Source: Arenimonas fontis (GTDB taxonomy: Bacteria > Pseudomonadota > Gammaproteobacteria > Xanthomonadales > Xanthomonadaceae). Taken from it: a DNA stretch of 64,000 nt. The position numbers and the translations under genes are program-made. Positions within the stretch are counted from its first letter, which is position 1. Each line of letters starts with the position of its first letter. Where the stretch lies: the NCBI RefSeq assembly GCF_008386465.1, contig NZ_VUOD01000004.1, forward strand, positions 248,001-312,000, written 5' to 3'. The notes beneath the pieces are model-generated. The model did no database searches. It saw only the letters and a list, made by a program, of their open reading frames with translations, and was not told the DNA's origin. This document shows positions 1 through 64,000 of this stretch, in pieces.

Positions 1-610
1 GATAGCTGGGGCCGGCGTGGCGCAGGCGGTGCGCCAGCTGGTCGAGGCGGCGCGCGGCGCGGGCGTAGGCCTGCGGTTCGGCCGGATCGGCGTGCACCAC
101 CAGGTAGAGCCGGCCCTTGAGGGTATCGAACACCGCTACTTCCTCGCTGAGCATGAGGAAGGCGTCGGCCGTGCCCAGGGTATCGGGCGGACCGCCTTCG
201 GCCAGGCGCGGTTCGATCCAGCCGATGGCCTCGAAGCCGAAGTAGCCGACCAGGCCGCCGGTGAAGGGCGGCAGGCCGGGCAGGCGCGGCACCCGGTAGG
301 CGGCACGCAGGCGGTCCACTTCCGCCAGCGGGTCGGCGAGTTCGCGGGTCTCGACTAGTTCGCCGTGGTCACAGGTTTCGAGCCTGTGGCCGCGGAAGGT
401 CCAGGTGCGGCGCGCAGGCAGGCCGATGATGGAGTAACGGCCCCAGGTCTCGCCGCCTTCCACCGATTCCAGCAAATAGGCATGCGGGCCGTCGGCCAGT
501 TTGAGATAGACGGTGAGCGGCGTGTCCAGGTCGGACAGGATCTCCCTCACCACCGGAATGCGGGTATGGCCTTCCGCGGCCAGCCGCTGGAACTCCTCCG
601 CGCTGATCAC
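1..610 (-). CDS. trpE: Anthranilate synthase component I, N-terminal part (cut by left edge)
   Basis: First 203 codons of TrpE, which makes anthranilate from chorismate and glutamine-derived ammonia in tryptophan synthesis. I translated the minus strand: after a GTG start the protein reads ISAEEFQRLAAEGHTRIPV, then a YLLES motif near residue 44 (the LLES element of the family's tryptophan feedback site) and GRYSIIGLPARR. Later comes a GGLVGYFGFEAIGW stretch typical of the Anth_synt_I N-terminal domain. The frame stays open to position 2, so the catalytic chorismate-binding domain lies outside the window. The GTG at 610 is chosen because GGAGGTGAC sits just before it, although the spacing is short, and the family normally begins MIS..EF. 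An in-frame ATG at 643 is possible but adds an unconserved stretch. Its upstream region is filled by the 13-bp tandem array. Confidence 0.9.
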   Translation of the reverse strand, partial: MISAEEFQRLAAEGHTRIPVVREILSDLDTPLTVYLKLADGPHAYLLESVEGGETWGRYSIIGLPARRTWTFRGHRLETCDHGELVETRELADPLAEVDRLRAAYRVPRLPGLPPFTGGLVGYFGFEAIGWIEPRLAEGGPPDTLGTADAFLMLSEEVAVFDTLKGRLYLVVHADPAEPQAYARAARRLDQLAHRLRHAGPSY

Positions 611-650
611 GTCACCTCCATGGGCAGGCCCGCAGTATCCCATATCACCT

Positions 651-780
651 CTTGATCTGACCCTTTGATCTGACCCTTTGATCTGACCCTTTGATCTGAC
701 CCTTTGATCTGACCCTTTGATCTGACCCTTTGATCTGACCCTTTGATCTGACCCTTTGATCTGACCCTTTGATCTGACCC
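651..780. repeat. Tandem array, ten 13-bp units
   Basis: Ten head-to-tail copies of TTTGATCTGACCC (the first begins CTT) fill 651-780 exactly, 130 bp. The units are otherwise identical, which suggests recent expansion or ongoing slippage. On the strand of trpE the array reads GGGTCAGATCAAA and lies in the trpE leader/promoter region. The GGGTCAGA core resembles ends of REP-type elements seen near REP-associated tyrosine transposases in gammaproteobacteria; that link is inference. Confidence 0.95.
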
Positions 781-782
781 CA

Positions 783-821
783 GGGTCGCAACAAAGGGTC
801 ACAACAAAGGGTCAGATCAAA
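783..821. repeat. Inverted three-unit copy of the 13-bp repeat
   Basis: Three units in opposite orientation to the 651-780 array: GGGTCGCAACAAA, GGGTCACAACAAA and GGGTCAGATCAAA. The last is the exact reverse complement of the array unit, and its TCA (812-814) is the TGA stop of the sensor kinase. With the array it can form a perfect 13-bp stem, so it may act as the 3' end hairpin of the kinase transcript. Confidence 0.85.
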
Positions 822-2824
822 TCCAGGTGGAGGGTGAATTCGACGCCGGTGGCGTCGGGAAGGTTGCGGGCTTCGGCGTGGCCACGGTGCAGTTCGGCTA
901 CCAGACGGACCACGTACAAGCCGAAACCGAGGTGGGGGGCGCCCTCGCTGCCGCGCGGCTTCTCGCGCAGGCTCACCAGGGAGTCGAACAGCCGGGTGCG
1001 CATGGCCTCCGGCAGCAAGGGGCCGGCATTGGCCAGCGAAACACGCGCGCCCCCGCCTTCCCGCGCCAGCGTCAGCCGCACCCAGCCGTCCTCCGGGCAG
1101 AAGCCGCGGGCGTTGTCCACCAGCTTGTCCAGGGCCTGCACGATCAGCTCCGGCGCGCCGCGGAAGGGCAGCGGCCCCTCAGGCAGGTCCACCCACAGCT
1201 CGCGCGGCGCCAGCAGGCCGCGGTAGGCCTCGGCGCAGTCGGCCAGCAAGGCGCGCAGGTCGAAGTCCTCGGGTTCGGCCACGGCGATGGCGTGTTCGAT
1301 GCGGGTCACCTCGCTCATGGTCCGCACCAGCTTGCCCATGCGTTCTACGCCGTCGCGGGCCCGGCCCAGGTAGGGCTGGGCTTCGGCCGGCAGACCGGCG
1401 CTGTCGAGGTTGTCCAGCGAGGTGCGGACGATCGCCAGCGGCGTGCCCAGCTCGTGCGAGAGCTTGCCGGAGAGCGAGCGCAGGTAGTCGGTGTAGCCGG
1501 CCACCTGGTCGAGCAGACCGGCGAAGCTGCGCGAGAGGTCGCCGATCTCGTCGCGGGCCCTGGCGCGCGGGAAGGGCGTGACCCGGCCCTCGCGGTCCAG
1601 CGCCTTCTCGGCGGCATCGCGCAGGCGGCGGATGCGGCCGGCCAGGCGCGAGGCGTACCACAGCAGGGCGCCGCCGCTGATGCCGAAGGCCAGCAGACTG
1701 ACGCCCAGCAGGTCGGAAAAGGCCTGGTCGGTCAACAGCAGCACCTCCGAATTCGAGCGCTCCAGCAGCAGCGCCGCCCGCACCTGCCCGTCCACCCGCA
1801 CCGGCACCGCCGCCGACAGCAGCAGGCGCGCGCCGTAGGGATCGCGCCGCCAGGCCACCGCGGCCGTGCCGGCGATGGCCTGCGCCACTTCCTCGCGGGC
1901 GATGCCGCGGGCGTCGGCACGGTCGGCGGCGGTCTCGTCCACGTCGCGGAACAGCAGCGCCCGGTACAGGCCGCGCCGCCAGGGCAGCAGATCGTCCTCG
2001 CTGGGATCGGCAGCGATGGCGCCGGCCCGCGCCAGCACCCAGGCCTGGCGGTCGGCCAGGCGCGCACGCATGCCCGGCGGCGTCAGGGCCTGCAGTACCG
2101 GCTCCAGCGCGCCGACGTAACCGTGCAGCGGCCAAGCCTGGATCAGCTGCGCTCCCTGCACCGCCTCCAGGCTGCCGGCCAGCCGACGCCGACCCGCGGC
2201 ATCGAGGTCGCGCGCCTCCACGCCCAGGGCGCGCAGGCCAAGATCCTGCGGCAACGCCAGTTCCACCGTGTAGCCGCCGGCACGCTCCCGCCACCAGCCC
2301 TCGACGCGGAAGGGCGGCGGCAGGCCGTCCTCGCCGGCCACTTTGAGCGGGCCGGCCTCGCCGTTGGCCAGGCGCAGCAGGTACTCGCCGTTGTTCGTGC
2401 GCAGGCGCAGGCGCAGACGGTCGAACTCCAGGTCACCAGGCCAATGCGCCTCGCCGCGCTGCCTGCTGGCATCGTCCACGTCCAGCAGCAGGAACACTTG
2501 CCCGCCGGCGCGCGCCACGCTGGCCCGCAGCCAGCCGCCCTCGCCGAAGCCGGTGGGACCGTCGGCAGCGCCCTGCCAGTCGTCGGCCCGGCCGTCCAGC
2601 CGCGGCGCGTAGTCCAGGCCGTGCGCGAACCAGCCCGGTCCCACCGCCGGCAGCGCTCCCGGCCGCACCGCGATGCCGCGGGCCATGGCCTCGGCCGAGG
2701 CCAGCAGGGCCTGTTCCTGGCCCTGACGCAGCAGCCCCTCCATTTCACGCACGAAGCGCCAGCCGGCCCAGGGCAGCGCCAGGATGGACAGCGCCACCAG
2801 CAGCAGCTTGGCGCGCAGCGACAT
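812..2824 (-). CDS. Sensor histidine kinase of dedicated sortase system
   Basis: Membrane sensor kinase, 670 aa. An N-terminal membrane segment (about residues 5-22) is followed by a large periplasmic domain (about 30-370). A second membrane segment near 375-395 leads into a HAMP-like linker. The HisKA motif SHELGTPLA has its phosphoacceptor at about His457, and a C-terminal HATPase domain contains LDKLVDNARGF and GLYVVRLVAELH. The start lies 1 nt after the stop of the response regulator gene, so the two are cotranscribed. Together with the neighbouring VIT/VWA target and sortase this matches the proteobacterial dedicated sortase system kinase family. The signal sensed is unknown. The last codons and stop fall inside a 13-bp repeat unit, so the C-terminus DLI is encoded by repeat sequence. 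Confidence 0.9.
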   Translation of the reverse strand: MSLRAKLLLVALSILALPWAGWRFVREMEGLLRQGQEQALLASAEAMARGIAVRPGALPAVGPGWFAHGLDYAPRLDGRADDWQGAADGPTGFGEGGWLRASVARAGGQVFLLLDVDDASRQRGEAHWPGDLEFDRLRLRLRTNNGEYLLRLANGEAGPLKVAGEDGLPPPFRVEGWWRERAGGYTVELALPQDLGLRALGVEARDLDAAGRRRLAGSLEAVQGAQLIQAWPLHGYVGALEPVLQALTPPGMRARLADRQAWVLARAGAIAADPSEDDLLPWRRGLYRALLFRDVDETAADRADARGIAREEVAQAIAGTAAVAWRRDPYGARLLLSAAVPVRVDGQVRAALLLERSNSEVLLLTDQAFSDLLGVSLLAFGISGGALLWYASRLAGRIRRLRDAAEKALDREGRVTPFPRARARDEIGDLSRSFAGLLDQVAGYTDYLRSLSGKLSHELGTPLAIVRTSLDNLDSAGLPAEAQPYLGRARDGVERMGKLVRTMSEVTRIEHAIAVAEPEDFDLRALLADCAEAYRGLLAPRELWVDLPEGPLPFRGAPELIVQALDKLVDNARGFCPEDGWVRLTLAREGGGARVSLANAGPLLPEAMRTRLFDSLVSLREKPRGSEGAPHLGFGLYVVRLVAELHRGHAEARNLPDATGVEFTLHLDLI

Positions 2825-2825
2825 C

Positions 2826-3518
2826 TCAGGCCCGCCAGCGGTAGCCGGCGCCGTGCACGGTCTCGATCTCGTCGAAGGCCGGATCCAGGGCCTGGAACTT
2901 GCGCCGGATGCGCTTGATGTGCGAGGTGATGGTGGCGTCGTCCACCACCACCTGCGCCTCGCGCATCAGTTGCTCGCGGCTCTTGACGTGGCCGGGATAA
3001 CGCACCATCGCGTGCACCATCCAGAACTCGGTGACCGTCAGCGCGACCTCGGCGCCGTTCCAGGTCACCCGCATGCGCTCGACTTCCAGGGTGAGCCCGC
3101 GCAGCCGGAACACCTGTTCGCGCGCCGCCGCCGGCCCGGTCAGCGCGTCAAGGCGGCGGAACAGGGCGTGGATGCGCGCGGTCAGCTGCGGCAGGCTGGT
3201 GGCCTTGCTCAGGTAGTCGTCGGCGCCCAGGCGCAGGCCCGAGATCACGTCGAAGTCGGAGTCGCGCGCGGTCAGGAACAGGATAGGCAGGCTGGCCGAA
3301 CGCGCCCGCAGCTCCCGGCACAGGTCGAAGCCGCCCTCCGGTTCGTCGCCCAGGCCGACGTCGATGATCACCAGGTCCGGCAGCTTCAGTGCGAAGGCGG
3401 CGCGGGCTTCGGCCCGGCCAGCGTAGGCCTGGACCGCGTAACCGTGCCGACGCAATGCCTCGGCATAGTTGTCGCGGATGGCGGGTTCGTCCTCGACGAT
3501 GGCGACGATGCGTGACAT
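2826..3518 (-). CDS. OmpR/PhoB-type response regulator of dedicated sortase system
   Basis: 230-aa response regulator. A receiver domain begins MSRIVAIVEDEPAIRDNY, with the phosphoacceptor Asp in LVIIDVGLGD and the conserved Lys in DDYLSKA. A C-terminal winged helix follows (TVTEFWMVHAMVRYPGHVKSR...ATITSHIKRIRRKF...TVHGAGYRW). The ATG at 3518 is chosen because the receiver fold begins exactly there; the frame is open far upstream but that part is antisense to the target gene. It is the first gene of a two-gene operon with the kinase and is transcribed divergently from the sortase target. The 141-bp gap between them probably holds both promoters and its binding site, though I see no clear operator. 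Confidence 0.9.
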   Translation of the reverse strand: MSRIVAIVEDEPAIRDNYAEALRRHGYAVQAYAGRAEARAAFALKLPDLVIIDVGLGDEPEGGFDLCRELRARSASLPILFLTARDSDFDVISGLRLGADDYLSKATSLPQLTARIHALFRRLDALTGPAAAREQVFRLRGLTLEVERMRVTWNGAEVALTVTEFWMVHAMVRYPGHVKSREQLMREAQVVVDDATITSHIKRIRRKFQALDPAFDEIETVHGAGYRWRA

Positions 3519-3659
3519 GGCGGCCAGCCTAGCCAGCCGTCCCGGCGCCGGCAATGCGTTGCCCGCGAATCGCCAGATTTCGCCACCGTCCCGCCCGCGA
3601 CCGGCCCCGGCGAGGACCGGCTGCGGCGCTGTCATGGCCCCACCCCCAGGGAGGCCGCC

Positions 3660-5657
3660 ATGCCAAGCCATCGAATCACCCGCAAACCCCGCATGTTCCG
3701 TCGCCCTGCCCGCGCGTACCTGCAGGCCTGGCTGGCCGGCTTGCTGATGCTGCTGGCGCCGCTGGCCGGCGCCACCGGCGGGCTGGAGACGCCGGATCAC
3801 GGCCTGCTGCTGCACGGGGATGGCCGCTGGATCGCCAGCCTGGCCATGGACACCACCGTGCACATGCGCGTGCACGGCCTGCTGGCCGAAGTGAGCGTGC
3901 GCCAGACCTACCGCAACGATGCCAGCCAGTGGCGCGAGGGCCGCTACTTGCTGCCCCTGCCGGAGAACGCCGCCGTCGGCGGCCTGAGCCTGCGCGTGGG
4001 CGAGCGCCTGATCGAGGGCGAGATCCGCGAGAAGGAACAGGCCCGCGCCACCTACGAGGCCGCCGCGGCCGCCGGCCTGCGCGCCAGCCTGGTCGGGCAG
4101 AACCGCCCCAACCTGTTCAGCACTGCGGTCGCCAACATCGGCCCCGGCGAGGAAGTGGAGATCGAGGTGCGTTACTGGCAGCCGGTGCGCTACCGCGACG
4201 GCGTCTTCTCCCTGCACCTGCCGCTGAGCCTGACCCCGCGCTACCTGCCCGACCGCGAGACCGACCAGGCCGGCCCGCGCGATCCCGAGCGGCTGCCGAT
4301 GGCCGCGGCCGCGCAGGCCGCGCACGGCGCCCTCCCTCCGACCGTGGCCCTGACCGCCGAGGTCGAGCCAGGCCTGCCGCTGCAATCCATCTGCAGTCCC
4401 ACGCATGCGGTGACAGTGGCGGCCGAGGGCTACACCTACCGGGTGACGCTGGCCGCCGGGGTGGTACCCGGCGACCGCGAGTTCGAACTGCGCTGGGAGC
4501 CGGTGCCCAGCCGGGCTCCGCGCAGCGCCGTCTTCACCGACCGCGTCGGCGGCGAGGACTACGCCCTGGTGATGCTGGTGCCGCCGACGCTGGAAACGCC
4601 GCCGCTGCCGCGCGAGCTGATCCTGGTGGTCGACACCTCCGGTTCGATGACCGGCGCGTCCATGGCCCAGGCCATCGAGGCCGCCGACCGCGCCCTGGCC
4701 CGGCTGCGCCCCGGCGACCGCTTCAACGTGATCCGCTTCGACGACAGCTTCGAACTGCTCTTCCCCGGGCCGGTGCCGGCCGAGCCGGCGGCGGTGGCCC
4801 GGGCCCGCGCCTTCGTGCGCTCGCTGCGCGCCGACGGCGGCACCGAAATGCTGCCGGCGCTGCGGGCCGCGTTCCAGGGCGCCGCGCCGACCGGCTACCT
4901 GCGCCAGGTGGTGCTGGCCACCGACGCCGCGGTCGGCAACGAGGACGAACTGCTGCGCCTCATCGAGAACGAACGCGGCGAGGCGAGGCTGTTCCCGGTC
5001 GGCATCGGCAGCGCCCCCAATGGTCACTTCCTGCGCAAGGCCGCCGAACTCGGCCGCGGCAGCCAGGTGCTGGTGCGCGACGTCAACGAAGTGGCCGAGG
5101 CCATGGATGGCCTGCTGGCCAAGCTCGATCACCCTGCCCTTCGCGACGTCCATGTGGATTGGCCGGGCGTGGCCGAGGCCTATCCCCGTCGCATCCCCGA
5201 CCTCTACCGCGGCGAGGCGCTGCAGGTGGTGGCACGGCTGGAACGGCTGCAGGGCGTCGTCACCGTGCGCGGCCTGGGTCCGCAGCCCTGGAGCCGGCAG
5301 ATCCCGCTCGGCGCCGAATCGGTGGCGCCGGCGCCTGGCGTGGCGCGGCTCTGGGCCCGCGCCCGCATCGACGAGCTGGAAGACCGCCTGCGCCGCGGCG
5401 GCGACGAGGGCGAGTTGCGCCCGCAGATCCTCGACGTCGCCCTGCGACACGGCCTGGTCAGCCGCTACACCAGCCTGGTGGCCGTGGATCGCACGCCGGC
5501 GCGGCCCGGGGGCGAAAGCCTGGGCAGCACCCGCATCGCCAATGCCACGCCCGACGGCTCCCTGGCCCTGGCCCAGGGCAGCACCGGCTGGTCGCGCGAA
5601 CTGCTGCTCGCCCTGCTGCTCGGCCTGGGTGCCCTGCTGCTGCACCGGAGGAACTGA
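3660..5657 (+). CDS. VIT/VWA sortase target protein (marine proteobacterial type)
   Basis: 665-aa exported protein. An N-terminal signal/membrane segment (about residues 20-38) precedes a VIT domain (about 45-190; VRQTYRNDASQWREGRYLLPL). A von Willebrand A domain begins at about 320 with the MIDAS motif VVDTSGSM (Asp about 325). The C-terminus has a sorting-signal layout: a short motif in LAQGSTGW, the hydrophobic stretch LLLALLLGLGALLL and the basic tail HRRN. This architecture matches the sortase target that pairs one-to-one with the proteobacterial sortase. The motif is weaker than LPxTG because the Pro is missing. Such proteins resemble inter-alpha-trypsin inhibitor heavy chains and may bind surface ligands through a metal ion; its real ligand is unknown. 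Confidence 0.9.
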   Translation: MPSHRITRKPRMFRRPARAYLQAWLAGLLMLLAPLAGATGGLETPDHGLLLHGDGRWIASLAMDTTVHMRVHGLLAEVSVRQTYRNDASQWREGRYLLPLPENAAVGGLSLRVGERLIEGEIREKEQARATYEAAAAAGLRASLVGQNRPNLFSTAVANIGPGEEVEIEVRYWQPVRYRDGVFSLHLPLSLTPRYLPDRETDQAGPRDPERLPMAAAAQAAHGALPPTVALTAEVEPGLPLQSICSPTHAVTVAAEGYTYRVTLAAGVVPGDREFELRWEPVPSRAPRSAVFTDRVGGEDYALVMLVPPTLETPPLPRELILVVDTSGSMTGASMAQAIEAADRALARLRPGDRFNVIRFDDSFELLFPGPVPAEPAAVARARAFVRSLRADGGTEMLPALRAAFQGAAPTGYLRQVVLATDAAVGNEDELLRLIENERGEARLFPVGIGSAPNGHFLRKAAELGRGSQVLVRDVNEVAEAMDGLLAKLDHPALRDVHVDWPGVAEAYPRRIPDLYRGEALQVVARLERLQGVVTVRGLGPQPWSRQIPLGAESVAPAPGVARLWARARIDELEDRLRRGGDEGELRPQILDVALRHGLVSRYTSLVAVDRTPARPGGESLGSTRIANATPDGSLALAQGSTGWSRELLLALLLGLGALLLHRRN

Positions 5658-5660
5658 AGC

Positions 5661-5735
5661 ATGACCGCCCGCCTGATCGCCTGCCTTGTCTGCACCGTGA
5701 TGCTCTGCCTGTTGCGCGAAGACGCGACGGCCTGA
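5661..5735 (+). CDS. Candidate 24-aa hydrophobic microprotein
   Basis: ATG-to-TGA frame of 25 codons, 3 nt after the stop of the sortase target gene. It is preceded by GGAGGAACTGAAGC, a good Shine-Dalgarno at 9-10 nt. The peptide is MTARLIACLVCTVMLCLLREDATA: a short hydrophobic helix with three cysteines and an acidic tail. No family is recognised. It lies between the target and sortase genes and could be a membrane micropeptide or only a translational spacer. The frame is so short that chance cannot be excluded. Confidence 0.35.
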   Translation: MTARLIACLVCTVMLCLLREDATA

Positions 5736-5753
5736 ACCCGGAGGAACCCCGTC

Positions 5754-5942
5754 ATGATCCTGGTAATCGAGAACCGCGACACCTTCACCACTGCGCCGAC
5801 GGAGGCGGCGCCGAATGCCGGCGAACGGTCCACCGCCATCGCCCTGCGGCACATGGGCTGGCCCTTCGCCACGACGGAGCGCAGGCATCGCCGGCGGCCG
5901 CGGCCGCTGCGCGATCCGGCCCCGCGCCGCTGGCCGCGCTGA
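5754..5942 (+). CDS. Small basic protein in sortase operon, unknown function
   Basis: 62-aa frame starting MILVIENRDTFTTAPTEAAP, preceded by CGGAGGAACCCCGTC, a strong ribosome binding site with sensible spacing. The first half is ordinary; the second is strongly basic (RRHRRRPRPLRDPAPRRWPR) with no membrane segment or signal. It ends 18 nt before the sortase start and shares the operon. I recognise no family. The ribosome binding site and location favour a real gene; the Arg/Pro-rich tail is also what a spurious GC-rich frame would give. Confidence 0.45.
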   Translation: MILVIENRDTFTTAPTEAAPNAGERSTAIALRHMGWPFATTERRHRRRPRPLRDPAPRRWPR

Positions 5943-5960
5943 GTCCGGCGAGCCGAGACG

Positions 5961-6713
5961 ATGGCTAGCCGCCTCGAAGCGGAGACGCCCGACGCCAGCC
6001 GGGCCGAGGCATCCGTGGCCAGCCGCAGCCTGCATGCCGCCGACACCCGCCCGTGCGCGGCACCCGGCGCCGACCGGGCCGATCGCCGCCGTTCCGCATC
6101 ACGGACGCAATCTCGGGACAGGGACGTCCCACCACCGCACCGACGCCTGGCGCGCTGGCTGGGCCTGGCCGCGGTCGCGCTGGCCCTGCACGCGGTCTGG
6201 ATGCCGGCCAAGGCGGCGCTGTCGCAGGCGCTGCTGCGCGCAAGCTGGGAGGCCAACCGCGCCGATGGCGGCGTGCGCCGGCCCTGGCCCTGGGCCGACA
6301 CCCACGCGGTGGCGCGGCTGCGGCAAAGGAAACTGGGCGTGGACCAGGTGGTGCTGGCGGGCGACGACGGCCGCGCCCTCGCCTTCGGCCCTGGCTGGGC
6401 CGCCGCCAGCGCCGCGCCGGGCAGCGGCCACGGCGCCACCATCATCAGCGGCCACCGCGATACCCATTTCGCCTGGCTGCGGCACCTGCGGCCGGGCGAC
6501 GAAGTGGAACTGGAAACCGGCGCCGGCCTGCGCCGCTACCGCCTTGCCTCGACCCACATCGCCGACGCCCGCGAAACCCGCCTCGACCCCTACGCGGCCG
6601 GGCACCGCCTCATCCTCGTCACCTGCTGGCCCTTCGACGCGACGACCCCGCGCGGGCCCCTGCGCTACGTCCTGAGTTTCGAAGCGGTTGAAGAAGAGGT
6701 TCTTGCCGCGTAA
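5961..6713 (+). CDS. Class GN-type sortase (marine proteobacterial type)
   Basis: 250-aa membrane-anchored transpeptidase that would cleave and transfer the upstream VIT/VWA protein. A membrane helix (about residues 60-78, LGLAAVALALHAVWM) is followed by the sortase beta-barrel. Catalytic residues are visible: His165 in SGHRDTHF, Cys222 in LVTCWPF and Arg in TPRGPLRY. The first 55 residues are Arg/Ala-rich and unlike the usual short cytoplasmic tail, and no strong ribosome binding site precedes the ATG at 5961, so the true start may be further in. It is the last gene of the module, ending at a hairpin shared with rpe. Confidence 0.9.
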   Translation: MASRLEAETPDASRAEASVASRSLHAADTRPCAAPGADRADRRRSASRTQSRDRDVPPPHRRLARWLGLAAVALALHAVWMPAKAALSQALLRASWEANRADGGVRRPWPWADTHAVARLRQRKLGVDQVVLAGDDGRALAFGPGWAAASAAPGSGHGATIISGHRDTHFAWLRHLRPGDEVELETGAGLRRYRLASTHIADARETRLDPYAAGHRLILVTCWPFDATTPRGPLRYVLSFEAVEEEVLAA

Positions 6714-6724
6714 ATCCGCGGCAA
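6703..6724. terminator. Hairpin between convergent sortase and rpe genes
   Basis: Perfect 8-bp stem TTGCCGCG / CGCGGCAA with a 6-nt loop that contains the sortase stop codon. It is followed on the plus strand by AAC and on the minus strand by AGAACC, so there is no long U-run. It probably ends transcription in both directions. Confidence 0.5.
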
Positions 6725-6729
6725 AACAA

Positions 6730-7407
6730 TCACCTCCCGCGAGCGGCAGCGACCTCGGAACGCATGCGGGAGATGACGTCGGCGTAGTCGGGGGCCTTGA
6801 AGATGGCGGAGCCGGCGACGAAGGTGTCGGCGCCGGCGGCGGCGATTTCGCGGATGTTCTCGGCTTTCACGCCGCCGTCGATCTCCAGGCGGATCGGCTT
6901 GCCCAGGCGGTCGATGCGCTCCCGCACCCGGCGCAGCTTTTCCAGGGCCGAGGGGATGAAGTCCTGACCGCCGAACCCCGGGTTCACCGACATCAGCAGC
7001 ACCAGGTCCAGGTCCGCCAGCACCCAGTCCAGCACCTCCACCGGCGTGGCCGGGTTCAGCACCAGGCCGGCCTGGCAGCCCTGCGACCTGATCAACTGGA
7101 TGGTGCGGTGCACGTGCTCGCTGGCTTCCGGGTGGAAGCTGATCAGGCTGGCGCCGGCCCTGGCGAAATCCGGCACGATGCGGTCCACCGGCCTGACCAT
7201 CAGGTGCACGTCTATCGGCGCCTTCACGCCGTGCTTGCGCAGCGCCTCGCAGACCATCGGGCCGATGGTCAGGTTGGGCACGTAATGGTTGTCCATCACG
7301 TCGAAGTGCACCCAGTCGGCGCCGGCGGCCAGCACGGCGTCCACCTCCTCGCCGAGCCGGGCGAAGTCCGCCGAGAGGATGGACGGGGCGATGATGCAGT
7401 CGGACAT
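6730..7407 (-). CDS. rpe: Ribulose-phosphate 3-epimerase
   Basis: 225-aa TIM-barrel enzyme interconverting ribulose 5-phosphate and xylulose 5-phosphate in the pentose phosphate/Calvin pathways. Family motifs are [16 protein letters not shown] at the start, [39 protein letters not shown] and FVAGSAIF. The catalytic aspartates are those in HFDVMD and EIDGG. Length is normal. It is third in a minus-strand operon: cytochrome c, then the mini J-protein, whose stop lies 7 nt upstream, then rpe. In many gammaproteobacteria rpe neighbours trpE; here the sortase module lies between them. Confidence 0.97.
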
Positions 7408-7414
7408 GGCGGCC

Positions 7415-7741
7415 TCAGGGTTTGCTGCGCAGCTTGCGGATGGCGTCGTAGGCGGCGTTGATCTCGCGGGCCTTCTCCTCGGCCTGGCGGCGCAGGTCCT
7501 CGGCGACGCCGCCCAGGCGGTCGGGGTGGTACTGGGTGATCAGCCGGCGGTAGGCGCGGTCGATCTCGGCCTCGCTGGCATCGGCCGACAGGCCCAGCAC
7601 CTTGTAGGGGTCGTATTTCTTCGGCCGGAACCAGTCGGCGTCGAAGGCATGGCCGATCAGGGCGCCGAGCACGCCGCCGGCCGGATGCCGCAGCAGCAGC
7701 CAGCCGGCGATGAAGCCCAGCAGCTTGCCGTACCACCTCAC
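7415..7741 (-). CDS. Membrane-anchored mini J-domain protein (DjlA-like, no TerB domain)
   Basis: 108 aa from a GTG start. An N-terminal hydrophobic, glycine-rich segment ([13 protein letters not shown]...[12 protein letters not shown], residues 4-38) resembles the membrane anchor of DjlA. A C-terminal J-domain (about 43-105) carries the HPD motif in YHPDRLGG. The TerB-like central domain of DjlA is absent. GTG at 7741 is chosen because it overlaps the TGA of the cytochrome gene (GTGA) and places the anchor at the N-terminus; the longer frame upstream is antisense to purC and out of frame with cytochrome c. Likely role: recruiting DnaK to the inner membrane. Confidence 0.85.
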
Positions 7742-8139
7742 GGCGCCACCCCCGCGGCGGCGAAGCCGGGCCGGGAGGCATACCAGGCCGCAAGCGCCTC
7801 GATGTCGGCGGGCTGCAGGCTGTTGGCCAGGCTGCTCATGGGCACGTGCTGGCGCCGGCCGCTGCGGTAGTCCTGCAGGGCACGCCGCAGGTACAGGCCG
7901 TCCTGGCCGGCCAGGTGCGGGGTGCCGGCAACGCGACTGACGCCGTCCTCCCCGTGGCAGGCCACGCACAGCCCCAGCTTGGCCGGCGGCCGTTCGGGCG
8001 TCGAGGCGGCGGCAGGTGCTTGCGCACCGGCCCGGGCGGCCGGACCTTCCGAACCCGCCTGGGCGGCGGCGGCCGGACCCTCGGCGCAGGCGGCGAGCAG
8101 AGGCAGGATCAGGGCGATGGACAGGGGGATCTGGCGCAT
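7738..8139 (-). CDS. Class I monoheme cytochrome c, probable lipoprotein
   Basis: 133 aa. A signal peptide ending in the lipobox-like LLAACA suggests lipid attachment at Cys18. An Ala/Pro-rich linker (about 20-52) follows, then a single cytochrome c domain with the heme motif CVACH near residue 58 and a probable axial Met in HVPMSSLAN. It resembles short c4/c5-type cytochromes ([23 protein letters not shown]). First gene of the operon with the J-protein and rpe, divergent from purC. The electron partner is not evident from the neighbours. Confidence 0.88.
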
Positions 8140-8190
8140 GCGCCGATTCTAGCAGCCGGCCCCCTGTTTCCCGGCCGCGCGAACCGTACA

Positions 8191-9117
8191 ATGTCGCCCC
8201 TTCCCGCCGACGAGGCCGCCGTGCCCACCGTCCTGCACACCTCCGACCTGCCCGGCCTCAAGCTCCTGCATCGCGGCAAGGTCCGCGACGTGTACGAACT
8301 GCCGGGCCGGCGCCTGCTGATGGTCGCCACCGACCGCCTGTCGGCCTTCGATGTGGTGCTGCCGGACCCGATCCCGGGCAAGGGCGAGATGCTTTGCCAG
8401 ATCAGCAACTTCTGGTTCAGGCGCACTGCCCACCTGATGCCCAACCATCTCACCGGCGAGGACGTGGCGGCGGTGCTGCCGGCCGGCGTGGACCCGGCCC
8501 GGTATGTGCGGCGCTCGGTGGTCACCAAGCGCCTGCGCCCGGTGCCGGTGGAAGCGATCGCCCGCGGTTACCTGATCGGCACCGGCTGGAAGGACTACCA
8601 GCGCACCGGCGCCGTCTGCGGCATCAAGCTGCCGCCCGGCCTGCAAATGGCCGAGCGCCTGCCCGAGCCGATCTTCACACCCTCGACCAAGGCCGCCGTC
8701 GGCGAGCACGACCAGAACGTCGCCTTCGACGACGTGGTACGCCTGATCGGCGCCGAGCTGGCCGAGCAGCTGCGCTCGGCCACCCTGGCCATCTACGAGT
8801 TCGCCGCCGCCCATGCCCTGGAACGCGGCATCCTGATCGCCGACACCAAGCTGGAATTCGGCCTGGACGACAATGGCGTGCTGCACGTGATGGACGAAAT
8901 GCTGACACCGGACAGCTCGCGCTTCTGGCCGGCCGACCAGTACCGGGTCGGCATCAGCCCGCCCAGCTACGACAAGCAGTTCGTGCGCGATTACCTGGAA
9001 ACCCTGGACTGGGACAAGACCGCGCCCGGACCGCGCCTGCCCGCCGGGGTGATCGAGGGCACCCGCCGCAAGTACGCCGAAGCCCTGGAACGCCTGGCGG
9101 GCATCGTCCTGGACTGA
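8191..9117 (+). CDS. purC: Phosphoribosylaminoimidazole-succinocarboxamide synthase
   Basis: 308-aa SAICAR synthetase; joins CAIR and aspartate with ATP in purine synthesis. Motifs: [73 protein letters not shown] and [13 protein letters not shown]. It is of the long (yeast-like, about 300 aa) type. ATG at 8191 is used; a GTG at 8221 would remove ten unconserved residues and is about as likely. It stands alone, divergent from the cytochrome operon. I see no purine riboswitch upstream, and the short gap leaves little room for one. Confidence 0.96.
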
Positions 9118-9172
9118 ACCGGGCGCCGCCGCGCCGGCTATCATGGCCGGGCGCACACACGCGGAGCCCGCC

Positions 9173-9676
9173 ATGAATGCCACGCCCGAGCTCGCCGAAA
9201 CCCCGGACCCGCGCCGGCCGATAGACCGTTACCTGCACAGCTACGCCGGCGACCACCAGCACCCGACCAACCAGGCCATCCACCTGGTCTGCGTGCCGGC
9301 CATCGTCTGGACGGTCACCGCCCTGCTCTGGACCGTCCCAGTGCCCGAAGCCCTGCTGCGTCCCGGCGCCTGGATGGCGCTGGCGATGTTCGCCGCCTGG
9401 CTGTGGTACTGGCGGCTGTCGCGCCGGCTGGCCCTGGGCGCGCTGGTGGTCTTTCTGGCCTTCGGCTTCCTCAACCGCTTCCTGTATGACAGCCTGGGCA
9501 ATGCCGGCCTGTTCTGGCTGGCCCTGGGCGTGTTCGTGATCGCCTGGATCGGCCAGTTCATCGGCCACAGGATCGAAGGCCGACGACCGAGTTTCTTCAC
9601 CGATCTGGTCTACCTGCTGATCGGGCCGCTGTGGACCCTGAGCAAGCTGTACAAGCGGCTGGGCTGGCGCTGGTGA
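9173..9676 (+). CDS. Mpo1-like membrane protein (DUF962)
   Basis: 167-aa integral membrane protein of the Mpo1/DUF962 family, whose yeast member is an iron-dependent dioxygenase in alpha-oxidation of 2-hydroxy fatty acids. Visible family features are SYAGDHQHPTNQAIHLVCVPAI at residues 17-38 with conserved histidines, four hydrophobic segments, and FIGHRIEGRRPSFFTDLVYLLIGPLW near the C-terminus. ATG at 9173 is chosen over 9143 because CGGAG precedes it. It follows purC by 55 bp. The bacterial substrate is unknown. Confidence 0.9.
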   Translation: MNATPELAETPDPRRPIDRYLHSYAGDHQHPTNQAIHLVCVPAIVWTVTALLWTVPVPEALLRPGAWMALAMFAAWLWYWRLSRRLALGALVVFLAFGFLNRFLYDSLGNAGLFWLALGVFVIAWIGQFIGHRIEGRRPSFFTDLVYLLIGPLWTLSKLYKRLGWRW

Positions 9677-9725
9677 GGATGCCGGCACCCCGGAGCCGTC
9701 AGGGCCGGGCGGCGGGAACGAAGAA

Positions 9726-9751
9726 GGCGCGGGCGGCGAACCGCCCGCGCC
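9726..9751. terminator. GC-rich hairpin terminator with CGAA loop
   Basis: Perfect 11-bp stem GGCGCGGGCGG / CCGCCCGCGCC with tetraloop CGAA, between the convergent Mpo1-like gene and the membrane protein gene at 9775. No long U-run follows in either direction. The same stem-CGAA-stem design recurs at 35864-35885. Confidence 0.7.
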
Positions 9752-9774
9752 CCGTGTTGCCGGGCGGTACGGCC

Positions 9775-10239
9775 TCAGCCCATGCCGGCGGCACCCATCA
9801 TCGCGGCGCCGAACACGATGCCGAAGATGATGCCGATGATCAGGCCCAGCACCACCATCACGATCATGTAGACCAGGGCATTGAGCAGGGCCCGGCCGAA
9901 GCCGAAGGCGCTGCCGTCCGGGCGCTTGACCAGCAGGTTGATGACGAAGGCGTAGATCAGCACGCTGGCGACGATGCTCAGGCCCATCACCAGCAACGAG
10001 GCGCCGCCCAGGGCCGCGGCCGCGCCCGGGTCGGTCGGGTCCATCGCCGCGCCGCCGCCCATCAGCAGCATGGTCAGCACGATGTTGACGATGAAGCCGA
10101 GCACGAAGGACAGGATCACCACCAGGATGCTCTTGCCATAGGACGGCGAGAACTTCTCCAGCAGCTTGATGACGAACTTCAGGATCAGGGCGCCAATCAG
10201 GACGCCGATCACCGCTGCAATCAGCATGATGATCAGCAT
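9775..10239 (-). CDS. Small four-helix membrane protein, unknown function
   Basis: 154-aa hydrophobic protein starting MLIIMLIAAVIGVLIGALILK. About four to five membrane segments are visible (residues 1-20, 40-65, 90-112, 125-150), rich in Gly, Ile and Val, with a short polar link MGGGAAMDPTDPGAAA. I recognise no family. ATG at 10239 begins the hydrophobic region; the longer frame adds a Pro/Gly-rich stretch without support. It is transcribed convergently with the Mpo1-like gene and divergently from the EamA transporter. Confidence 0.75.
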   Translation of the reverse strand: MLIIMLIAAVIGVLIGALILKFVIKLLEKFSPSYGKSILVVILSFVLGFIVNIVLTMLLMGGGAAMDPTDPGAAAALGGASLLVMGLSIVASVLIYAFVINLLVKRPDGSAFGFGRALLNALVYMIVMVVLGLIIGIIFGIVFGAAMMGAAGMG

Positions 10240-10325
10240 CGCGCGCCCCGGGACTTTGCCTGTTGCCGGGCCCGCCGGCAACTTTTTGCCCCCGCCCGGC
10301 CGCTCCTGGCTTGTCTCGCCCCGGC

Positions 10326-11213
10326 ATGAGCCCGCGCGACATCCTGCTGGTGCTGCTGGTCTGCCTGGCCTGGGCGGGCAACTTCCTCAGCTCGGCGCAT
10401 GCGCTGACCGAATTGCCACCCCTGCTGTTCACGGCGCTGAGGCTTGCCCTGCTGTCGGTGTTGCTTGCCCCCTTCCTGAGGGCGCCAGCGCCCGGGCAAT
10501 GGCCGCGGCTGCTGGCGATCTGCCTGAGCACGGGCGTGCTGCACTTCGGCCTGAGCTTCTGGGCGCTGAAGCTGGCCGGCGACCTGGCCTCGCCGGCCGT
10601 GGCGATGCAGAGCTACGTACCGATGGCGGCGCTGCTGGCCTGGTGGTGGCTGGGCGAACGCTTTGCCTGGCGCACCGGCACGGCCATCGCGCTGAGCTTC
10701 GCCGGCATCCTGGTGCTTGGCCTGGACCCGCTGGTGCTGGATGCGCCGGCATCGCTGGCCTTGATGCTGGTGTCGGCGTTCTTCCTGGCCGTGGGCACGG
10801 TGCTGATGCGCGGCCTGGCCGGACAGAGCCTGTTCAGCCAGCAGGGCTGGATCGCCGTGGTCGGCGTACTGCCCCTGTTCGGCCTGAGCGCCCTGCTGGA
10901 GCCCGGCGCCTGGGCGGCGGCCGGCGAGGCCGGCTGGAAAGGCTGGGGCGGCGTGGCCTACTCGGCCCTGGTGTCCAGCCTGTTCGGGCACGGCATGTAT
11001 TACCTGCTGGTCCGCCGCTACCCGGTGGCCATGGTCACGCCCTGGTTGCTGCTGGCGCCGGTGATGGCGATCGGCCTGGGCATCGCCTTCTGGGGCGACC
11101 GGCCGGGGCCGCGCCTGTGGCTGGGCGCGGCCATGGTGCTGGGCGGCGTGCTGGCCATCGCCATGCGCGGCCGGGCCAGGGCCAGGCCCGTGCCGGCCGC
11201 CGAGGACATCTAG
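10326..11213 (+). CDS. EamA-family (DMT) transporter
   Basis: 295-aa inner-membrane protein with ten hydrophobic segments in two EamA repeats. The first repeat holds LAWAGNFLSSAHALTELPPLLFTALR and the second FLAVGTVLMRGLAGQS...SLFGHGMYYLLVRRYPVAMVTP. It belongs to the drug/metabolite transporter superfamily (RhaT/YdcZ-like), which exports amino acids or metabolites; the substrate cannot be told from sequence. ATG at 10326 starts MSPRDILLVLLVCLAWAG, the usual start for this family. It ends 19 bp before the convergent RND gene. Confidence 0.9.
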   Translation: MSPRDILLVLLVCLAWAGNFLSSAHALTELPPLLFTALRLALLSVLLAPFLRAPAPGQWPRLLAICLSTGVLHFGLSFWALKLAGDLASPAVAMQSYVPMAALLAWWWLGERFAWRTGTAIALSFAGILVLGLDPLVLDAPASLALMLVSAFFLAVGTVLMRGLAGQSLFSQQGWIAVVGVLPLFGLSALLEPGAWAAAGEAGWKGWGGVAYSALVSSLFGHGMYYLLVRRYPVAMVTPWLLLAPVMAIGLGIAFWGDRPGPRLWLGAAMVLGGVLAIAMRGRARARPVPAAEDI

Positions 11214-11232
11214 GCGGCCAGGCGGACCCGGC

Positions 11233-13728
11233 TCACAGCCGGGGCCGCCAGTCGTCCTTCTCGCGCGGACGCAGCAGCCAGCGGCAGAGGGCGGGCAGGA
11301 AGATGATGGCGGCCACCATGTTCACCACGAACATGAAGGTCAGCATCACGCCCATGTCGGCCTGGAATTTCAGGTCCGAGAAGATCCACATCGCCACGCC
11401 CACTGCCAGGGTCAGGGCAGTGTAGAAGATGGCGATGCCGGTGGTTTTCAGGGCGATGAAGTAGCTTTCGGCGACGCCGCGGCCCTGCTGCATGGCTTCG
11501 CGCATGCGGGCGAAGATGTAGATGCCGTAGTCCACGCCGATGCCGACGCCGAGGGCGACCACGCACAGCGTGTTCACCTTCATGCCGATGTCCAGCTCGA
11601 CCATCAGCGAGTGGCCAAGCTCGGTCACCAGGATCAGGGGCAGCAGCACGCACAAGGCCGCCAGCGGGTTGCGGAAGCTGATCCAGCACATCAGGAACAC
11701 CGCCGCGTAGAGCAGGTACAGGATCACGTGCTCGGACGCGCGCACGGTGTCGTTGGTGGCGGCCATCACGCCCAGATTGCCGGTGGCCAGGCGCAGGTTG
11801 ACCTTGTCGCTGGTGAAGCCGGGCTCCTCGGCGGCCTGTTCGGCCAGGCGCTCGCGCAGGTTGCCGTCCACGTAGGCGCCGTTGGCCTGGCGGAACTCCT
11901 TCACCGCGCCGACCAGGCGGTCGATGGTGTCGGCCTTGTGGTCGGAGGTGAAGATGGTCACCGGCATGGCGCTGCAGTCGGCGTTGAGCAGGCCGGAGTC
12001 GGTCTCGAAGTTCTGGGTCGCCTGGCGCAGGGTGTCCGGGTCGCGCGGCAGGATCCGCCAACGCAGCGAGCCGTCGTTCCAGCCGGCATTCACCAGCTTG
12101 GCGGCGGCCGGCAGCGTGATCACCTGCTCGACGCCCGGCACGTTCTCCATGTGCCAGGCGAAACGGTCGATCAGCTCCATCGCCGGGTAGCTGGTGGTGC
12201 AGGCCGACGGCCCGGCCTCGGCGATGACGTTCATGATGTCCACGCCGAGCGAGAACTTCTCGCTTATCAGGACCGCATCCTGGTTGTAGCGCGCGTCCGG
12301 ATGCAGCTCGGCCACGCCCTGCTGGGCATCGCCGATCATGACCTTGTTGCCGTGCTGCCAGGCGAAGTACCAGCCGGCCAGGCCGATGGCGACCACCAGG
12401 GCGGCCAGCGAAGGTTTACTCAGCCTGGCCAGCGCCGCCCAGATCCGGTCGAAGCGGGTCAGCTGGCGCAGGCGGTACTCGCGCTTGCGGTCCAGGTTGC
12501 GCAACCGGGTGTAGCTGAGCAGCACCGGCAGCAGCACCAGGTCGGTCAGGATGGTCAGGGCCACGCCCACGGTGGCGGTGATGGCCAGCTCGCGCACCAT
12601 GTCTATCGGGATGACCATGATGGCGCCGAAGCCGATGCAGCCGGCCAGCAGGGCCACGGTTCCGGGCACCAGCAGCATGCGGAAGGCGTTGCGGGCGGCC
12701 TCCAGCGGCGGATGCGCAAGCGAGGCCTTGGCCCTCAGCTCGTCCACGGTGCCCTCCTCCAGGCCGCCGAAGAAGATCTCGCCGCGGAAGCGGTTGATCA
12801 TCTGTTCGCCGTGGCTGACCGCGATGGCGAAGATGAGGAACGGCGTCAGCATGTTCATCGGGTCTATGCCGAAGCCCATCAGCTGCAACGCGCCCAGCAT
12901 CCACACCACCGAGACCATGGCCGCGAACACGGTCAGGCTGGCCAGCTTGGCCGAGGTCGAGTACAGGAACAGCAGCAGCCAGGTGAAGGCGATGGTCAGG
13001 GCGAAGAACTTGACCACCGAACGGGCGCCGTCGCTGATGTCGCCCACCATCTTGGCGAAGCCGATGATATGGACGCTGTGGTGCTCGTCCTCGTACTTCT
13101 GGCGGATCGCCTCGAACTGTCGGGCGACCTCCTGGTAATCCACCTTGTTGACGTCGCTTTCCGGGATCAGGTCGGCCCAGATCATCGCGCCCGAATAGTC
13201 GCGCGCGACCAGCCGGCCGACGATGCCGGCCTTGACGATGTTGCCGCGGATGGTCTCGAAGTCCTCGTCCGTGGCCTGAAAGCCCTCGACGTTGGGAGTG
13301 AAGGTGGCCGGAATGACGTTGCCGCCGCTCAGTCCGTCCTCGACCACCTCGATGAAACGCACGTTCGGCGTGAACAGCGAACGGGAGCGGGCGTCGTCGG
13401 TGGCGTCGAGGTTGATGACCTCGTTGGTGACGTTCTCCAGGGTCCGCATGAACCTCTGGTCGAACATGTCGCCGTCGCGGGCGATGACCGCGACCAGGAC
13501 CCGGTTGGCGCCGCCGAAGTCGGCCTCGTACTCGAGGAAGGTCTGCATGTACTCGTGCTGCAGCGGAATCTGCTTCTTGAAGCCGGCATCCACCTTCAGC
13601 TGCGAGGCGAAGTACAGCATCGCGACGGTGACCGCGGCGAACAGCACCAGGATCAAAGGCCGGTTGGAGAAGACCAGCTTCTCCGCGAAGCGGGCGAACG
13701 GTCCGGGCTGGGCGTTGGGCAGGCTCAT
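11233..13728 (-). CDS. RND/MMPL-superfamily transporter of DUF1302-DUF1329 cluster
   Basis: 831-aa inner-membrane transporter. The membrane segment near residues 30-48 is followed by a periplasmic loop (about 50-250), five helices (about 250-430, including FGIDPMNMLTPFLIFAIAVSHGEQMINR), a second periplasmic loop (about 450-650) and five more helices with GVGIGVDYGIYIFARMREAMQQG. That two-fold plan and the DYGIY..R motif are those of MMPL/HpnN-like RND proteins that move hydrophobic molecules. No membrane-fusion or TolC-type gene is adjacent; instead it is last in an operon after DUF1302, DUF1329 and the YCF48-like gene. Its ATG lies 2 nt after the YCF48 stop, so translation is probably coupled. 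The substrate is unknown. Confidence 0.92.
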   Translation of the reverse strand: MSLPNAQPGPFARFAEKLVFSNRPLILVLFAAVTVAMLYFASQLKVDAGFKKQIPLQHEYMQTFLEYEADFGGANRVLVAVIARDGDMFDQRFMRTLENVTNEVINLDATDDARSRSLFTPNVRFIEVVEDGLSGGNVIPATFTPNVEGFQATDEDFETIRGNIVKAGIVGRLVARDYSGAMIWADLIPESDVNKVDYQEVARQFEAIRQKYEDEHHSVHIIGFAKMVGDISDGARSVVKFFALTIAFTWLLLFLYSTSAKLASLTVFAAMVSVVWMLGALQLMGFGIDPMNMLTPFLIFAIAVSHGEQMINRFRGEIFFGGLEEGTVDELRAKASLAHPPLEAARNAFRMLLVPGTVALLAGCIGFGAIMVIPIDMVRELAITATVGVALTILTDLVLLPVLLSYTRLRNLDRKREYRLRQLTRFDRIWAALARLSKPSLAALVVAIGLAGWYFAWQHGNKVMIGDAQQGVAELHPDARYNQDAVLISEKFSLGVDIMNVIAEAGPSACTTSYPAMELIDRFAWHMENVPGVEQVITLPAAAKLVNAGWNDGSLRWRILPRDPDTLRQATQNFETDSGLLNADCSAMPVTIFTSDHKADTIDRLVGAVKEFRQANGAYVDGNLRERLAEQAAEEPGFTSDKVNLRLATGNLGVMAATNDTVRASEHVILYLLYAAVFLMCWISFRNPLAALCVLLPLILVTELGHSLMVELDIGMKVNTLCVVALGVGIGVDYGIYIFARMREAMQQGRGVAESYFIALKTTGIAIFYTALTLAVGVAMWIFSDLKFQADMGVMLTFMFVVNMVAAIIFLPALCRWLLRPREKDDWRPRL

Positions 13729-13730
13729 GC

Positions 13731-14921
13731 TTACTCCGTCACTGCGGGCGGGCGATACAGGCCGGCGCCCCTGTCGCCGACCAGGACAAGACCGTCCTGC
13801 CCGTCCGGCAGCACGGCGGCCAGCGAGGGCGCCTCGCCGGCCTGGTTTTCGTAGCGGTACTCGACGAAGGGCGCGCCGGCGTAGGGGCGCATCAGCACCA
13901 GTCCGTTGCTGCCCACCAGCACCGCGCCGCCTTCCGGCAGCGCCTGGCCGCCCATCAGGCTGGTGCCGGTGCCGGTGTCAACCGGCTGCCAGCTGTCGCC
14001 CAGGTCGTGCGACTCCAGCACGTTGCCGCGCAGGCCAAAAGCCAGCAGGTGCTGGTCGCCCCAACTCAGCACGCCGAACATGGACCCCTCGTAGGGCAGG
14101 CGCTTGCGCTCCCAGGTCTGGCCACCATCGGTGGAGCGGAAGAAGGCACCCCGCTCGCCGACGATCACCAGCGAGCCGTCCTCGGTGCGGGCGATGGCGT
14201 TGAGATGCGGATCGGCCTCGGCTTCGAGTTCCAGATCGGCGGCATCGAAGGTCCAGTTGTCCTCGTCGGCCACCACCTGCGGTTCCTCCTGCACGGGCCC
14301 CGGCTCGACCACGGTGCGGGGCTCCCAGGTGACGCCACCGTCGCGGGTCACCAGCATCAGCGCGTAGGCGCCGACCGCGTAACCGTTCATGCCGTCCACG
14401 AACAACAGGTCCATGATCGGCACGCCCTCGGACGGGTCGACGGTATCCAGGGTCCAGGGCGCGGCGCGGCGGCGGGTCCAGGTCTGGCCGCCGTCGGTGG
14501 AATGCACGATTACGCCATCGTGCCCGGCCGCCCAGAGCACGCCGTCGTAGGCGGCGACGGCAGTCAGGGTCGAGCGGGTGGGAACACGCAGCTGGGTCCA
14601 GTTCCGGCCGTCCTCGGAGCCCAGGACGTGGCCGCGTTCGCCGACGGCGAAGAACCCGGCAGGGGTGCGTACCACGTCCAGCAGCAGCGAGCGTGCCGCC
14701 TTCGGCATCGGCTCCGCGTCCAGGATGGAAGGATCGTTGGCGGCGATGGCGGGGGTCGCTTCTTCCGGCGCGCCGTCCCCGTCCATGTCCTGGTCGGACA
14801 TCGTTTCGCCGGGCGGCGTTGCCGGATCGCCGGAAGGCTCGACCTGGGCGGCCAGCGGCAGCGCCAGCGCCAGCAAGAGGGCGCCGGCCAGGCGCGACGG
14901 ATGGTTCGGGGTCTTGCGCAT
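13731..14921 (-). CDS. YCF48-like beta-propeller protein (BNR/Asp-box repeats)
   Basis: 396-aa secreted protein. A signal peptide (MRKTPNHPSRLAGALLLALALPLAAQ) precedes an acidic stretch (MSDQDMDGDGAPEEA). A propeller then runs with repeated Asp-box units such as HSTDGGQTWTRR, TRDGGVTWEPR, FRSTDGGQTWERK and SHDLGDSWQP. YCF48/BNR proteins of this type sit beside RND, DUF1329 and DUF1302 genes in many proteobacteria; what they do there is not known. ATG at 14921 is chosen because GAGGAGACG precedes it and a signal peptide follows; the open frame further upstream is antisense or intergenic. Confidence 0.9.
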   Translation of the reverse strand: MRKTPNHPSRLAGALLLALALPLAAQVEPSGDPATPPGETMSDQDMDGDGAPEEATPAIAANDPSILDAEPMPKAARSLLLDVVRTPAGFFAVGERGHVLGSEDGRNWTQLRVPTRSTLTAVAAYDGVLWAAGHDGVIVHSTDGGQTWTRRRAAPWTLDTVDPSEGVPIMDLLFVDGMNGYAVGAYALMLVTRDGGVTWEPRTVVEPGPVQEEPQVVADEDNWTFDAADLELEAEADPHLNAIARTEDGSLVIVGERGAFFRSTDGGQTWERKRLPYEGSMFGVLSWGDQHLLAFGLRGNVLESHDLGDSWQPVDTGTGTSLMGGQALPEGGAVLVGSNGLVLMRPYAGAPFVEYRYENQAGEAPSLAAVLPDGQDGLVLVGDRGAGLYRPPAVTE

Positions 14922-14934
14922 CGTCTCCTCCTGC

Positions 14935-14986
14935 GGGCCCGCGGCAGCGGGCCCGGAACGCCGCCGCGCCCTTGCGGGCGCGGCGG
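14935..14986. terminator. Twin GC-rich hairpins between DUF1329 and YCF48-like genes
   Basis: Two adjoining perfect stems: GGGCCCGC-GGCA-GCGGGCCC at 14935-14954 and CCGCCGCGCCC-TTGC-GGGCGCGGCGG at 14961-14986. They lie inside the operon, between the DUF1329 stop and the next ribosome binding site, without U-runs. They may partly terminate or block 3' decay to set expression ratios. Confidence 0.55.
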
Positions 14987-15004
14987 GGCTTGCTGCACCT
15001 GATG

Positions 15005-16369
15005 TCAGCGCACGCCGGAGGTGCGCAGGTTCTGCGGCGAGTAGTTCGCCGGGGTGCTCTGATAGCCGAAGTCGCGCGGCTTGTCCTCGTTGTCCAGCAA
15101 CATGGTGATGTAGCGGCCGGACTTGAGGTCGTGATGGGTCTCGAGGGTGGACCAGAAGGTCGGTACCTCGTAGTAGTTCACCGAAGGCGCGTCGGAGTAG
15201 CGCCACAGGTTGCCCTGGCCGTCGTAGTGGTCGATCAGCATGATCTGCCAGCTGTCCTCGTCCACGTAGAAGGTACGGCGGCTGTTGATGTGGCGCTTGC
15301 CCTCCTTGAGCGTGGCCTCGACCACCCAGACGCGGTGCAACTCGTAGCGCATGTAGTCGGGGTTGAGGTGGCCCGGGCGGATCAGGTCGGCGACCTTGGT
15401 CTGGTCGCTGTGCGCCCGATAGGCGTTGTACGGCACCAGGATCTCGCGCTTGCCCACCAGCTTCCAGTCGAAGCGGTCCATGGCGCCGTTGAACATGTCG
15501 GTCATGTCATTGGTGCGCAGGCCGTCGGAGGCGGTGCCGGGGTTGTCGTAGGCGACGTTCGGGGCGCGACGGACGCGGCGCTGGCCGGGGTTGTAGACCC
15601 AGGCCTGACGCGGCGCGGCGGCGGCGTTCAGGGTCTCGTGCACCAGCAGCACCTGGCCTGCCAGGCGGGCCGGGCCGAGCACCTCCTGCTTGAAGTACAG
15701 CAGGATGTTGTTGATGTTGTCGGAGGTGTTGCCCGGCTTGTAGTACAGCCCCAGCACCTCCTCCTTGAGCTTGATCAGGGTGTAGTTGCCGGAGGCGGTC
15801 GGCGCGGCCTGGTTGGAGTAGCTGAGCACCGACAGGCCCTTGTACTTGAGCTTGTGGTTCCAGATCACCTCGTAGGCGTTGCGCGGAATCGGGAACGGGA
15901 AGCCCTCGGCGCAGTTCTGCACGCCCTCGCCGTCGGCCACCAGCTGGCACTGGGTGGCGTTGCGGCGGGTGAACTGGTAGGTGCGTTGCGGGAAGGAGGC
16001 GCTGCGCCGGGTCGGGTACACGTCCATGCGGAAGCTCGGGTACTTGGCGAACATCGCCTTCTGGCCCGGCGTCAGCACGTTGGCGTACTGCTGGTGGTTG
16101 GCCGGCGTGACCGAATACAGCGGCTTGTCGGCGGCATACGGGTCGATGTGGAAAGTGCCGACCCGATAGCCCGCCGGCGGACTGGTGATGCCGCCCTCCC
16201 AGGCCGGGATGGTGCCGGCGGCGTTGCCCGCCTTCTCGGCGCCCACCGGGGTGAGCTCGCGACCGAGCCTGGCGGCCTCCTCGGCGCTGACCGCGGCCTG
16301 GGCCATGCCGGTGGCCAGCACGGCGGCACCGGCGAGGGCCGCCAGGGTGAACTTCTGCGTGGTCTTCAT
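15005..16369 (-). CDS. DUF1329 periplasmic protein (LolA/LolB-like fold family)
   Basis: 454-aa exported protein. The signal peptide is MKTTQKFTLAALAGAAVLATG...AQA. The family signature follows: LTPVGAEKAGNAAGTIPAWEGG at about residues 40-61, with AWVYNPGQRRVRRAP, YNAYR and LHRVWVVEA further on. DUF1329 proteins are predicted to have an outer-membrane lipoprotein-sorting-like fold able to hold acyl chains. It is encoded between the DUF1302 barrel and the RND pump, consistent with a periplasmic shuttle for a hydrophobic compound; that is inference. The start is supported by GGGAGGCAGAGG upstream. It lies 19 bp after the DUF1302 gene. Confidence 0.93.
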   Translation of the reverse strand: MKTTQKFTLAALAGAAVLATGMAQAAVSAEEAARLGRELTPVGAEKAGNAAGTIPAWEGGITSPPAGYRVGTFHIDPYAADKPLYSVTPANHQQYANVLTPGQKAMFAKYPSFRMDVYPTRRSASFPQRTYQFTRRNATQCQLVADGEGVQNCAEGFPFPIPRNAYEVIWNHKLKYKGLSVLSYSNQAAPTASGNYTLIKLKEEVLGLYYKPGNTSDNINNILLYFKQEVLGPARLAGQVLLVHETLNAAAAPRQAWVYNPGQRRVRRAPNVAYDNPGTASDGLRTNDMTDMFNGAMDRFDWKLVGKREILVPYNAYRAHSDQTKVADLIRPGHLNPDYMRYELHRVWVVEATLKEGKRHINSRRTFYVDEDSWQIMLIDHYDGQGNLWRYSDAPSVNYYEVPTFWSTLETHHDLKSGRYITMLLDNEDKPRDFGYQSTPANYSPQNLRTSGVR

Positions 16370-16388
16370 CCTCTGCCTCCCTGTGGCC

Positions 16389-18416
16389 TCAGAAGGAATA
16401 CTTGACGGTGAACGCCGCGAAGTCGCGGTCGTGGATCTGGTTGTAACGCTCGGCGCCGCTGAAGCGGGTGTAACTGAGATCGAAGGCCAACTGGTTCAGG
16501 TAGATCGCCTCCAGACCCAGGGTCAGGGACTTGCGGCCCTCGAGGAAGTTGCCGCCGGGACCCGGGGTGATGCCGTTGACGTCGTGGTTGAAGGCGACGC
16601 GCGGCGCCAGCGTGACCGGGCTGCCGAACACGCTGGTGTACTCGGCGCGGGCCGCCAGGCGGTAACCCCAGGAGAACGACGTCGGGAAACCGCCGTCCAG
16701 GGTTTGCGGGTTGCGCATGCAGCCGAACAGCAGCGCGCCGGGACCGGGGAAGCCCGCCGCCAGCACGTCGCCGACGTCGCAGCCGCCCGAGGTGTCGGTG
16801 CCCTCGCCCTCGTAGCGCAGCTCGGACTGCGGCGGCAGGTCCCAGACCTCGGTGGCGCCGATCTCGCCGACCACCGCGATCTGGTCGGCGCCCAGCACCT
16901 GGCCGAACAGCTTGGTGAAGGTCATCTGGACCTGGGTCACCTCGTGCTCACGCCAGCCGCGGACTTCCTGGCCAAGGGCGAACTGGCCCAGCTGGCTGTT
17001 GAACTGCAGCGCCGGCGCCGGGATGAACGGGTTGAGCGGCGACAGGGCGGCATACAGCAGCTCGACGTCGTCCACCTGCAGCGGCAGGTTCGGCCGGTAG
17101 CTGATCTCGCCCTGCCAGGCCACGCCGCCGGGCAGGGTGGTGTTCCAGCTCATGCCGTACAGCTGGATGTCCTCGGGGTATTCGGCGAAGAAGCGGCCGG
17201 AGGCGGCGCCGATCACCGGGTTGCTGACGGCGATGCCCGACAGCAGCGGCACCCGGCTGTGGTAGTTCAGGAAGTAGAAGCCGAACTCGGTTTCGTTGAG
17301 GTTCTCGGCATACCAGCGCAGGGCCAGGCCGTACTGGCCGGAGTCGCTGGCGGCGCGGTCCGGATTGCGGCCGACCGCGTTGCCGCAACCGATGCCGATG
17401 ATCTGGGCGGCGACGGTCGGGCCGTACTGGGCGGCCAGATCGGCGAAACGGTCGGACGTGACCCAGGTGGCGGCACCGCCCGAGCAGGTGGACCAGAACC
17501 GCTCCGGGTTGTAGACCGGCTGCGGCGTGGTGCCGAAGCCCAGCATCACGTAGGTACCGCCCGGCGAGGCGAAGTCGTTGGAGCTGAAGTAGGTGCCCGA
17601 GGCGTCGATCTCGATCTCCTCGAACTCGAACATGTACAGCGCCTCGAGCGAGACGTTGTCGGTGAGGTTGATGGAGCCCCAGAGCATGTCGATCGGCAGG
17701 AATGCCTCCTTCAGCTCGGCGCCGGCCACTCGCAGCGCCGACAGGTCGACCGGGTTGATGACGTTGATGCCGTTCTGGATGAAGGTGCTTTCGCCCCAGC
17801 TGACCACCTGGCGGCCCAGGCGGATGGTGCCGTTCTTGCCGCCGTCCTCGCCCAGAGCGAAGTTGCGGTAGACGAAGGCATCGAGCATGCGGAAACGCTC
17901 GCCGATGCGGTCCTTGGCCTCCCGGGTCAGGTCGTCGCGGTCGGCGTTCTCGAAATCGTAGAAGTAGGTGGCGCGGAAGAAGGCGCCCCAGTCGCGCCAG
18001 TTCAGGCCCAGCTCCGAGGTGATCTTGATCGCGCTGGAAATGGCGTCGCCGTCGTCGTACTTGAGGTTGCCGTCGTCGCGGTTGGCCGAGAACCGGCCGA
18101 GGGCCGCCAGCTGTGCCGGCGAGCCGGGCACGCCGCCCGAGCCGGTGCAGCGGCCGGGGCCGACCGGGATCGGGCCCAGCGGCACGTTCTGGGCGCACAG
18201 CAGCGGATCGAACCAGGACTTGGCGACGAGGTCGTCGTCGCGCTCCTGCACGCGCCAGGAATAACCGTAGGAAACGGTAGTGTCGAAGCTGCCGGTGAGC
18301 TCGCCGCGGCTGAACTCGAAGGCCTGGGCGGACGGAGCCATCATCAGGCCGAGCACGACGGCGGCGGCCAGCGGGGCACGAGCGACCTGCCCGTGGGTTG
18401 CGATCGTCTTCTTCAT
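16389..18416 (-). CDS. DUF1302 outer-membrane barrel protein
   Basis: 675-aa exported protein: signal peptide MKKTIATHGQVARAPLAAAV...AQA, mature start FEFSRGELTGSFDTTVSYGYSW, and the C-terminal aromatic ending FTVKYSF typical of BamA-folded outer-membrane barrels. Family signatures include GRQVVSWGESTFIQNGINVINP (about residues 200-221) and LKEAFLPIDMLWG. ATG at 18416 is preceded by CCGAGGAATCACC. First gene of the four-gene cluster; its promoter should lie in 18417-18617. Likely the outer-membrane gate of the system; the substrate is unknown (sterol, fatty acid or other lipid are candidates by analogy). Confidence 0.93.
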   Translation of the reverse strand: MKKTIATHGQVARAPLAAAVVLGLMMAPSAQAFEFSRGELTGSFDTTVSYGYSWRVQERDDDLVAKSWFDPLLCAQNVPLGPIPVGPGRCTGSGGVPGSPAQLAALGRFSANRDDGNLKYDDGDAISSAIKITSELGLNWRDWGAFFRATYFYDFENADRDDLTREAKDRIGERFRMLDAFVYRNFALGEDGGKNGTIRLGRQVVSWGESTFIQNGINVINPVDLSALRVAGAELKEAFLPIDMLWGSINLTDNVSLEALYMFEFEEIEIDASGTYFSSNDFASPGGTYVMLGFGTTPQPVYNPERFWSTCSGGAATWVTSDRFADLAAQYGPTVAAQIIGIGCGNAVGRNPDRAASDSGQYGLALRWYAENLNETEFGFYFLNYHSRVPLLSGIAVSNPVIGAASGRFFAEYPEDIQLYGMSWNTTLPGGVAWQGEISYRPNLPLQVDDVELLYAALSPLNPFIPAPALQFNSQLGQFALGQEVRGWREHEVTQVQMTFTKLFGQVLGADQIAVVGEIGATEVWDLPPQSELRYEGEGTDTSGGCDVGDVLAAGFPGPGALLFGCMRNPQTLDGGFPTSFSWGYRLAARAEYTSVFGSPVTLAPRVAFNHDVNGITPGPGGNFLEGRKSLTLGLEAIYLNQLAFDLSYTRFSGAERYNQIHDRDFAAFTVKYSF

Positions 18417-18617
18417 GGTGATTCCTCGGTCAGGGCGTGCTTTTCTGAAAACGGGTGCCGCCGGCGACGGCGGTATCGGACGGCCTGCGCGGCCGGGGCA
18501 AGGCAAGGTGTCTCATCGGCTCTGGCTCCCCCCAGACTCTAGAGCAATTCCTCTAGGCATCTTAAGGCTTCGTTAGCAAATGGCAATGCTCCCGCGTATG
18601 GTCGGGCAGATGGCCCA
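18417..18617. other. Upstream region of the DUF1302 operon
   Basis: About 200 bp without a gene. It is less GC-rich between 18540 and 18600 (AGAGCAATTCCTCTAGGCAT...TTAGCAAATGGCAA) than the surroundings, which fits a promoter on the minus strand. I cannot fix -35 and -10 boxes. The hairpin block adjoins it on the right. Confidence 0.4.
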
Positions 18618-18771
18618 GGGCAACGCTGATCAAGTCAGCGTTGCCCGCGCGCCATGGATGGCGCGCCCCCGGACCAAGCACGCAAGTGCTTGATCCGGGG
18701 GAGCAAGTCCGGACATGTGCCGGACTTGCGACCACTGAACACGTCCAGGATGGACGTGTTCAGTGTTGCCC
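18618..18771. repeat. Block of five adjoining hairpins with a closing outer stem
   Basis: Five back-to-back inverted repeats: 18618-18646 (12-bp stem), 18647-18666 (8-bp GCGCGCCA/TGGCGCGC), 18666-18701 (16-bp stem, one mismatch, GCAA loop), 18703-18729 (10-bp GCAAGTCCGG stem) and 18733-18765 (15-bp perfect stem, loop GGA). In addition GGGCAACGCTGA (18618) and TCAGTGTTGCCC (ending 18771) pair with one mismatch, so they could close the whole block as a multibranched structure. The last base is in the stop codon of the epimerase gene. Possibly a terminator cluster or a dispersed palindromic element. Confidence 0.85.
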
Positions 18772-19676
18772 TAGACGGGACGGCCGTCGCGGTCCTCCGG
18801 AAAACATGCCGGACCGGGCCGGAACGGCCGCGGCTGCAGTCCCAGCGCATCCCTCACCGGGGCGCCGTCATAGACCAGATCCCGATCCATCCTGGCCAGC
18901 ACGCCCTCGCCGGCCACATCCAGGCGGCCGCTCAACCGGGCCAGCCTGACGCCGGCCCGGAACAATGGCCCGGGCAGGCGCCGCAGGCGCGCCCCGGGTG
19001 CGCCTGCGGCCAGGGCACGGGCCACCATCTCGTCGTAGGCCAGGGTCTCGCCGCCGGGCAGGTCGAACAGGCCGGGCCGGGCTTGCGGCGCGCGCAACGC
19101 GGCCAGTACCGCCGCCGCGACGTCGTCGGCATGGACCGGTTGCCGCAGCCCGCGGGCCTCGGCCGGCAGCGGCAGCCAGCCGAGGCGGCGGGCAAGCCGC
19201 ACCAGGCGGCTCAGGTTCCGGTCCCGGCCGCGGCCATAGACCAGGGTCGGCCGCAGCAGGGTCAGCGCGGTGCCCCGGGCGGCGGCGGCGGCGGCCAGGC
19301 GGGCTTCGGCGGCGGTCAGGGTTTCGACCAGCGCGCGCTCGGCGGGATCGGGAGAGTCGCGCTTGCCGTGCACGCTGGTCGAGCCCAGCGCAACCACCCG
19401 CGCCGGCGCCAGCGGACAGGCCTCGAACCAGCGCGCGAACAGATCCAGGGGCCCGAGGCTGATCACGGCCGCTGGCGCCGGTTCCGGCGCCGGCGCGAAG
19501 TCGGGCAAGCCGCCCTGCGTCCAGCGCAGGCCCGGGCGATCCGGGCGCGCCACGCGGGACACCGCCAGCAACTGCGGGTCATCGCGTCCGCGCAATTCGC
19601 ACAGGGCATCGCCGACCTGACCGCTGAGGCCGAACACCAGCCAGGGCGAGCGCGGGAGAGACGAAGCCGATTCCAT
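18771..19676 (-). CDS. NAD(P)-dependent epimerase/dehydratase-like protein
   Basis: 301-aa Rossmann-fold protein. The N-terminal nucleotide-binding loop is GLSGQVG (about residues 15-21); a strand with GSTSVHGK, LLRPTLVYGRGRDRN and LRQPVHADDVAAAVLAAL (the YeeZ/extended SDR pattern) follows. The usual catalytic Tyr of YxxxK is not obvious: the SSTSVYG position reads STSVHG. So it may be a degenerate or atypical SDR, and the substrate is unknown. ATG at 19676 begins MESASSLPRSPWLVFG; a longer frame upstream runs antisense to mrpA. It ends in TAG at the edge of the hairpin block. Confidence 0.85.
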   Translation of the reverse strand: MESASSLPRSPWLVFGLSGQVGDALCELRGRDDPQLLAVSRVARPDRPGLRWTQGGLPDFAPAPEPAPAAVISLGPLDLFARWFEACPLAPARVVALGSTSVHGKRDSPDPAERALVETLTAAEARLAAAAAARGTALTLLRPTLVYGRGRDRNLSRLVRLARRLGWLPLPAEARGLRQPVHADDVAAAVLAALRAPQARPGLFDLPGGETLAYDEMVARALAAGAPGARLRRLPGPLFRAGVRLARLSGRLDVAGEGVLARMDRDLVYDGAPVRDALGLQPRPFRPGPACFPEDRDGRPV

Positions 19677-19809
19677 CGGACCAGCATAGCCGGCCGGGCT
19701 TCGGTCCCGCGCGGCTTGCGGTAGACTCGTGCAGCGCCGCACGAAGCGGTGTGCCCCGACCCCGTCGCCCGCGGCGCTGCCGCCGCGGCGCGCCCCTGCA
19801 AGGAACGCG

Positions 19810-22647
19810 ATGCTCGAGGCCATCCTCGCCATCCCCTTCGTCCTGGCCCTGGTCCTGCTGCTGATGCCGGAACGGGCCCGACGCCTGTCGGCCTGGCTGG
19901 CCGGCCTGGCGCCGCTGACCGGCCTGGCCCTGCTGGCCGGGCTGACGCCGCGAGTGATGGAAGGCGAAGTGGTGCGCAACCTGCGGCCCTGGGTGCCGGA
20001 GCTGGGCCTGGCCCTGTCGCTGCGCCTGGACGGCCTGGCCTGGATGTTCGCCGGCCTGGTGCTGGCCATCGGCGGCCTGATCGTGCTGTACGCCCGCTAT
20101 TACCTGGGCGAGCGCGACCACATGCCGCGTTTCTTCGGCTACCTGCTGCTGTTCATGGGCGCCATGCTGGGCGTGGTGACCGCCGGCAACCTGCTGCTGC
20201 TGGTGGTGTTCTGGGAGCTCACCTCGATCAGCTCCTTCCTGCTGATCGGCTTCTGGTTCCAACGCGAGGACGCCCGCGAGGGCGCGCGCATGGCGCTCAC
20301 CCTCACCGCCGGCGGCGGCCTGGCCCTGCTCGGCGGTGCCCTGCTGCTGGGCCGCATCGTCGGCAGCTTCGAGCTGGACGCCGTGCTGGCGGCCGGGCCG
20401 CAGATCCTGGCCAGCCCCTGGTATCCGCTGGCCCTGGGCCTGGTGCTGCTGGCGGTGTTCACCAAGAGCGCGCAGTTCCCCTTCCACTTCTGGCTGCCGC
20501 ATGCGATGGCGGCACCGACGCCGGTCTCGGCCTACCTGCACTCGGCGGCGATGGTGAAGGTGGGCGTATTCCTGCTGGCACGCCTGCATCCGGCCCTGGC
20601 CGGCAGCGAACTGTTCTTCTACGTGGTGAGCGGCGTCGGCGCGACCACGCTGCTGGTCGGCGCCTGGAACGCCATCTTCCAGCACGACCTCAAGGGCCTG
20701 CTGGCCTACTCCACCATCTCGCACCTGGGCCTGATCACATTGCTGTTCGGCCTGGGCACGCCGATGGCGGTGGTGGCCGGCCTGTTCCACATCCTCAACC
20801 ACGCCACCTTCAAGGCTTCGCTGTTCATGGCCGCCGGCATCATCGACCACGAAACCGGCACCCGCGACATGCGCCGGCTCGGCGGCCTGCGCCGGCACAT
20901 GCCGACCACTGCGGCCCTGGCCATCATCGCCAGCCTGGCCATGGCCGGAATCCCGCTGCTGAACGGCTTCCTGTCCAAGGAAATGTTCTTCGCCGAGGCC
21001 CTGTCCATCGAGGGTCACGCCGGCATGCGCTGGTTCGTCTCCATCGCCGCCCTGCTCTACGGCGTTTTCGGCGTGGCCTACAGCCTGCGCTTCGTGCACG
21101 ACACCTTCTTCGGCAAAGGCCCGCGCGCAGTGGAACGCGAGCCGCACGAGCCACCGCGGTTCATGCGCCTGCCGGTGGCGGTGCTGGTGTTGCTGTGTCT
21201 GGCGGTGGGCATGCTGCCGCAATGGTCCATCGGGCCGACGCTCGACACTGCCGTCCGCGGCGTACTGGGCGAGGCGGTGCCGCAGTACAGCCTGGCGGTC
21301 TGGCACGGCATCAACACACCGCTGCTGATGAGCCTGGCCGGCATCGTCGGCGGCATCTGCCTGTATTTCGGCCTGCGCCGGTTGCTGGACCTGCACGCGG
21401 TGGTCACCCGTTCGCTGGGCCGGCACCTGTTCATGGTCAACATCGAGGCGCTGTTCCGCCTGGCCCGACGCTTCACCCACACCCTCGCCAACGGCAGCAT
21501 GCAACGCAGCCTGCTGTGGCTGGTGCTGGCGGCGGTGGCCGCCGCAGCCGCCCCCCTGCTGGCCGGCGAGGCGGGGCTGCTTGGCGATCTCGGCACCCGC
21601 CTGGCCGGCCAGGGGGCGATGGATCGCCTGGCCTGGGTGCTGTGGATCCTGCTGGTCGGCTCGGCCCTGGCCACCCTGGCCCTGTACCGCCATCGCCTGA
21701 TCGCGGTGGTGGTGCTGGGCGGCGCCGGGCTCGCGGTCAGCCTCACCTTCGTCGCCCTGTCCGCGCCCGACCTGGCCCTGACCCAGCTGCTGGTGGAAAT
21801 GGTCACCCTGTCGCTACTGCTGCTGGGCCTGCACTACCTGCCGCAGCGCTCGCCACCCGAACGCAGCTTGGCGCGGCGGCTGCGCGACGGCGGTATCGCC
21901 CTGGTCGCCGGCGCCGGCGTGGCCCTGCTGGCCTACGCCATGATGACGTCGCCGCGCGACACGATCGCCGGCGAGATCCTGGCCCGCTCCCTGCCCGAGG
22001 CCTGGGGCGCCAACGTCGTCAACGTGATCCTGGTGGACTTCCGCGGCTTCGACACCTTCGGCGAGATCACCGTGTACGGCATCGCCGGCCTGGTGGTGCA
22101 CGCACTGCTGCGGCGGGCCAGGATGGCGCCGGAGAAGCGGATGCCGGGCCCGCCGGTGCCGCTTCCGGTGCCGGCCGATCTGGCCCAGATCATGTTCCCG
22201 CTGACCCTGGTGGTATCCATCTTCCTGTTCCTGCGCGGACACAACGCGCCAGGCGGCGGTTTCATCGCCGGGCTGACCTTGGCGGTGCCCCTGCTGGTGC
22301 AGTACGTGATCCAGGGCGCGCAGTCGGTGGAATCGCGTTTCGGGTTCGATTACGTGCGCTGTGTGGGCGCCGGCCTGCTGGTGGCCATTGCCGGCGGCGT
22401 CGTCCCCTTCGTGTTCGGCACGCCCTTCCTCACCAGCGGCCATGCCGACCTGCACCTGCCGCTGATCGGGCACGTGCCACTGGCCAGCGCCATGGTGTTC
22501 GACGCCGGCGTCTACCTGGTGGTGTTCGGCGGCACCATGCTGATCCTCTCGATGATGGGCACGCTCAAACCCTCGAGGAAGCTGATCGCCCACCGCGGCT
22601 ACATCGACACCCGCCGGCGTTCGCCGATCACCGGGGAGGCCGACTGA
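19810..22647 (+). CDS. mrpA: Mrp-type Na+(K+)/H+ antiporter subunit A fused to MrpB
   Basis: 945-aa polytopic protein. Residues about 1-700 are the NuoL/MrpA proton-translocating domain (LLLLVVFWELTSISSFLLIGFWFQ, KSAQFPFHFWLPHAMAAPTPVSAYLHSA, LKGLLAYSTISHLGLITLL). The C-terminal part has the MrpB-type segment (DLAQIMFPLTLVVSIFLFLRGHNAPGGGFIAGL). The A-B fusion is usual for proteobacterial Pha/Mnh systems. AGGAACGCG precedes the ATG at 19810. First of six overlapping genes forming one hetero-oligomeric antiporter for pH and Na+/K+ homeostasis. TGA overlaps the next ATG (TGATG). Confidence 0.97.
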   Translation: MLEAILAIPFVLALVLLLMPERARRLSAWLAGLAPLTGLALLAGLTPRVMEGEVVRNLRPWVPELGLALSLRLDGLAWMFAGLVLAIGGLIVLYARYYLGERDHMPRFFGYLLLFMGAMLGVVTAGNLLLLVVFWELTSISSFLLIGFWFQREDAREGARMALTLTAGGGLALLGGALLLGRIVGSFELDAVLAAGPQILASPWYPLALGLVLLAVFTKSAQFPFHFWLPHAMAAPTPVSAYLHSAAMVKVGVFLLARLHPALAGSELFFYVVSGVGATTLLVGAWNAIFQHDLKGLLAYSTISHLGLITLLFGLGTPMAVVAGLFHILNHATFKASLFMAAGIIDHETGTRDMRRLGGLRRHMPTTAALAIIASLAMAGIPLLNGFLSKEMFFAEALSIEGHAGMRWFVSIAALLYGVFGVAYSLRFVHDTFFGKGPRAVEREPHEPPRFMRLPVAVLVLLCLAVGMLPQWSIGPTLDTAVRGVLGEAVPQYSLAVWHGINTPLLMSLAGIVGGICLYFGLRRLLDLHAVVTRSLGRHLFMVNIEALFRLARRFTHTLANGSMQRSLLWLVLAAVAAAAAPLLAGEAGLLGDLGTRLAGQGAMDRLAWVLWILLVGSALATLALYRHRLIAVVVLGGAGLAVSLTFVALSAPDLALTQLLVEMVTLSLLLLGLHYLPQRSPPERSLARRLRDGGIALVAGAGVALLAYAMMTSPRDTIAGEILARSLPEAWGANVVNVILVDFRGFDTFGEITVYGIAGLVVHALLRRARMAPEKRMPGPPVPLPVPADLAQIMFPLTLVVSIFLFLRGHNAPGGGFIAGLTLAVPLLVQYVIQGAQSVESRFGFDYVRCVGAGLLVAIAGGVVPFVFGTPFLTSGHADLHLPLIGHVPLASAMVFDAGVYLVVFGGTMLILSMMGTLKPSRKLIAHRGYIDTRRRSPITGEAD

Positions 22648-23015
22648 TGGAACTGGCGCTCGCCTCCGGCATCGGCGTGCTGGTTTTCGCCGGCGTCTAC
22701 CTGCTGCTGCGCGCCCGCAGCTTCGACGTCATCCTCGGCCTGACCCTGCTGTCCTACGCCGCCAACCTGCTGATCTTTTCCGGCGGCCGGCTGGTCACCG
22801 GCAAGCCGCCGGTGCTGCGGCCGGGCGTCGAGGCCGATCTCGGCAACTACACCGACCCGCTGCCGCAGGCCCTGGTGCTGACCGCGATCGTGATCAGCTT
22901 CGCGATGACCGCGGTGGCCATCGTCCTGGCCATGCGCAGCCGGGGCGACAACGACAGCGATCACGTGGACGCCGAGGAGCCGCTGACGCGGGAGCGCGAG
23001 GAGACCGGCCGATGA
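22647..23015 (+). CDS. mrpC: Mrp antiporter subunit C
   Basis: 122-aa NuoK-like subunit with three membrane helices (MELALASGIGVLVFAGVYLLL at 1-21, then VILGLTLLSYAANLLIFSGG and QALVLTAIVISFAMTAVAIVLA). A polar, acidic tail EEPLTREREETGR ends the protein. The motif DPLPQALVLTAIVI is the signature of MrpC/NuoK. The start overlaps the mrpA stop by one base, and the stop overlaps the mrpD ATG. Confidence 0.96.
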   Translation: MELALASGIGVLVFAGVYLLLRARSFDVILGLTLLSYAANLLIFSGGRLVTGKPPVLRPGVEADLGNYTDPLPQALVLTAIVISFAMTAVAIVLAMRSRGDNDSDHVDAEEPLTREREETGR

Positions 23016-24559
23016 CCGCGCATCTGCCGATCCTGCCCATCCTGCTGCCCATGATCGGCGGGGCGGCATCCCTGTTCGTCGAACACCGCCGGTTCGGAAC
23101 GCGCGTTCAGCGCATCGTCGCCTGGGTATTCATGCTGGCGACGCTGGCGGCGGCCATTGCACTGTTCCGCACCGCCGCCGGCGGCGACGTGCAGTTCTAC
23201 CTGCTGGGCGACTGGCCGGCCCGGCTGGGCATCGTGCTGATGGCGGACCGCCTGTCGGCGCTGATGGTGCTGACCACGGCGCTGCTGGGCGCCGCCTGCC
23301 TGCTGCACGCCTGCTCCGGCTGGGACCGGCGGGCACCGCATTTCCACGCCCTGTTCCAGCTGCAGCTGGCCGGCCTGGCCGGCGCCTTCCTCACCGGCGA
23401 CATCTTCAACCTGTTCGTGTTCTTCGAGGTGATGCTGATCGCCTCCTACGGCCTGATGCTGTCCGGCGGCCGCGGCGTGCGCATGAGCGCCGGCCTGCAC
23501 TACGTCGCCTTCAACATCGCCGCATCCACCCTGTTCCTGATTTCGCTGGGACTGATCTACGGCCTGCTGGGCAGCCTGAACATGGCCGAGCTGTCGGCGC
23601 GCATCGCCGCCGCGGCGCCGGAGTCGCGGCCGCTGGTGCAGGCGGCGCTGGGCCTGTTGCTGGTGGTGTTCTGCGCCAAGGCGGCGCTTCTGCCCATGTA
23701 TCTGTGGCTGCCCGAGGCCTACACCCGGGCGCCGGCAGCGGTGGCGGCCCTGTTCGCGATCATGACCAAGGTCGGCGTCTACGCCAGCCTGCGGGTCGGC
23801 AGCCTGTGGTTCGGGCCCGAAGCCGGCGCCTTCGCCGGCTTCGGCCAGACCTGGATCGTGCCAGCCGCGGTTGCCGGCCTGGGCCTGGCCGCGCTCGGCG
23901 TGCTGGCGGCGGCACGAATGCGGGTGCTGGTGGCCTACCTGGTGATCGCCTCGGCCTCGACGCTGTTCATCGCCTTCGGCCTGGGCACGCCCGCCGCCAC
24001 CGCGGCCGGCCTGTATTACATGGTGCACAGCAGTTTCGTCGCCGCCGCCCTGTTCATGGTGGCCGACCTGGTGCGCCGCGGCCGCGGCGACGCCAGCAGT
24101 GACATCCGCGAGCTGGTCGCCCCGCCGGCGATGCGACGCACCGCCGGGGTGATGTACCTGCTGGCGGCGATATCGGTGGCCGGGCTGCCACCGCTGTCGG
24201 GTTTCATCGGCAAGGCGGCCATCCTGGCGGCGACGCCGACCGGCGACGTCCGCTGGGCCTGGCCGGCGATCCTGGCCAGCAGCTTCATGGTCGTGGTCGG
24301 GCTGACCCGGGCCGGCAGCCGCATCTTCTGGCGCACCGGCACGCCCGGCGCGACCCAGGCCGCCGCCGCCCACACCCGCCCGCGCCTGCGGCTGACCGAA
24401 TCGGCCGCCGTCGCACTGCTGCTGGCCCTCGGCGTGGCGATGAGCCTGCTGGCGGCGCCGTTGCTGGGCTACACGCAGGCCGCGGCCGAGCAGCTGCGCG
24501 CCTCGCCTGCCTATCTCGAGGCCGTGCGCGATACCCTGCCGGCACGGAGGAGGCCATGA
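23012..24559 (+). CDS. mrpD: Mrp antiporter subunit D
   Basis: 515-aa NuoN/NuoM-like membrane subunit with about 14 helices. Characteristic stretches are LTGDIFNLFVFFEVMLIASYGLML (about residues 130-153, with the conserved Glu), FCAKAALLPMYLWLPEAYTRAPAAVAALF and YMVHSSFVAAALFMVADLV. Proton-translocating partner of MrpA. ATGA overlap with mrpC and ATGA overlap with mrpE indicate translational coupling. Confidence 0.97.
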   Translation: MTAHLPILPILLPMIGGAASLFVEHRRFGTRVQRIVAWVFMLATLAAAIALFRTAAGGDVQFYLLGDWPARLGIVLMADRLSALMVLTTALLGAACLLHACSGWDRRAPHFHALFQLQLAGLAGAFLTGDIFNLFVFFEVMLIASYGLMLSGGRGVRMSAGLHYVAFNIAASTLFLISLGLIYGLLGSLNMAELSARIAAAAPESRPLVQAALGLLLVVFCAKAALLPMYLWLPEAYTRAPAAVAALFAIMTKVGVYASLRVGSLWFGPEAGAFAGFGQTWIVPAAVAGLGLAALGVLAAARMRVLVAYLVIASASTLFIAFGLGTPAATAAGLYYMVHSSFVAAALFMVADLVRRGRGDASSDIRELVAPPAMRRTAGVMYLLAAISVAGLPPLSGFIGKAAILAATPTGDVRWAWPAILASSFMVVVGLTRAGSRIFWRTGTPGATQAAAAHTRPRLRLTESAAVALLLALGVAMSLLAAPLLGYTQAAAEQLRASPAYLEAVRDTLPARRRP

Positions 24560-25047
24560 ACCTGCGCCGTTGGCTGCCCTCGCCACCGCTCAGCCTGACC
24601 ATCTGCGTGTTCTGGCTGCTGATGATGGACAGCATCACGGTTGGCAACGTGCTGCTGGCGGCGGCGCTCGGCCTGGTGATCCCGCCCTGGGCAGCCCGGC
24701 TGGACCGCGAGTTCGCCCGCATCGGCCGCCTGCGGCCGGTACCGCTGCTGCTGCTGGTCCTGGCCAAGGACATCGTGCTGTCCAACATCGAAGTCGCCCG
24801 CCGGGTCCTGGGCCGCGAGGACAGGATCCGTCCGGCCTTCGTGTGGTACCCGCTGGATATCGCCAACATCCACGGCATCACCGCCCTGGCCAGCTTCATC
24901 ACCCTGACCCCCGGCACGGTCAGCGCGGCCCTGTCGCACGACCGCAAATACCTGCTGATCCACGTGTTCAACCTGCAGGACGAGGCCGCCCTGGTGGCGC
25001 AGATCAAGCGCCGCTACGAGCGCCCGCTGATGGAGATCTTCCCATGA
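24556..25047 (+). CDS. mrpE: Mrp antiporter subunit E
   Basis: 163-aa subunit with two to three N-terminal helices (LSLTICVFWLLMMDSITVGNVLLAAALGLVIP). The C-terminal half carries the family motif NIHGITALASFITLTPGTVSAALS and DRKYLLIHVFNLQDEAA. MrpE is needed for full assembly of the antiporter. Overlaps mrpD and mrpF by 4 bp each. Confidence 0.96.
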   Translation: MNLRRWLPSPPLSLTICVFWLLMMDSITVGNVLLAAALGLVIPPWAARLDREFARIGRLRPVPLLLLVLAKDIVLSNIEVARRVLGREDRIRPAFVWYPLDIANIHGITALASFITLTPGTVSAALSHDRKYLLIHVFNLQDEAALVAQIKRRYERPLMEIFP

Positions 25048-25343
25048 CCGGCATCCAGGTCTTCGGCTATCCCCTGATCGACACCACCATCGTGGCAGTC
25101 ATGTACGTGGTCGGCGTGGCCATGCTGATGGGCCTGTACCGGCTGCTGCGCGGCCCCACCCTGCCCGATCGCATCCTCGCCCTCGACACGCTCAACGTCA
25201 CCGCCATCGCCGAGCTGATGCTGCTGGGCATGCACATGCGCAGCGCCATCTACTTCGAGGCGGCGCTGGTGATCGCCATGCTCGGCTTCGTCGGCACCGT
25301 CGTGCTTTCCAAGTTCGTCATCCGCAGGGACATCGTCGAATGA
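25044..25343 (+). CDS. mrpF: Mrp antiporter subunit F
   Basis: 99-aa subunit with three membrane helices and the motif LYRLLRGPTLPDRILALDTL (residues about 29-48), diagnostic for MrpF/PhaF. The ATG at 25044 overlaps the mrpE stop, and the last codons overlap the mrpG start. Confidence 0.95.
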   Translation: MTGIQVFGYPLIDTTIVAVMYVVGVAMLMGLYRLLRGPTLPDRILALDTLNVTAIAELMLLGMHMRSAIYFEAALVIAMLGFVGTVVLSKFVIRRDIVE

Positions 25344-25726
25344 TGCAGGCTGCCTACATCGCCTTCGAAATCGCCCTGGTGCTGCTGTTGCTGGGCGCCG
25401 CCTTCTTCATCTTCGTCGGTGCCTTCGGCCTGGTGCGGCTATCGGAGTTCTTCAAGCGCCTGCACGCGCCGACCAAGGCCAGCACCCTGGGCGTGGGCTG
25501 CGTGCTGCTGGCCTCGGTCGGCTACCACGCCCTCATCGGCAGCGACCCGCAGCCGCGCGAGCTGCTGATCACCGCCTTCCTGTTCATCACCGCGCCGATC
25601 AGCGCCCACCTGATGGCCAAGGCCGCCCTTGCGCTGCACATGGACGAGCTGCCGCAGTTGCCGGGCAGCCCGCAGGACACCCACGTGCCACCGCGTCCGG
25701 ACGGCGAACGGCTCGAAGACGTCTGA
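25340..25726 (+). CDS. mrpG: Mrp antiporter subunit G
   Basis: 128-aa last subunit. Three membrane helices are visible, with the family motif GLVRLSEFFKRLHAPTKASTLGVGC at about residues 30-54, followed by FITAPISAHLMAKAAL. The polar C-terminal tail (MDELPQLPGSPQDTHVPPRPDGERLEDV) is longer than the minimal family. It ends the operon. Confidence 0.95.
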   Translation: MMQAAYIAFEIALVLLLLGAAFFIFVGAFGLVRLSEFFKRLHAPTKASTLGVGCVLLASVGYHALIGSDPQPRELLITAFLFITAPISAHLMAKAALALHMDELPQLPGSPQDTHVPPRPDGERLEDV

Positions 25727-25781
25727 GCCACCACGCCGGCGCAGGTCCGGCGCGGCGCCGACACCCCCAGGCCGGAAAAAC

Positions 25782-25809
25782 CACGCCCCGGTGTCGCCAC
25801 CGGGGCGTG
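25782..25809 (-). terminator. Intrinsic terminator of the DUF2061 gene
   Basis: Perfect 12-bp stem CACGCCCCGGTG / CACCGGGGCGTG with a 4-nt loop. Read on the minus strand it is followed by GTTTTT, a proper U-run, so it ends minus-strand transcription from the DUF2061 gene. It can also block read-through from mrpG. Confidence 0.85.
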
Positions 25810-25873
25810 TCGATCCCGCCGCCACGCTCCAGCCCCGGATACGAGTGCCGGCGGAATACGAACCGTGGGCGGC

Positions 25874-26089
25874 TCAGAGACGCAAGGGCGCGGACGCCGC
25901 CGCCGGATGAAGGGCGCGGCGCGCCTCGATCCGCTTCCACACCTTCTCGTGCAGGTGGTAGGCCAGGGTGTTGCAGGCCGGTTCCACCAGGGCCAGGGCG
26001 CCGCCGACCACGGCGCTGCCGGTCAGTGCATAGCCGACGCCGAAGGCGACGGTGAAATGCACGGCGGCGAAACTTGCGGTCTTGGCCAT
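25874..26089 (-). CDS. DUF2061 small membrane protein
   Basis: 71 aa. MAKTASFAAVHFTVAFGVGYALTGSAVVGGALALVEPACN fits the DUF2061 family: two short membrane segments with the conserved sequence VEPxxNTLAYHLHEKVW. Function unknown. ATG at 26089 is chosen because the family starts here; it is preceded by GTTGCCGGAGCGCCGAC. Monocistronic, ending at the terminator at 25782-25809. Confidence 0.88.
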   Translation of the reverse strand: MAKTASFAAVHFTVAFGVGYALTGSAVVGGALALVEPACNTLAYHLHEKVWKRIEARRALHPAAASAPLRL

Positions 26090-26249
26090 GTCGGCGCTCC
26101 GGCAACCTGTCCGGGCACCAGTGTCCTGCCTCTGCCTCGATTCGTCCAATCGAAGGTTCTGTTCGCTTTGATAGTTGCTATCGATCGCCCCTGCGCCGAG
26201 AGGGCCGGACGGCGACCCGGCCACCCTCCCCGTCGGCGGCGTACCCGCC

Positions 26250-28040
26250 CTACTTGCGTTTGGGCAGGTAGAGGTCGGTGATGCTGCCTTCCTGGATCTC
26301 GGCGGCCATGGCAACCGATTCGCCCAGGGTCGGATGCGGATGGATGGTGTGGCCGATGTCGGCCGCCTCGCAGCCCATCTCGATGGCCAAGGCCGCTTCG
26401 GCGATCAGGTCACCGGCGCGCGGGCCGACGATGCCGGCACCGATCACCCGGTCGGTGGCCTCGTCGAAGATCAGCTTGGTGAAGCCTTCGGTGCGGCCCA
26501 GGCCGACGGCGCGGCCGGAGGCGGCCCACGGGAACTTCGCCACGCCCACCTTCAGGCCCTTGGCTTTCGCCTCGGTTTCGGTGACGCCAACCCAGGCCAC
26601 CTCGGGGTCGGTATAGGCCACCGAGGGTATCACCCGCGCCACCCACTCCTTCCTGTGGCCGGCGGCGACCTCGGCCGCCAGCTTGCCCTCGTGCGTCGCC
26701 TTGTGCGCCAGCATCGGCTGCCCGACCAGATCGCCGATGGCGAAGATGTGCGGCGCCTTGGTACGCATTTGCCGGTCCACCGGCACGAAACCACGCTCGC
26801 TGACGGCGACGCCAGCCTTGTCCAGGCCGAGCCTGCCGCCGTTCGGCGCCCGGCCCACCGCCACCAGCACGCGGTCGTAGCGGCCGCGCTCCGGCGCCTT
26901 CTCGCCCTCGAAGCTGGCGTGCAGACCGTCCTTCTTCGCCTCCACCCTGGAAACCTTGCAGCCCAGGTGCACGGAAACACCACGCTTGCGCAGCAGCTCG
27001 GCCAGCGGCCTGACCAGGTCCTTGTCGGCGCCCGGCATCAGCTGGTCCATGAATTCGACAACCGTCACCTCGCTGCCGAGGGCGCTGTACACGCAGGCCA
27101 TCTCCAGGCCGATGATGCCGCCACCGACCACCAGCAACTGCCTGGGGATCTCGGCCAGCATCAGGGCGTCGGTGGAATCCATCACCCGCGGGTCGTCCCA
27201 GGGGAAGCCGGGCAGCTTCACCGGCTGCGAGCCGGCGGCGACGATGCACTGTTCGAAGCGCAGCAGTTTCGTGCCCTCGGCGGTCTCGACCTCGAGCTCG
27301 TGCGGCGACACGAAGCGGCCGGTACCGGTGACGGTGCGCACCTGGCGCTGCTTCGCCATCCCGGCCAGGCCCTTGTTCATCTGCGCGACGACTTTTTCCT
27401 TGTGCGCGCGCAGCTTGTCCAGGTCGATCTTCGGCTTGCCGAATTCGATGCCGTAATCGGCGGCGTGACGCGCCTCCTGCAGCACCTCGGCGGCGTGCAG
27501 CAGGGCCTTGGAAGGAATGCAGCCGACGTTGAGGCAGACGCCGCCCAGGGCTTCGTAACGCTCCACCAGCACCGTGTCGAGGCCGAGGTCGGCAGCGCGG
27601 AAGGCGGCGGTGTAGCCGCCGGGGCCGGCGCCCAGCACCAGCATCCGGCATTCGATGTCGGCCTTGCGGCCGGAACCGGCCGCGGCAGCGGGCGCCGGGC
27701 TTTGGCTGGCTCCCTCTCCCCTCGCGGGAGAGGGCCGGGGGGAAGGGGCAGCGGCGGCCTGGGCCGCCTTCGGTGCTTCCGCCACCGGCGCCTCGGCGAC
27801 TGCCTCGGCTTCGACGATGGCGATCAGGTCGCCGGCGGAGACCGCGTCGCCCACCTTCACCTTCAACTCCAGCACCTTGCCGGCGGCGCTGGCGGGCACT
27901 TCCATCGTGGCCTTGTCGGACTCCAGCGTGAGCAGGCCCTGGTCCTTCTTCACGACGTCGCCGGGCTGCACCAGCAGCTCGATCACCGGCACGTCCCTGT
28001 TGTCGCCCAGGTCGGGCACGCGAAGTTCGATCCTGGCCAT
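26250..28040 (-). CDS. lpdA: Dihydrolipoyl dehydrogenase (E3) with N-terminal lipoyl domain
   Basis: 596-aa flavoprotein that reoxidises dihydrolipoamide of the pyruvate dehydrogenase complex with NAD+. Residues 1-80 form a lipoyl domain with the modified Lys in LESDKATMEVP. An Ala/Pro-rich linker (about 82-122) follows, then the FAD domain (MLVLGAGPGGYTAAFRAADLG). The redox disulfide lies in GGVCLNVGCIPSKALLHAAE, a second nucleotide-binding site in LLVVGGGIIGLEMACVYSALG, and the C-terminal His-Glu in HTIHPHPTLGESVAMAAE. The extra lipoyl domain is known in some proteobacterial E3 enzymes (Neisseria, Xanthomonas type). The linker contains a palindromic repeat read in frame. Last gene of the E2-nitrilase-E3 operon. 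Confidence 0.96.
   Translation of the reverse strand: MARIELRVPDLGDNRDVPVIELLVQPGDVVKKDQGLLTLESDKATMEVPASAAGKVLELKVKVGDAVSAGDLIAIVEAEAVAEAPVAEAPKAAQAAAAPSPRPSPARGEGASQSPAPAAAAGSGRKADIECRMLVLGAGPGGYTAAFRAADLGLDTVLVERYEALGGVCLNVGCIPSKALLHAAEVLQEARHAADYGIEFGKPKIDLDKLRAHKEKVVAQMNKGLAGMAKQRQVRTVTGTGRFVSPHELEVETAEGTKLLRFEQCIVAAGSQPVKLPGFPWDDPRVMDSTDALMLAEIPRQLLVVGGGIIGLEMACVYSALGSEVTVVEFMDQLMPGADKDLVRPLAELLRKRGVSVHLGCKVSRVEAKKDGLHASFEGEKAPERGRYDRVLVAVGRAPNGGRLGLDKAGVAVSERGFVPVDRQMRTKAPHIFAIGDLVGQPMLAHKATHEGKLAAEVAAGHRKEWVARVIPSVAYTDPEVAWVGVTETEAKAKGLKVGVAKFPWAASGRAVGLGRTEGFTKLIFDEATDRVIGAGIVGPRAGDLIAEAALAIEMGCEAADIGHTIHPHPTLGESVAMAAEIQEGSITDLYLPKRK
27712..27734. repeat. REP-like palindrome inside the lpd linker
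   Basis: CCCTCTCCC-CTCGC-GGGAGAGGG, a perfect 9-bp stem followed by GCCGGGGGGAAGG. It encodes PSPRPSPARGEGA in the interdomain linker of E3. The same words are common as dispersed intergenic palindromes in high-GC proteobacteria (known from general experience, not checked here). Confidence 0.7.
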
Positions 28041-28052
28041 GGCCTCCTCCCG

Positions 28053-28961
28053 TCAACGGCCGCGGCGCCACTGCGCGTACAGCGCCGGACGCCGGTCCTG
28101 TAGGTTCCTCACCGTGCCGGACCGGCGCGCCTGCAGCAGCGCCTCCAGGTCCAGGTCGGCGAACACGATCTGCTCCGCCTGCGGGCTGGCCTCGGCGGCG
28201 ATGCCCTCGGGCGGGAACGGAAAATCGCAGGGCGTGTACACACCCGATTGCGCATACTGGATGTCGAAATTGGCGACGTTCGGGCAATGGCCGACGTTGC
28301 CGGCCGCCACCACGTGGACCTGGTTCTCCACCGCCCGCGCCTGGCAGCTGTAGCGCACCCGCAGGTGGCCGCTGCGAAGGTCGGTGCAGTAGGGCACGAA
28401 CAGCAGCAGCGCGCCCTGGTCGGCCAGGTGCCGGCCCAGTTCGGGAAACTCGCTGTCGTAGCAGACCATGATGCCGATCGGGCCGGCATCGGTCGGGATC
28501 ACGTCGGCCTCCTCGCCGCCCTGCACTTTCCAGCTGTCCTGCTCGCTGGGGGTGATGTGCAGCTTGTCGCGCCGATGCAGGCGGCCGTCGCGGGTGGCGA
28601 CGAAGCAGATGTTGCGCGGCCCCTCGCCGGTGTGGGTCGGGTGGGTGCCGCCGACGATGTGGACGCCGTACTGCCCGGCCAGGCGGCCCAGCAGTTCGGT
28701 GAAAGCGGGGGTGTATCCGCTCAGCCGCTCCAGCGCCTCGGCCGGGGCGAGCATGCGCGGTTCGGCGCTGAGCAGCTGCAGGCTGAACAGCTCCGGGAAG
28801 CAGACGAAGTCGCTGCCGTAATCGGCGGCCACCCGCACGAACTCCTCCACCTTGCCGGCGAATTCATCGAAGCCGGCTATCCGGTGCTGGCCGTACTGCA
28901 CGGCCGCCACCCGCACCCGCGCGGGCACCTGGCCGGGAACTGCGGGCAAGGCCTCGGCCAT
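28053..28961 (-). CDS. Carbon-nitrogen hydrolase (nitrilase superfamily)
   Basis: 302-aa amidohydrolase-type enzyme with the Glu-Lys-Cys triad: Glu in CFPELFSLQLL, Lys in HRRDKLHITPSEQ and Cys in IMVCYDSEFPELGR. Residues 15-260 cover the CN-hydrolase domain, with AVQYGQHRIAGFDEF near the start. The family hydrolyses amides or nitriles; the substrate is not predictable, although the Nit2/omega-amidase branch is possible. Its ATG overlaps the E2 stop (TGATG), and E3 starts 12 bp after its stop, so it belongs to the pyruvate dehydrogenase operon. The longer upstream frame is antisense or overlapping E2 and is not used. Confidence 0.9.
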   Translation of the reverse strand: MAEALPAVPGQVPARVRVAAVQYGQHRIAGFDEFAGKVEEFVRVAADYGSDFVCFPELFSLQLLSAEPRMLAPAEALERLSGYTPAFTELLGRLAGQYGVHIVGGTHPTHTGEGPRNICFVATRDGRLHRRDKLHITPSEQDSWKVQGGEEADVIPTDAGPIGIMVCYDSEFPELGRHLADQGALLLFVPYCTDLRSGHLRVRYSCQARAVENQVHVVAAGNVGHCPNVANFDIQYAQSGVYTPCDFPFPPEGIAAEASPQAEQIVFADLDLEALLQARRSGTVRNLQDRRPALYAQWRRGR

Positions 28962-30349
28962 CAGAGCAGCAGCCGGCGCAGGTCGGCCAGCACCTGGGCC
29001 AGGTAGCTGGTGAAGCGGGCCGCGGCCGCGCCGTCGATGACCCGGTGGTCGTAACTCAGGCTGAGCGGCAGCATCAGCCGCGGCGCGAACTCCTTGCCGT
29101 TCCACACCGGCTTCATGGCGCTGCGCGAGACGCCGAGAATGGCCACCTCCGGCGCATTGATGATCGGCGTGAAGGCGGTGCCGCCGATGCCGCCGAGCGA
29201 ACTGATGGAGAAACAACCGCCTTGCATGTCGGCGGCGCCGAGCTTCTTCTCGCGGGCGCGGGCGCTGACCTCGGCCAGCTCGCGGGCCAGTTCCAGCAGG
29301 CCCTTGCGGTCGGCATCGCGGATCACCGGCACGACCAGGCCATCTGGCGTGTCCACGGCGATGCCGATGTGGAAGTAGTTCTTCAGTACCAGCTCATCGC
29401 CCTCGAGCGAGGCATTGAAGGCGGGGAACTTCTTCAGCGCCGCCACCACCGCCTTGATCAGGAAGACCAGCGGCGTCACCTTGACGTCCTTGTTCTCCTC
29501 GCCCAGGCGCTTGCGGAAGGCCTCCATCTCGGTGATGTCGGCCTCGTCGTGCTGGGTGACGTGCGGGATCATGGCCCAGTTGCGCGCCAGATTGGCGCCG
29601 CTGAGCTTCTGGATGCGCGACAGCGGCTTGCGCTCGACGGGACCGAACTTGCCGAAGTCCACCTTCGGCCACGGGATCAGGTTCAGCCCTCCACCACCGC
29701 CGGCCACCGCGGTACCACCGCTCATCACCGACTTCACGAAGGCCTGCACGTCCTCGCGGGTGATGCGGCCGCCGCGGGCGCTGCCGCTGACCTGGCCGAG
29801 GTCCACGCCCAGTTCGCGGGCGAACAGGCGCACCGCCGGGCTGGCGTAGGGCACCTTGTCCGGCATCACGCCCTCGGCATCGAAGGCGACCGGCGGGCTG
29901 CGCGGCGGGGCGGCCTCCCCCGGCCGGGGCGAGGCCGGCGCGGCGACGTTCCCCCGCCCGGACACGCCGGCGCTCGATCCGCTGCGGCCCGACGCGGCGT
30001 CGCCCCGAGGGGGCGTGGAGGCGCGATCGGCCGCCTCCGCGACCGGCCCAGGCCCGGCCGCCGGCTCGCCGCCTTGCCGACCGCCCGCCTCGCCCTCGCC
30101 GGCGGGGGCCACCGGCTCGATCAGGGCCACGACCGCGCCCGTGCTCAGTTCGTCACCGACCTTGACCTTGAGCTCGCGCACCACGCCGTCGAAGGGGGCG
30201 GGCACTTCCATCGTGGCCTTGTCGGATTCCAGGGTCACCAGGCCCTGGTCCTTCTTCACGGTGTCGCCGGGCTGCACCAGCAGTTCGATCACCGGCACGT
30301 CCTTGTGGTCGCCGATATCCGGCACCCGTGCTTCCTTCAGCTCGGCCAT
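28961..30349 (-). CDS. aceF: Pyruvate dehydrogenase E2, dihydrolipoamide acetyltransferase
   Basis: 462-aa acyltransferase core. Residues 1-78 are a lipoyl domain (LESDKATMEVP), and a Gly/Ala/Pro-rich linker covers about 80-145. The E1/E3-binding domain (YASPAVRLFARELGVDLGQV) lies near 155-190, and the C-terminal catalytic domain ends with YDHRVIDGAAAARF, containing the active His and Asp. Only one lipoyl domain is present. Start: ATG 30349, where the lipoyl fold begins. E1 (aceE) is not in the window; the operon runs E2, nitrilase, E3. Confidence 0.95.
   Translation of the reverse strand: MAELKEARVPDIGDHKDVPVIELLVQPGDTVKKDQGLVTLESDKATMEVPAPFDGVVRELKVKVGDELSTGAVVALIEPVAPAGEGEAGGRQGGEPAAGPGPVAEAADRASTPPRGDAASGRSGSSAGVSGRGNVAAPASPRPGEAAPPRSPPVAFDAEGVMPDKVPYASPAVRLFARELGVDLGQVSGSARGGRITREDVQAFVKSVMSGGTAVAGGGGGLNLIPWPKVDFGKFGPVERKPLSRIQKLSGANLARNWAMIPHVTQHDEADITEMEAFRKRLGEENKDVKVTPLVFLIKAVVAALKKFPAFNASLEGDELVLKNYFHIGIAVDTPDGLVVPVIRDADRKGLLELARELAEVSARAREKKLGAADMQGGCFSISSLGGIGGTAFTPIINAPEVAILGVSRSAMKPVWNGKEFAPRLMLPLSLSYDHRVIDGAAAARFTSYLAQVLADLRRLLL
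30001..30015. repeat. GC-rich palindrome in the aceF linker
   Basis: CGCCCC-GAG-GGGGCG lies in an unusual linker segment coding for ASTPPRGDAASGRSG. It is short but sits in a low-complexity insertion comparable to the lpd linker. Confidence 0.4.
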
Positions 30350-30860
30350 GGGTCCACCCGCGCGTGTTTCCAAAGACGACCATTGTCGCCGTCCCGGTCC
30401 GCCGGGCCAAGGGCGCCGACACCACGTCGGGGCCTCGCCCCCGCAAACGCGGACGCGCCGGTCCGGCAGATGGCATGCGGGCGCCGCAAGCCTGCGCAAC
30501 GCGAAACGGGCGGGCAAAAAAGAAACCTCCCGTGGGGAGACGGGAGGCATCGGGGACGCAAACACCGTGGGCACGCGTGCTGGACGCACCCGGGTGGGGC
30601 CGGAAAGCCCGAGCGCAAAAGGACGGACCGGCGACTCCCGGCGCCGGCTCCGGTCGGCTTCACGGGCCGAGCTTCCCGCCCACGTCCCAGCCTTGACCCG
30701 TGCCGGAAGGCCCGGGTTCCGGCGGTCGGTTCACTGGAGTTCAGGCTTGGCCGCTTCACCCGCCCTCGACGCCAGGCTCACCGCCGCTTGACCTGCCGAA
30801 GGGCAGGCTCTGTCCACCCGGCCCCGGCCGATCCCCCCGAAACCGCACGGAGACACGAGC
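30350..30860. other. 511-bp region between aceF and ompW-like gene
   Basis: Divergent intergenic region. It contains a clear terminator-like hairpin on the minus strand (30516-30547), several imperfect GC palindromes (around 30600-30740), and CGGAGACACGAGC just before the plus-strand gene. I see no convincing protein gene; the frames through it are Arg/Pro/Gly-rich with no family features. Confidence 0.5.
30516..30547 (-). terminator. Orphan intrinsic terminator / possible attenuator upstream of aceF
   Basis: On the minus strand CCTCCCGT-CTCCCC-ACGGGAGG forms an 8-bp stem followed directly by TTTCTTTTTTG. No minus-strand gene ends upstream of it; the next downstream gene is aceF (start 30349). 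It may therefore be a transcription attenuator for the aceF operon or the 3' end of an unannotated small RNA starting within 30550-30860. Confidence 0.75.
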
Positions 30861-31472
30861 ATGCGCCGCACCCCCCTGAGCCTGCTGGCCCTCGCCAGCG
30901 CCCTGGCCATCGCCCCCGCCTCGGCCCAGGACTTCAGCGCCACCATCGGCTATCAGAACGTCAACCCCAAGTCGGGCAACGGTACCCTTGCCGGCGCCGA
31001 GGCCGACGTCAACGACGACTGGAGCCTGACCGGAAGCGTCGCCTGGCACTTTGCCGACAACTGGTCGGCGGAACTCTGGAGCGGCCTGGCCAGGTTCGAA
31101 CACGAAGTCAGCCTGGCCGGCCTGGGCACCGTGGCCGGCGTCGAACACCGTCCGACCACACTGGGCATCAACTACCACTTCATGAGCGAGGGACGGTTCC
31201 GCCCCTTCGTCGGCCTGGGTTACGGCTGGGTGAGCCTGTCGGGCGAGCGCACGCTGGGCCCGCTGGCCGGCCTCGGCATCCGCGCCGACGATGCCAACGG
31301 CATCAGTTTCAACGCCGGCGCGGACGTCTACTTCACCGAGAACTTCTTCCTGCGCCTGGACGTGCGCAAGCTGGATTTCGACACCGACGTCAGCATCGAA
31401 ACGCTGGGCAACGTCGGCACCGCCGAGGTGGACCCGCTGGTCTACGGCCTGAGCGCCGGCATCCGCTTCTGA
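30861..31472 (+). CDS. OmpW-family outer-membrane protein
   Basis: 203-aa eight-stranded barrel: signal peptide MRRTPLSLLALASALAIAPASA, then alternating strands. The OmpW-type motifs are RPTTLGINYHFMSEGRFRPFVGLGYGW (about residues 97-123) and FFLRLDVRKLDFDTD. The C-terminal ending is YGLSAGIRF, with Phe as the last residue, required for BAM insertion. OmpW barrels pass small hydrophobic compounds. CGGAGACACGAGC gives a ribosome binding site. Confidence 0.92.
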   Translation: MRRTPLSLLALASALAIAPASAQDFSATIGYQNVNPKSGNGTLAGAEADVNDDWSLTGSVAWHFADNWSAELWSGLARFEHEVSLAGLGTVAGVEHRPTTLGINYHFMSEGRFRPFVGLGYGWVSLSGERTLGPLAGLGIRADDANGISFNAGADVYFTENFFLRLDVRKLDFDTDVSIETLGNVGTAEVDPLVYGLSAGIRF

Positions 31473-31477
31473 GTGTC

Positions 31478-31511
31478 GTGGCCGGGGTCGCAGCGGGGCG
31501 ACCCCGGCCAC
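31478..31511. terminator. Bidirectional terminator between convergent ompW-like and EF-hand genes
   Basis: Perfect 14-bp stem GTGGCCGGGGTCGC / GCGACCCCGGCCAC with 6-nt loop AGCGGG, exactly between the two convergent stops. Confidence 0.8.
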
Positions 31512-31519
31512 CGGAGGCC

Positions 31520-32017
31520 TCAGCCCTCATCACCGGTGCCGCGCCGCTCGTGTCCGGCCTTGCGCCAGGCACGTACTTCGCCGCGGCTGAGCTTGCCGTC
31601 GCGGTCGCTGTCGATGGCGGCGAAGTCCTCGGCCAGGCGCGGCATCTTGTCGCCGAGTTCGGCCCGGCTGATCAGGCCATCGCCGTCGTCGTCCATGCCC
31701 CGCCACAGTCCGGCGGAATAGGCCATGCGGCGGTGGCCGTGGCGCAGGCCGCGATGCGCCCGGCGCATCTCGTCCGGTGTCAGTTCGCCGTCGCCGTCGC
31801 CGTCCATGCGGTCGAACCGGGCCACGAACCGATCGCCGAACGCGGCCTGGGCTTCGACCTTGTCCAGGCGGCCGTCGCCGTCCTTGTCGGCCTCGGCGAA
31901 GCGGGCCTCGGCCTGGGCTCGCCACTCGGCGCGGCGGGCCTCGCCTCCGGTCTCGTCCCGGGCCAGGGCAAGGCCGCCGGCCAGGGCCAGGGCGGTGAAG
32001 ATCAGGGTGCGCTTCAT
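31520..32017 (-). CDS. Periplasmic EF-hand calcium-binding protein
   Basis: 165 aa with signal peptide MKRTLIFTALALAGGLALA. Four canonical EF-hand loops follow: DKDGDGRLDKVE, DGDGDGELTPDE, DDDGDGLISRAE and DSDRDGKLSRGE, each with Asp/Glu at calcium positions 1, 3, 5 and 12. This suggests exported calcium binding (calerythrin/EfhP-like), possibly signalling or surface. ATG at 32017 is preceded by GAGGAGAACCCG. Monocistronic. Partner unknown. Confidence 0.92.
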   Translation of the reverse strand: MKRTLIFTALALAGGLALARDETGGEARRAEWRAQAEARFAEADKDGDGRLDKVEAQAAFGDRFVARFDRMDGDGDGELTPDEMRRAHRGLRHGHRRMAYSAGLWRGMDDDGDGLISRAELGDKMPRLAEDFAAIDSDRDGKLSRGEVRAWRKAGHERRGTGDEG

Positions 32018-32189
32018 CGGGTTCTCCTCGTCTGGCGGACCATTCCGCGTTTGCACGGGTCTTCAACGCCGCGCTCCCCGCCCCGTTGACCTGCGCCCCG
32101 GACCCGGCCGGCCGCCGTTCAGCCGGACTTGCCCGCCGGCAGAGGCTCCGGCATCGTCCCGCCCAGCCCCCTGGCTCCGGAGACTCCCG

Positions 32190-33059
32190 ATGCATCGCTG
32201 GATCCCCGCCTTGTTGCTCTTGCTGCTGAGCGCCTGCCGGCAGGAGGAGGCTGCCCCCGGCGCCACCGCACCGACACCGGAACCGCCGCCATCCGCCTCC
32301 TCCGGGGTGCCGGCCCCACCCGTCGAGCCTGCCGCGCCGGGACCGGAGGAGGTACCGCGCGCCTTCCTCTGCCGCGGTAACGAGCCCTTCTGGGCACTGG
32401 ACGCCGGCGACGGCGACGGCCTGTTCAAGCAGCCCTACGGCGAGCTCGCCCTGGAGGGCGAGCTCCGTGCCCTGGCCGGCGGCGCCTGGCGCTACCGCGG
32501 CGCGCCGGTGGACGGCCCCGGGGAGATGGTCGAAGCACTGATCTCGCCCGGCCAATGCTTCGACACCATGGCCGACGGCCCGGCCTTGCCCTGGTCGGCC
32601 GTCGTGAGCTGGCCGGACGGCCAGGGCCAGGGCTGCTGCCGGGCCGAATACGGGCTGGACATGGCCAACGCACCCGCCCACGACCCGGCCGGCAAACCGC
32701 AGGACGACTGGAGCCGGCTGCTGCCAGAGCTGGGTCCGGCCTTGCGTCGGTGCGCCTTCGACGCCGGTGTCGCCACCGAGGCGGTCACCGTCGCCTGGCC
32801 GATGAACCGGGGCAAGGCCGGCGTCCGGCTGCGGGATTCGGGGCAGGACCGGTTCGACTGCGTGGTGGACACCGGCACCGGCGCCATCGACGCCATCCGC
32901 CTGGTGGCGGCCGACGACCGGCTCGCGGGCGAGGGCCGGCCGGAATGGCTGCCGGCCCGGGACGGCGCCCCCGTCCTGCACTGCGGGCGAGTGGAACGGG
33001 CGCTGGATCGGGAGGGCAAGCTGACCGGCTGGCTGTACTACCGCGAAGGCTGCGACTGA
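32190..33059 (+). CDS. Cys-rich lipoprotein with COG3650-like domains
   Basis: 289-aa protein with lipobox LLLLSACRQE (Cys about residue 16), so it is a lipoprotein. A Pro/Ala/Glu spacer (about 20-55) precedes a domain beginning FLCRGNEPFWALDAGD. The RGNEPFW motif is the mark of the COG3650 family of uncharacterised proteins, often fused to HslJ/META domains. Many cysteines (CRG, QCF, GCC, RRC, DCV, HCG, GCD) suggest disulfides in the periplasm. Function unknown. Confidence 0.8.
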   Translation: MHRWIPALLLLLLSACRQEEAAPGATAPTPEPPPSASSGVPAPPVEPAAPGPEEVPRAFLCRGNEPFWALDAGDGDGLFKQPYGELALEGELRALAGGAWRYRGAPVDGPGEMVEALISPGQCFDTMADGPALPWSAVVSWPDGQGQGCCRAEYGLDMANAPAHDPAGKPQDDWSRLLPELGPALRRCAFDAGVATEAVTVAWPMNRGKAGVRLRDSGQDRFDCVVDTGTGAIDAIRLVAADDRLAGEGRPEWLPARDGAPVLHCGRVERALDREGKLTGWLYYREGCD

Positions 33060-33226
33060 GTCCAGCCAGTCCCGGCCTGTCGGAACCGGAGCCAGGGAGG
33101 CCGCAGCGGGCGGCTTTGGCCGTTTCGACCTGCAAAGCGTCGTTTTCGCCACTCCCGGCGGATTCCGCCCTCGGCGAGCCTATCCCGCACCGGATCCCCC
33201 CCACCGGTGCCTTTGGGAGCCTCGTC

Positions 33227-33670
33227 ATGAAACACCGCCTTGCCCTGTGCTTGTTGCCGATCCTGTATGCCGGCCTGATCGCCCCGCCCGCGGCGGCCGC
33301 ACCGGTCGAACCGCCCGCCGACGACGCCGTGTTCGTCGAAGGCAGTCGCTATTCCGCCGTGCTGCACCCTCGGCGCGGCGCCTGGCGGCTGCTGGGTCCG
33401 AACGGCGAGGACCTGCAGTTGCGCGTCCGCGAATCCTGCCGGGCCGGGCTGGCCCCGCCACGCGGGCTGTGGCTGCTGACCCGGGACCGGGCCGGCCGGC
33501 CGCAGTTGCTCGCGCCCTCGTCCACCCCGCTGCCGCCCGGGCACCCCGGCGAAGTCCTGTTGGTGCCCTGCGATCAGACCTTGCCGGCGGATCGGCCCGC
33601 CCTGGCCGTGCCGACCGCCCTGGTCGAGTGGCTGGACCGTCACTCCGGAGCCATCTATGTCACGCGCTGA
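33227..33670 (+). CDS. Small exported protein, unknown function
   Basis: 147 aa with signal peptide MKHRLALCLLPILYAGLIAPPAAAA. The mature part is about 120 aa with two cysteines (RESCRAG and LVPCDQ), likely forming a disulfide. I recognise no family. It overlaps the next gene (GlxA-type regulator) by 14 bp, so the two are probably coupled. Its stop lies inside the regulator's fifth codon. Confidence 0.75.
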   Translation: MKHRLALCLLPILYAGLIAPPAAAAPVEPPADDAVFVEGSRYSAVLHPRRGAWRLLGPNGEDLQLRVRESCRAGLAPPRGLWLLTRDRAGRPQLLAPSSTPLPPGHPGEVLLVPCDQTLPADRPALAVPTALVEWLDRHSGAIYVTR

Positions 33671-34664
33671 ACGCCGCTTCACCCTGGGCTTGCTGGCGGT
33701 CGAAGACGCCATGCTCACGGCCGTGGTCGGTCCGATGGAGATCATCCGGGTCGCCCAGAAGCTGGCCCAGGTGCGGGATCCGGCCACCCCGCTGCGCCTG
33801 GACACCGTGCTGGTGGGCGCCCGCGGCGAGCGCCAGATGGCCGGCTGCGGCGGTCTGGCTCTGGGACCGGTGCTCTCGCCCGACCATCCGCTGGACCTGT
33901 TGCTGGTGCCCGGTTACATGCACGCCAGCGGCGCCGACGCGCTGCGCAAGCTGGAGCGCATGGGCCCCGAGATCGAACTGCTGCGCGCCCTGAACCTGCG
34001 CGGCGTGCCGCTGGCGGCGAGCTGCTGCGGCGCCTTCCTGCTGGCCGAGGCCGGCCTGCTGGACGGTCTGCAGGCCACCACCAGCTGGTGGCTGGACGGC
34101 GTGTTCCGCAAACGCTACCCGAAGGTGCGGATGGACGTGGAACGCATGTATGTCGAGGACGGCGGCGTCGCCACCACCGGCGCCAGCACCGCCATCCTCG
34201 GTTACGTGCTGCGGGTGCTGGCGCGCCAAGTGGACGCGGACCTGGCGCAGATGACCGCCCGCATGCTGCTGATCGACCCGGACCGGCAAAGCCAGGCGCC
34301 CTACATCAGCCTGGCGCTGTCCGAGCGCCCCAGGCATTCGCTCTCGGAGAAAGTAGAACAGTTCCTGCAGCGCGAACTGCACCGCGACATCAGCGTCGGC
34401 GAACTGGCCGGGCACTGCGGCACCAGCGAACGCAGCTTGCTGCGGCACTTCCGCCAGCATTACGGCGTCAGCCCGCTGGCGCACATCCAGCACCTGCGGG
34501 TGGAGCGGGCCAAGGCACTGCTGGAATCCACCCTGCTGAGCTTCGACGAGATCGTCGAGCGCTGTGGCTATTCCGACCCGTCCAGCTTCCGCAAGCTGTT
34601 CAAGCGCGCCACCTCGCTCACCCCGGCCGACTACCGGGAGCGGTTTCGCCTGCGTCCGCACTGA
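33657..34664 (+). CDS. GlxA/FtrA-type AraC-family regulator with DJ-1/PfpI domain
   Basis: 335-aa regulator. Residues about 8-180 are a glutamine amidotransferase-like DJ-1 domain (LDLLLVPGYMHASGADAL; the nucleophile-elbow-like ASCCGAFLLAEAGLLDGLQATTSWW). The C-terminal AraC domain (about 235-330) has two helix-turn-helix motifs: DISVGELAGHCGTSERSLLRHF and SFDEIVERCGYSDPSSFRKLFK. GlxA-type proteins often control catabolism of amino compounds; no such genes adjoin, so the targets are unknown. Confidence 0.93.
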   Translation: MSRAERRFTLGLLAVEDAMLTAVVGPMEIIRVAQKLAQVRDPATPLRLDTVLVGARGERQMAGCGGLALGPVLSPDHPLDLLLVPGYMHASGADALRKLERMGPEIELLRALNLRGVPLAASCCGAFLLAEAGLLDGLQATTSWWLDGVFRKRYPKVRMDVERMYVEDGGVATTGASTAILGYVLRVLARQVDADLAQMTARMLLIDPDRQSQAPYISLALSERPRHSLSEKVEQFLQRELHRDISVGELAGHCGTSERSLLRHFRQHYGVSPLAHIQHLRVERAKALLESTLLSFDEIVERCGYSDPSSFRKLFKRATSLTPADYRERFRLRPH

Positions 34665-34751
34665 GCCGGCCGGTCGGCCCGGCAAGGGTCGAGGACCGCG
34701 CCGGTCCGCCGTCGCCGCGACGGCGACGCCATCCTGGGCGAGAATCGGCGC

Positions 34752-35831
34752 ATGGCCGGCCCGCCGCGCAAGATCGTGCATGTGGACATGGACGCCTTCT
34801 ATGCGTCGGTGGAACAGCGCGACGATCCCTCGCTGCGCGGAAAACCCGTCGTCGTTGCCTGGCGCGGCGCCCGCTCGGTGGTCTGCGCCGCCAGCTACGA
34901 GGCGCGCCGGTTCGGGGTGCGCTCGGCCATGCCGGCGCTGCGGGCCGAGAAACTGTGCCCACAGGCGGTGTTCGTGCCGCCGGATTTCCCCCGCTACCGG
35001 GCGGTGTCGCGCCAGGTGCGGGAAATCTTCGCCCGCCATACCGACCTGATCGAGCCGCTGTCCCTGGACGAGGCCTATCTGGACGTGACGGTGAACAAGC
35101 AGGGCCTGCCCAGCGCCACCGCCGTCGCCGCGGCCATCCGCGCCGCCATCCGCGAGGAAACCGGGCTGACCGCCTCGGCCGGGGTGGCGCCGAACAAGTT
35201 CCTGGCCAAGATCGCCAGCGACTGGAACAAGCCCGATGGCCTGTTCGTGCTCACGCCCTCGCGGGTGCCGTCCTTCCTGGCGCCGCTGCCCGTCGGCCGG
35301 CTGCCCGGCGTCGGCAAGGTGATGGAGCGCCAGCTGGCGGCGCTGGGCCTGCGCACGGTCGGCCAGCTGCGTGCCTTCGGCGCCGAGGCCCTGGAGAAGC
35401 GCTTCGGCCGCTGGGGCCGGCGTCTGCACGAACTTTCCCTGGGCATCGACGAGCACCCGGTGGAAGCCGAACGGCCCAGCCTGCAGGTGTCGGCCGAGGA
35501 CACCTTCGAACACGACCTGCCGCTGGCGCAGACCGGCGAGGCGATCCGCATGCTGGCGGCCAGGGCCTGGGCGGCGGCCACGCGCGAGCGTGGCCGCTAC
35601 GGCCGCACCGTGATGCTGAAGCTGAAAACCGCCGATTTCCGCGTCCTGACCCGCAGCCTCACTCCACCGCGGCCACCGGAATCGCTGGAGGAGTTCACCG
35701 GCATCGCCCTGGCCCTGCGCCAGCGGGTGGGACTGCCGCCGCACACGCTGTACCGGCTGGTCGGCGTGGGCCTGGCCAACTTCGCGCGCGAGGACGAGCT
35801 GCCACCGCAACCGGCCCTGTTCCCCGACTGA
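34752..35831 (+). CDS. dinB: DNA polymerase IV (Y-family, translesion)
   Basis: 359-aa error-prone polymerase. Motifs: IVHVDMDAFYASVEQRDDP (metal-binding Asp), SLDEAYLDVT (catalytic Asp-Glu), ASAGVAPNKFLAKIASDWNKPDG and GRLPGVGKVMERQLAALGLRTVGQL (helix-hairpin-helix). The C-terminal little-finger domain ends with QPALFPD, a short beta-clamp-binding-like tail. I find no clear LexA box in the 87 bp upstream. Confidence 0.96.
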   Translation: MAGPPRKIVHVDMDAFYASVEQRDDPSLRGKPVVVAWRGARSVVCAASYEARRFGVRSAMPALRAEKLCPQAVFVPPDFPRYRAVSRQVREIFARHTDLIEPLSLDEAYLDVTVNKQGLPSATAVAAAIRAAIREETGLTASAGVAPNKFLAKIASDWNKPDGLFVLTPSRVPSFLAPLPVGRLPGVGKVMERQLAALGLRTVGQLRAFGAEALEKRFGRWGRRLHELSLGIDEHPVEAERPSLQVSAEDTFEHDLPLAQTGEAIRMLAARAWAAATRERGRYGRTVMLKLKTADFRVLTRSLTPPRPPESLEEFTGIALALRQRVGLPPHTLYRLVGVGLANFAREDELPPQPALFPD

Positions 35832-35863
35832 GCCCCCGCCCCGGCCGGACAGCCGGAACGAAA

Positions 35864-35885
35864 CGGGCGGCCCGAAGGCCGCCCG
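35864..35885. terminator. Bidirectional hairpin with CGAA loop
   Basis: CGGGCGGCC-CGAA-GGCCGCCCG, a perfect 9-bp stem between the convergent dinB and RcnB-like genes. It has the same loop as the hairpin at 9726. Confidence 0.7.
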
Positions 35886-35914
35886 CGCCGATTCCGGCAG
35901 GCAGGACTGCCGGC

Positions 35915-36526
35915 TCAGCCGAACACGTCGAAGAACACGTCCAGGACGATGCCGGTGGCCAGCGCGACCAGCACCACGTCGCTGTCCACACGTACCCAGA
36001 CATGGCCGTGCGGCGGCGGCGGCAACCGGTAGTAGCGGTAGTCCAGGTGGTAGTGCCGGGCGTAGAACGGCGGCGGCAGGCGGTAACCCACGTGCCAGAC
36101 CGTGTAGTGATAGCCGCGCGGATAGACGTAGCGGTAAGGCGGCCGGTAACGGTACTGCGGCGCCCAGTACCAACCGTCCCAGTGATGGTGATGGTGATGG
36201 CGCGAGTAGTGGACGCGCCGCCATTCCGGGCGATGGTCGCGCCAGACGGGCTGGTGGCCGCGATGGCGGACGACCGCCCTGTGATCGTCCCGGCGCTCAT
36301 GGCGCCAGTCGCGGCGATCCTCGCGGCGGTCATGGCGCCAGTCGCGGCGGTCTTCCCGGCGCTCGGCGCGCCAGTCGCGGCGATCCTCGCGGCGGTCGTG
36401 CCGGTTCTCCCGGCCCTCCTGCCGCCATTCCCGGCGATCCTCGCGGCGATCCGGATCCGCCAACACGGGACCGGCCATGCCGCCGGCGAGCAGCAGGGCC
36501 GCGCTAGCGAAAGCGAGCTTGTTCAT
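35915..36526 (-). CDS. RcnB-like periplasmic protein with Arg/Asp repeats and His run
   Basis: 203 aa. Signal peptide MNKLAFASAALLLAGGMAGPVLA. A repeat region (about residues 26-84) is built of DRREDRRDWR units. A His-rich piece (YSRHHHHHHWDGWY) leads to the conserved RcnB-type end, with VDSDVVLVALATGIVLDVFF at the C-terminus. RcnB proteins are periplasmic and take part in Ni/Co homeostasis; the six-histidine run fits metal binding. Start: ATG at 36526 with GAAGAGGTGCAAGC upstream. Monocistronic. Confidence 0.88.
   Translation of the reverse strand: MNKLAFASAALLLAGGMAGPVLADPDRREDRREWRQEGRENRHDRREDRRDWRAERREDRRDWRHDRREDRRDWRHERRDDHRAVVRHRGHQPVWRDHRPEWRRVHYSRHHHHHHWDGWYWAPQYRYRPPYRYVYPRGYHYTVWHVGYRLPPPFYARHYHLDYRYYRLPPPPHGHVWVRVDSDVVLVALATGIVLDVFFDVFG
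36275..36450 (-). repeat. Intragenic tandem repeats coding DRREDRRDWR
   Basis: Degenerate direct repeats of about 30-45 bp (core CGGCGATCCTCGCGGCGG and its variants) within the RcnB-like gene, seen at least three times between 36310 and 36460. They alternate Arg and Asp/Glu and could change length by slippage. Confidence 0.7.
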
Positions 36527-36630
36527 GCTTGCACCTCTTCGGCGACGGGACCACAGCCGGTCCTCGGGGCCGATTTCGCCGCCATCGCGATGAATTGCCC
36601 TTGAATCCGCCGCCCGCACCGCCCCGCCGT

Positions 36631-37359
36631 TCAGCATCCGTGCCGAACGGACGTCCCGGATCCGGGCAACAACAGGGACAGGTCAGCGGGATCGAGCGGG
36701 CGCCAGGCACCGGGAGCTAGGTCGCCAAGCCGCAGTCCGCCGACGGCGCAACGATGCAGCGCCAACACATGGTTGCCGGCCGCCGCGAACATGCGCCGCA
36801 CCTGGTGGTAACGGCCTTCGCGCAACACCAGCCTGGCGCGACGCGGACCCAGGGCTTCGAAATCCGCAGGTGCCAGCGGCGCGGTTTCGCCCTCCAGCAA
36901 CAGGCCGCCGCTGCCGAACAGCTCCGCTTCGTCGCCGCGAAGGTCGCGCGCCAGCTCGGCCTCGTACACCTTGGGAACCTGCGACCTGGGCGAAATGATC
37001 CGGTGCAGCAGGGCGCCGTCGTCGGTCATCAGCAGCAGGCCGGAGGTGTCGCGATCGAGCCGCCCCACCGTCGCCAGCACCGGCCTGCGCAAACGGAATC
37101 GCGACGGCAGCAGGTCGTACACCAGCCGGCCCTGGTCGCGGGTCGAACAGGTGTAGCCGGTCGGCTTGTGCAGCATCAGTACCAGGCCGGGCGCGGGATC
37201 CAGCGGCTCCCCGTCGAGGCGCACCCGTGCATGTTCGACCACGTCGTCGGCATACAGCACTTCACCGTCCGCGTCGGTCACCCGTCCTTCGCGGAACAGC
37301 GCAGCCACCTGTTTCCGGCTGCCGTAGCCCAGGTTCGCCAGCAGTCTCAGCAGCTTCAT
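36631..37359 (-). CDS. rsuA: 16S rRNA pseudouridine synthase
   Basis: 242 aa. An N-terminal S4-like domain (MKLLRLLANLGYGSRKQVAALFREGRV) precedes a pseudouridine synthase domain with the catalytic Asp in TVGRLDRDTSGLLLMTDDG, then YHQVRRMFAAAGNHVLALHR. RsuA type, target expected to be 16S rRNA U516. It overlaps rsmC by 4 bp (ATGA), forming a 16S rRNA modification pair. Confidence 0.92.
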   Translation of the reverse strand: MKLLRLLANLGYGSRKQVAALFREGRVTDADGEVLYADDVVEHARVRLDGEPLDPAPGLVLMLHKPTGYTCSTRDQGRLVYDLLPSRFRLRRPVLATVGRLDRDTSGLLLMTDDGALLHRIISPRSQVPKVYEAELARDLRGDEAELFGSGGLLLEGETAPLAPADFEALGPRRARLVLREGRYHQVRRMFAAAGNHVLALHRCAVGGLRLGDLAPGAWRPLDPADLSLLLPGSGTSVRHGC

Positions 37360-38423
37360 GCCGGCCCCTTGCGCGCCTCGAACACCTTGAAGCCGTCACG
37401 CTCGGCCGCCACCCGCCAGTGCGCGAAATCCGAGGCAAGCGCCGATTCGTAGGGCAGGTGCCGGTTCGCCACCAGCCACAGGCAGCCGCCCGGCTTCAGG
37501 GCCGCGGCAGCGGTGGCGATGAAGGCGCGGCCGAGCTCGGGCCGGTCGGCCCGGCCCTGATGGAAGGGCGGATTGCACACGATCACGTCGTAGCGACCCG
37601 GCACTCCGCCGGCGACATCGTGCCAGTGCAGGCGCACCGGCATGGTGGCGGCGGCCAGGTTGCGCCGGGCCAGCGCCAGGGCCCGTGCCTCGGCCTCGAA
37701 CAGGTCCAGCGATGTGATGCCCGGACAGCGCGCCAGCAGTTCGGCGCCGAGGAAGCCCCAACCGGCGCCGAGATCTGCCGCGGCGCCGGCCAGGTCGGCC
37801 GGCAGCTGTTCCAGCAGCAGCGTGGAGCCGGGATCGGCGCGGTCCCAGGCGAACAGGCCGGGCCGACTCAGATAGCGACCGTCCAGGATCGGCCGGGGTG
37901 CGTCCAGCGACCGCCAGGCCTCCAGCAGGGCCGGATCGGCGGTTTCCGCCAGGGGCCCGGTCCAGCTGGCGCGGCAATGGTGCTTGGAGAGGGTTCGTAC
38001 CGGCCCGGCCAGCCGCTGCAGATCGTCCTGCAGGGGACGACCGCCGCTCTTGTTGCCGGCGCAGGCCAGCACCACGCCGCCGGGCGCGCAGGCATCCACG
38101 GCGCGGGCCAGCAGCGCACGCGATTCGTCGCGCTGGCGCGGCGCCAGCAGCATCACCAGTGGATAGCGGCGGGATTCGACCGGCGTCGGCCCGGGCTTCG
38201 GGTCCAGCGACGCTTCGGACAGCTCGAACCCGGCCCGCGCCAAAGCCTCGGCCCAGGGCCGGAAGCTTTGCTCGCAGACCAGGCCGCAGCCTCGCCAGGC
38301 TTGCAGCGCCGCACCGGCGCGGGCCCGCAGCAGCAGGGCACCGCCCTGCGCCGGCCAGGCGAGCTCGCCCATTCGCAGGGGCAGCAGCAGGGTTTCCAGT
38401 TCGGGATCGGGCGGGAGGGCCAT
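37356..38423 (-). CDS. rsmC: 16S rRNA (guanine-N2) methyltransferase, RsmC type
   Basis: 355 aa. The degenerate N-terminal methyltransferase-like half (residues 1-170) is followed by an active C-terminal half. This has the SAM-binding motif DLGAGWGFLGAELL and the catalytic NPPF motif in DVIVCNPPFHQG. RsmC methylates G1207 of 16S rRNA; the C-terminal half also fits. Translation overlaps rsuA. ATG at 38423 is chosen because the open frame further upstream is antisense to the YiiX gene. Confidence 0.88.
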   Translation of the reverse strand: MALPPDPELETLLLPLRMGELAWPAQGGALLLRARAGAALQAWRGCGLVCEQSFRPWAEALARAGFELSEASLDPKPGPTPVESRRYPLVMLLAPRQRDESRALLARAVDACAPGGVVLACAGNKSGGRPLQDDLQRLAGPVRTLSKHHCRASWTGPLAETADPALLEAWRSLDAPRPILDGRYLSRPGLFAWDRADPGSTLLLEQLPADLAGAAADLGAGWGFLGAELLARCPGITSLDLFEAEARALALARRNLAAATMPVRLHWHDVAGGVPGRYDVIVCNPPFHQGRADRPELGRAFIATAAAALKPGGCLWLVANRHLPYESALASDFAHWRVAAERDGFKVFEARKGPA

Positions 38424-38464
38424 CGTGGCGGCGACGTCGCGGGGGCGCGAGTGTAGCGCGGCCC

Positions 38465-39268
38465 TCAGGCGTGCTGCGGTCGTCCGGGTTCGGCAAGCAC
38501 GCCGGGGCCTCCCCCGCCCGGTTCGTGCCAGACCATCTTGCGGTGGTCGAAGCCGTGCTCCAGGCGTGGCTTGACGATCTGAAAGAAGGGGGAGACGTCG
38601 AAGTCGCGCGGCGCGTACAGGCTGTGATGACGGATGTGCAGGATCTCGCGCCGCTGTCGCCGCGCGGCCGGGTCGGCCGGTTCCTCCAGCTCGATCTCCG
38701 GCAGGATCGGGTAGCGGATCGAGGCGAAGGCCTGGGCCAGCAGGCTGGAGCAGATGGCCTTGGTCGGCTCGCCGCTTCCCAGGGCCAGCATGCGCCGCTT
38801 CATGCTGCCGGGCACCGGCGGCGTGCGGATGAAGTAGCGGGCCAGGTCGAAGACGTTTTTCAGGTCGTAGGCGACGCCGCGGCGATCGAGCATGAACCGC
38901 ACCAGCGCGTCCACCTCCTGCGGCGACAGGCCGACCGGGCGGCAGATCCGCGTATGCAGGCCGGCGAAAGTGCTCAGCGGAATGGTGCGCACGCCCTCGA
39001 GCACGTCCACGTCCACCAGCACCCTGGGTTCCTCGCCCGGCGGTGGCGGACCCAGGGCGTCGCCGATGTACAGCGCGGCATGCGACCAGGTGGACTGGGT
39101 AAGGTACTTGATCGCGGTGGCGAAACGGCTGTTGCCCTCGACCAGCAGCACGTCGCCCTTGCGCAGGGTCGCGCCCAGCAGGCCGGACGGACTGGTGGCG
39201 ATATGGCTGCCACGCGGCCGCGGCTTGGCCAGGAAGCGGGCGATCGCACGACCCAGCAGTTGCAGCAT
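38465..39268 (-). CDS. YiiX/YebB-like permuted NlpC/P60 papain-like hydrolase
   Basis: 267 aa. Central motifs are GDVLLVEGNSRFATAIKYLTQ and STWSHAALYIGDALG (the permuted catalytic His in HAALYIG); the Cys is in AICSSLLAQAFASI. This order (His before Cys) marks the YiiX-like circularly permuted NlpC/P60 family of lipid- or amide-acting enzymes. The N-terminus (MLQLLGRAIARFLAKP) is amphipathic; there is no signal peptide, so it is cytoplasmic or membrane-associated. Substrate unknown. Confidence 0.83.
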   Translation of the reverse strand: MLQLLGRAIARFLAKPRPRGSHIATSPSGLLGATLRKGDVLLVEGNSRFATAIKYLTQSTWSHAALYIGDALGPPPPGEEPRVLVDVDVLEGVRTIPLSTFAGLHTRICRPVGLSPQEVDALVRFMLDRRGVAYDLKNVFDLARYFIRTPPVPGSMKRRMLALGSGEPTKAICSSLLAQAFASIRYPILPEIELEEPADPAARRQRREILHIRHHSLYAPRDFDVSPFFQIVKPRLEHGFDHRKMVWHEPGGGGPGVLAEPGRPQHA

Positions 39269-39339
39269 CGCGCCCTCCCGCGCTCCGATGTCCGGCCGTC
39301 GCAGAGCCTAACGCAGCGCCTCCGCGGCAGGCAGCGGGT

Positions 39340-40152
39340 TCAGCCCTGCGGATCCTCTCCGGCCAGCAGGGCACGCAGCGTGCGCAGGCGCGCCTTCACC
39401 CGGGCGGCATTGTCGGGCCCGATCCGCCACATCAGCTTGTGGCCCAGCGAGGCCGCCTCCATGCGCGGGTCGGCGAACTGCCAGCGCGGCTTGCCCTCGG
39501 CCGGCACCAGCTCGACCGGCCCGCGAAGCTCCGGCGCGGCAATCAGGTGGTCCAGTACCTCGACCAGGCGGTCGTTGAACTGCCGGTCGGGCACGCCCAG
39601 CTCGCGGTACGCCTGCTGGAACAGCGGATAGAAACGCACGTAGACGGAGACCAGGGCACGCGGCTCCACCGCTTCCAGCAGCCGGACATGGGCCTGGTAG
39701 CGGGTGAAATTGGCCTCGTCCAGCCAGTGCCGACCGTCCGCCCCGGCCACCGCCAGGCGGCCGGCCACCGGCCTGGCGACGTAAGCCTGCGGCGTCATGC
39801 GGGCGCGGGGCAGGTTGTCGATGGTCGCCACCAGACGCTGAACCAGGAACTCGCTGCGCAGGAAGGCGCCAGCATCCTCGCCCAGCAGCTCCGACAGCGC
39901 CGCCAGCGCGGCGCCGTCGCTGTCGGCCAGGGCCGGCAAGGGCTCGGCCGGCGCGTCTTCCGGAAGCACCGGCACCTGCCCGATCGGGTGCTGCACCGGC
40001 GGCGGCGCCTGTTCCACCGTGGCCACCGGCTCGGGCCCGGGCACCACCAGCTCGGCCGGTGCCTGACGCGGGTAGTACTTCCAGACCAGAAACCCGCTGA
40101 GGGCCAGCACCGCCACCGCCAGCCAGGGTCCGTAATGGAATCGTCGGCTCAT
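39340..40152 (-). CDS. DUF3014 membrane-anchored protein
   Basis: 270 aa. The single N-terminal membrane helix (YGPWLAVAVLALSGFLVWKYY, residues about 7-27) is followed by a Pro-rich spacer (30-75) and a DUF3014 domain (ALSELLGEDAGAFLRSEFLVQRLVATIDNLP; YVRFYPLFQQAYRELGVPDR). Function unknown. ATG at 40152; the frame continues upstream without a credible ribosome binding site. It is transcribed divergently from tldD. Confidence 0.88.
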   Translation of the reverse strand: MSRRFHYGPWLAVAVLALSGFLVWKYYPRQAPAELVVPGPEPVATVEQAPPPVQHPIGQVPVLPEDAPAEPLPALADSDGAALAALSELLGEDAGAFLRSEFLVQRLVATIDNLPRARMTPQAYVARPVAGRLAVAGADGRHWLDEANFTRYQAHVRLLEAVEPRALVSVYVRFYPLFQQAYRELGVPDRQFNDRLVEVLDHLIAAPELRGPVELVPAEGKPRWQFADPRMEAASLGHKLMWRIGPDNAARVKARLRTLRALLAGEDPQG

Positions 40153-40352
40153 CGAGCTCTCCGGACGTGGGATCGCTCCCCAGACTGTGCCGGCGCGGCT
40201 GAAGTTCCGCAAAACGCGATCCCGTGCCCGGATCGGGCGGGACTAGGCCATCAGTCACTTGACGCTCCCGGCACGGCCGCCCAGAGTCGGCCGGGCATTG
40301 CCCTCCGCCACCGGCGACGCCGGGTCCGGCCCCTTCCCGATGGAGTGACACG

Positions 40353-41984
40353 ATGGACAGACGCGACTTCCTGACAATCTCGGGCCTGGGCCTCGCCGGC
40401 CTGCTGATGCCCTACAGCCGCGCGATCGCCGCCGAGGAGCTGGTCGGCGGTGGCCTCGACCCGGCGATCAAGAAGGCCATGGCCGATGCCGGCCTGCAGG
40501 CCGCCCGCGATGCCGGTGCCAGCTACTGCGACGTGCGCATCGGCCGCTACCTGCAGCAGTTCGTCATCACCCGCGAGGACAAGGTCCAGAACGTCGTCAA
40601 CACCGAATCCACCGGCACCGGCATCCGGGTGATCGCCAACGGCGCCTGGGGCTTCGCCGCCACCCGCGATCTCAGCCCGCAGGGCGTGGCCGCCGCCGCT
40701 CGCCAGGCGGTCGCCATCGCCAAGGCCAACAGCCGCCTGCAGGCCAAGCCGGTGCAGCTGGCACCTGTCAAGGGCGTGGGTGAGGTCAGCTGGCGTACGC
40801 CGATCCGCAAGAACGCCATGGAAGTGCCGCTCAAGGAAAAGGTAGACCTGCTGCTGGGCGTCAACGCCGAGGCGCAGAAGGCCGGCGCCGATTTCGTCAA
40901 CTCGATCCTGTTCCTGGTCAACGAACAGAAGTACTTCGCCTCCACCGACGGCAGCTACATAGACCAGGACGTGCACCGGATATGGGCACCGTTCACGGTC
41001 ACCGCGGTCAACAAGGAGACCGGCAAGTTCCGCACCCGCGACGGCCTGTCGGCGCCGATGGGCATGGGCTGGGAGTACCTGGAGGGCGACCCGTCGCAGA
41101 AATACGTCCTGCCCAACGGGGTGGTCTGCTACGGCCGCTCCTACGACATGATCGAGGACGCCCGCTTCGCCGCGCGGCAGGCCCGGGAGAAACTGTCGGC
41201 GCCCTCGGTCGAGCCCGGCAAGTACGACCTGGTGCTCGATCCCTCGCACCTGTGGCTGACCATCCACGAGAACGTCGGCCACCCGCTGGAACTGGACCGC
41301 GTGCTCGGCTACGAAGCCAATTACGCCGGCACCAGCTTCGCCACCCTCGACAAGCGCGAGTCCGGCTTCCGCTACGGCAGCGAGATCGTCAACCTGTTCG
41401 CCGACAAGACCCAGGAAGGCAGCCTGGGCGCCGTCGGCTACGACGACGAAGGCGTCAAGACCAAGCGTTGGGACCTGGTCAAGGACGGCATCCTGGTCAA
41501 CTACCAGGCCATCCGCGACCAGGTGCACATCCTCGGCGAAACCGAGTCGCACGGCTGCTGTTATGCCGACTCCTGGGCCAGCGTGCAGTTCCAGCGCATG
41601 GCCAACGTCTCCTTGGCGCCCGGCAAGTCGAAGCTTTCGGTCGCCGACATGATCAAGAATGTGGAGAAGGGCATCTACATCATCGGCGACGGCTCGTTCT
41701 CGATCGACCAGCAACGCTACAACGCCCAGTTCGGCGGCCAGCTGTTCTACGAAATCAGGAACGGCGAGATCACCCGGATGCTGGAAGACGTGGCCTACCA
41801 GATCCGCACGCCGGAATTCTGGGGCGCCTGCTCGGCGATCTGCGACGAGTCCGACTACCGGCTCGGCGGCAGCTTCTTCGACGGCAAGGGCCAGCCCAGC
41901 CAGGTTTCGGCCGTCTCGCACGGGTCCAGCACGGCCCGGTTCGACGGCATGAACGTCATCAACACCGCCCGCAACATCGGCTGA
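40353..41984 (+). CDS. TldD-family metalloprotease with Tat signal
   Basis: 543 aa. N-terminal twin-arginine signal: DRRDFLTISGLGLAGLLMP then a hydrophobic stretch and cleavage around AIAAEE. The TldD domain follows, with the metal-binding motif HENVGH at about His305, plus YEANYAGTSFATLDK and YGSEIVNLFAD. Cytoplasmic TldD/TldE cleaves unfolded peptides (microcin B17, CcdA); a Tat leader implies export of this copy. It is the first gene of the eight-gene operon, followed 22 bp later by the TldE partner. Confidence 0.93.
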   Translation: MDRRDFLTISGLGLAGLLMPYSRAIAAEELVGGGLDPAIKKAMADAGLQAARDAGASYCDVRIGRYLQQFVITREDKVQNVVNTESTGTGIRVIANGAWGFAATRDLSPQGVAAAARQAVAIAKANSRLQAKPVQLAPVKGVGEVSWRTPIRKNAMEVPLKEKVDLLLGVNAEAQKAGADFVNSILFLVNEQKYFASTDGSYIDQDVHRIWAPFTVTAVNKETGKFRTRDGLSAPMGMGWEYLEGDPSQKYVLPNGVVCYGRSYDMIEDARFAARQAREKLSAPSVEPGKYDLVLDPSHLWLTIHENVGHPLELDRVLGYEANYAGTSFATLDKRESGFRYGSEIVNLFADKTQEGSLGAVGYDDEGVKTKRWDLVKDGILVNYQAIRDQVHILGETESHGCCYADSWASVQFQRMANVSLAPGKSKLSVADMIKNVEKGIYIIGDGSFSIDQQRYNAQFGGQLFYEIRNGEITRMLEDVAYQIRTPEFWGACSAICDESDYRLGGSFFDGKGQPSQVSAVSHGSSTARFDGMNVINTARNIG

Positions 41985-42006
41985 CCGGTCCAGGAGCCCG
42001 CAAACC

Positions 42007-43341
42007 ATGAGCATTCTCAGCGAAGAACAGGCCAAGGCCATCCTCGACAAGGTCCTCGCGCTGTCGCAGGCCGACGAGTGCACCGCCACTCTCAGCGGCT
42101 CGGTGGAGGGCAACATCCGTTTCGCCCTCAACCAGGTCTCCACCAGCGGCATCGTCTCCAACGCCCAGTTGGTGGTGCAGTCCGCCTTCGGCAAGCGCGA
42201 GGGCATCACCACCATCAACAGCTTCGACGATGCGTCGCTGGAGCGGGTGGTGCGCCGCTCGGAAGAACTGGCCCGGCTGGCGCCGGAGAATCCGGAGTAC
42301 ATGCCGGCGCTGGAGAAACAGAGCTACCGTCCCAGCCCGACCTTCGTCCAGGCCACCGCCGACGTCACCCCCGAGCAGCGCGCCCAGGTGGCGGCAGCCT
42401 CGATAGCACCCTGCAAGGACGCCGGGCTGATCGCCGCCGGTTTCCTGCAGGACAACCAGAGCTTCTTCGCCTTCGCCAACTCCAAGGGCAACTTCGGTTA
42501 CCAGCGCAGCACCAACATGGATTACACCTGCACGGTGCGCACCGAGGACGGCCGCGGCTCGGGCTGGGTCTCGCGCAACACCGCCGACTTCAGCCGCTTC
42601 AGCCCCGGCGACGACATCCAGGTGGCGATCCGGAAGGCGCGCGACTCGGCCGAGGCCAAGGCGCTGGAGCCGGGCAAGTACACCGTGATCCTGGAACCGG
42701 CCGCAGCCGCCGGCCTGATCAGTTTCATGATGTTCTTCTTCGACGCCCGCCAGGCCGACGAGGGCCGCAGCTTCCTCAGCAAGAAGGGCGGCGGCACCCG
42801 CCTGGGCGAGCAGGTGTACGACCCGCGCGTGACCATCGTCGCCGACCCCTGGCACCCGGAGGCGGCGGTCATGCCCTGGGACCAGCAGGGCCTGCCGCGC
42901 GAGGCGCATCCGATCATCAAGGACGGCAAGGTCGAGTACCTGCAGTACTCGCGCTACTGGGCCCAGAAGCAGGGCAAGCGCGCGGTCGGCCAGCCCGGCA
43001 ACCTGATCATGTCCGGCGGCGACAAATCCACCGCCGAACTGGTGAAGGGCACCCAGCGCGGCATCCTGGTCACCCGCACCTGGTACATCCGGATGGTGGA
43101 CCCGCAAACCGTGTTGCTGACCGGCCTGACCCGCGACGGCACCTTCTACATCGAAAACGGCGAAATCAAACACCCGGTGAAGAACTTCCGCTTCAACGAG
43201 TCGCCGGTGATCATGCTCAACAACATCGAGGAGCTGGGCAAGCCGATCCGCATCAGCGGCGACGAGTCGCCGTTCGTGATGATGATCCCGCCGATGAAGC
43301 TGCGCGACTTCACCTTCACCTCGCTTTCCGACGCCGTGTGA
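42007..43341 (+). CDS. TldE/PmbA-family partner protease subunit
   Basis: 444 aa. The TldE-like fold carries the family's repeated pattern (FALNQVSTSGIVSNAQLVVQSAFGKREG, VILEPAAAAGLISFMMFFFDARQADEGRSFL) but no HExxxH motif, as in TldE. It would pair with the TldD upstream. No Tat motif or signal peptide is visible at the N-terminus (MSILSEEQAKAILDKV). So if the complex is exported, this subunit must travel with TldD; otherwise the pair is split between compartments. CCAGGAGCCCGCAAACC upstream gives a ribosome binding site. Confidence 0.9.
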   Translation: MSILSEEQAKAILDKVLALSQADECTATLSGSVEGNIRFALNQVSTSGIVSNAQLVVQSAFGKREGITTINSFDDASLERVVRRSEELARLAPENPEYMPALEKQSYRPSPTFVQATADVTPEQRAQVAAASIAPCKDAGLIAAGFLQDNQSFFAFANSKGNFGYQRSTNMDYTCTVRTEDGRGSGWVSRNTADFSRFSPGDDIQVAIRKARDSAEAKALEPGKYTVILEPAAAAGLISFMMFFFDARQADEGRSFLSKKGGGTRLGEQVYDPRVTIVADPWHPEAAVMPWDQQGLPREAHPIIKDGKVEYLQYSRYWAQKQGKRAVGQPGNLIMSGGDKSTAELVKGTQRGILVTRTWYIRMVDPQTVLLTGLTRDGTFYIENGEIKHPVKNFRFNESPVIMLNNIEELGKPIRISGDESPFVMMIPPMKLRDFTFTSLSDAV

Positions 43342-43347
43342 GGCCGG

Positions 43348-44055
43348 ATGGGGGCGCCGCTGCATCGCCGTCGTTTCCTCGGCCTGCTCGGCGCCGCCCT
43401 CGCCGCGGCGGCGGTGCGCCCGGCGCGCGCCGGCGGCGGCGGTTACGACTTCTGGTTCACCCGCCTGATGTACGAATCCGGCGACTGGGACGTCGACCAG
43501 CGCATGCCGGCCAACCTGATCACCTCGCTGATCGACTACACCGGCCTGCGGGTGGACCCGAACGAGCACGTGCTGGCGCTGGCCGACCCGCGCGTGCTGC
43601 AGGCCCCGTTCTGCTATCTGGCCGGGCACAAGCTGGTGGAGTTCAATGCGGACGAGCGGCGCAATTTCGAGCGTTACGTGCGCAACGGCGGCTTCGTGTT
43701 CGTGGATGACTGCAACCACGACATAGACGGCCTGTTCGCCCGCTCGTTCGAGGCGGAGATGGCCTCGATCTTCGGCGGCGACGCCCTGCGCAAGCTGCCG
43801 AACGACCATCCGATCTACACGAGCTTCTTCCGTTTCGACGGCCCGCCCGCCACCAGCTTCGAACTCAACGGCTGGGGCGACGACCTGGTGCACGACTACC
43901 TCAAGGGCATCGCCATCAACGGCCGCCTCGGCGTGCTCTACAGCAACAAGGACTACGGTTGCGAATGGGACTACGACTGGCGCAACAAGCGCTGGCTGGC
44001 CGAGGACAACACCCGTTTCGCCGTCAATATCGTCGTGTACGCACTGACCAGCTAG
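43348..44055 (+). CDS. DUF4159 protein with Tat signal
   Basis: 235 aa. The N-terminus MGAPLHRRRFLGLLGAALAAAAV carries an RRRFLGLLG twin-arginine motif. The DUF4159 domain follows: FWFTRLMYESGDWDVDQRMP, FVFVDDCNHDIDGLFARSFEAEMASIFGGDALRKLP and HPIYTSFFRFDG. DUF4159 resembles glutamine amidotransferase-type folds and is usually a domain of bacterial surface proteins. Function unknown. Sits 6 bp after tldE and 6 bp before moxR. Confidence 0.88.
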   Translation: MGAPLHRRRFLGLLGAALAAAAVRPARAGGGGYDFWFTRLMYESGDWDVDQRMPANLITSLIDYTGLRVDPNEHVLALADPRVLQAPFCYLAGHKLVEFNADERRNFERYVRNGGFVFVDDCNHDIDGLFARSFEAEMASIFGGDALRKLPNDHPIYTSFFRFDGPPATSFELNGWGDDLVHDYLKGIAINGRLGVLYSNKDYGCEWDYDWRNKRWLAEDNTRFAVNIVVYALTS

Positions 44056-44061
44056 GACGCC

Positions 44062-45057
<996 letters not shown>

Positions 45058-45065
45058 GGCCTGCG

Positions 45066-45956
45066 GTGGGCGGTCCGGACTACATCCCCGCGGCCGTGCG
45101 CGCCCGCCTGCGCGGGCTGCGCCTGGGCGGCCGTCGCGCCGCCGGCGGCGAGGGTTTTGGCCAGCACCGCAGCCGCAGCCGCGGCGCCGGCCTGGAGTTC
45201 GCCCAGTACCGCCCTTACGAGCCCGGCGACGAACCGCGCCAGGTGGATTGGAAACTGTACGCCCGCTCGGATCGCTTCTTCGTGCGCGAGGCCGAACGCG
45301 ACAGTCCATTGACCGCCTGGGTACTGGTGGACGCCAGTGCTTCGATGGACCAGGCCGAACCCGGCGACGGCACCCGACTCGATGCCGCCCGGGTTCTGGC
45401 CGCCTGCGTCTTCGAACTGGCCCTGCGTCAGGGCGACCGCTTCGGCCTGGCGACGATCGGCGGGACCGGACTGCAACTGGTGTCCGCCGGCGCCGGCCCG
45501 CGCCAACGCGACCGTTGCCTGCTGGCGCTGCGGAGCCTGCGCGCCGGCGGCGCCTGGCCGGACCAGACCGTACTGCGCCCGCTCTGGGAGCGGATCGGCG
45601 CCGGACACCTGGTGCTGCTGCTGTCCGACGACTTCGACGAGGCCGCCATCGTGCTGATGGAGAAGCTGTCGGCGGCCCGCCGCGAGGTACTCAACATCCA
45701 GCTGCTGACCAGCGAGGAACGCGACTTCCCTTTCCGCGGCGGCCATCGCTTCGTCGAACCGGAAAGCGGGCGCGAGCTGAGCAGTGACGGCGCCGCCGTC
45801 CGCGAGGATTTCCTCCGTCGCTTCGGCGAAGCCCGCCAGGCCCTGCACGCGCGCCTGGCCGCCGCCGGCGTGCGCCGCGTCGAACACGTGCTGGACCGGC
45901 CGCCGGACGAGCCGCTGCGCGCTCTGTTCGCCTCCCGGCCGGTGGAACGCGCATGA
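45066..45956 (+). CDS. DUF58/VWA-like protein
   Basis: 296 aa. The DUF58 signature is RGAGLEFAQYRPYEPGDEPRQVDWKLYAR (about residues 40-68), followed by a VWA-like domain with the MIDAS-type VLVDASASMD. DUF58 proteins work with MoxR ATPases. It overlaps the BatA-like gene by 4 bp and is next to the ATPase. Confidence 0.92.
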   Translation: MGGPDYIPAAVRARLRGLRLGGRRAAGGEGFGQHRSRSRGAGLEFAQYRPYEPGDEPRQVDWKLYARSDRFFVREAERDSPLTAWVLVDASASMDQAEPGDGTRLDAARVLAACVFELALRQGDRFGLATIGGTGLQLVSAGAGPRQRDRCLLALRSLRAGGAWPDQTVLRPLWERIGAGHLVLLLSDDFDEAAIVLMEKLSAARREVLNIQLLTSEERDFPFRGGHRFVEPESGRELSSDGAAVREDFLRRFGEARQALHARLAAAGVRRVEHVLDRPPDEPLRALFASRPVERA

Positions 45957-47077
45957 TCACCGGCTTTGCTGCCCCGCTGGCGCTCTGGGCACTGGCAGCG
46001 CTGGCCTTGCCGCTGCTGCTGCACCTGGCGCGGCGCGAGCGGCAGCGACGCACGGTTTTTGCCGCCCTGGCCTGGCTGTTGCCGCGGCAGCGTCCGCGCC
46101 GCCGCCTGCGCCTGCAGGAATGGCCGCTGCTGGTCCTGCGCATGGCCCTGCTGGCCGCGCTGGCCCTGCTGCTGGCGCAGCCGCTGCGCACGCCCGACCC
46201 GCCCGGCGCCTGGGAGCTCGTGCACCCCGTGTTGTCCGCGCCCGCCGGCGAGGCACCCGAAGGTATCGAGCGTCGCTGGCTGGCACCGGGCTTCCCGCCG
46301 ACCTCCCTGCCCGCGCCTTCCGCCGAATCGCTGCCGGTGGCCAGCCTGTTGCGCCAGGCCGATGCCGAGCTGCCCGCGCAGACCGCGCTCACCGTGCGAC
46401 TGCCGCGCCGCCTGGCCGGCCTGGATGCACAGGCGCTGGCGCTGTCGCGGGTGCCGGTCTGGCAGATCGAGGACGCAGCGGATACGGCAAGCGCAGCCGC
46501 ACCTGTCCAGACCCGCGGCATCGCCCTGCGCGGCGACGCTGATGCCGCTTCACGCCGCTGGCTGCGCGCACTGCACGCCGCCTGGCAGGCGGAAGCCGGC
46601 GACGCCGCCGCACCGGATGAAGGTGAAGGACTGCCGGCAAGCGGGCGACTCACCGCCTGGACTGGCGCCGGCCCCGTGCCGGCGACGTTGCTGGACTGGG
46701 TCGCGCAAGGCGGTGAATTGCTGCTGGATGCCGACACCGCCTGGCCGTTGCCCTCGCCGCCGGCGAACCTGCCCGGCGACTGGCTGCGCGGCTTGGCGCA
46801 CGGCCGGGGTCGCGTCTTGCAGTGGCGTACTCCGCTGCAGCCCGAACATCGCCCGGAACTGCTGGAGGCCGATTTTCCCAGCCGCCTGCGTGCGCAGCTG
46901 TGGCCGCCACCGGCGCCGACGCTGGCCGATGCCGAGGTCGTGAAGCCGGCGGTGACCAAGGCGGACTACACAACGCCGCCGACGCCCTGGACGATGCCTT
47001 TGCTGTGGCTGGCGCTGGCGCTGTTCGCGCTCGAACGCTGGCTGGGCACGCTTCCCGGCCGGGAGGCGACGACATGA
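45953..47077 (+). CDS. BatA-domain membrane protein
   Basis: 374 aa with membrane helices at residues about 6-24 and 56-72 (GFAAPLALWALAALALPLLLHL, WPLLVLRMALLAALALLLAQ), the N-terminal BatA pattern. A periplasmic region has Ala-rich low complexity, and a C-terminal helix (MPLLWLALALFALERWLG) ends the protein. The VWA domain of true BatA is absent or degenerate: the middle (residues 80-330) lacks DxSxS. Likely the membrane component of the MoxR/DUF58 system. ATGA overlaps both neighbours. Confidence 0.85.
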   Translation: MITGFAAPLALWALAALALPLLLHLARRERQRRTVFAALAWLLPRQRPRRRLRLQEWPLLVLRMALLAALALLLAQPLRTPDPPGAWELVHPVLSAPAGEAPEGIERRWLAPGFPPTSLPAPSAESLPVASLLRQADAELPAQTALTVRLPRRLAGLDAQALALSRVPVWQIEDAADTASAAAPVQTRGIALRGDADAASRRWLRALHAAWQAEAGDAAAPDEGEGLPASGRLTAWTGAGPVPATLLDWVAQGGELLLDADTAWPLPSPPANLPGDWLRGLAHGRGRVLQWRTPLQPEHRPELLEADFPSRLRAQLWPPPAPTLADAEVVKPAVTKADYTTPPTPWTMPLLWLALALFALERWLGTLPGREATT

Positions 47078-49194
47078 TGCCCTTGCTGGCGCACGCGCTT
47101 GCCGCCGCCCGCCGCCGCGCCGCGATGGCATGGTTGCTGGGCGGCCTGCCACCACTGGCGCTGCTGGCCTGGCTGGGCCTGCGTGCCGATGGCGGACGCG
47201 GCACCCTGCTGGCGCTGGCGGTCGCGCTGCCACTGCTCGCCTTCCTGGCCTGGCGTGCCTGGCGGATCCGTGATCCCGCCTGGGCCGCGCGCCGGCTGGA
47301 CCGCCGCCCTGACATGGAGGACAGCGCCGACCTGCTGCTGATGCCGCCGGCGCGGCCCAGCCCGCTGCAATCCCTGCAGGCCCAGCGCCTGGCCGAGCGC
47401 CTGCGCGCGCAGCCGCCCGAGCTGCGCGAGCCCTGGCCCTGGCGCGCGCTGCTGACCAGCCTCGCCGGCACGGCGCTGTGCACCCTTGCCGTGCTGCACT
47501 GGCCGGCCGCCGACACCGGCGCCGCCGCCACGCCCGCGCCGACGGCGGAGGACGTCGAGGCAGCAGCGACCGCGCTGCTGCTGAGCGAGACCGAACTGCG
47601 GGTGATGCCGCCCGCCTACACCGGCCTGCCCGCGGAAGTGGCACCGGAGCTGTCGCGCCGCGTGCCCGCCGGCAGCCGCCTGACCTGGCGCCTGCGCCTG
47701 CGACCGCAGCCGGAGTCGCTGCGCCTGCGCTGGCACGACGGCCGCGAACTCGCCCTGCGCCGCGAAGGCGAGGACTGGCTGGGCGAAACCACGATCGAAC
47801 GCTCCGGTCTCTACCGCCTGGTCGCCGGGCACGCCTTGCCGCTGGCCGCGGACCGCCTGCACCGCATCGACGTCGTCGCCGACCGGCCGCCCGAAATCCG
47901 CGCGATCGCGCCCGAACGCACGCTCAGCCTGCGCGAGGATGGCCAGCGGCACTGGCGACTGGCCTTCGAGGCCAGCGACGACCACGGCCTCGGACAGGCC
48001 CGCCTGCACATCACCCTGGCCCAGGGCAGCGGCGAACAGGTGAGCGTCAGCGAGCGGCAGATCGCCGTGCGCGGCGAAGGCGACACGCGCGCGCGGCGTT
48101 ACGTCCACCGGCTGGACCTGGCCGCGCTCGGCCTGGCCCAGGGCGATGACCTGATCGTGCGCCTGGAGGTGGCCGACAACCGCCGGCCGGCGCCGCAGTG
48201 GAGCCGCAGCGCCAGCTTCGTCCTGCGCTGGCCGCCGCCGCCCGCCGCCGAGGCCACCGGCATGGAAGGCCTGATCGAGCGGGCGCTGCCGGCCTACTTC
48301 CGCAGCCAGCGCCAGATCATCATCGACACCGAGGCGCTGATCGCCCAGCGCGGTCGCCTGCGCCGCGACAGCTTCGTCTCGCGCTCGGACGCCATCGGCG
48401 TGGACCAGCGCCTGCTGCGCCTGCGCTACGGCCAGTTCATGGGCGAGGAGGACGAAGGCTGGGACGCCGAGGCTCGCAGCGGCGATCACGAGGGCGGCCA
48501 CCAGGAAGAAGAACACCCTGCCGGCGACGGTCATGACCACGGCGAAGGCGAGACCGCGCCACTGGGCGGCGCGGTCAGCGCGCTGGAGGAGTTCGGCCAC
48601 ACCCACGACGACGCCGAGGCCGCCACCCTGCTGGACCCGGAAACCCGCGCCCTGCTCCGCCAGGCGCTGAACGCGATGTGGTCCTCGGAAAGCGAGCTGC
48701 GCCGCGGCCAGCCCGAGCAGGCACTGCCGCATGCCTATCGCGCCCTGGATTTCATCAAGCAGGTGCAGCAGGCCAGCCGCATCTACCTGGCCCGTGTCGG
48801 CCTGGAGTTGCCGCCGGTGGACGAGTCGCGCCGGCTCACCGGCAAGCGCGAAGGCATCGCCAGCCGCCGCCACGCCATGGCCCCGGCGCAGTCGGTCGGC
48901 GGCCCGACGCCAGCGCTTTGGCAGGCCCTGGACGGTGGTGATCCGACGCAGCCGCTGCAGGACTTCGCCCGCTGGCTGGGCGGACGCGCCGGCGATGACA
49001 CGGAAACGCTGGACCTGATGGAAGCGATCGAAGCGCTGCGCGCCGATCCGGATTGCGATGACTGCCGCGAACGCCTGCGCCGTCGGCTCTGGCCGCTGCT
49101 GCCGGCGCCGGCGCCGGCGGCGCAGGCGCGGCCGGCGCCGGACGCGGCCGGCGAAGCCTGGCTGCGCGCACTGACGGAGGACGGGACACCATGA
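47074..49194 (+). CDS. DUF4175 membrane protein
   Basis: 706 aa. N-terminal hydrophobic part with three helices (MAWLLGGLPPLALLAWLGLR, LLALAVALPLLAFLAW, LLTSLAGTALCTLAVLHW), then a long soluble region rich in Arg and Glu. The DUF4175 pattern is present in VMPPAYTGLPAEVAPELSRRVPAGS and FEASDDHGLGQARLHI. A DEDEG/HEGGH...HDHG stretch (about residues 455-500) is histidine- and acid-rich and may bind metal. A C-terminal domain counts Arg/Leu helices. Function unknown; envelope protein. Confidence 0.87.
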   Translation: MMPLLAHALAAARRRAAMAWLLGGLPPLALLAWLGLRADGGRGTLLALAVALPLLAFLAWRAWRIRDPAWAARRLDRRPDMEDSADLLLMPPARPSPLQSLQAQRLAERLRAQPPELREPWPWRALLTSLAGTALCTLAVLHWPAADTGAAATPAPTAEDVEAAATALLLSETELRVMPPAYTGLPAEVAPELSRRVPAGSRLTWRLRLRPQPESLRLRWHDGRELALRREGEDWLGETTIERSGLYRLVAGHALPLAADRLHRIDVVADRPPEIRAIAPERTLSLREDGQRHWRLAFEASDDHGLGQARLHITLAQGSGEQVSVSERQIAVRGEGDTRARRYVHRLDLAALGLAQGDDLIVRLEVADNRRPAPQWSRSASFVLRWPPPPAAEATGMEGLIERALPAYFRSQRQIIIDTEALIAQRGRLRRDSFVSRSDAIGVDQRLLRLRYGQFMGEEDEGWDAEARSGDHEGGHQEEEHPAGDGHDHGEGETAPLGGAVSALEEFGHTHDDAEAATLLDPETRALLRQALNAMWSSESELRRGQPEQALPHAYRALDFIKQVQQASRIYLARVGLELPPVDESRRLTGKREGIASRRHAMAPAQSVGGPTPALWQALDGGDPTQPLQDFARWLGGRAGDDTETLDLMEAIEALRADPDCDDCRERLRRRLWPLLPAPAPAAQARPAPDAAGEAWLRALTEDGTP

Positions 49195-50951
49195 GCCCGC
49201 CGCAGGCGTTCGCGCTGATCCTGGCTGGCATTGCACTGTCGGCGACGGTCAGCAGCCTGTTGCGCGGCCGCCGCGCCGGCTGGAGCCGCGGCCGCGTCGC
49301 AGCGGTGCTGCTCCTGCAGCCCTTGCTGGCCCTGCTGTTCTGGCTGGCGCTGTGGCCGCCTGCGGGCGAAGGCGAACGGCCACGTCTGGTGGTGCTGACG
49401 GCCGGCGCCGAACCTGAGGCGCCGGCGCTGGCGCCGGACGAGCGCTTGTTCGCCCTGCCCGATGCGCCGCGCCCGCCCGGCGCGACGCCGGTGCCGGACC
49501 TGGCCAGCCTGCTGCGCCGGCATCCGCAGGCGCGCGGCCTGCGCGTGCTCGGCCAGGGCCTGGCCGCGCACGACCGCGAGGCGGCGCAGGGCTGGCCTCT
49601 GCAGTTCGAAGCCGCGCCGGCGCCGACCGGCCTGGTTGCCCTGGATTGGCCGACACGACTGCCGGCCGGCGCGCCGCTGCCGGTGGCCGGCCGCGTCGCC
49701 GGCATCGGGCAGGCACGCCTGGAGCTGCGCGACCCCGCCGGTGAGCGCGTGGACAGCGCGCTCGCCGGCGAAGACGGCCACTTCCGCCTGCAGGCCTGGA
49801 CCGGCCTGCCCGGCCGCGTCGCCTACCAGCTGCAACTGCTGGACGCCTCCGGCGAGGTGCTGACGCAGGCGACGCTGCCGCTGCAGGTACTGCCGGGCCA
49901 CCCGCATCGGCTCTGGCTGCGCGCCGGCGCGCCGAATGCCGAACTGAAATACCTGGGCCGCTGGGCGCTCGACGCCGGCCTGTCATTGCACGCCGAGTTC
50001 GCCCTCGGCGCCGGCATCCGCATCGGCGACCGAAGTCGCCCGGTGAATGCCGCCGAACTGGCCCGGACCGACCTGCTGATCCTGGACGAACGCAGCTGGC
50101 GCGAGCTCGGTCCGGCCGGCCGCGCCGCCGTGGACGATGCGGTGCGCGAAGGACTGGGCCTGCTGCTGCGCATCTCCGGCCCGCTGGATGCGGCGACGCG
50201 CCGCGAGCTGGCCGAGCGCGGCTTCCGGCTCGAAACGGACACCGGGACAGGCCAGGTCGAACTGCCCCTTGCGCTGACGCCGCGCGCGCGCGGCGAGGAG
50301 GTGGTGCCGCGGCTGGGGCGCTGGCCGGGGCGGCTGTCGGCGCCAGGCGGCGCCGTGTTGCTGGCCGATGCCCGCGGCCGGGCGCTGGCCGCCTGGCAGG
50401 CGCGCGGGCGTGGTCGCGTCGGCGTCTGGCTGCTCGACGACAGCTACCGCTGGTATCTGGCCGGCTACCCGCAGGCGCACGGCCATCTCTGGGCCCGCGC
50501 CGTGGCAACGCTGGCGCGTCCGCAGCCCTCGGCCAGGGCGGTGGCGCCGGCCCGTGGCCGGGTGGGCGAGCGCGCCGCCCTGTGCGGCCTGGGCGCGGAC
50601 GCGGAGCTGGAAGCGCCTTCCGGCGCCCGCATGGCCCTGATGCCCGATCCCGCCACCGGCCCCGCCGCATGCGCCGCCGTCTGGCCGCGCGAGGCGGGCT
50701 GGCACCGCCTCCGCGACGGCGGACGTGAACTGTCCTGGTGGGTGATGCCGGCCGATGCCCTGCCCGGGGTGCAGGCGCAGGCGCGTCGCCAAACCACGCT
50801 GGCGCTGGCGGCGCAGTCGCCGGCCGAACGCGTGGGCCCCGCGCCGTCCACGCCGGGCCCACGCTGGCCCTGGTGGGCGGCCTGGCTGGCGCTGGCAGCC
50901 CTGGCCTGGGCCCTGGAACGGCCGCGTCCGCGCGCAACCCGGGTCGGGTGA
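49191..50951 (+). CDS. Large envelope protein at end of the tldD-moxR operon, unknown function
   Basis: 586 aa. N-terminal helices at about residues 5-22 and 38-57, a beta-rich middle (WPTRLPAGAPLPVAGRVAGIG, LELRDPAGERVDSALAGEDGHF) resembling Ig/carboxypeptidase-regulatory-like modules, and a domain with LILDERSWRELGPAGRAAVDDAVREGLGLLLRI resembling a glutamine-amidotransferase-like fold. A C-terminal helix (PWWAAWLALAALAWALE) anchors it. This layout fits the large BatB-like or putative VWA partner seen after DUF4175 in other clusters, but I do not recognise a named family. Ends 0 bp before the convergent HD-GYP gene. Confidence 0.75.
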   Translation: MSPPQAFALILAGIALSATVSSLLRGRRAGWSRGRVAAVLLLQPLLALLFWLALWPPAGEGERPRLVVLTAGAEPEAPALAPDERLFALPDAPRPPGATPVPDLASLLRRHPQARGLRVLGQGLAAHDREAAQGWPLQFEAAPAPTGLVALDWPTRLPAGAPLPVAGRVAGIGQARLELRDPAGERVDSALAGEDGHFRLQAWTGLPGRVAYQLQLLDASGEVLTQATLPLQVLPGHPHRLWLRAGAPNAELKYLGRWALDAGLSLHAEFALGAGIRIGDRSRPVNAAELARTDLLILDERSWRELGPAGRAAVDDAVREGLGLLLRISGPLDAATRRELAERGFRLETDTGTGQVELPLALTPRARGEEVVPRLGRWPGRLSAPGGAVLLADARGRALAAWQARGRGRVGVWLLDDSYRWYLAGYPQAHGHLWARAVATLARPQPSARAVAPARGRVGERAALCGLGADAELEAPSGARMALMPDPATGPAACAAVWPREAGWHRLRDGGRELSWWVMPADALPGVQAQARRQTTLALAAQSPAERVGPAPSTPGPRWPWWAAWLALAALAWALERPRPRATRVG

Positions 50952-52643
50952 TCAGCGGCCCTGCCGGGGTGCCGCAGCACCCTTGGCCGCACGGCGCGCC
51001 TCGTCCCCGGCGGCCAGTTCGGCCGCCAGCGCCGGCGACACGCCAGGAATGCGGTGCCAGTCGATCTCGTCGATCTGCTCCGGCGGCAGGAAGCGCTCCG
51101 CATATTCCAGGTAGACCCGCTCGCGCAGGAAGACATCGAACAGGTCCGGGTCCACGTGGTTGTCCAGCTTCATGCGGCCGAGGATGGTCAGCGATTCGGA
51201 CAGCGTCTTGCCGGTCTTGTAGGGCCGGTCGGCGGCGGTCAGGGCCTCGAAGACGTCGGCGATGCCCATCACCCGGGCCGGGATGCTCATCTGCTCGCGG
51301 GTCAGGCCACGCGGATAGCCCTTGCCGTCCATGCGCTCGTGGTGACCACCGGCGTACTCCGGCACCCGGCGCAGGTGTGGCGGCCAGGGCAACGCCTCCA
51401 GCATGCGGATGGTCACCACGATGTGGTGGTTGATGATGCCGCGCTCGGCCTCGGTGAGCGTGCCGCGGCGGATGCACAGGTTCTCCAGCTCGTCGGCGCT
51501 GAGGAAGGACTGCTCGCTGCCGTCCGGGCCGCGCCAGCGCATGGCGCCGATGCGGCGGATGTTGGCGATGCGGGCGTCGTCCATGAACTCGCCGCCGATG
51601 TTGGCCTCACGCACCGCCTCGCGGTCGGCGTCGAGGCGGGCCAGGCGGTCGCGGTAGCCGTCTTCGTCCAGCTCGCCCCTCAGCAGGGCGATCTCGGCGT
51701 CGCGCCTGAGCACCTCGAAGCGGGTGTCCACCAGTTCGATGCGGTCGAACAGGGTCTGCAGCTTGGTGGCCTTGTCCACCACGTGCACCGGGGTGGTGAT
51801 CTTGCCGCAGTCATGCAGCAGGCCGGCGATCTTCAGCTCGTAGCGGTCGGCCTCATTCATGCGGAAACCGGCCAGCGGCCCGACCTCGGTGCGGTGCGCC
51901 GCTTCGGCCAGCAGGCTGGTCAGCACCGGCACCCGCTCGCAGTGGCCGCCGGTGTAGGGCGACTTCTCGTCGATGGCGGTGTTGATCAGGTTGATCAGGG
52001 CCTCGAACAGGTTCTCCAGCTGGTCGATCAGCCGACGATTGTTCAGGGCGATCGCCGCCTGCGAAGCCAGCGATTCCACCAGGCGCTGGTCGGCGTCGGT
52101 GAAGGCCACCGTGTTGCCCTGGTCATCCTTGGCGTTGATCAGTTGCAAGACGCCGATCACGCGGCCGTCGTGATCCTTCATCGGTACGGTCAGGAAGGAC
52201 TGCGAGCGGTAGCCGGTGCGGGCATCGAAGGCGCGGGTGCCGCTGAAGTCGTAACCCTCGGCGTCGTAGGCGTCGGGAATGTTGACGGTCTCGCCGGTCA
52301 GGGCCGCGTGCGCCACCACCATGCCATGGTTGCCGCTGCCGTCCGGCAGGTACAGCGGCAGCGGCGCAAAGTCTATCGGCTCGCCATGCCGCCCGCCCTT
52401 GAAGTAGCCCAGGCTGTGGTTGCGCAGTACCGCGAAGTGCAGGCGATCGTCCTCCACCCGGTACAGGGTGCCGCCGTCGGCGCGGGCGAACTCTCGCGCC
52501 GCCTCCAGGATGCGTTCCAGCAGGGTCGGCAGGTCGCGCTCGTGCGAGAGGGCGATGCCGATGGCATTGAGGGTGTCCAGTCGGGCAAGGATGTCGTCGG
52601 CACTTTGCATGGCGGCTGGCCTGGTACCGGTTGCAGTGAACAT
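50952..52643 (-). CDS. GAF and HD-GYP cyclic-di-GMP phosphodiesterase
   Basis: 563 aa. GAF sensor domain (about residues 30-195; ends VESLASQAAIALNNRRLIDQ), then an HD-GYP domain (about 210-500). This has the HD in LLHDCGK and the GYP motif in HHERMDGKGYP. It hydrolyses cyclic-di-GMP. The C-terminal tail (about 505-563) is Ala-rich. The first eleven residues are dispensable (a second ATG at Met12 starts MQSADDILARLDTLN). Ends immediately at the convergent gene without an intergenic gap. Confidence 0.93.
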   Translation of the reverse strand: MFTATGTRPAAMQSADDILARLDTLNAIGIALSHERDLPTLLERILEAAREFARADGGTLYRVEDDRLHFAVLRNHSLGYFKGGRHGEPIDFAPLPLYLPDGSGNHGMVVAHAALTGETVNIPDAYDAEGYDFSGTRAFDARTGYRSQSFLTVPMKDHDGRVIGVLQLINAKDDQGNTVAFTDADQRLVESLASQAAIALNNRRLIDQLENLFEALINLINTAIDEKSPYTGGHCERVPVLTSLLAEAAHRTEVGPLAGFRMNEADRYELKIAGLLHDCGKITTPVHVVDKATKLQTLFDRIELVDTRFEVLRRDAEIALLRGELDEDGYRDRLARLDADREAVREANIGGEFMDDARIANIRRIGAMRWRGPDGSEQSFLSADELENLCIRRGTLTEAERGIINHHIVVTIRMLEALPWPPHLRRVPEYAGGHHERMDGKGYPRGLTREQMSIPARVMGIADVFEALTAADRPYKTGKTLSESLTILGRMKLDNHVDPDLFDVFLRERVYLEYAERFLPPEQIDEIDWHRIPGVSPALAAELAAGDEARRAAKGAAAPRQGR

Positions 52644-52948
52644 GAGGCTAAAGCCCGGTCGAACGCAATCCTGGACCGGAAGCGGCCGTGACCGGCCCGG
52701 GCCGCGCGGGGCGTTGGACAGCCCGTGAGGCGATGTTCAGCAGGCGTTTGGAACGGCGTCACAGTCCGGCGCGAAACCGTGACCGCCACCCCGCCGCAAA
52801 CGTGAACAACGGCCGGAAAGTGCTTGAACCGTGAGGGATTTCCCACAACGCGCAACTGTGAGCGCGCGCGCAAACGGGAGCGTCACGCCTGCCTAGAGTG
52901 CAATCGAAGGCCGATCCCCCCACCGGCCGACGCAAGTGGAGCAGGACC
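52644..52948. other. 305-bp divergent intergenic region
   Basis: Contains the promoters for HD-GYP (minus) and the small secreted protein (plus). GTGAGGGATTTCCCAC at 52832 is an imperfect palindrome that could be an operator, but its fit is weak. There is an alternating GCGCGCGC stretch at 52862-52870. I see no further gene. Confidence 0.4.
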
Positions 52949-53254
52949 ATGAACGCCGCCCGCAAGCACCTCTTCCGCGAGATCCCCGTTGCCATGGCCG
53001 CGTTCGGCATCGCGCTCGGCATGGCGCTGGCGCCCATGGCCATGGCCCAGGAAGGCGCCGCGGTGGCGGCCCAGGGCGCGGCGGTGACGGCCAAGGCCCA
53101 GCTGGGCTTCCGCATCGTCATCCATGACGTGGTGCGGGTCGAGGACGGCCGCTGGGACCGCGCCGATGAAGGGCGTTCGGCCCACCTGCCGCGCTTCCAG
53201 GTGCGCGAGGACGCAGTGGACGGTCGGCCGGTGCTGACGATCACGCAGCCCTGA
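52949..53254 (+). CDS. Small secreted protein, unknown function
   Basis: 101 aa. Signal peptide (MNAARKHLFREIPVAMAAFGIALGMALAPMAMAQ), an Ala/Gly-rich start of the mature protein, and a C-terminal 55 residues with a beta-like pattern (AQLGFRIVIHDVVRVED, HLPRFQVREDAV, PVLTITQP). I recognise no family. AGTGGAGCAGGACC precedes the ATG. It stands alone between convergent and divergent neighbours. Confidence 0.7.
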   Translation: MNAARKHLFREIPVAMAAFGIALGMALAPMAMAQEGAAVAAQGAAVTAKAQLGFRIVIHDVVRVEDGRWDRADEGRSAHLPRFQVREDAVDGRPVLTITQP

Positions 53255-53394
53255 CGATCGCAGCCCTGACGCCCCGGCGCTGATTCCGCAGCCCGATCCG
53301 CGGGAGCCACATGCATCGGCCGGACGGTCGGCGAGATTCGCCGGGCAGGGATGGACGCCGAAGCCACGCCGCCAGGCGGGACCCGACGGCCGCT

Positions 53395-54429
53395 TCACAC
53401 CGGCGGCGGATTGCGATGGGCGAAGCTGCGCTGGTGCCAGTACGGATAGGGCCTGGGCCGCTCGCTGACCGCGTCCAGGCGCGCAAGCTGATCGGCGTCG
53501 AGATTCCAGCCGACCGCGGCCAGATTCTGCCGCAGCTGTTCCTCGTTGCGGGCGCCGATGATCACGCTGCTGACGGTCGGCCGCTGCAGCAGCCAGTTCA
53601 GCGCCACCTGCGGCACGGTTTTCCCGGTTTCCGCCGCCACCTGCTCCAGCGCGTCCACCACTGCGTACAGGTAATCCGGCGCCACCGGCGGACCGCTGTC
53701 GGCCACGCGCTGGGATTGCAGGCGGCTGGTCTCCGGCAGCGGCCGGCCACGCCCGATCTTCCCGGTCAGCCGGCCCCAGCCCAGCGGGCTCCAGACCACG
53801 GTACCGATGCCCTGATCGATCGCCAGCGGCATCAGTTCCCACTCGTAATCGCGTCCGATCAGCGAGTAGTAGGCCTGGTGGGCGACGTAACGCGTCCAGC
53901 CGTGGCGGTCGGCGGTGGCCAGGGCCTTCATCAGGTGCCAACCGCTGAAGTTGGAGACACCGAGGTAACGGATCTTGCCGGCCCGTACCAGGGTGTCGAG
54001 CGTGGACAGCACTTCCTCCTGCGGGGTGCGCGCGTCGAAACCGTGCAGCTGGAACAGGTCTATGTAGTCCGTGCCCAGGCGTCGCAGCGAGCCTTCCACC
54101 GAACGCAGCAGATGGTGGCGCGATGAGCCGACCTCGTTCTCGCCCTCGCCAAAGCGGAAGGTGGCCTTGGTCGAGATGATCAGCCTGTCGCGCGGACGGC
54201 CCTTGATGGCTTCGCCGAGCACCGCTTCCGAACCGCCGTTGGAATAGACGTCTGCACTGTCGAACATGCAGGCGCCGTGCTCCAGGCAGATGTCCACCAG
54301 GCGCCTGGCCTCGGCCACGTCGGTCCGGCCCCAGTGCTTGAAGAATTCGCTGCTGCCGGCAAAGGTGGCGGTGCCCAGGGCCAGCACCGGGACACGAAAG
54401 CCCGACCTTCCCAGATAGCGAAATTCCAT
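53395..54429 (-). CDS. Aldo/keto reductase
   Basis: 344 aa. TIM-barrel NADPH-dependent reductase. Catalytic tetrad: Asp and Tyr in FDSADVYSNGGSE, Lys in ISTKATF and His in FQLHGFDARTPQ. Cofactor region: SSVIIGARNEEQLRQNLAAVGW. The family reduces aldehydes or ketones; the group with LGRSGFRVPVLALGT at the N-terminus is broad and the substrate is unknown. Monocistronic and convergent with the secreted-protein gene. Confidence 0.93.
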   Translation of the reverse strand: MEFRYLGRSGFRVPVLALGTATFAGSSEFFKHWGRTDVAEARRLVDICLEHGACMFDSADVYSNGGSEAVLGEAIKGRPRDRLIISTKATFRFGEGENEVGSSRHHLLRSVEGSLRRLGTDYIDLFQLHGFDARTPQEEVLSTLDTLVRAGKIRYLGVSNFSGWHLMKALATADRHGWTRYVAHQAYYSLIGRDYEWELMPLAIDQGIGTVVWSPLGWGRLTGKIGRGRPLPETSRLQSQRVADSGPPVAPDYLYAVVDALEQVAAETGKTVPQVALNWLLQRPTVSSVIIGARNEEQLRQNLAAVGWNLDADQLARLDAVSERPRPYPYWHQRSFAHRNPPPV

Positions 54430-54559
54430 GACGGACTCCCAGGTTATCGCCGAAGATGGTCCATTGCAGCGCCGCCGACCGCTCCGGCACAAGCGGCGGC
54501 GGGAAACACTGTGTTGGCGGACCTTCCGGCGCGGGCCGCGTGGGAATGAATGCGGTGAA

Positions 54560-54601
54560 AACACGCGGGGCGGATGGCCCTGGCCACCCGCCCCGCGTGT
54601 T
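54560..54601 (-). terminator. Intrinsic terminator of the HU gene
   Basis: AACACGCGGGGCGG/CCGCCCCGCGTGTT outer stem with one mismatch, then TGGCC/GGCCA inner stem, followed by TTTT on the minus strand. It ends transcription of the lysine-rich HU gene, 34 bp beyond its stop. Confidence 0.85.
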
Positions 54602-54634
54602 CCGCTGTTGCGGCGCGAAGCCGCAGAAGCCGGC

Positions 54635-55033
54635 TTACTTGGCCGCAGCGTCCTTGAGCTTCTTCAGCGCGCGGACCTTCACCTTGACGGTGGCCGGCTT
54701 GGCGGCGAACCACTGCTCTTCCTTGGTGAACGGGTTGATGCCCTTGCGCCGGGGCTTGGCCGGCACGTTCACCACGTTGATCTTCAACAGGCCCGGAAGC
54801 ACGAAGGCGCCGGCGCCCTTCTTGCTGACCGATGCATGGGCGACGGCCTCGAGCGCGCCCATCACGGCGCGCACGTCCCTGGCGGCGACGCCGGAGGCCT
54901 CGCTGACCTGGGCCACCAGGCCCGACTTGCTCAGTACTTCCTTGATCGGCTTGACCGCGACCGGCTTCTTGGCGGCGGCCTTCTTGGCGGCCTTCGGGGC
55001 AGCCTTCTTCTTCGCAGCTTTCTTGGTAGCCAT
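54635..55033 (-). CDS. HU-family DNA-binding protein with Lys/Ala-rich N-terminal extension
   Basis: 132 aa. An N-terminal tail of about 28 residues is made of AAKK/PKAA repeats (H1-like). A HU/IHF fold follows (about 30-130): LSKSGLVAQVSEASGVAARDVRAV, GAFVLPGLLKINVV and the DNA-grip region PRRKGINPFTKEEQWFAAKPATVKVKV. It would bend and compact DNA. Monocistronic with a strong terminator; AGAAATGG start region. Confidence 0.94.
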   Translation of the reverse strand: MATKKAAKKKAAPKAAKKAAAKKPVAVKPIKEVLSKSGLVAQVSEASGVAARDVRAVMGALEAVAHASVSKKGAGAFVLPGLLKINVVNVPAKPRRKGINPFTKEEQWFAAKPATVKVKVRALKKLKDAAAK

Positions 55034-55322
55034 TTCTGTGGTTCCCGTCGGTGGGTTTTATCGGTTGATTGGGGTGCCTGGGTACGCCCCCGGCACGGCG
55101 AATGTAGGGCAAGTCCGTCGCGCCGCCAAGCCCGAAACCGCAAAAAACCCCGGGGGAAACCGCCGGTCGCGATCCGCGGGGCGGGCTACGTAATGTCCGG
55201 GACATCCCGGCCACCCCTCGTGCCCGCCCCGCCGGCGGCCGACCTGCCGCTAGACTGACCGCCACGACGGTGAAGGACCGGACGCATAAAATGCCGGCCG
55301 AATCCGCCACCGGAACCGAGCC

Positions 55323-55589
55323 ATGAGCGACACCCCGCCCGACCGCCTCTCCGTCAACCCGCGCAGTCCGCACTTCGACGCCGCCGTGCTCGAGCGCGGC
55401 GTGGGCGTGCGCTTCAACGGCGTCGAGCGCCACAATGTCGAGGAATACTGTGTCAGCGAGGGCTGGGTACGGCTACCGGTCGGCAAGGCCCTGGACCGGC
55501 ATGGCAACCCGATGACGCTCAGGCACAACGGCAAGGTCGAGGTCTGGTTCCTGACCGGGGAAGCCGGCGAGGACGGCGCCGCCGACTGA
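55323..55589 (+). CDS. DUF3297 small protein
   Basis: 88 aa, DUF3297 family: DRLSVNPRSPHFD, GVRFNGVERHNVEEYCVSEGWVR, DRHGNPMTLRHNGKVEVWF. Conserved and highly charged, with no signal peptide. The literature label of the family as glutathione-peroxidase-like is not supported by any visible active Cys or Sec here. The ribosome binding site is weak; the start is taken from the family's conserved N-terminus. Confidence 0.88.
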   Translation: MSDTPPDRLSVNPRSPHFDAAVLERGVGVRFNGVERHNVEEYCVSEGWVRLPVGKALDRHGNPMTLRHNGKVEVWFLTGEAGEDGAAD

Positions 55590-55688
55590 CCGGCATCAGG
55601 CCGGCGGCTCGCGTCGGCGCCTGTCCCGGCCGTACACCCCGCATCCCGTGGAACCCGATCGCGCCCGGGCAGGCAAACCGTGTCCGCC

Positions 55689-56741
55689 TCAGCCGGCCCG
55701 GGTCCGGCTGCGCACATAGCCGGCGCGCACCCGGTTGCGGCCGCTGGCCTTGGCCAGATACAGGCCGCGATCGGCGGCCGAGACCAACAGATGCGGGCTC
55801 ATGCCCGGCGCCGGCACCACCGCCGCCACGCCGATGCTCACCGTCACGTGCCGCGCGACCCGCGAGGCCGGGTGCGCCAAGGCCTGCGCCAACACCTCGC
55901 GGCGCAGGTCCTCGGCCGCCGCGCGCGCACGGTCGAGGTCGTGCCGTGGCAACAGCACCGCCATCTCCTCGCCGCCATAACGGGCCGCCAGGCCGCGGTT
56001 GCGCTCGGCGACATTGGCACAGATGCGGGCAAGCTCGCGCAGGCACTCGTCGCCGTGCTGGTGGCCGAGGCTGTCGTTGAGCTCCTTGAAGCAGTCCGCG
56101 TCCACCAGCAGCAGGGCCAGGGGCCGCGCCTCGCGACCCATGCAATCCCAGTCTTCGGCCAGGCGCTGGTCGAAACTGCGCCGGTTGGCGATCCCGGTCA
56201 GGCCGTCGCGCATGGAGGACTCGCGCAAGGCGCGGTTGGCCAGCTCAAGCTCGTGCACTACCCGCGCCAGGTGGATCGCGCCCGCCACCTGCGCCGCCAC
56301 CGCGTCGAACACCAGGCAGGCCTGCGGGCTGAAGAAGTCGCGCTCGGTGCTCTCCAGATTGAGTACGCCGAGCAGGCGACCACGATGCCGGATCGGCACC
56401 AGGTATTCCGAACGCACCGAATCGTGGCCGGGCACGTAGTCCGGATCGCCATCCACATCGGTCAGCAACTGCGCGCGGCCGGTGCGGACGCACCGGCCCG
56501 CCGCCCCCTTGGTGATCGGCCAGGGCTCGCTGCCGGGCGCGCCGGCCGGCGCATCCAGCTCGAGCACGCCGGACCAGACCGCGTGCACGAAATGGGTGCC
56601 CTCCTCGTCCAGCAGGATGATGCTGGCCAGGGCTACCGGCAGCCGGGTGGCCAGGCAATCGACGATGCCCTGCAGGACCTCGTCGCGGCCTTCGCCCTGC
56701 AGGGCGGCGCGCGAGACCTGGGCCAGGATCTCGGTGAGCAT
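55689..56741 (-). CDS. GAF-GGDEF diguanylate cyclase
   Basis: 350 aa from ATG 56741. GAF domain (residues about 1-175; HFVHAVWSGVLELDAP..., VRSEYLVPIRHRGRLLGVLNLE) and GGDEF domain (about 185-345). The active site is GGEEM, with LLVDADCFKELNDSLGHQHGDECL upstream. The position of the inhibitory RxxD site reads RNRG, so product inhibition is probably absent. Possible TTG start upstream would add an N-terminal piece; a C8 homopolymer lies there. Makes cyclic-di-GMP. Confidence 0.9.
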   Translation of the reverse strand: MLTEILAQVSRAALQGEGRDEVLQGIVDCLATRLPVALASIILLDEEGTHFVHAVWSGVLELDAPAGAPGSEPWPITKGAAGRCVRTGRAQLLTDVDGDPDYVPGHDSVRSEYLVPIRHRGRLLGVLNLESTERDFFSPQACLVFDAVAAQVAGAIHLARVVHELELANRALRESSMRDGLTGIANRRSFDQRLAEDWDCMGREARPLALLLVDADCFKELNDSLGHQHGDECLRELARICANVAERNRGLAARYGGEEMAVLLPRHDLDRARAAAEDLRREVLAQALAHPASRVARHVTVSIGVAAVVPAPGMSPHLLVSAADRGLYLAKASGRNRVRAGYVRSRTRAG

Positions 56742-57159
56742 GGCGCGGCGGCCGGCCGCATCGCGTTCGGCCCAGCTCGGACCGTCAACCAGCCAGCCTG
56801 CCGGATCGGATTGGACGGCCTGGGGGGGGCAAGGACAGTCCTCGGGGCAGGAGGAGCCCAATCTAACGCCATTCGGCCCTCGGAGCGGACAGTGGACGGG
56901 CGGCGTCCGCCCCGCCTTCCGGACCGGGCCGCGACGGCCGAAGCATGACTTGCCGCACGGGTGGAATGCGCCAGCACGGGCGGAATCCGACGGCAACTGA
57001 ACCGGTGGCAACGAAACGCTGTTTTTCGGCAGCCCTTGGTCCGCTGCCGGCATCCCGTCGCGTACTTGAGGCAGTGCGCCGCAAACGCGCACCGGCCAGC
57101 CGCCGCCACGGGCAGACTCGCTGCCCCCAGCCCCGAAGCAAGTGCAAGACCCGCCGCCG
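56742..57159. other. 418-bp divergent intergenic region
   Basis: Between the GGDEF gene (minus) and the cytochrome gene (plus). It contains a G8 run at 56822-56829 and several GC-rich imperfect palindromes but no supported gene. It probably holds both promoters. Confidence 0.4.
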
Positions 57160-58275
57160 ATGTCCCGCCACCGATTCCGCCTCATCGCCCGCCGACCGGC
57201 GCCGCGCCGGGCCATCGCCGCCGTGCTGGCCGCCCTGGCCGTCGTCGCGTCGGCGCCCTCGGCGATCTCCGCGGCCTCCGCGCCCGCCGGCGCCGCAGCG
57301 ATCCCGCCGCTGCCGCCGCGGCTCGGACTGACCGGCCTGTTCGAGGACGGCAACCCCGCGCGGGTGGATCCCGGGCATCTCGCCTTCTCGCCGCAATATC
57401 CGCTGTGGACCGACGGCGCGCGCAAGCAGCGATGGATCTCGCTGCCGACCGGCACTGCGGTGGACGCCCGCGATCCGAATGCCTGGCAGTTCCCGCCCGG
57501 CACGCGCCTGTGGAAGACCTTCGCCTACGACCGGCCGGTGGAAACCCGCATGATCGAACGCCTGGCCGATGGCAGTTGGCGCTACGCCACCTATATCTGG
57601 CGCGAGGACGGCAGTGATGCCGACCTGGCGCCGGCTCGGGCGACGGTGCTGACCATCGCGGCGGCGCCGGAAGGTCGCTATGTCGTGCCCTCGCGCGACG
57701 ACTGCACCGCTTGCCACGAGGGCGGCGCCACGCCGGTGCTGGGCTTCAGCGCCTTGCAGCTTTCGCCGGACCGCGATCCGCACGCGCCGCACGCCAGCGC
57801 CGGCCAGCTTGGCCTGGACGACCTGGTGCGCATGGGCCGCATCACCGGACTGCCCGACGCCATGCTGCGCAAGCCGCCGCGCATCCCGGCCGCCTCGCCG
57901 GAGGAGCGCGCCGCACTCGGCTACCTGCACGGCAACTGCGGCCACTGCCACAACCGCAGCGGCCGCGGCGTCCCGGTGGCACTGAACCTGGCCGCGCTGT
58001 GGCGCGACGACGGCATCGACGCCGACAGCATCCGCGCGTCCATGTTCGGCCGCGAAGCCCGCTATGCCGGCATCGGCCAGCCGCGCCGCCTGGTCGTGCC
58101 GGGCGAGCCCGTTTCCAGCCTTCTGCCCGTGCGCATGCGCAGCCGCGACCCGCTGCTGCAGATGCCGCCGCTGGGCACCCAATCCGTGGACGATCGCGGC
58201 CTGGCCCTGGTCGAACACTGGATCGCGACGATGCCTTCGTCGCAGCGAACCAGCCCCAAGGAAACATCCCCATGA
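57160..58275 (+). CDS. SO2930/HNE_0200-like diheme cytochrome c
   Basis: 371 aa. A signal peptide (basic start MSRHRFRLIARR, hydrophobic AIAAVLAALAVVAS) leads to a domain with LGLTGLFEDG and WTDGARKQRWISLPTGTAVDA, and PPGTRLWKTFAYDRPVETRMIER. Then come two heme motifs: CTACH in RDDCTACHEGG and CGHCH in GNCGHCHNRSG. This pattern matches the family of diheme c-type cytochromes typified by Shewanella SO2930. A beta-helix partner, often adjacent in that family, is absent. GTG 57142 is an alternative start. Its stop overlaps the next ATG. Confidence 0.82.
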   Translation: MSRHRFRLIARRPAPRRAIAAVLAALAVVASAPSAISAASAPAGAAAIPPLPPRLGLTGLFEDGNPARVDPGHLAFSPQYPLWTDGARKQRWISLPTGTAVDARDPNAWQFPPGTRLWKTFAYDRPVETRMIERLADGSWRYATYIWREDGSDADLAPARATVLTIAAAPEGRYVVPSRDDCTACHEGGATPVLGFSALQLSPDRDPHAPHASAGQLGLDDLVRMGRITGLPDAMLRKPPRIPAASPEERAALGYLHGNCGHCHNRSGRGVPVALNLAALWRDDGIDADSIRASMFGREARYAGIGQPRRLVVPGEPVSSLLPVRMRSRDPLLQMPPLGTQSVDDRGLALVEHWIATMPSSQRTSPKETSP

Positions 58276-58892
58276 ACAAAACCCCACACCTGAGCCTGGC
58301 CATCGCCATGGCGCTACTGACCGCGGTTCCGCTGGCACTCTCGGCTTCCGACGCCGCCAAGCCCGCCTCCGATCCGGCCGGTGCTGCCGCAAGCGGTGTC
58401 GAAGCGGACCGTGCCGCCAAGATCGAACGCGGTCGCTACCTCGTGAACACCTCGGCCTGCCACGATTGCCACACCCCCTTCGTGATGGGCCCGAACGGAC
58501 CGGAGCCCGACATGAGCCGCGCGCTTTCCGGGCACCCGGAGTCGCTGCCGATGCCGCCGCCGCCGACCTTGCCCGAAGGCCCCTGGATCGTCCTGATGGG
58601 CGCCACCAACACTGCCTGGGCCGGCCCCTGGGGCGTCAGCTACACCGCCAACCTGACCCCGGACGAGGACACCGGCCTGGGCCTGTGGAGCTTCGAGAAC
58701 TTCCGCGACACCATCCGCAGCGGCCGCCATCTCGGTCGCGGCCGGCAGGTGCTGCCGCCGATGCCCTGGCCGGTTTACCGCAACATGACCGACCAGGACC
58801 TGGAAGCGATCTATCTGTACCTGCAATCCATTCCGCCGATCCGCAACAAGGTGCCCGAACCGGTGCCGCCGCCGGCGCCACCGGCCGAGTGA
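58272..58892 (+). CDS. Cytochrome c with one heme motif
   Basis: 206 aa. Signal peptide MNKTPHLSLAIAMALLTAVPLALSA, then a cytochrome c domain with the single heme site CHDCH in NTSACHDCHTPFVMGPNG (about residues 62-80). A C-terminal Met (VLPPMPWPVYRNMTD) may be the sixth ligand. A Pro-rich tail (VPEPVPPPAPPAE) follows. It resembles the small subunit of alcohol/aldehyde dehydrogenase cytochromes. Coupled to the upstream diheme cytochrome by ATGA overlap. Partner enzyme not in the window. Confidence 0.87.
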   Translation: MNKTPHLSLAIAMALLTAVPLALSASDAAKPASDPAGAAASGVEADRAAKIERGRYLVNTSACHDCHTPFVMGPNGPEPDMSRALSGHPESLPMPPPPTLPEGPWIVLMGATNTAWAGPWGVSYTANLTPDEDTGLGLWSFENFRDTIRSGRHLGRGRQVLPPMPWPVYRNMTDQDLEAIYLYLQSIPPIRNKVPEPVPPPAPPAE

Positions 58893-58949
58893 TGCCCGGC
58901 GGGGCGGCCGGCGGTAAGCTGGCCGCCCCGCACGTTCGAGCGAAGGACC

Positions 58950-59890
<941 letters not shown>

Positions 59891-59894
<4 letters not shown>

Positions 59895-60652
59895 ACTGGT
59901 ACGGCATCAAGGCCATCTATCGCTTCGAGATGGCCCGCACCTTCCGCACGCTGGGCGAGAGCATCGTTTCGCCGGTGCTGACCACCTCGCTGTACTTCAT
60001 CGTGTTCGGCGCGGCGATCGGTTCGCGCGTGGGTGACATCGGCGGCGTCAGCTACGGCGCCTTCATCGTCCCCGGCCTGGTCATGCTGTCCATCCTCAGC
60101 GAAAGCATCTCCAACGCCGCCTTCGGCATCTACATGCCCAAATGGGCCGGCACCATCTTCGAACTGCTGTCGGCGCCGGTGGGCTGGGTCGAAGCGGTGC
60201 TCGGCTACGTCGGCGCCGCCGCCACCAAGTCGCTGATCCTGGGCGCGCTGATCCTGCTGACCGCGCGTTTGTTCGTGGATTACGAGGTGCAGCACCCGGC
60301 GGCGATGCTGCTGTTCCTGGTGCTGACCGCGGTCAGCTTCAGCCTGTTCGGCTTCATCATCGGCCTGTGGGCCACCGACTTCCAGAAGCTGCAGATCGTT
60401 CCGCTGATGGTGGTGACGCCGCTGACCTTCCTGGGCGGCGCCTTCTACTCGATCGGGATGCTGCCGCCGTTCTGGCAGAAGGTCGCGCTGTTCAACCCGG
60501 TGGTGTACCTGATCAGCGGGTTCCGCTGGAGCTTCTTCGGCCAGTCCGATGTCAACGTGACGATCAGCTTCGCCGCCATCGTCGTCTTCCTGGCGCTGTG
60601 CCTGGCCCTGGTCCGCTGGGTGTTCAAGACCGGCTGGCGGCTGAAGGCCTGA
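59891..60652 (+). CDS. ABC-2 type permease (YadH-like)
   Basis: 253 aa with six membrane helices. Family features: [30 protein letters not shown] near the N-terminus and [30 protein letters not shown]. Forms the channel for the adjoining ATPase. The substrate is unknown; YadGH-like exporters are linked to drug or lipid efflux. Confidence 0.92.
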
Positions 60653-60848
60653 GCGTCCGCCCGGGCCGGATCCGGGCGGAAACGGTGACCGGGCGCACGG
60701 ATCGGCGCCGATGTCGCGGCGCAACGACGGCGGCATTGCGAAAGCTTGAAGGACATCGCGGTTCCCGGTCCCGGCCGGGCGCACAGTGGACCCGCCGGAG
60801 GACCGCCGGCATGGCGCCGGCGGGCGCGGCTTCCCGAGGAGTCCCGCC

Positions 60849-61904
60849 ATGTCCACATCGTCCACGCTTTACTCCCGCCTGCGCGGCGACCTGCGCCTGA
60901 GCATGATCACGCTGTTCGGCGCGCTCACCTTCGTCGGCATCGCCCCTTTCGTGGCCATCCGTGCCAGCCGGGCCGAGTGGCTGGCCGCCGGCCTGGACGC
61001 CGGGATGATGCTGATCATCGCCGGCAGCGTGGCTTACGTCTGGCGGACCGGGCGGACGGAGCTGGTCGGCTCGATCAACGCCGTCGTGGTGTCGCTGGTC
61101 TGCGCGGTCCTGACCGGCCTGCTCGGCGAAGCCGGCCACTTCTGGACCTACACCGCGCTGGCGGCCAACTTCATGCTGGCCCCGCGCTGGCTGGCCGCGG
61201 CCTGCTGCGCGGTGCTGCTTTCCGCCCAACTCTGGCTCGGCAGCTTCTCCGACCTGGTGGCCGCCGCGGCCTTCCTGACCAGCGCCCTGCTGGTGACCCT
61301 GTTCGCGGCGGTCTTCGTCGGCCTGAGCGAGCGCCAGCACCGGCAGCTGCTGGCCATGGCCACCCTCGACCCGCTGACCGGCGCGCCCAATCGTCGCGCA
61401 CTGGAAGTCGAACTGCCCGAGGCGGTGCAGCACCACCGGCAGCGGGCCGAACCCATGGCGCTGGCCGTGCTGGACCTGGATCACTTCAAGCGCATCAACG
61501 ACCGGCATGGCCACGAGATCGGCGACCGGGTGCTGGTCGACCTGGTCGCCCGCATCCAGGGCGTGCTGCGCAAGCGCGACCGGCTGTTCCGGCTGGGCGG
61601 AGAGGAATTCGTGCTGCTGCTGCCGGCCACGAGCGCCGGCGGCGCACGCGCGGCGCTCGAGAAAGTCCGCCGGGCGGTGGAAGCGCAACCGATGGGGCCG
61701 GACCTGCGGGCCACCGTGTCGGTCGGCGTGGCCATGCTGGCGGCCGAGGACGATTGGCCCAGCCTGCTGGCACGCGCCGACGAGGCCATGTACGAAGCCA
61801 AGCGCCGCGGCCGGAACCAGGTGCGGATGTATCCCCCGTCCCTGCTTGCCGGAGACCGGCGCGGGGGCAATACCGATCCGCAGCCCCTGCCGGCCACTGG
61901 TTGA
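60849..61904 (+). CDS. Membrane-bound diguanylate cyclase
   Basis: 351 aa. Six N-terminal helices (residues about 18-175) form a MASE-like membrane sensor, followed by a GGDEF domain (about 190-345) with active site GGEEF in [13 protein letters not shown]. An RKRD inhibitory site lies five residues before it, so feedback inhibition is likely. GAGGAGTCCCGCC is a good ribosome binding site before the ATG at 60849. Makes cyclic-di-GMP. Confidence 0.93.
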
Positions 61905-61912
61905 GCCCGGGC

Positions 61913-62188
61913 TCAGCGGCGTCCGCGGTCGCGCCAGGCCAGGACCAGGACCCAGGCCATCGCCGCCAGCATCAGGCTGGCGGCCCAGTACACGCTGCCG
62001 AAGGAAGCCCCCTCGGCGGCGATGGCCAGGATCAGGCCCAGCGGCAGGCCCAGCCAGCCGAGAAACCGGACCGACCTGGCCAGGCCGGGCGGCAGCGCGC
62101 GCCCGAACATCTGCCGGGCATGGCGCGGCAGACCCAGGCCAAGCAGCACCCAGGCCGCCAGGCAGACCAGGAATACCAGGGCGATCAC
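61913..62188 (-). CDS. DUF3325 small membrane protein
   Basis: 91 aa from GTG 62188. Three membrane helices with the DUF3325 pattern (LVFLVCLAAWVLLGLGLPRHARQMFG, LGWLGLPLGLILAIAAEG, YWAASLMLAAMAWVLVLAW). Its start overlaps the PepSY stop (GTGA). Last gene of the iron-associated operon. Function unknown but the family co-occurs with PepSY and TonB receptors. Confidence 0.82.
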   Translation of the reverse strand: MIALVFLVCLAAWVLLGLGLPRHARQMFGRALPPGLARSVRFLGWLGLPLGLILAIAAEGASFGSVYWAASLMLAAMAWVLVLAWRDRGRR

Positions 62189-63720
62189 GCCGCCGCCTCC
62201 CGCAGGCGCTCGGCAGCGGGCGCCGCGGTCGCACGGCGATACGCCCGCCGGGCCATGGCCGCGAAGGCTAGGGCAAAAGCCCAGGCCACCAGGTCCACCG
62301 CCGCCAGGGCGCCGTCGCCGCGCGCCAGCGTGGCCGGCAAGGCGCTGTCCGGCGTGACCAGCAGGTTCGCCACCGGCAGGGCCGCCAGCAACACGGCAGT
62401 GATCGCGAACAGGTCGCGCCAGCCGCGGCCGGCACGGTCGCGCCAGGCCCCCCAGGCAGCCGCCAAGCCCCAGGCCCAGACGAAGCTCGCGACTTCGGCG
62501 CCGGCACGATCGGCCAGGTCCATCGGCAGCAGGCGATTGGCCAGCAACAGGGCCGCCGCCGCCAGCGGCATGCCGGCCACGACGCCGACGTTGAGCCCGC
62601 GCACCAGGCCATATCCGGAAAGCGCGCCGGCCGCGGCGACCTGGCGGGCGCGCTTGCGCACCCAGACCTGCAGGCCGGTGGCGATCATCACGCAGCCGGA
62701 CAGGCCGAGCAGGAAATACAGCGCACGCACCAGGCTGCCGCCGAACTGCGCCATGTGCAGGCCGCCCATGAAGGTGTAGGTGCCGTAGCCGGATCCCGGC
62801 GGTGCCGTGTGGTGCAGGAAGCGGCCGTCGGCGGCGTCGTAGAACACCTGCTCGAAATTCCAGGCCACTGCCCGGCTGTGGTCGCCGCCGAAGGCGATGG
62901 TGGCGCTGGCATCGTCGGGATGGTGCACGCTGACCCAGGCCACACGCTGCCCGAGCCGTCGCTGGGCATCGGCCAGCAGCGCGTCGGCCGAAGCCAGACG
63001 CGACAGCGGCCGACCCTCTTCCGGGCGTTCGTACAGGTCGCCGGCCTCCTCGTAGAACCTGAACACGTCGCCGTCGTAGGCCACCTGCACGCCCGCCAGC
63101 ATGTAGTTGGCCACGAAAATGGCGACGCCGGTGTAGGCCATCACCAGGTGGAAGGGCAGGCCCAGCACTCCGGTCAGGTTGTGCCCGTCCAGCCAGGCGC
63201 GCTGGCCGCCGGCGCGCGGCCGGAACACGAAGAAGTCGGCGAACAGGCGCCGATGAGTGATCACGCCCGCTACCAGCGCCACCAGCATCATCATGCCGGC
63301 GAAGCCGACCACGTACATGCCGAAGGTGCCCGCGTGCAGGTCGTAGTGCAGGGTGAAGAAGAACTCGCCGCCGGCGGTGTCCGGCACCGGCTCGCCGGTG
63401 ACCGGGTGCAGGGTCTGCCTGAGGTGACTGCCGTCGTCGAAATAGACGTAGGCCTCGGTGGCGCGGTCGCGGGCGTTGCCGGCCAGCACATACCAGGCGT
63501 GCGCGTCCGGATGATGAGCCTGCGCCCAGGCCAGGGCCGGATCGAAACGCGGCTGCTCCGGCAGCCTGGCCTCGTGCAGCCAGGGCCGCATCCAGTCGTC
63601 CAGCTCGCTGTCGAAGCAGGCCAGCGTACCGCCGACGAAGATCACGAACAGCAGCCAGCCGACCAGCAGGCCGGACCAGGTGTGCAGCCAGGCCATGGAC
63701 CTGACCAGGGATTCCTTCAT
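62185..63720 (-). CDS. PepSY-associated TM protein (siderophore/iron reductase-like)
   Basis: 511 aa. Four to five helices: residues 10-32 (WLHTWSGLLVGWLLFVIFVGGTLACFD), about 130-150, about 190-210 and a C-terminal set. PepSY-type extracellular loops lie between. Conserved histidines (HTWSG, HYDLHAGTFGMYVVG, HMAQFGG) would coordinate heme, as in FegB/PiuB-type ferric-siderophore reductases. Start ATG 63720 overlaps the upstream stop. Inner membrane, likely reductive iron release. Confidence 0.9.
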   Translation of the reverse strand: MKESLVRSMAWLHTWSGLLVGWLLFVIFVGGTLACFDSELDDWMRPWLHEARLPEQPRFDPALAWAQAHHPDAHAWYVLAGNARDRATEAYVYFDDGSHLRQTLHPVTGEPVPDTAGGEFFFTLHYDLHAGTFGMYVVGFAGMMMLVALVAGVITHRRLFADFFVFRPRAGGQRAWLDGHNLTGVLGLPFHLVMAYTGVAIFVANYMLAGVQVAYDGDVFRFYEEAGDLYERPEEGRPLSRLASADALLADAQRRLGQRVAWVSVHHPDDASATIAFGGDHSRAVAWNFEQVFYDAADGRFLHHTAPPGSGYGTYTFMGGLHMAQFGGSLVRALYFLLGLSGCVMIATGLQVWVRKRARQVAAAGALSGYGLVRGLNVGVVAGMPLAAAALLLANRLLPMDLADRAGAEVASFVWAWGLAAAWGAWRDRAGRGWRDLFAITAVLLAALPVANLLVTPDSALPATLARGDGALAAVDLVAWAFALAFAAMARRAYRRATAAPAAERLREAAA

Positions 63721-64000
63721 GGCCTCGCTCCCCATTGCGGAAACAGCAGGACCGGCAGCAGCAGCGCCAGGCCCAGCCCCAGCGGCCAGGCCCAGGCGCG
63801 CCAGGCCGAGCGCGCGGCGAAGGCATACACCGCGGCCACGCACCACAGCGCGAAACTGGGCAGGCTGGCGAACACCACCCGGTCCACCTTGGCCAGCGGC
63901 AGGGCCGCGGTCAGGAAGGCGGTGCAGCCCCAGGCCAGGAAATAGCCGGCCAGCACCGCCGCCCCGGTGCGTGAGGCCACGGCCAGCCGCCAGCGACTGC
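63717..64000 (-). CDS. DUF3649 membrane protein, cut by right edge
   Basis: C-terminal 94 codons of a DUF3649 protein; the frame stays open through SRWRLAVASRTGAAVLAGYFLAWG to position 64000, so the start is beyond the window. A GTG at 63980 is in frame but the conserved SVASR-type start motif lies before it, so a start further upstream is more likely. Three membrane helices are visible. It overlaps PepSY by 4 bp (ATGA). First visible gene of the iron-uptake operon; a TonB-dependent receptor probably lies to the right. Confidence 0.82.
   Translation of the reverse strand, partial: SRWRLAVASRTGAAVLAGYFLAWGCTAFLTAALPLAKVDRVVFASLPSFALWCVAAVYAFAARSAWRAWAWPLGLGLALLLPVLLFPQWGARP

What the first reader, a model, noticed from the sequence alone, without database searches (positions are those of the whole stretch)
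40353..50951. Eight-gene TldD/TldE-DUF4159-MoxR-DUF58-BatA-DUF4175 operon as one envelope system
Gaps of 4-bp overlaps to 22 bp show one operon. It joins a protease pair, a chaperone ATPase with its DUF58 partner and four membrane or secreted proteins of unknown function. This could be an envelope quality-control or peptide-processing machine; MoxR-DUF58-BatA modules are known, but the combination with an exported TldD/TldE and DUF4159 is not described as far as I know. It is the best candidate in the window for an undescribed system.
Basis: partly seen in the sequence, partly recalled or inferred. Interest (0 to 1): 0.78.

Follow-up and report, generated by a model that had tools for sequence, protein, structure and literature searches.

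The report
Exported TldD/TldE protease with MoxR complex
Eight neighbouring genes that bacteria in this group keep or lose together appear to send a hollow peptide-cutting enzyme across the inner membrane and pair it there with an ATP-driven membrane complex whose purpose is still unknown.

Summary
Eight same-strand genes (40353-50951), with gaps of -4 to 22 bp, encode TldD, TldE, DUF4159, MoxR, DUF58, a BatA-N membrane protein, a DUF4175-type protein and a membrane protein without a Pfam match. They are inherited as a unit: of 80 relatives kept from 595, all 70 not cut by a contig end hold all eight; in 200 genomes of the order TldD and DUF4159 occur in the same 37.

New anatomy: all 114 full-length TldD copies carry a twin-arginine motif; none of 80 TldE has an obvious signal; the usual Cys metal ligand is gone, with an invariant Asp two columns on. 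This suggests Tat export of a folded TldD/TldE pair. A rare operon type has the same MoxR-DUF58-BatA-DUF4159 core beside an unrelated zinc peptidase; the commoner fused type has no TldD/TldE.

Best reading: an inner-membrane, ATP-driven complex working with a periplasmic peptidase; substrate unknown. What is almost certainly this operon was called "not-yet-characterized" in Stenotrophomonas maltophilia in 2020 (PMC7688217). New variant of a known kind.

The parts
40353..41984 (+). tldD: exported-type TldD metallopeptidase subunit, 543 aa
   Evidence: Three PmbA_TldD domains; HExxxH aligned with E. coli TldD 5nj5
40353..40436 (+). Tat-type signal sequence of TldD (RRDFL, then AIAA)
   Evidence: RRxF near the N-terminus in 114 of 114 full-length TldD copies
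41265..41282 (+). HENVGH metal-binding motif of TldD (residues 305-310)
41880..41882 (+). Asp510, candidate third metal ligand in place of Cys
   Evidence: Asp in 77 of 77, two alignment columns after the canonical Cys column, which is Phe in 77 of 77; the alignment has a gap here
42007..43341 (+). tldE: non-catalytic partner, 444 aa, no signal sequence
   Evidence: HExxxH in 0 of 80, no RR motif or hydrophobic N-terminus in 80 of 80
43348..44055 (+). DUF4159 protein, 235 aa, with N-terminal signal-like segment
   Evidence: PF13709 3e-52; solved relative 4i66, E 9e-9
43705..43728 (+). DDCNHDID motif of this DUF4159 subfamily
   Evidence: Conserved in at least 97% of 79 rows; differs from the fused forms
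44062..45057 (+). moxR: MoxR AAA+ ATPase, 331 aa
   Evidence: AAA_3 3e-63; Walker A and B motifs in 77 of 77; solved relative 2r44
45066..45956 (+). DUF58 (VWA-like) protein, 296 aa, with DASAS
   Evidence: PF01882 7e-30; DxSxS in 50 of 75
45953..47077 (+). BatA-N membrane protein, 374 aa
   Evidence: PF07584 6e-15; C-terminal TM-like segment in 71 of 74
47074..49194 (+). Gene 7: DUF4175-type membrane protein, 706 aa
   Evidence: PF13779 in 7 of 36 relatives; model mean pLDDT 80, pTM 0.46
49191..50951 (+). Gene 8: membrane protein, 586 aa, with Ig-like and GATase/ThuA-like regions
   Evidence: Weak hits in relatives; model mean pLDDT 91, pTM 0.69; Foldseek hits of low TM-score

Best explanation
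The eight genes encode one envelope machine. Shown by comparison: they are inherited as a unit; every full-length TldD copy examined carries a Tat motif and an intact HExxxH, while TldE has neither. Inferred: TldD and TldE fold and pair in the cytoplasm and leave together through Tat on TldD's signal (TldE hitch-hikes), giving a closed, hollow metallopeptidase in the periplasm that trims unfolded peptides. Asp in place of the Cys ligand would suit an oxidising compartment. The BatA-N, DUF4175 and gene-8 proteins sit in the inner membrane with large periplasmic parts, and DUF4159 is exported to the same side. MoxR and DUF58 are the cytoplasmic ATPase and its adaptor, docked on those membrane proteins. 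The ATPase drives assembly or conformational cycling of the membrane complex, which hands unfolded or modified peptides to the peptidase or switches it on. The coupling step is inference.
For: Unit: 70 of 70 uncut loci complete; same 37 of 200 genomes for TldD and DUF4159; TldD of this type in exactly the 5 of 150 Pseudomonadota genomes with short DUF4159. Export: RRxF in 114 of 114, TatC in the genome, no signal in 80 of 80 TldE. Chemistry: HExxxH in 77 of 77; Asp near the lost Cys, a replacement noted for other members in PMC5810440 (passages), which also shows that TldD and TldE form an obligate heterodimer for activity. Topology: TM-like segments. Peptidase link: type-C operons pair the same core with a TPR-Peptidase MA protein.
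Against: The fused type has MoxR and DUF58 without TldD or TldE in 17 of 17 fetched loci, so the core does not need this peptidase. Four of nine type-C DUF4159 places have no MoxR, DUF58, BatA or peptidase match in the fetched stretch. The hydrophobic core of the TldD signal passed my simple threshold in only 44 of 77. The signal type of DUF4159 is unclear. Gaps at tldE/DUF4159 and DUF4159/moxR are often wide (medians 88 and 60 bp). No interaction, localisation or activity was measured.
Confidence: 0.5

Rival explanations
1. MoxR-DUF58 is a cytoplasmic maturation factor: it loads metal into TldD or assembles TldD with TldE before Tat export, which needs folded substrates. The membrane proteins dock this step at the inner membrane.
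For: Tat motif on TldD; MoxR-VWA pairs are known to insert metals or remodel enzymes (recalled: NorQ/NorD, CoxD/CoxE, CbbQ/CbbO).
Against: The same MoxR-DUF58 core occurs without TldD in the fused type, and beside a different peptidase whose L162 member begins like an ordinary signal peptide by eye. It does not explain three membrane proteins with large probable periplasmic parts.
Confidence: 0.18
2. The cassette matures or degrades one dedicated exported peptide (a modified peptide or cofactor precursor encoded elsewhere), with TldD/TldE as the processing protease.
For: Known TldD/TldE roles are in peptide maturation: microcin B17 (PMC5810440, passages) and, by disruption phenotype and proposal, PQQ in Gluconobacter (PMC8602642, passages).
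Against: No precursor or modifying-enzyme family is conserved beside the operon in the 80 loci; ORFs under 110 codons were not examined.
Confidence: 0.14
3. Two modules share an operon for expression only: an exported TldD/TldE pair and a Bat-like MoxR membrane system that do not touch each other.
For: The MoxR core exists without TldD; TldD copies multiply separately (38 of 76 loci have two); insertions, up to about 7 kb in L089, lie between tldE and DUF4159.
Against: All-or-none occurrence in 200 genomes of the order and a second, unrelated peptidase beside the same core.
Confidence: 0.15

Closest known systems
E. coli TldD/TldE (PmbA) metallopeptidase, PDB 5nj5 (PMC5810440)
   Same: Three-domain pair; HExxxH in TldD only
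   Different: Tat motif on TldD; Cys ligand column is Phe with Asp two columns on; far below the NCBIfam equivalog cut-offs for TldD and PmbA; linked to a MoxR operon
MoxR-DUF58-[BatA+DUF4159 fused]-GATase-like operons of Pseudomonadota (unnamed; loci L141-L159)
   Same: MoxR, DUF58, BatA N-terminus and DUF4159 together
   Different: DUF4159 fused to the BatA-type protein, no DDCNHDID motif, no TldD, TldE, gene-7 or gene-8 match
Bat (Bacteroides aerotolerance) operons (PMC3557215, passages)
   Same: Contiguous moxR and a BatA-type N-terminal membrane domain
   Different: No VWA match in the window BatA protein; TldD/TldE, DUF4159 and DUF4175 added. Recalled: Bat operons have VWA BatA and BatB, TPR BatC and BatE, and BatD
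S. maltophilia operon NIPOLPBK_01784-01792 (PMC7688217, passages)
   Same: Two TldD, a putative protease, a MoxR-like ATPase, a membrane protein and three hypothetical proteins; almost certainly this operon with its second tldD
   Different: Known only as down-regulated in biofilm and not yet characterized; identity not checked by sequence here

Membership tests
TldD/TldE metallopeptidase | PmbA_TldD domains over the curated cut-off in both proteins | tested here: met
TldD/TldE metallopeptidase | HExxxH in TldD, absent from TldE | tested here: met
   77 of 77 and 0 of 80
TldD/TldE metallopeptidase | Third metal ligand Cys (E. coli Cys454) | tested here: inconclusive
   Cys column is Phe in 77 of 77, Asp two columns on in 77 of 77; PMC5810440 allows Asp as a replacement
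TldD/TldE metallopeptidase | Active heterodimer | not testable with these tools
   Needs protein work
Tat substrate (TldD) | Twin-arginine motif at the N-terminus | tested here: met
   RRxF in 114 of 114 copies of 500 aa or more; 75 of 77 with chosen start codons
Tat substrate (TldD) | Export through TatABC | not testable with these tools
   Only that TatC is present in the genome
MoxR AAA+ with DUF58/VWA partner | Walker A and B motifs in the MoxR protein | tested here: met
   77 of 77 each; AAA_3 3e-63
MoxR AAA+ with DUF58/VWA partner | MIDAS-type DxSxS in the partner | tested here: inconclusive
   Present in the window but in only 50 of 75 relatives
Bat (aerotolerance) operon | BatA with a VWA domain (feature recalled) | tested here: not met
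   BatA N-terminus only, no VWA match; filed as Bat-like, not as Bat
DUF4175 (PF13779) | Match over the Pfam cut-off | tested here: inconclusive
   None for the window protein; 7 of 36 relatives match, best 5e-13
Anti-phage defence (PADLOC) | Match to a defence model | tested here: not met
   Only MoxR to mad8 at 17.6 bits over 51 residues, a weak general AAA match

The most novel reading that the evidence does not exclude
A general scheme: a cytoplasmic MoxR-DUF58 motor works through inner-membrane Bat-like proteins and periplasmic DUF4159 to feed or gate exported zinc peptidases, and lineages have plugged different peptidases into the same core (Tat-exported TldD/TldE here, a TPR-Peptidase MA protein in type C). 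That would be ATP-driven proteolysis acting in the periplasm, a compartment without ATP.
Probability: 0.2. Interest if true: 0.85.

Novelty: new variant of a known kind. Interest (0 to 1): 0.62.

Why it matters
The characterised TldD/TldE pairs act on peptides inside the cell; a Tat-exported pair in which one subunit has no signal would extend both TldD biology and Tat hitch-hiking. The all-or-none link to a MoxR-DUF58 membrane complex gives a way into Bat-like systems, whose function PMC3557215 leaves unresolved. The different peptidase in type C makes a shared peptidase role directly testable.

Tried and rejected
Defence system: no support (PADLOC). Mobile plasmid cassette: in the plasmid collection only two records match TldD at E 1e-50, both actinobacterial at 41-43% identity. 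Further conserved partner genes: clustering of flanking ORFs of 110 codons or more in the 80 loci gave the second tldD (42 loci), overlapping or antisense frames that I judge by position to be its shadows, and families in 21 loci or fewer at variable positions, one of them DUF938. Promoter/terminator scan: 0 promoter-like sites and 4 terminator-like sites against 3.8 expected, uninformative. Foldseek against PDB (top 50 of each list seen): gene 7 gave generic beta-sandwich hits; gene 8 gave mixed glycosidase, Ig-like and GATase-like hits, query TM-score at most 0.25, used only as a hint. Twin-arginine route for DUF4159: not established, motif in 6 of 79. In the fused-form alignment two of 17 rows (L149, L150) were antisense ORFs picked wrongly and are ignored. 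A later script found 16 of 17 fused proteins, 10 of them with a fourth hydrophobic segment before DUF4159, though some may be one long segment split by the script. The P values printed ignore phylogeny and are not used.

Limits: the 80 loci are the best of 595 and lean to close relatives; 12 of the 29 long-form and one (G134) of the five short-form genomes were not fetched at length. The TldD tree is of the quick kind and puts the window TldD beside the second-copy clade at SH-aLRT 83 only, so which copy the window kept is open. L163 (type-C DUF4159, contig ends 1.9 kb beyond it) was left out of the type-C count. Statements that something is not in print rest alone; the TldD/TldE review cited in PMC11732741 is not held.
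Full report
Observation. The eight ORFs lie at 40353-50951 on the + strand with gaps of 22, 6, 6, 8, -4, -4 and -4 bp. The upstream neighbour (DUF3014, 39340-40212) and the downstream neighbour (GAF plus HD domains, 50952-52643) are on the other strand, so the set is bounded on both sides. Pfam names six of the eight at its own cut-offs. Gene 7 is DUF4175 only through relatives (7 of 36). Gene 8 has only weak Ig-like, carboxypeptidase-regulatory-like and ThuA-like hits in relatives.

Unit. By record title they are mostly Lysobacterales-type Gammaproteobacteria, Sphingomonadales with Erythrobacter and Porphyrobacter, and Brevundimonas. In 67 of 80 all eight genes are collinear. Three more (L048, L072, L105) hold all eight, but the best TldD hit is a second copy. 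The other ten run into a contig end by the ranges. So 70 of 70 uncut loci hold all eight. Some have insertions, about 7 kb between tldE and DUF4159 in L089. Gaps DUF58/BatA, BatA/gene 7 and gene 7/gene 8 have median -4 bp, but tldE/DUF4159 and DUF4159/moxR have medians of 88 and 60 bp; one transcript is likely, not proven.

Occurrence. Among 41 near relatives the DUF4159 protein is found in 27, two of them only by weak distant matches. In 200 genomes of the order, TldD (E 1e-60) and DUF4159 (E 1e-5) are found in the same 37, none discordant, with absences inside genera that otherwise have both (g16: G314; g102: G347). In 150 Pseudomonadota genomes DUF4159 occurs in 34: 5 with short frames (237-299 aa) and 29 with long ones (918 aa or more); TldD of this type occurs in exactly those 5. 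Of 20 neighbourhoods fetched, 3 of 3 short ones have all eight genes and 17 of 17 long ones have MoxR and DUF58 but no TldD, TldE, gene-7 or gene-8 match at E 1e-3. Pfam shows BatA fused to DUF4159 in the 3 long proteins scanned, and a GATase-like next gene in the 2 scanned. Three more divergent short loci (L165-L167) match all eight profiles, the last gene of L167 cut by the contig end.

Peptidase. HExxxH is in 77 of 77 TldD and 0 of 80 TldE and aligns with that of E. coli TldD. All 114 TldD copies of 500 aa or more in the 80 loci have RRxF near the N-terminus; with chosen start codons the looser motif was in 75 of 77, and the hydrophobic stretch passed a simple threshold in 44 of 77. R3, R4, F6, P20, A26 and A27 are among the positions conserved in at least 97% of rows. 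TldE shows neither motif nor hydrophobic N-terminus in 80 of 80. The genome also has TatC, and an ordinary TldD with HExxxH and Cys plus a PmbA-like protein elsewhere. In the exported TldDs the Cys column is Phe in 77 of 77, with Asp two columns on in 77 of 77, in a gapped part of the alignment. PMC5810440 (passages) shows Cys454 as third ligand, notes that Asp can replace it in some members, and shows a hollow heterodimer that takes unfolded peptides and needs both subunits. I infer the same chemistry in a form suited to the periplasm. In 38 of 76 loci with full-length TldD there are two copies, all 114 with HExxxH.

Membrane and ATPase parts. The BatA-type protein has two N-terminal TM-like segments in the window and a C-terminal one in 71 of 74; gene 7 has three segments in 53 of 72; gene 8 has two N-terminal ones in the window, and a C-terminal one in only 20 of 71, although its model has a helix at 559-576. 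Large intervening parts are therefore probably periplasmic. Positions conserved in at least 97% of rows: TldD 249 of 543, TldE 189 of 444, DUF4159 118 of 235, MoxR 171 of 331, DUF58 53 of 296, BatA 32 of 374, gene 7 97 of 706, gene 8 37 of 586. DUF4159 carries a DDCNHDID motif absent from the fused forms and has one solved relative, 4i66.

A third arrangement (type C). A distant DUF4159 in the same order sits in L162 and L164 with a GATase-like protein, a 333-353 aa protein, a TPR protein with Peptidase_MA_2 (HEIAH, 40.2 bits, above cut-off, in L162; HEMAH, 30.1 bits, just below it, in L164), MoxR, DUF58 and BatA with VWA. A class search with that DUF4159 matched 4 of 321 genomes at 7 places. 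With the two starting loci that makes nine: three complete (L162, L164, L172), one cut by the contig end, its peptidase fragment without the HExxH part (L173), one with peptidase-MoxR-DUF58-BatA nearby (L174), and four with none of these (L168-L171). A non-homologous zinc peptidase beside the same core is the best hint that the core works with peptidases; the fused type, without TldD, and the four bare places count against a strict rule.

Literature. No held paper contains DUF4159. TldD with twin-arginine gave one paper, a hot-spring metagenome study (listing). [quoted passage not shown] PMC6430473 (table passage) lists two tldD genes, XC_0094 and XC_0096, with values 2.32 and 2.53 in an HpaR1 comparison; that they are this operon's tandem copies is my inference. 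PMC8745565 and PMC11732741 (passages) mention a tldD that I cannot assign. PMC3557215 (passages) leaves Bat function unresolved.

Judgement. The unit is real and its parts are sound. An exported peptidase with a MoxR membrane complex is the most likely reading, at about even odds for the mechanism as stated. It is a new variant built from known kinds of parts.

Noticed in passing
L162:261-10394; L164:82-10534; L172:1-10484: Type-C operon: DUF4159, GATase-like protein, a further protein, TPR-Peptidase MA, MoxR, DUF58, BatA; the same core beside a different zinc peptidase.
   Followed up: partly
L168-L171, about 9400-10400 of each: Type-C DUF4159 genes with none of the core or peptidase genes in the fetched 20 kb; one genome (G613) has three of them.
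   Followed up: no
L033 and L064: Records titled Rhizobium sp. (MAG) and Bacillus subtilis carry loci that look Lysobacteraceae-like; probably mis-binned or contaminated records.
   Followed up: no
L085:17709-19340 and L105:11830-13461: In two Brevundimonas records a second tldD lies downstream of the operon on the opposite strand.
   Followed up: no
window 38465-39268 (- strand): Possible YiiX/C92-type permuted papain-like amidase near the operon, just below the Pfam cut-off.
   Followed up: no
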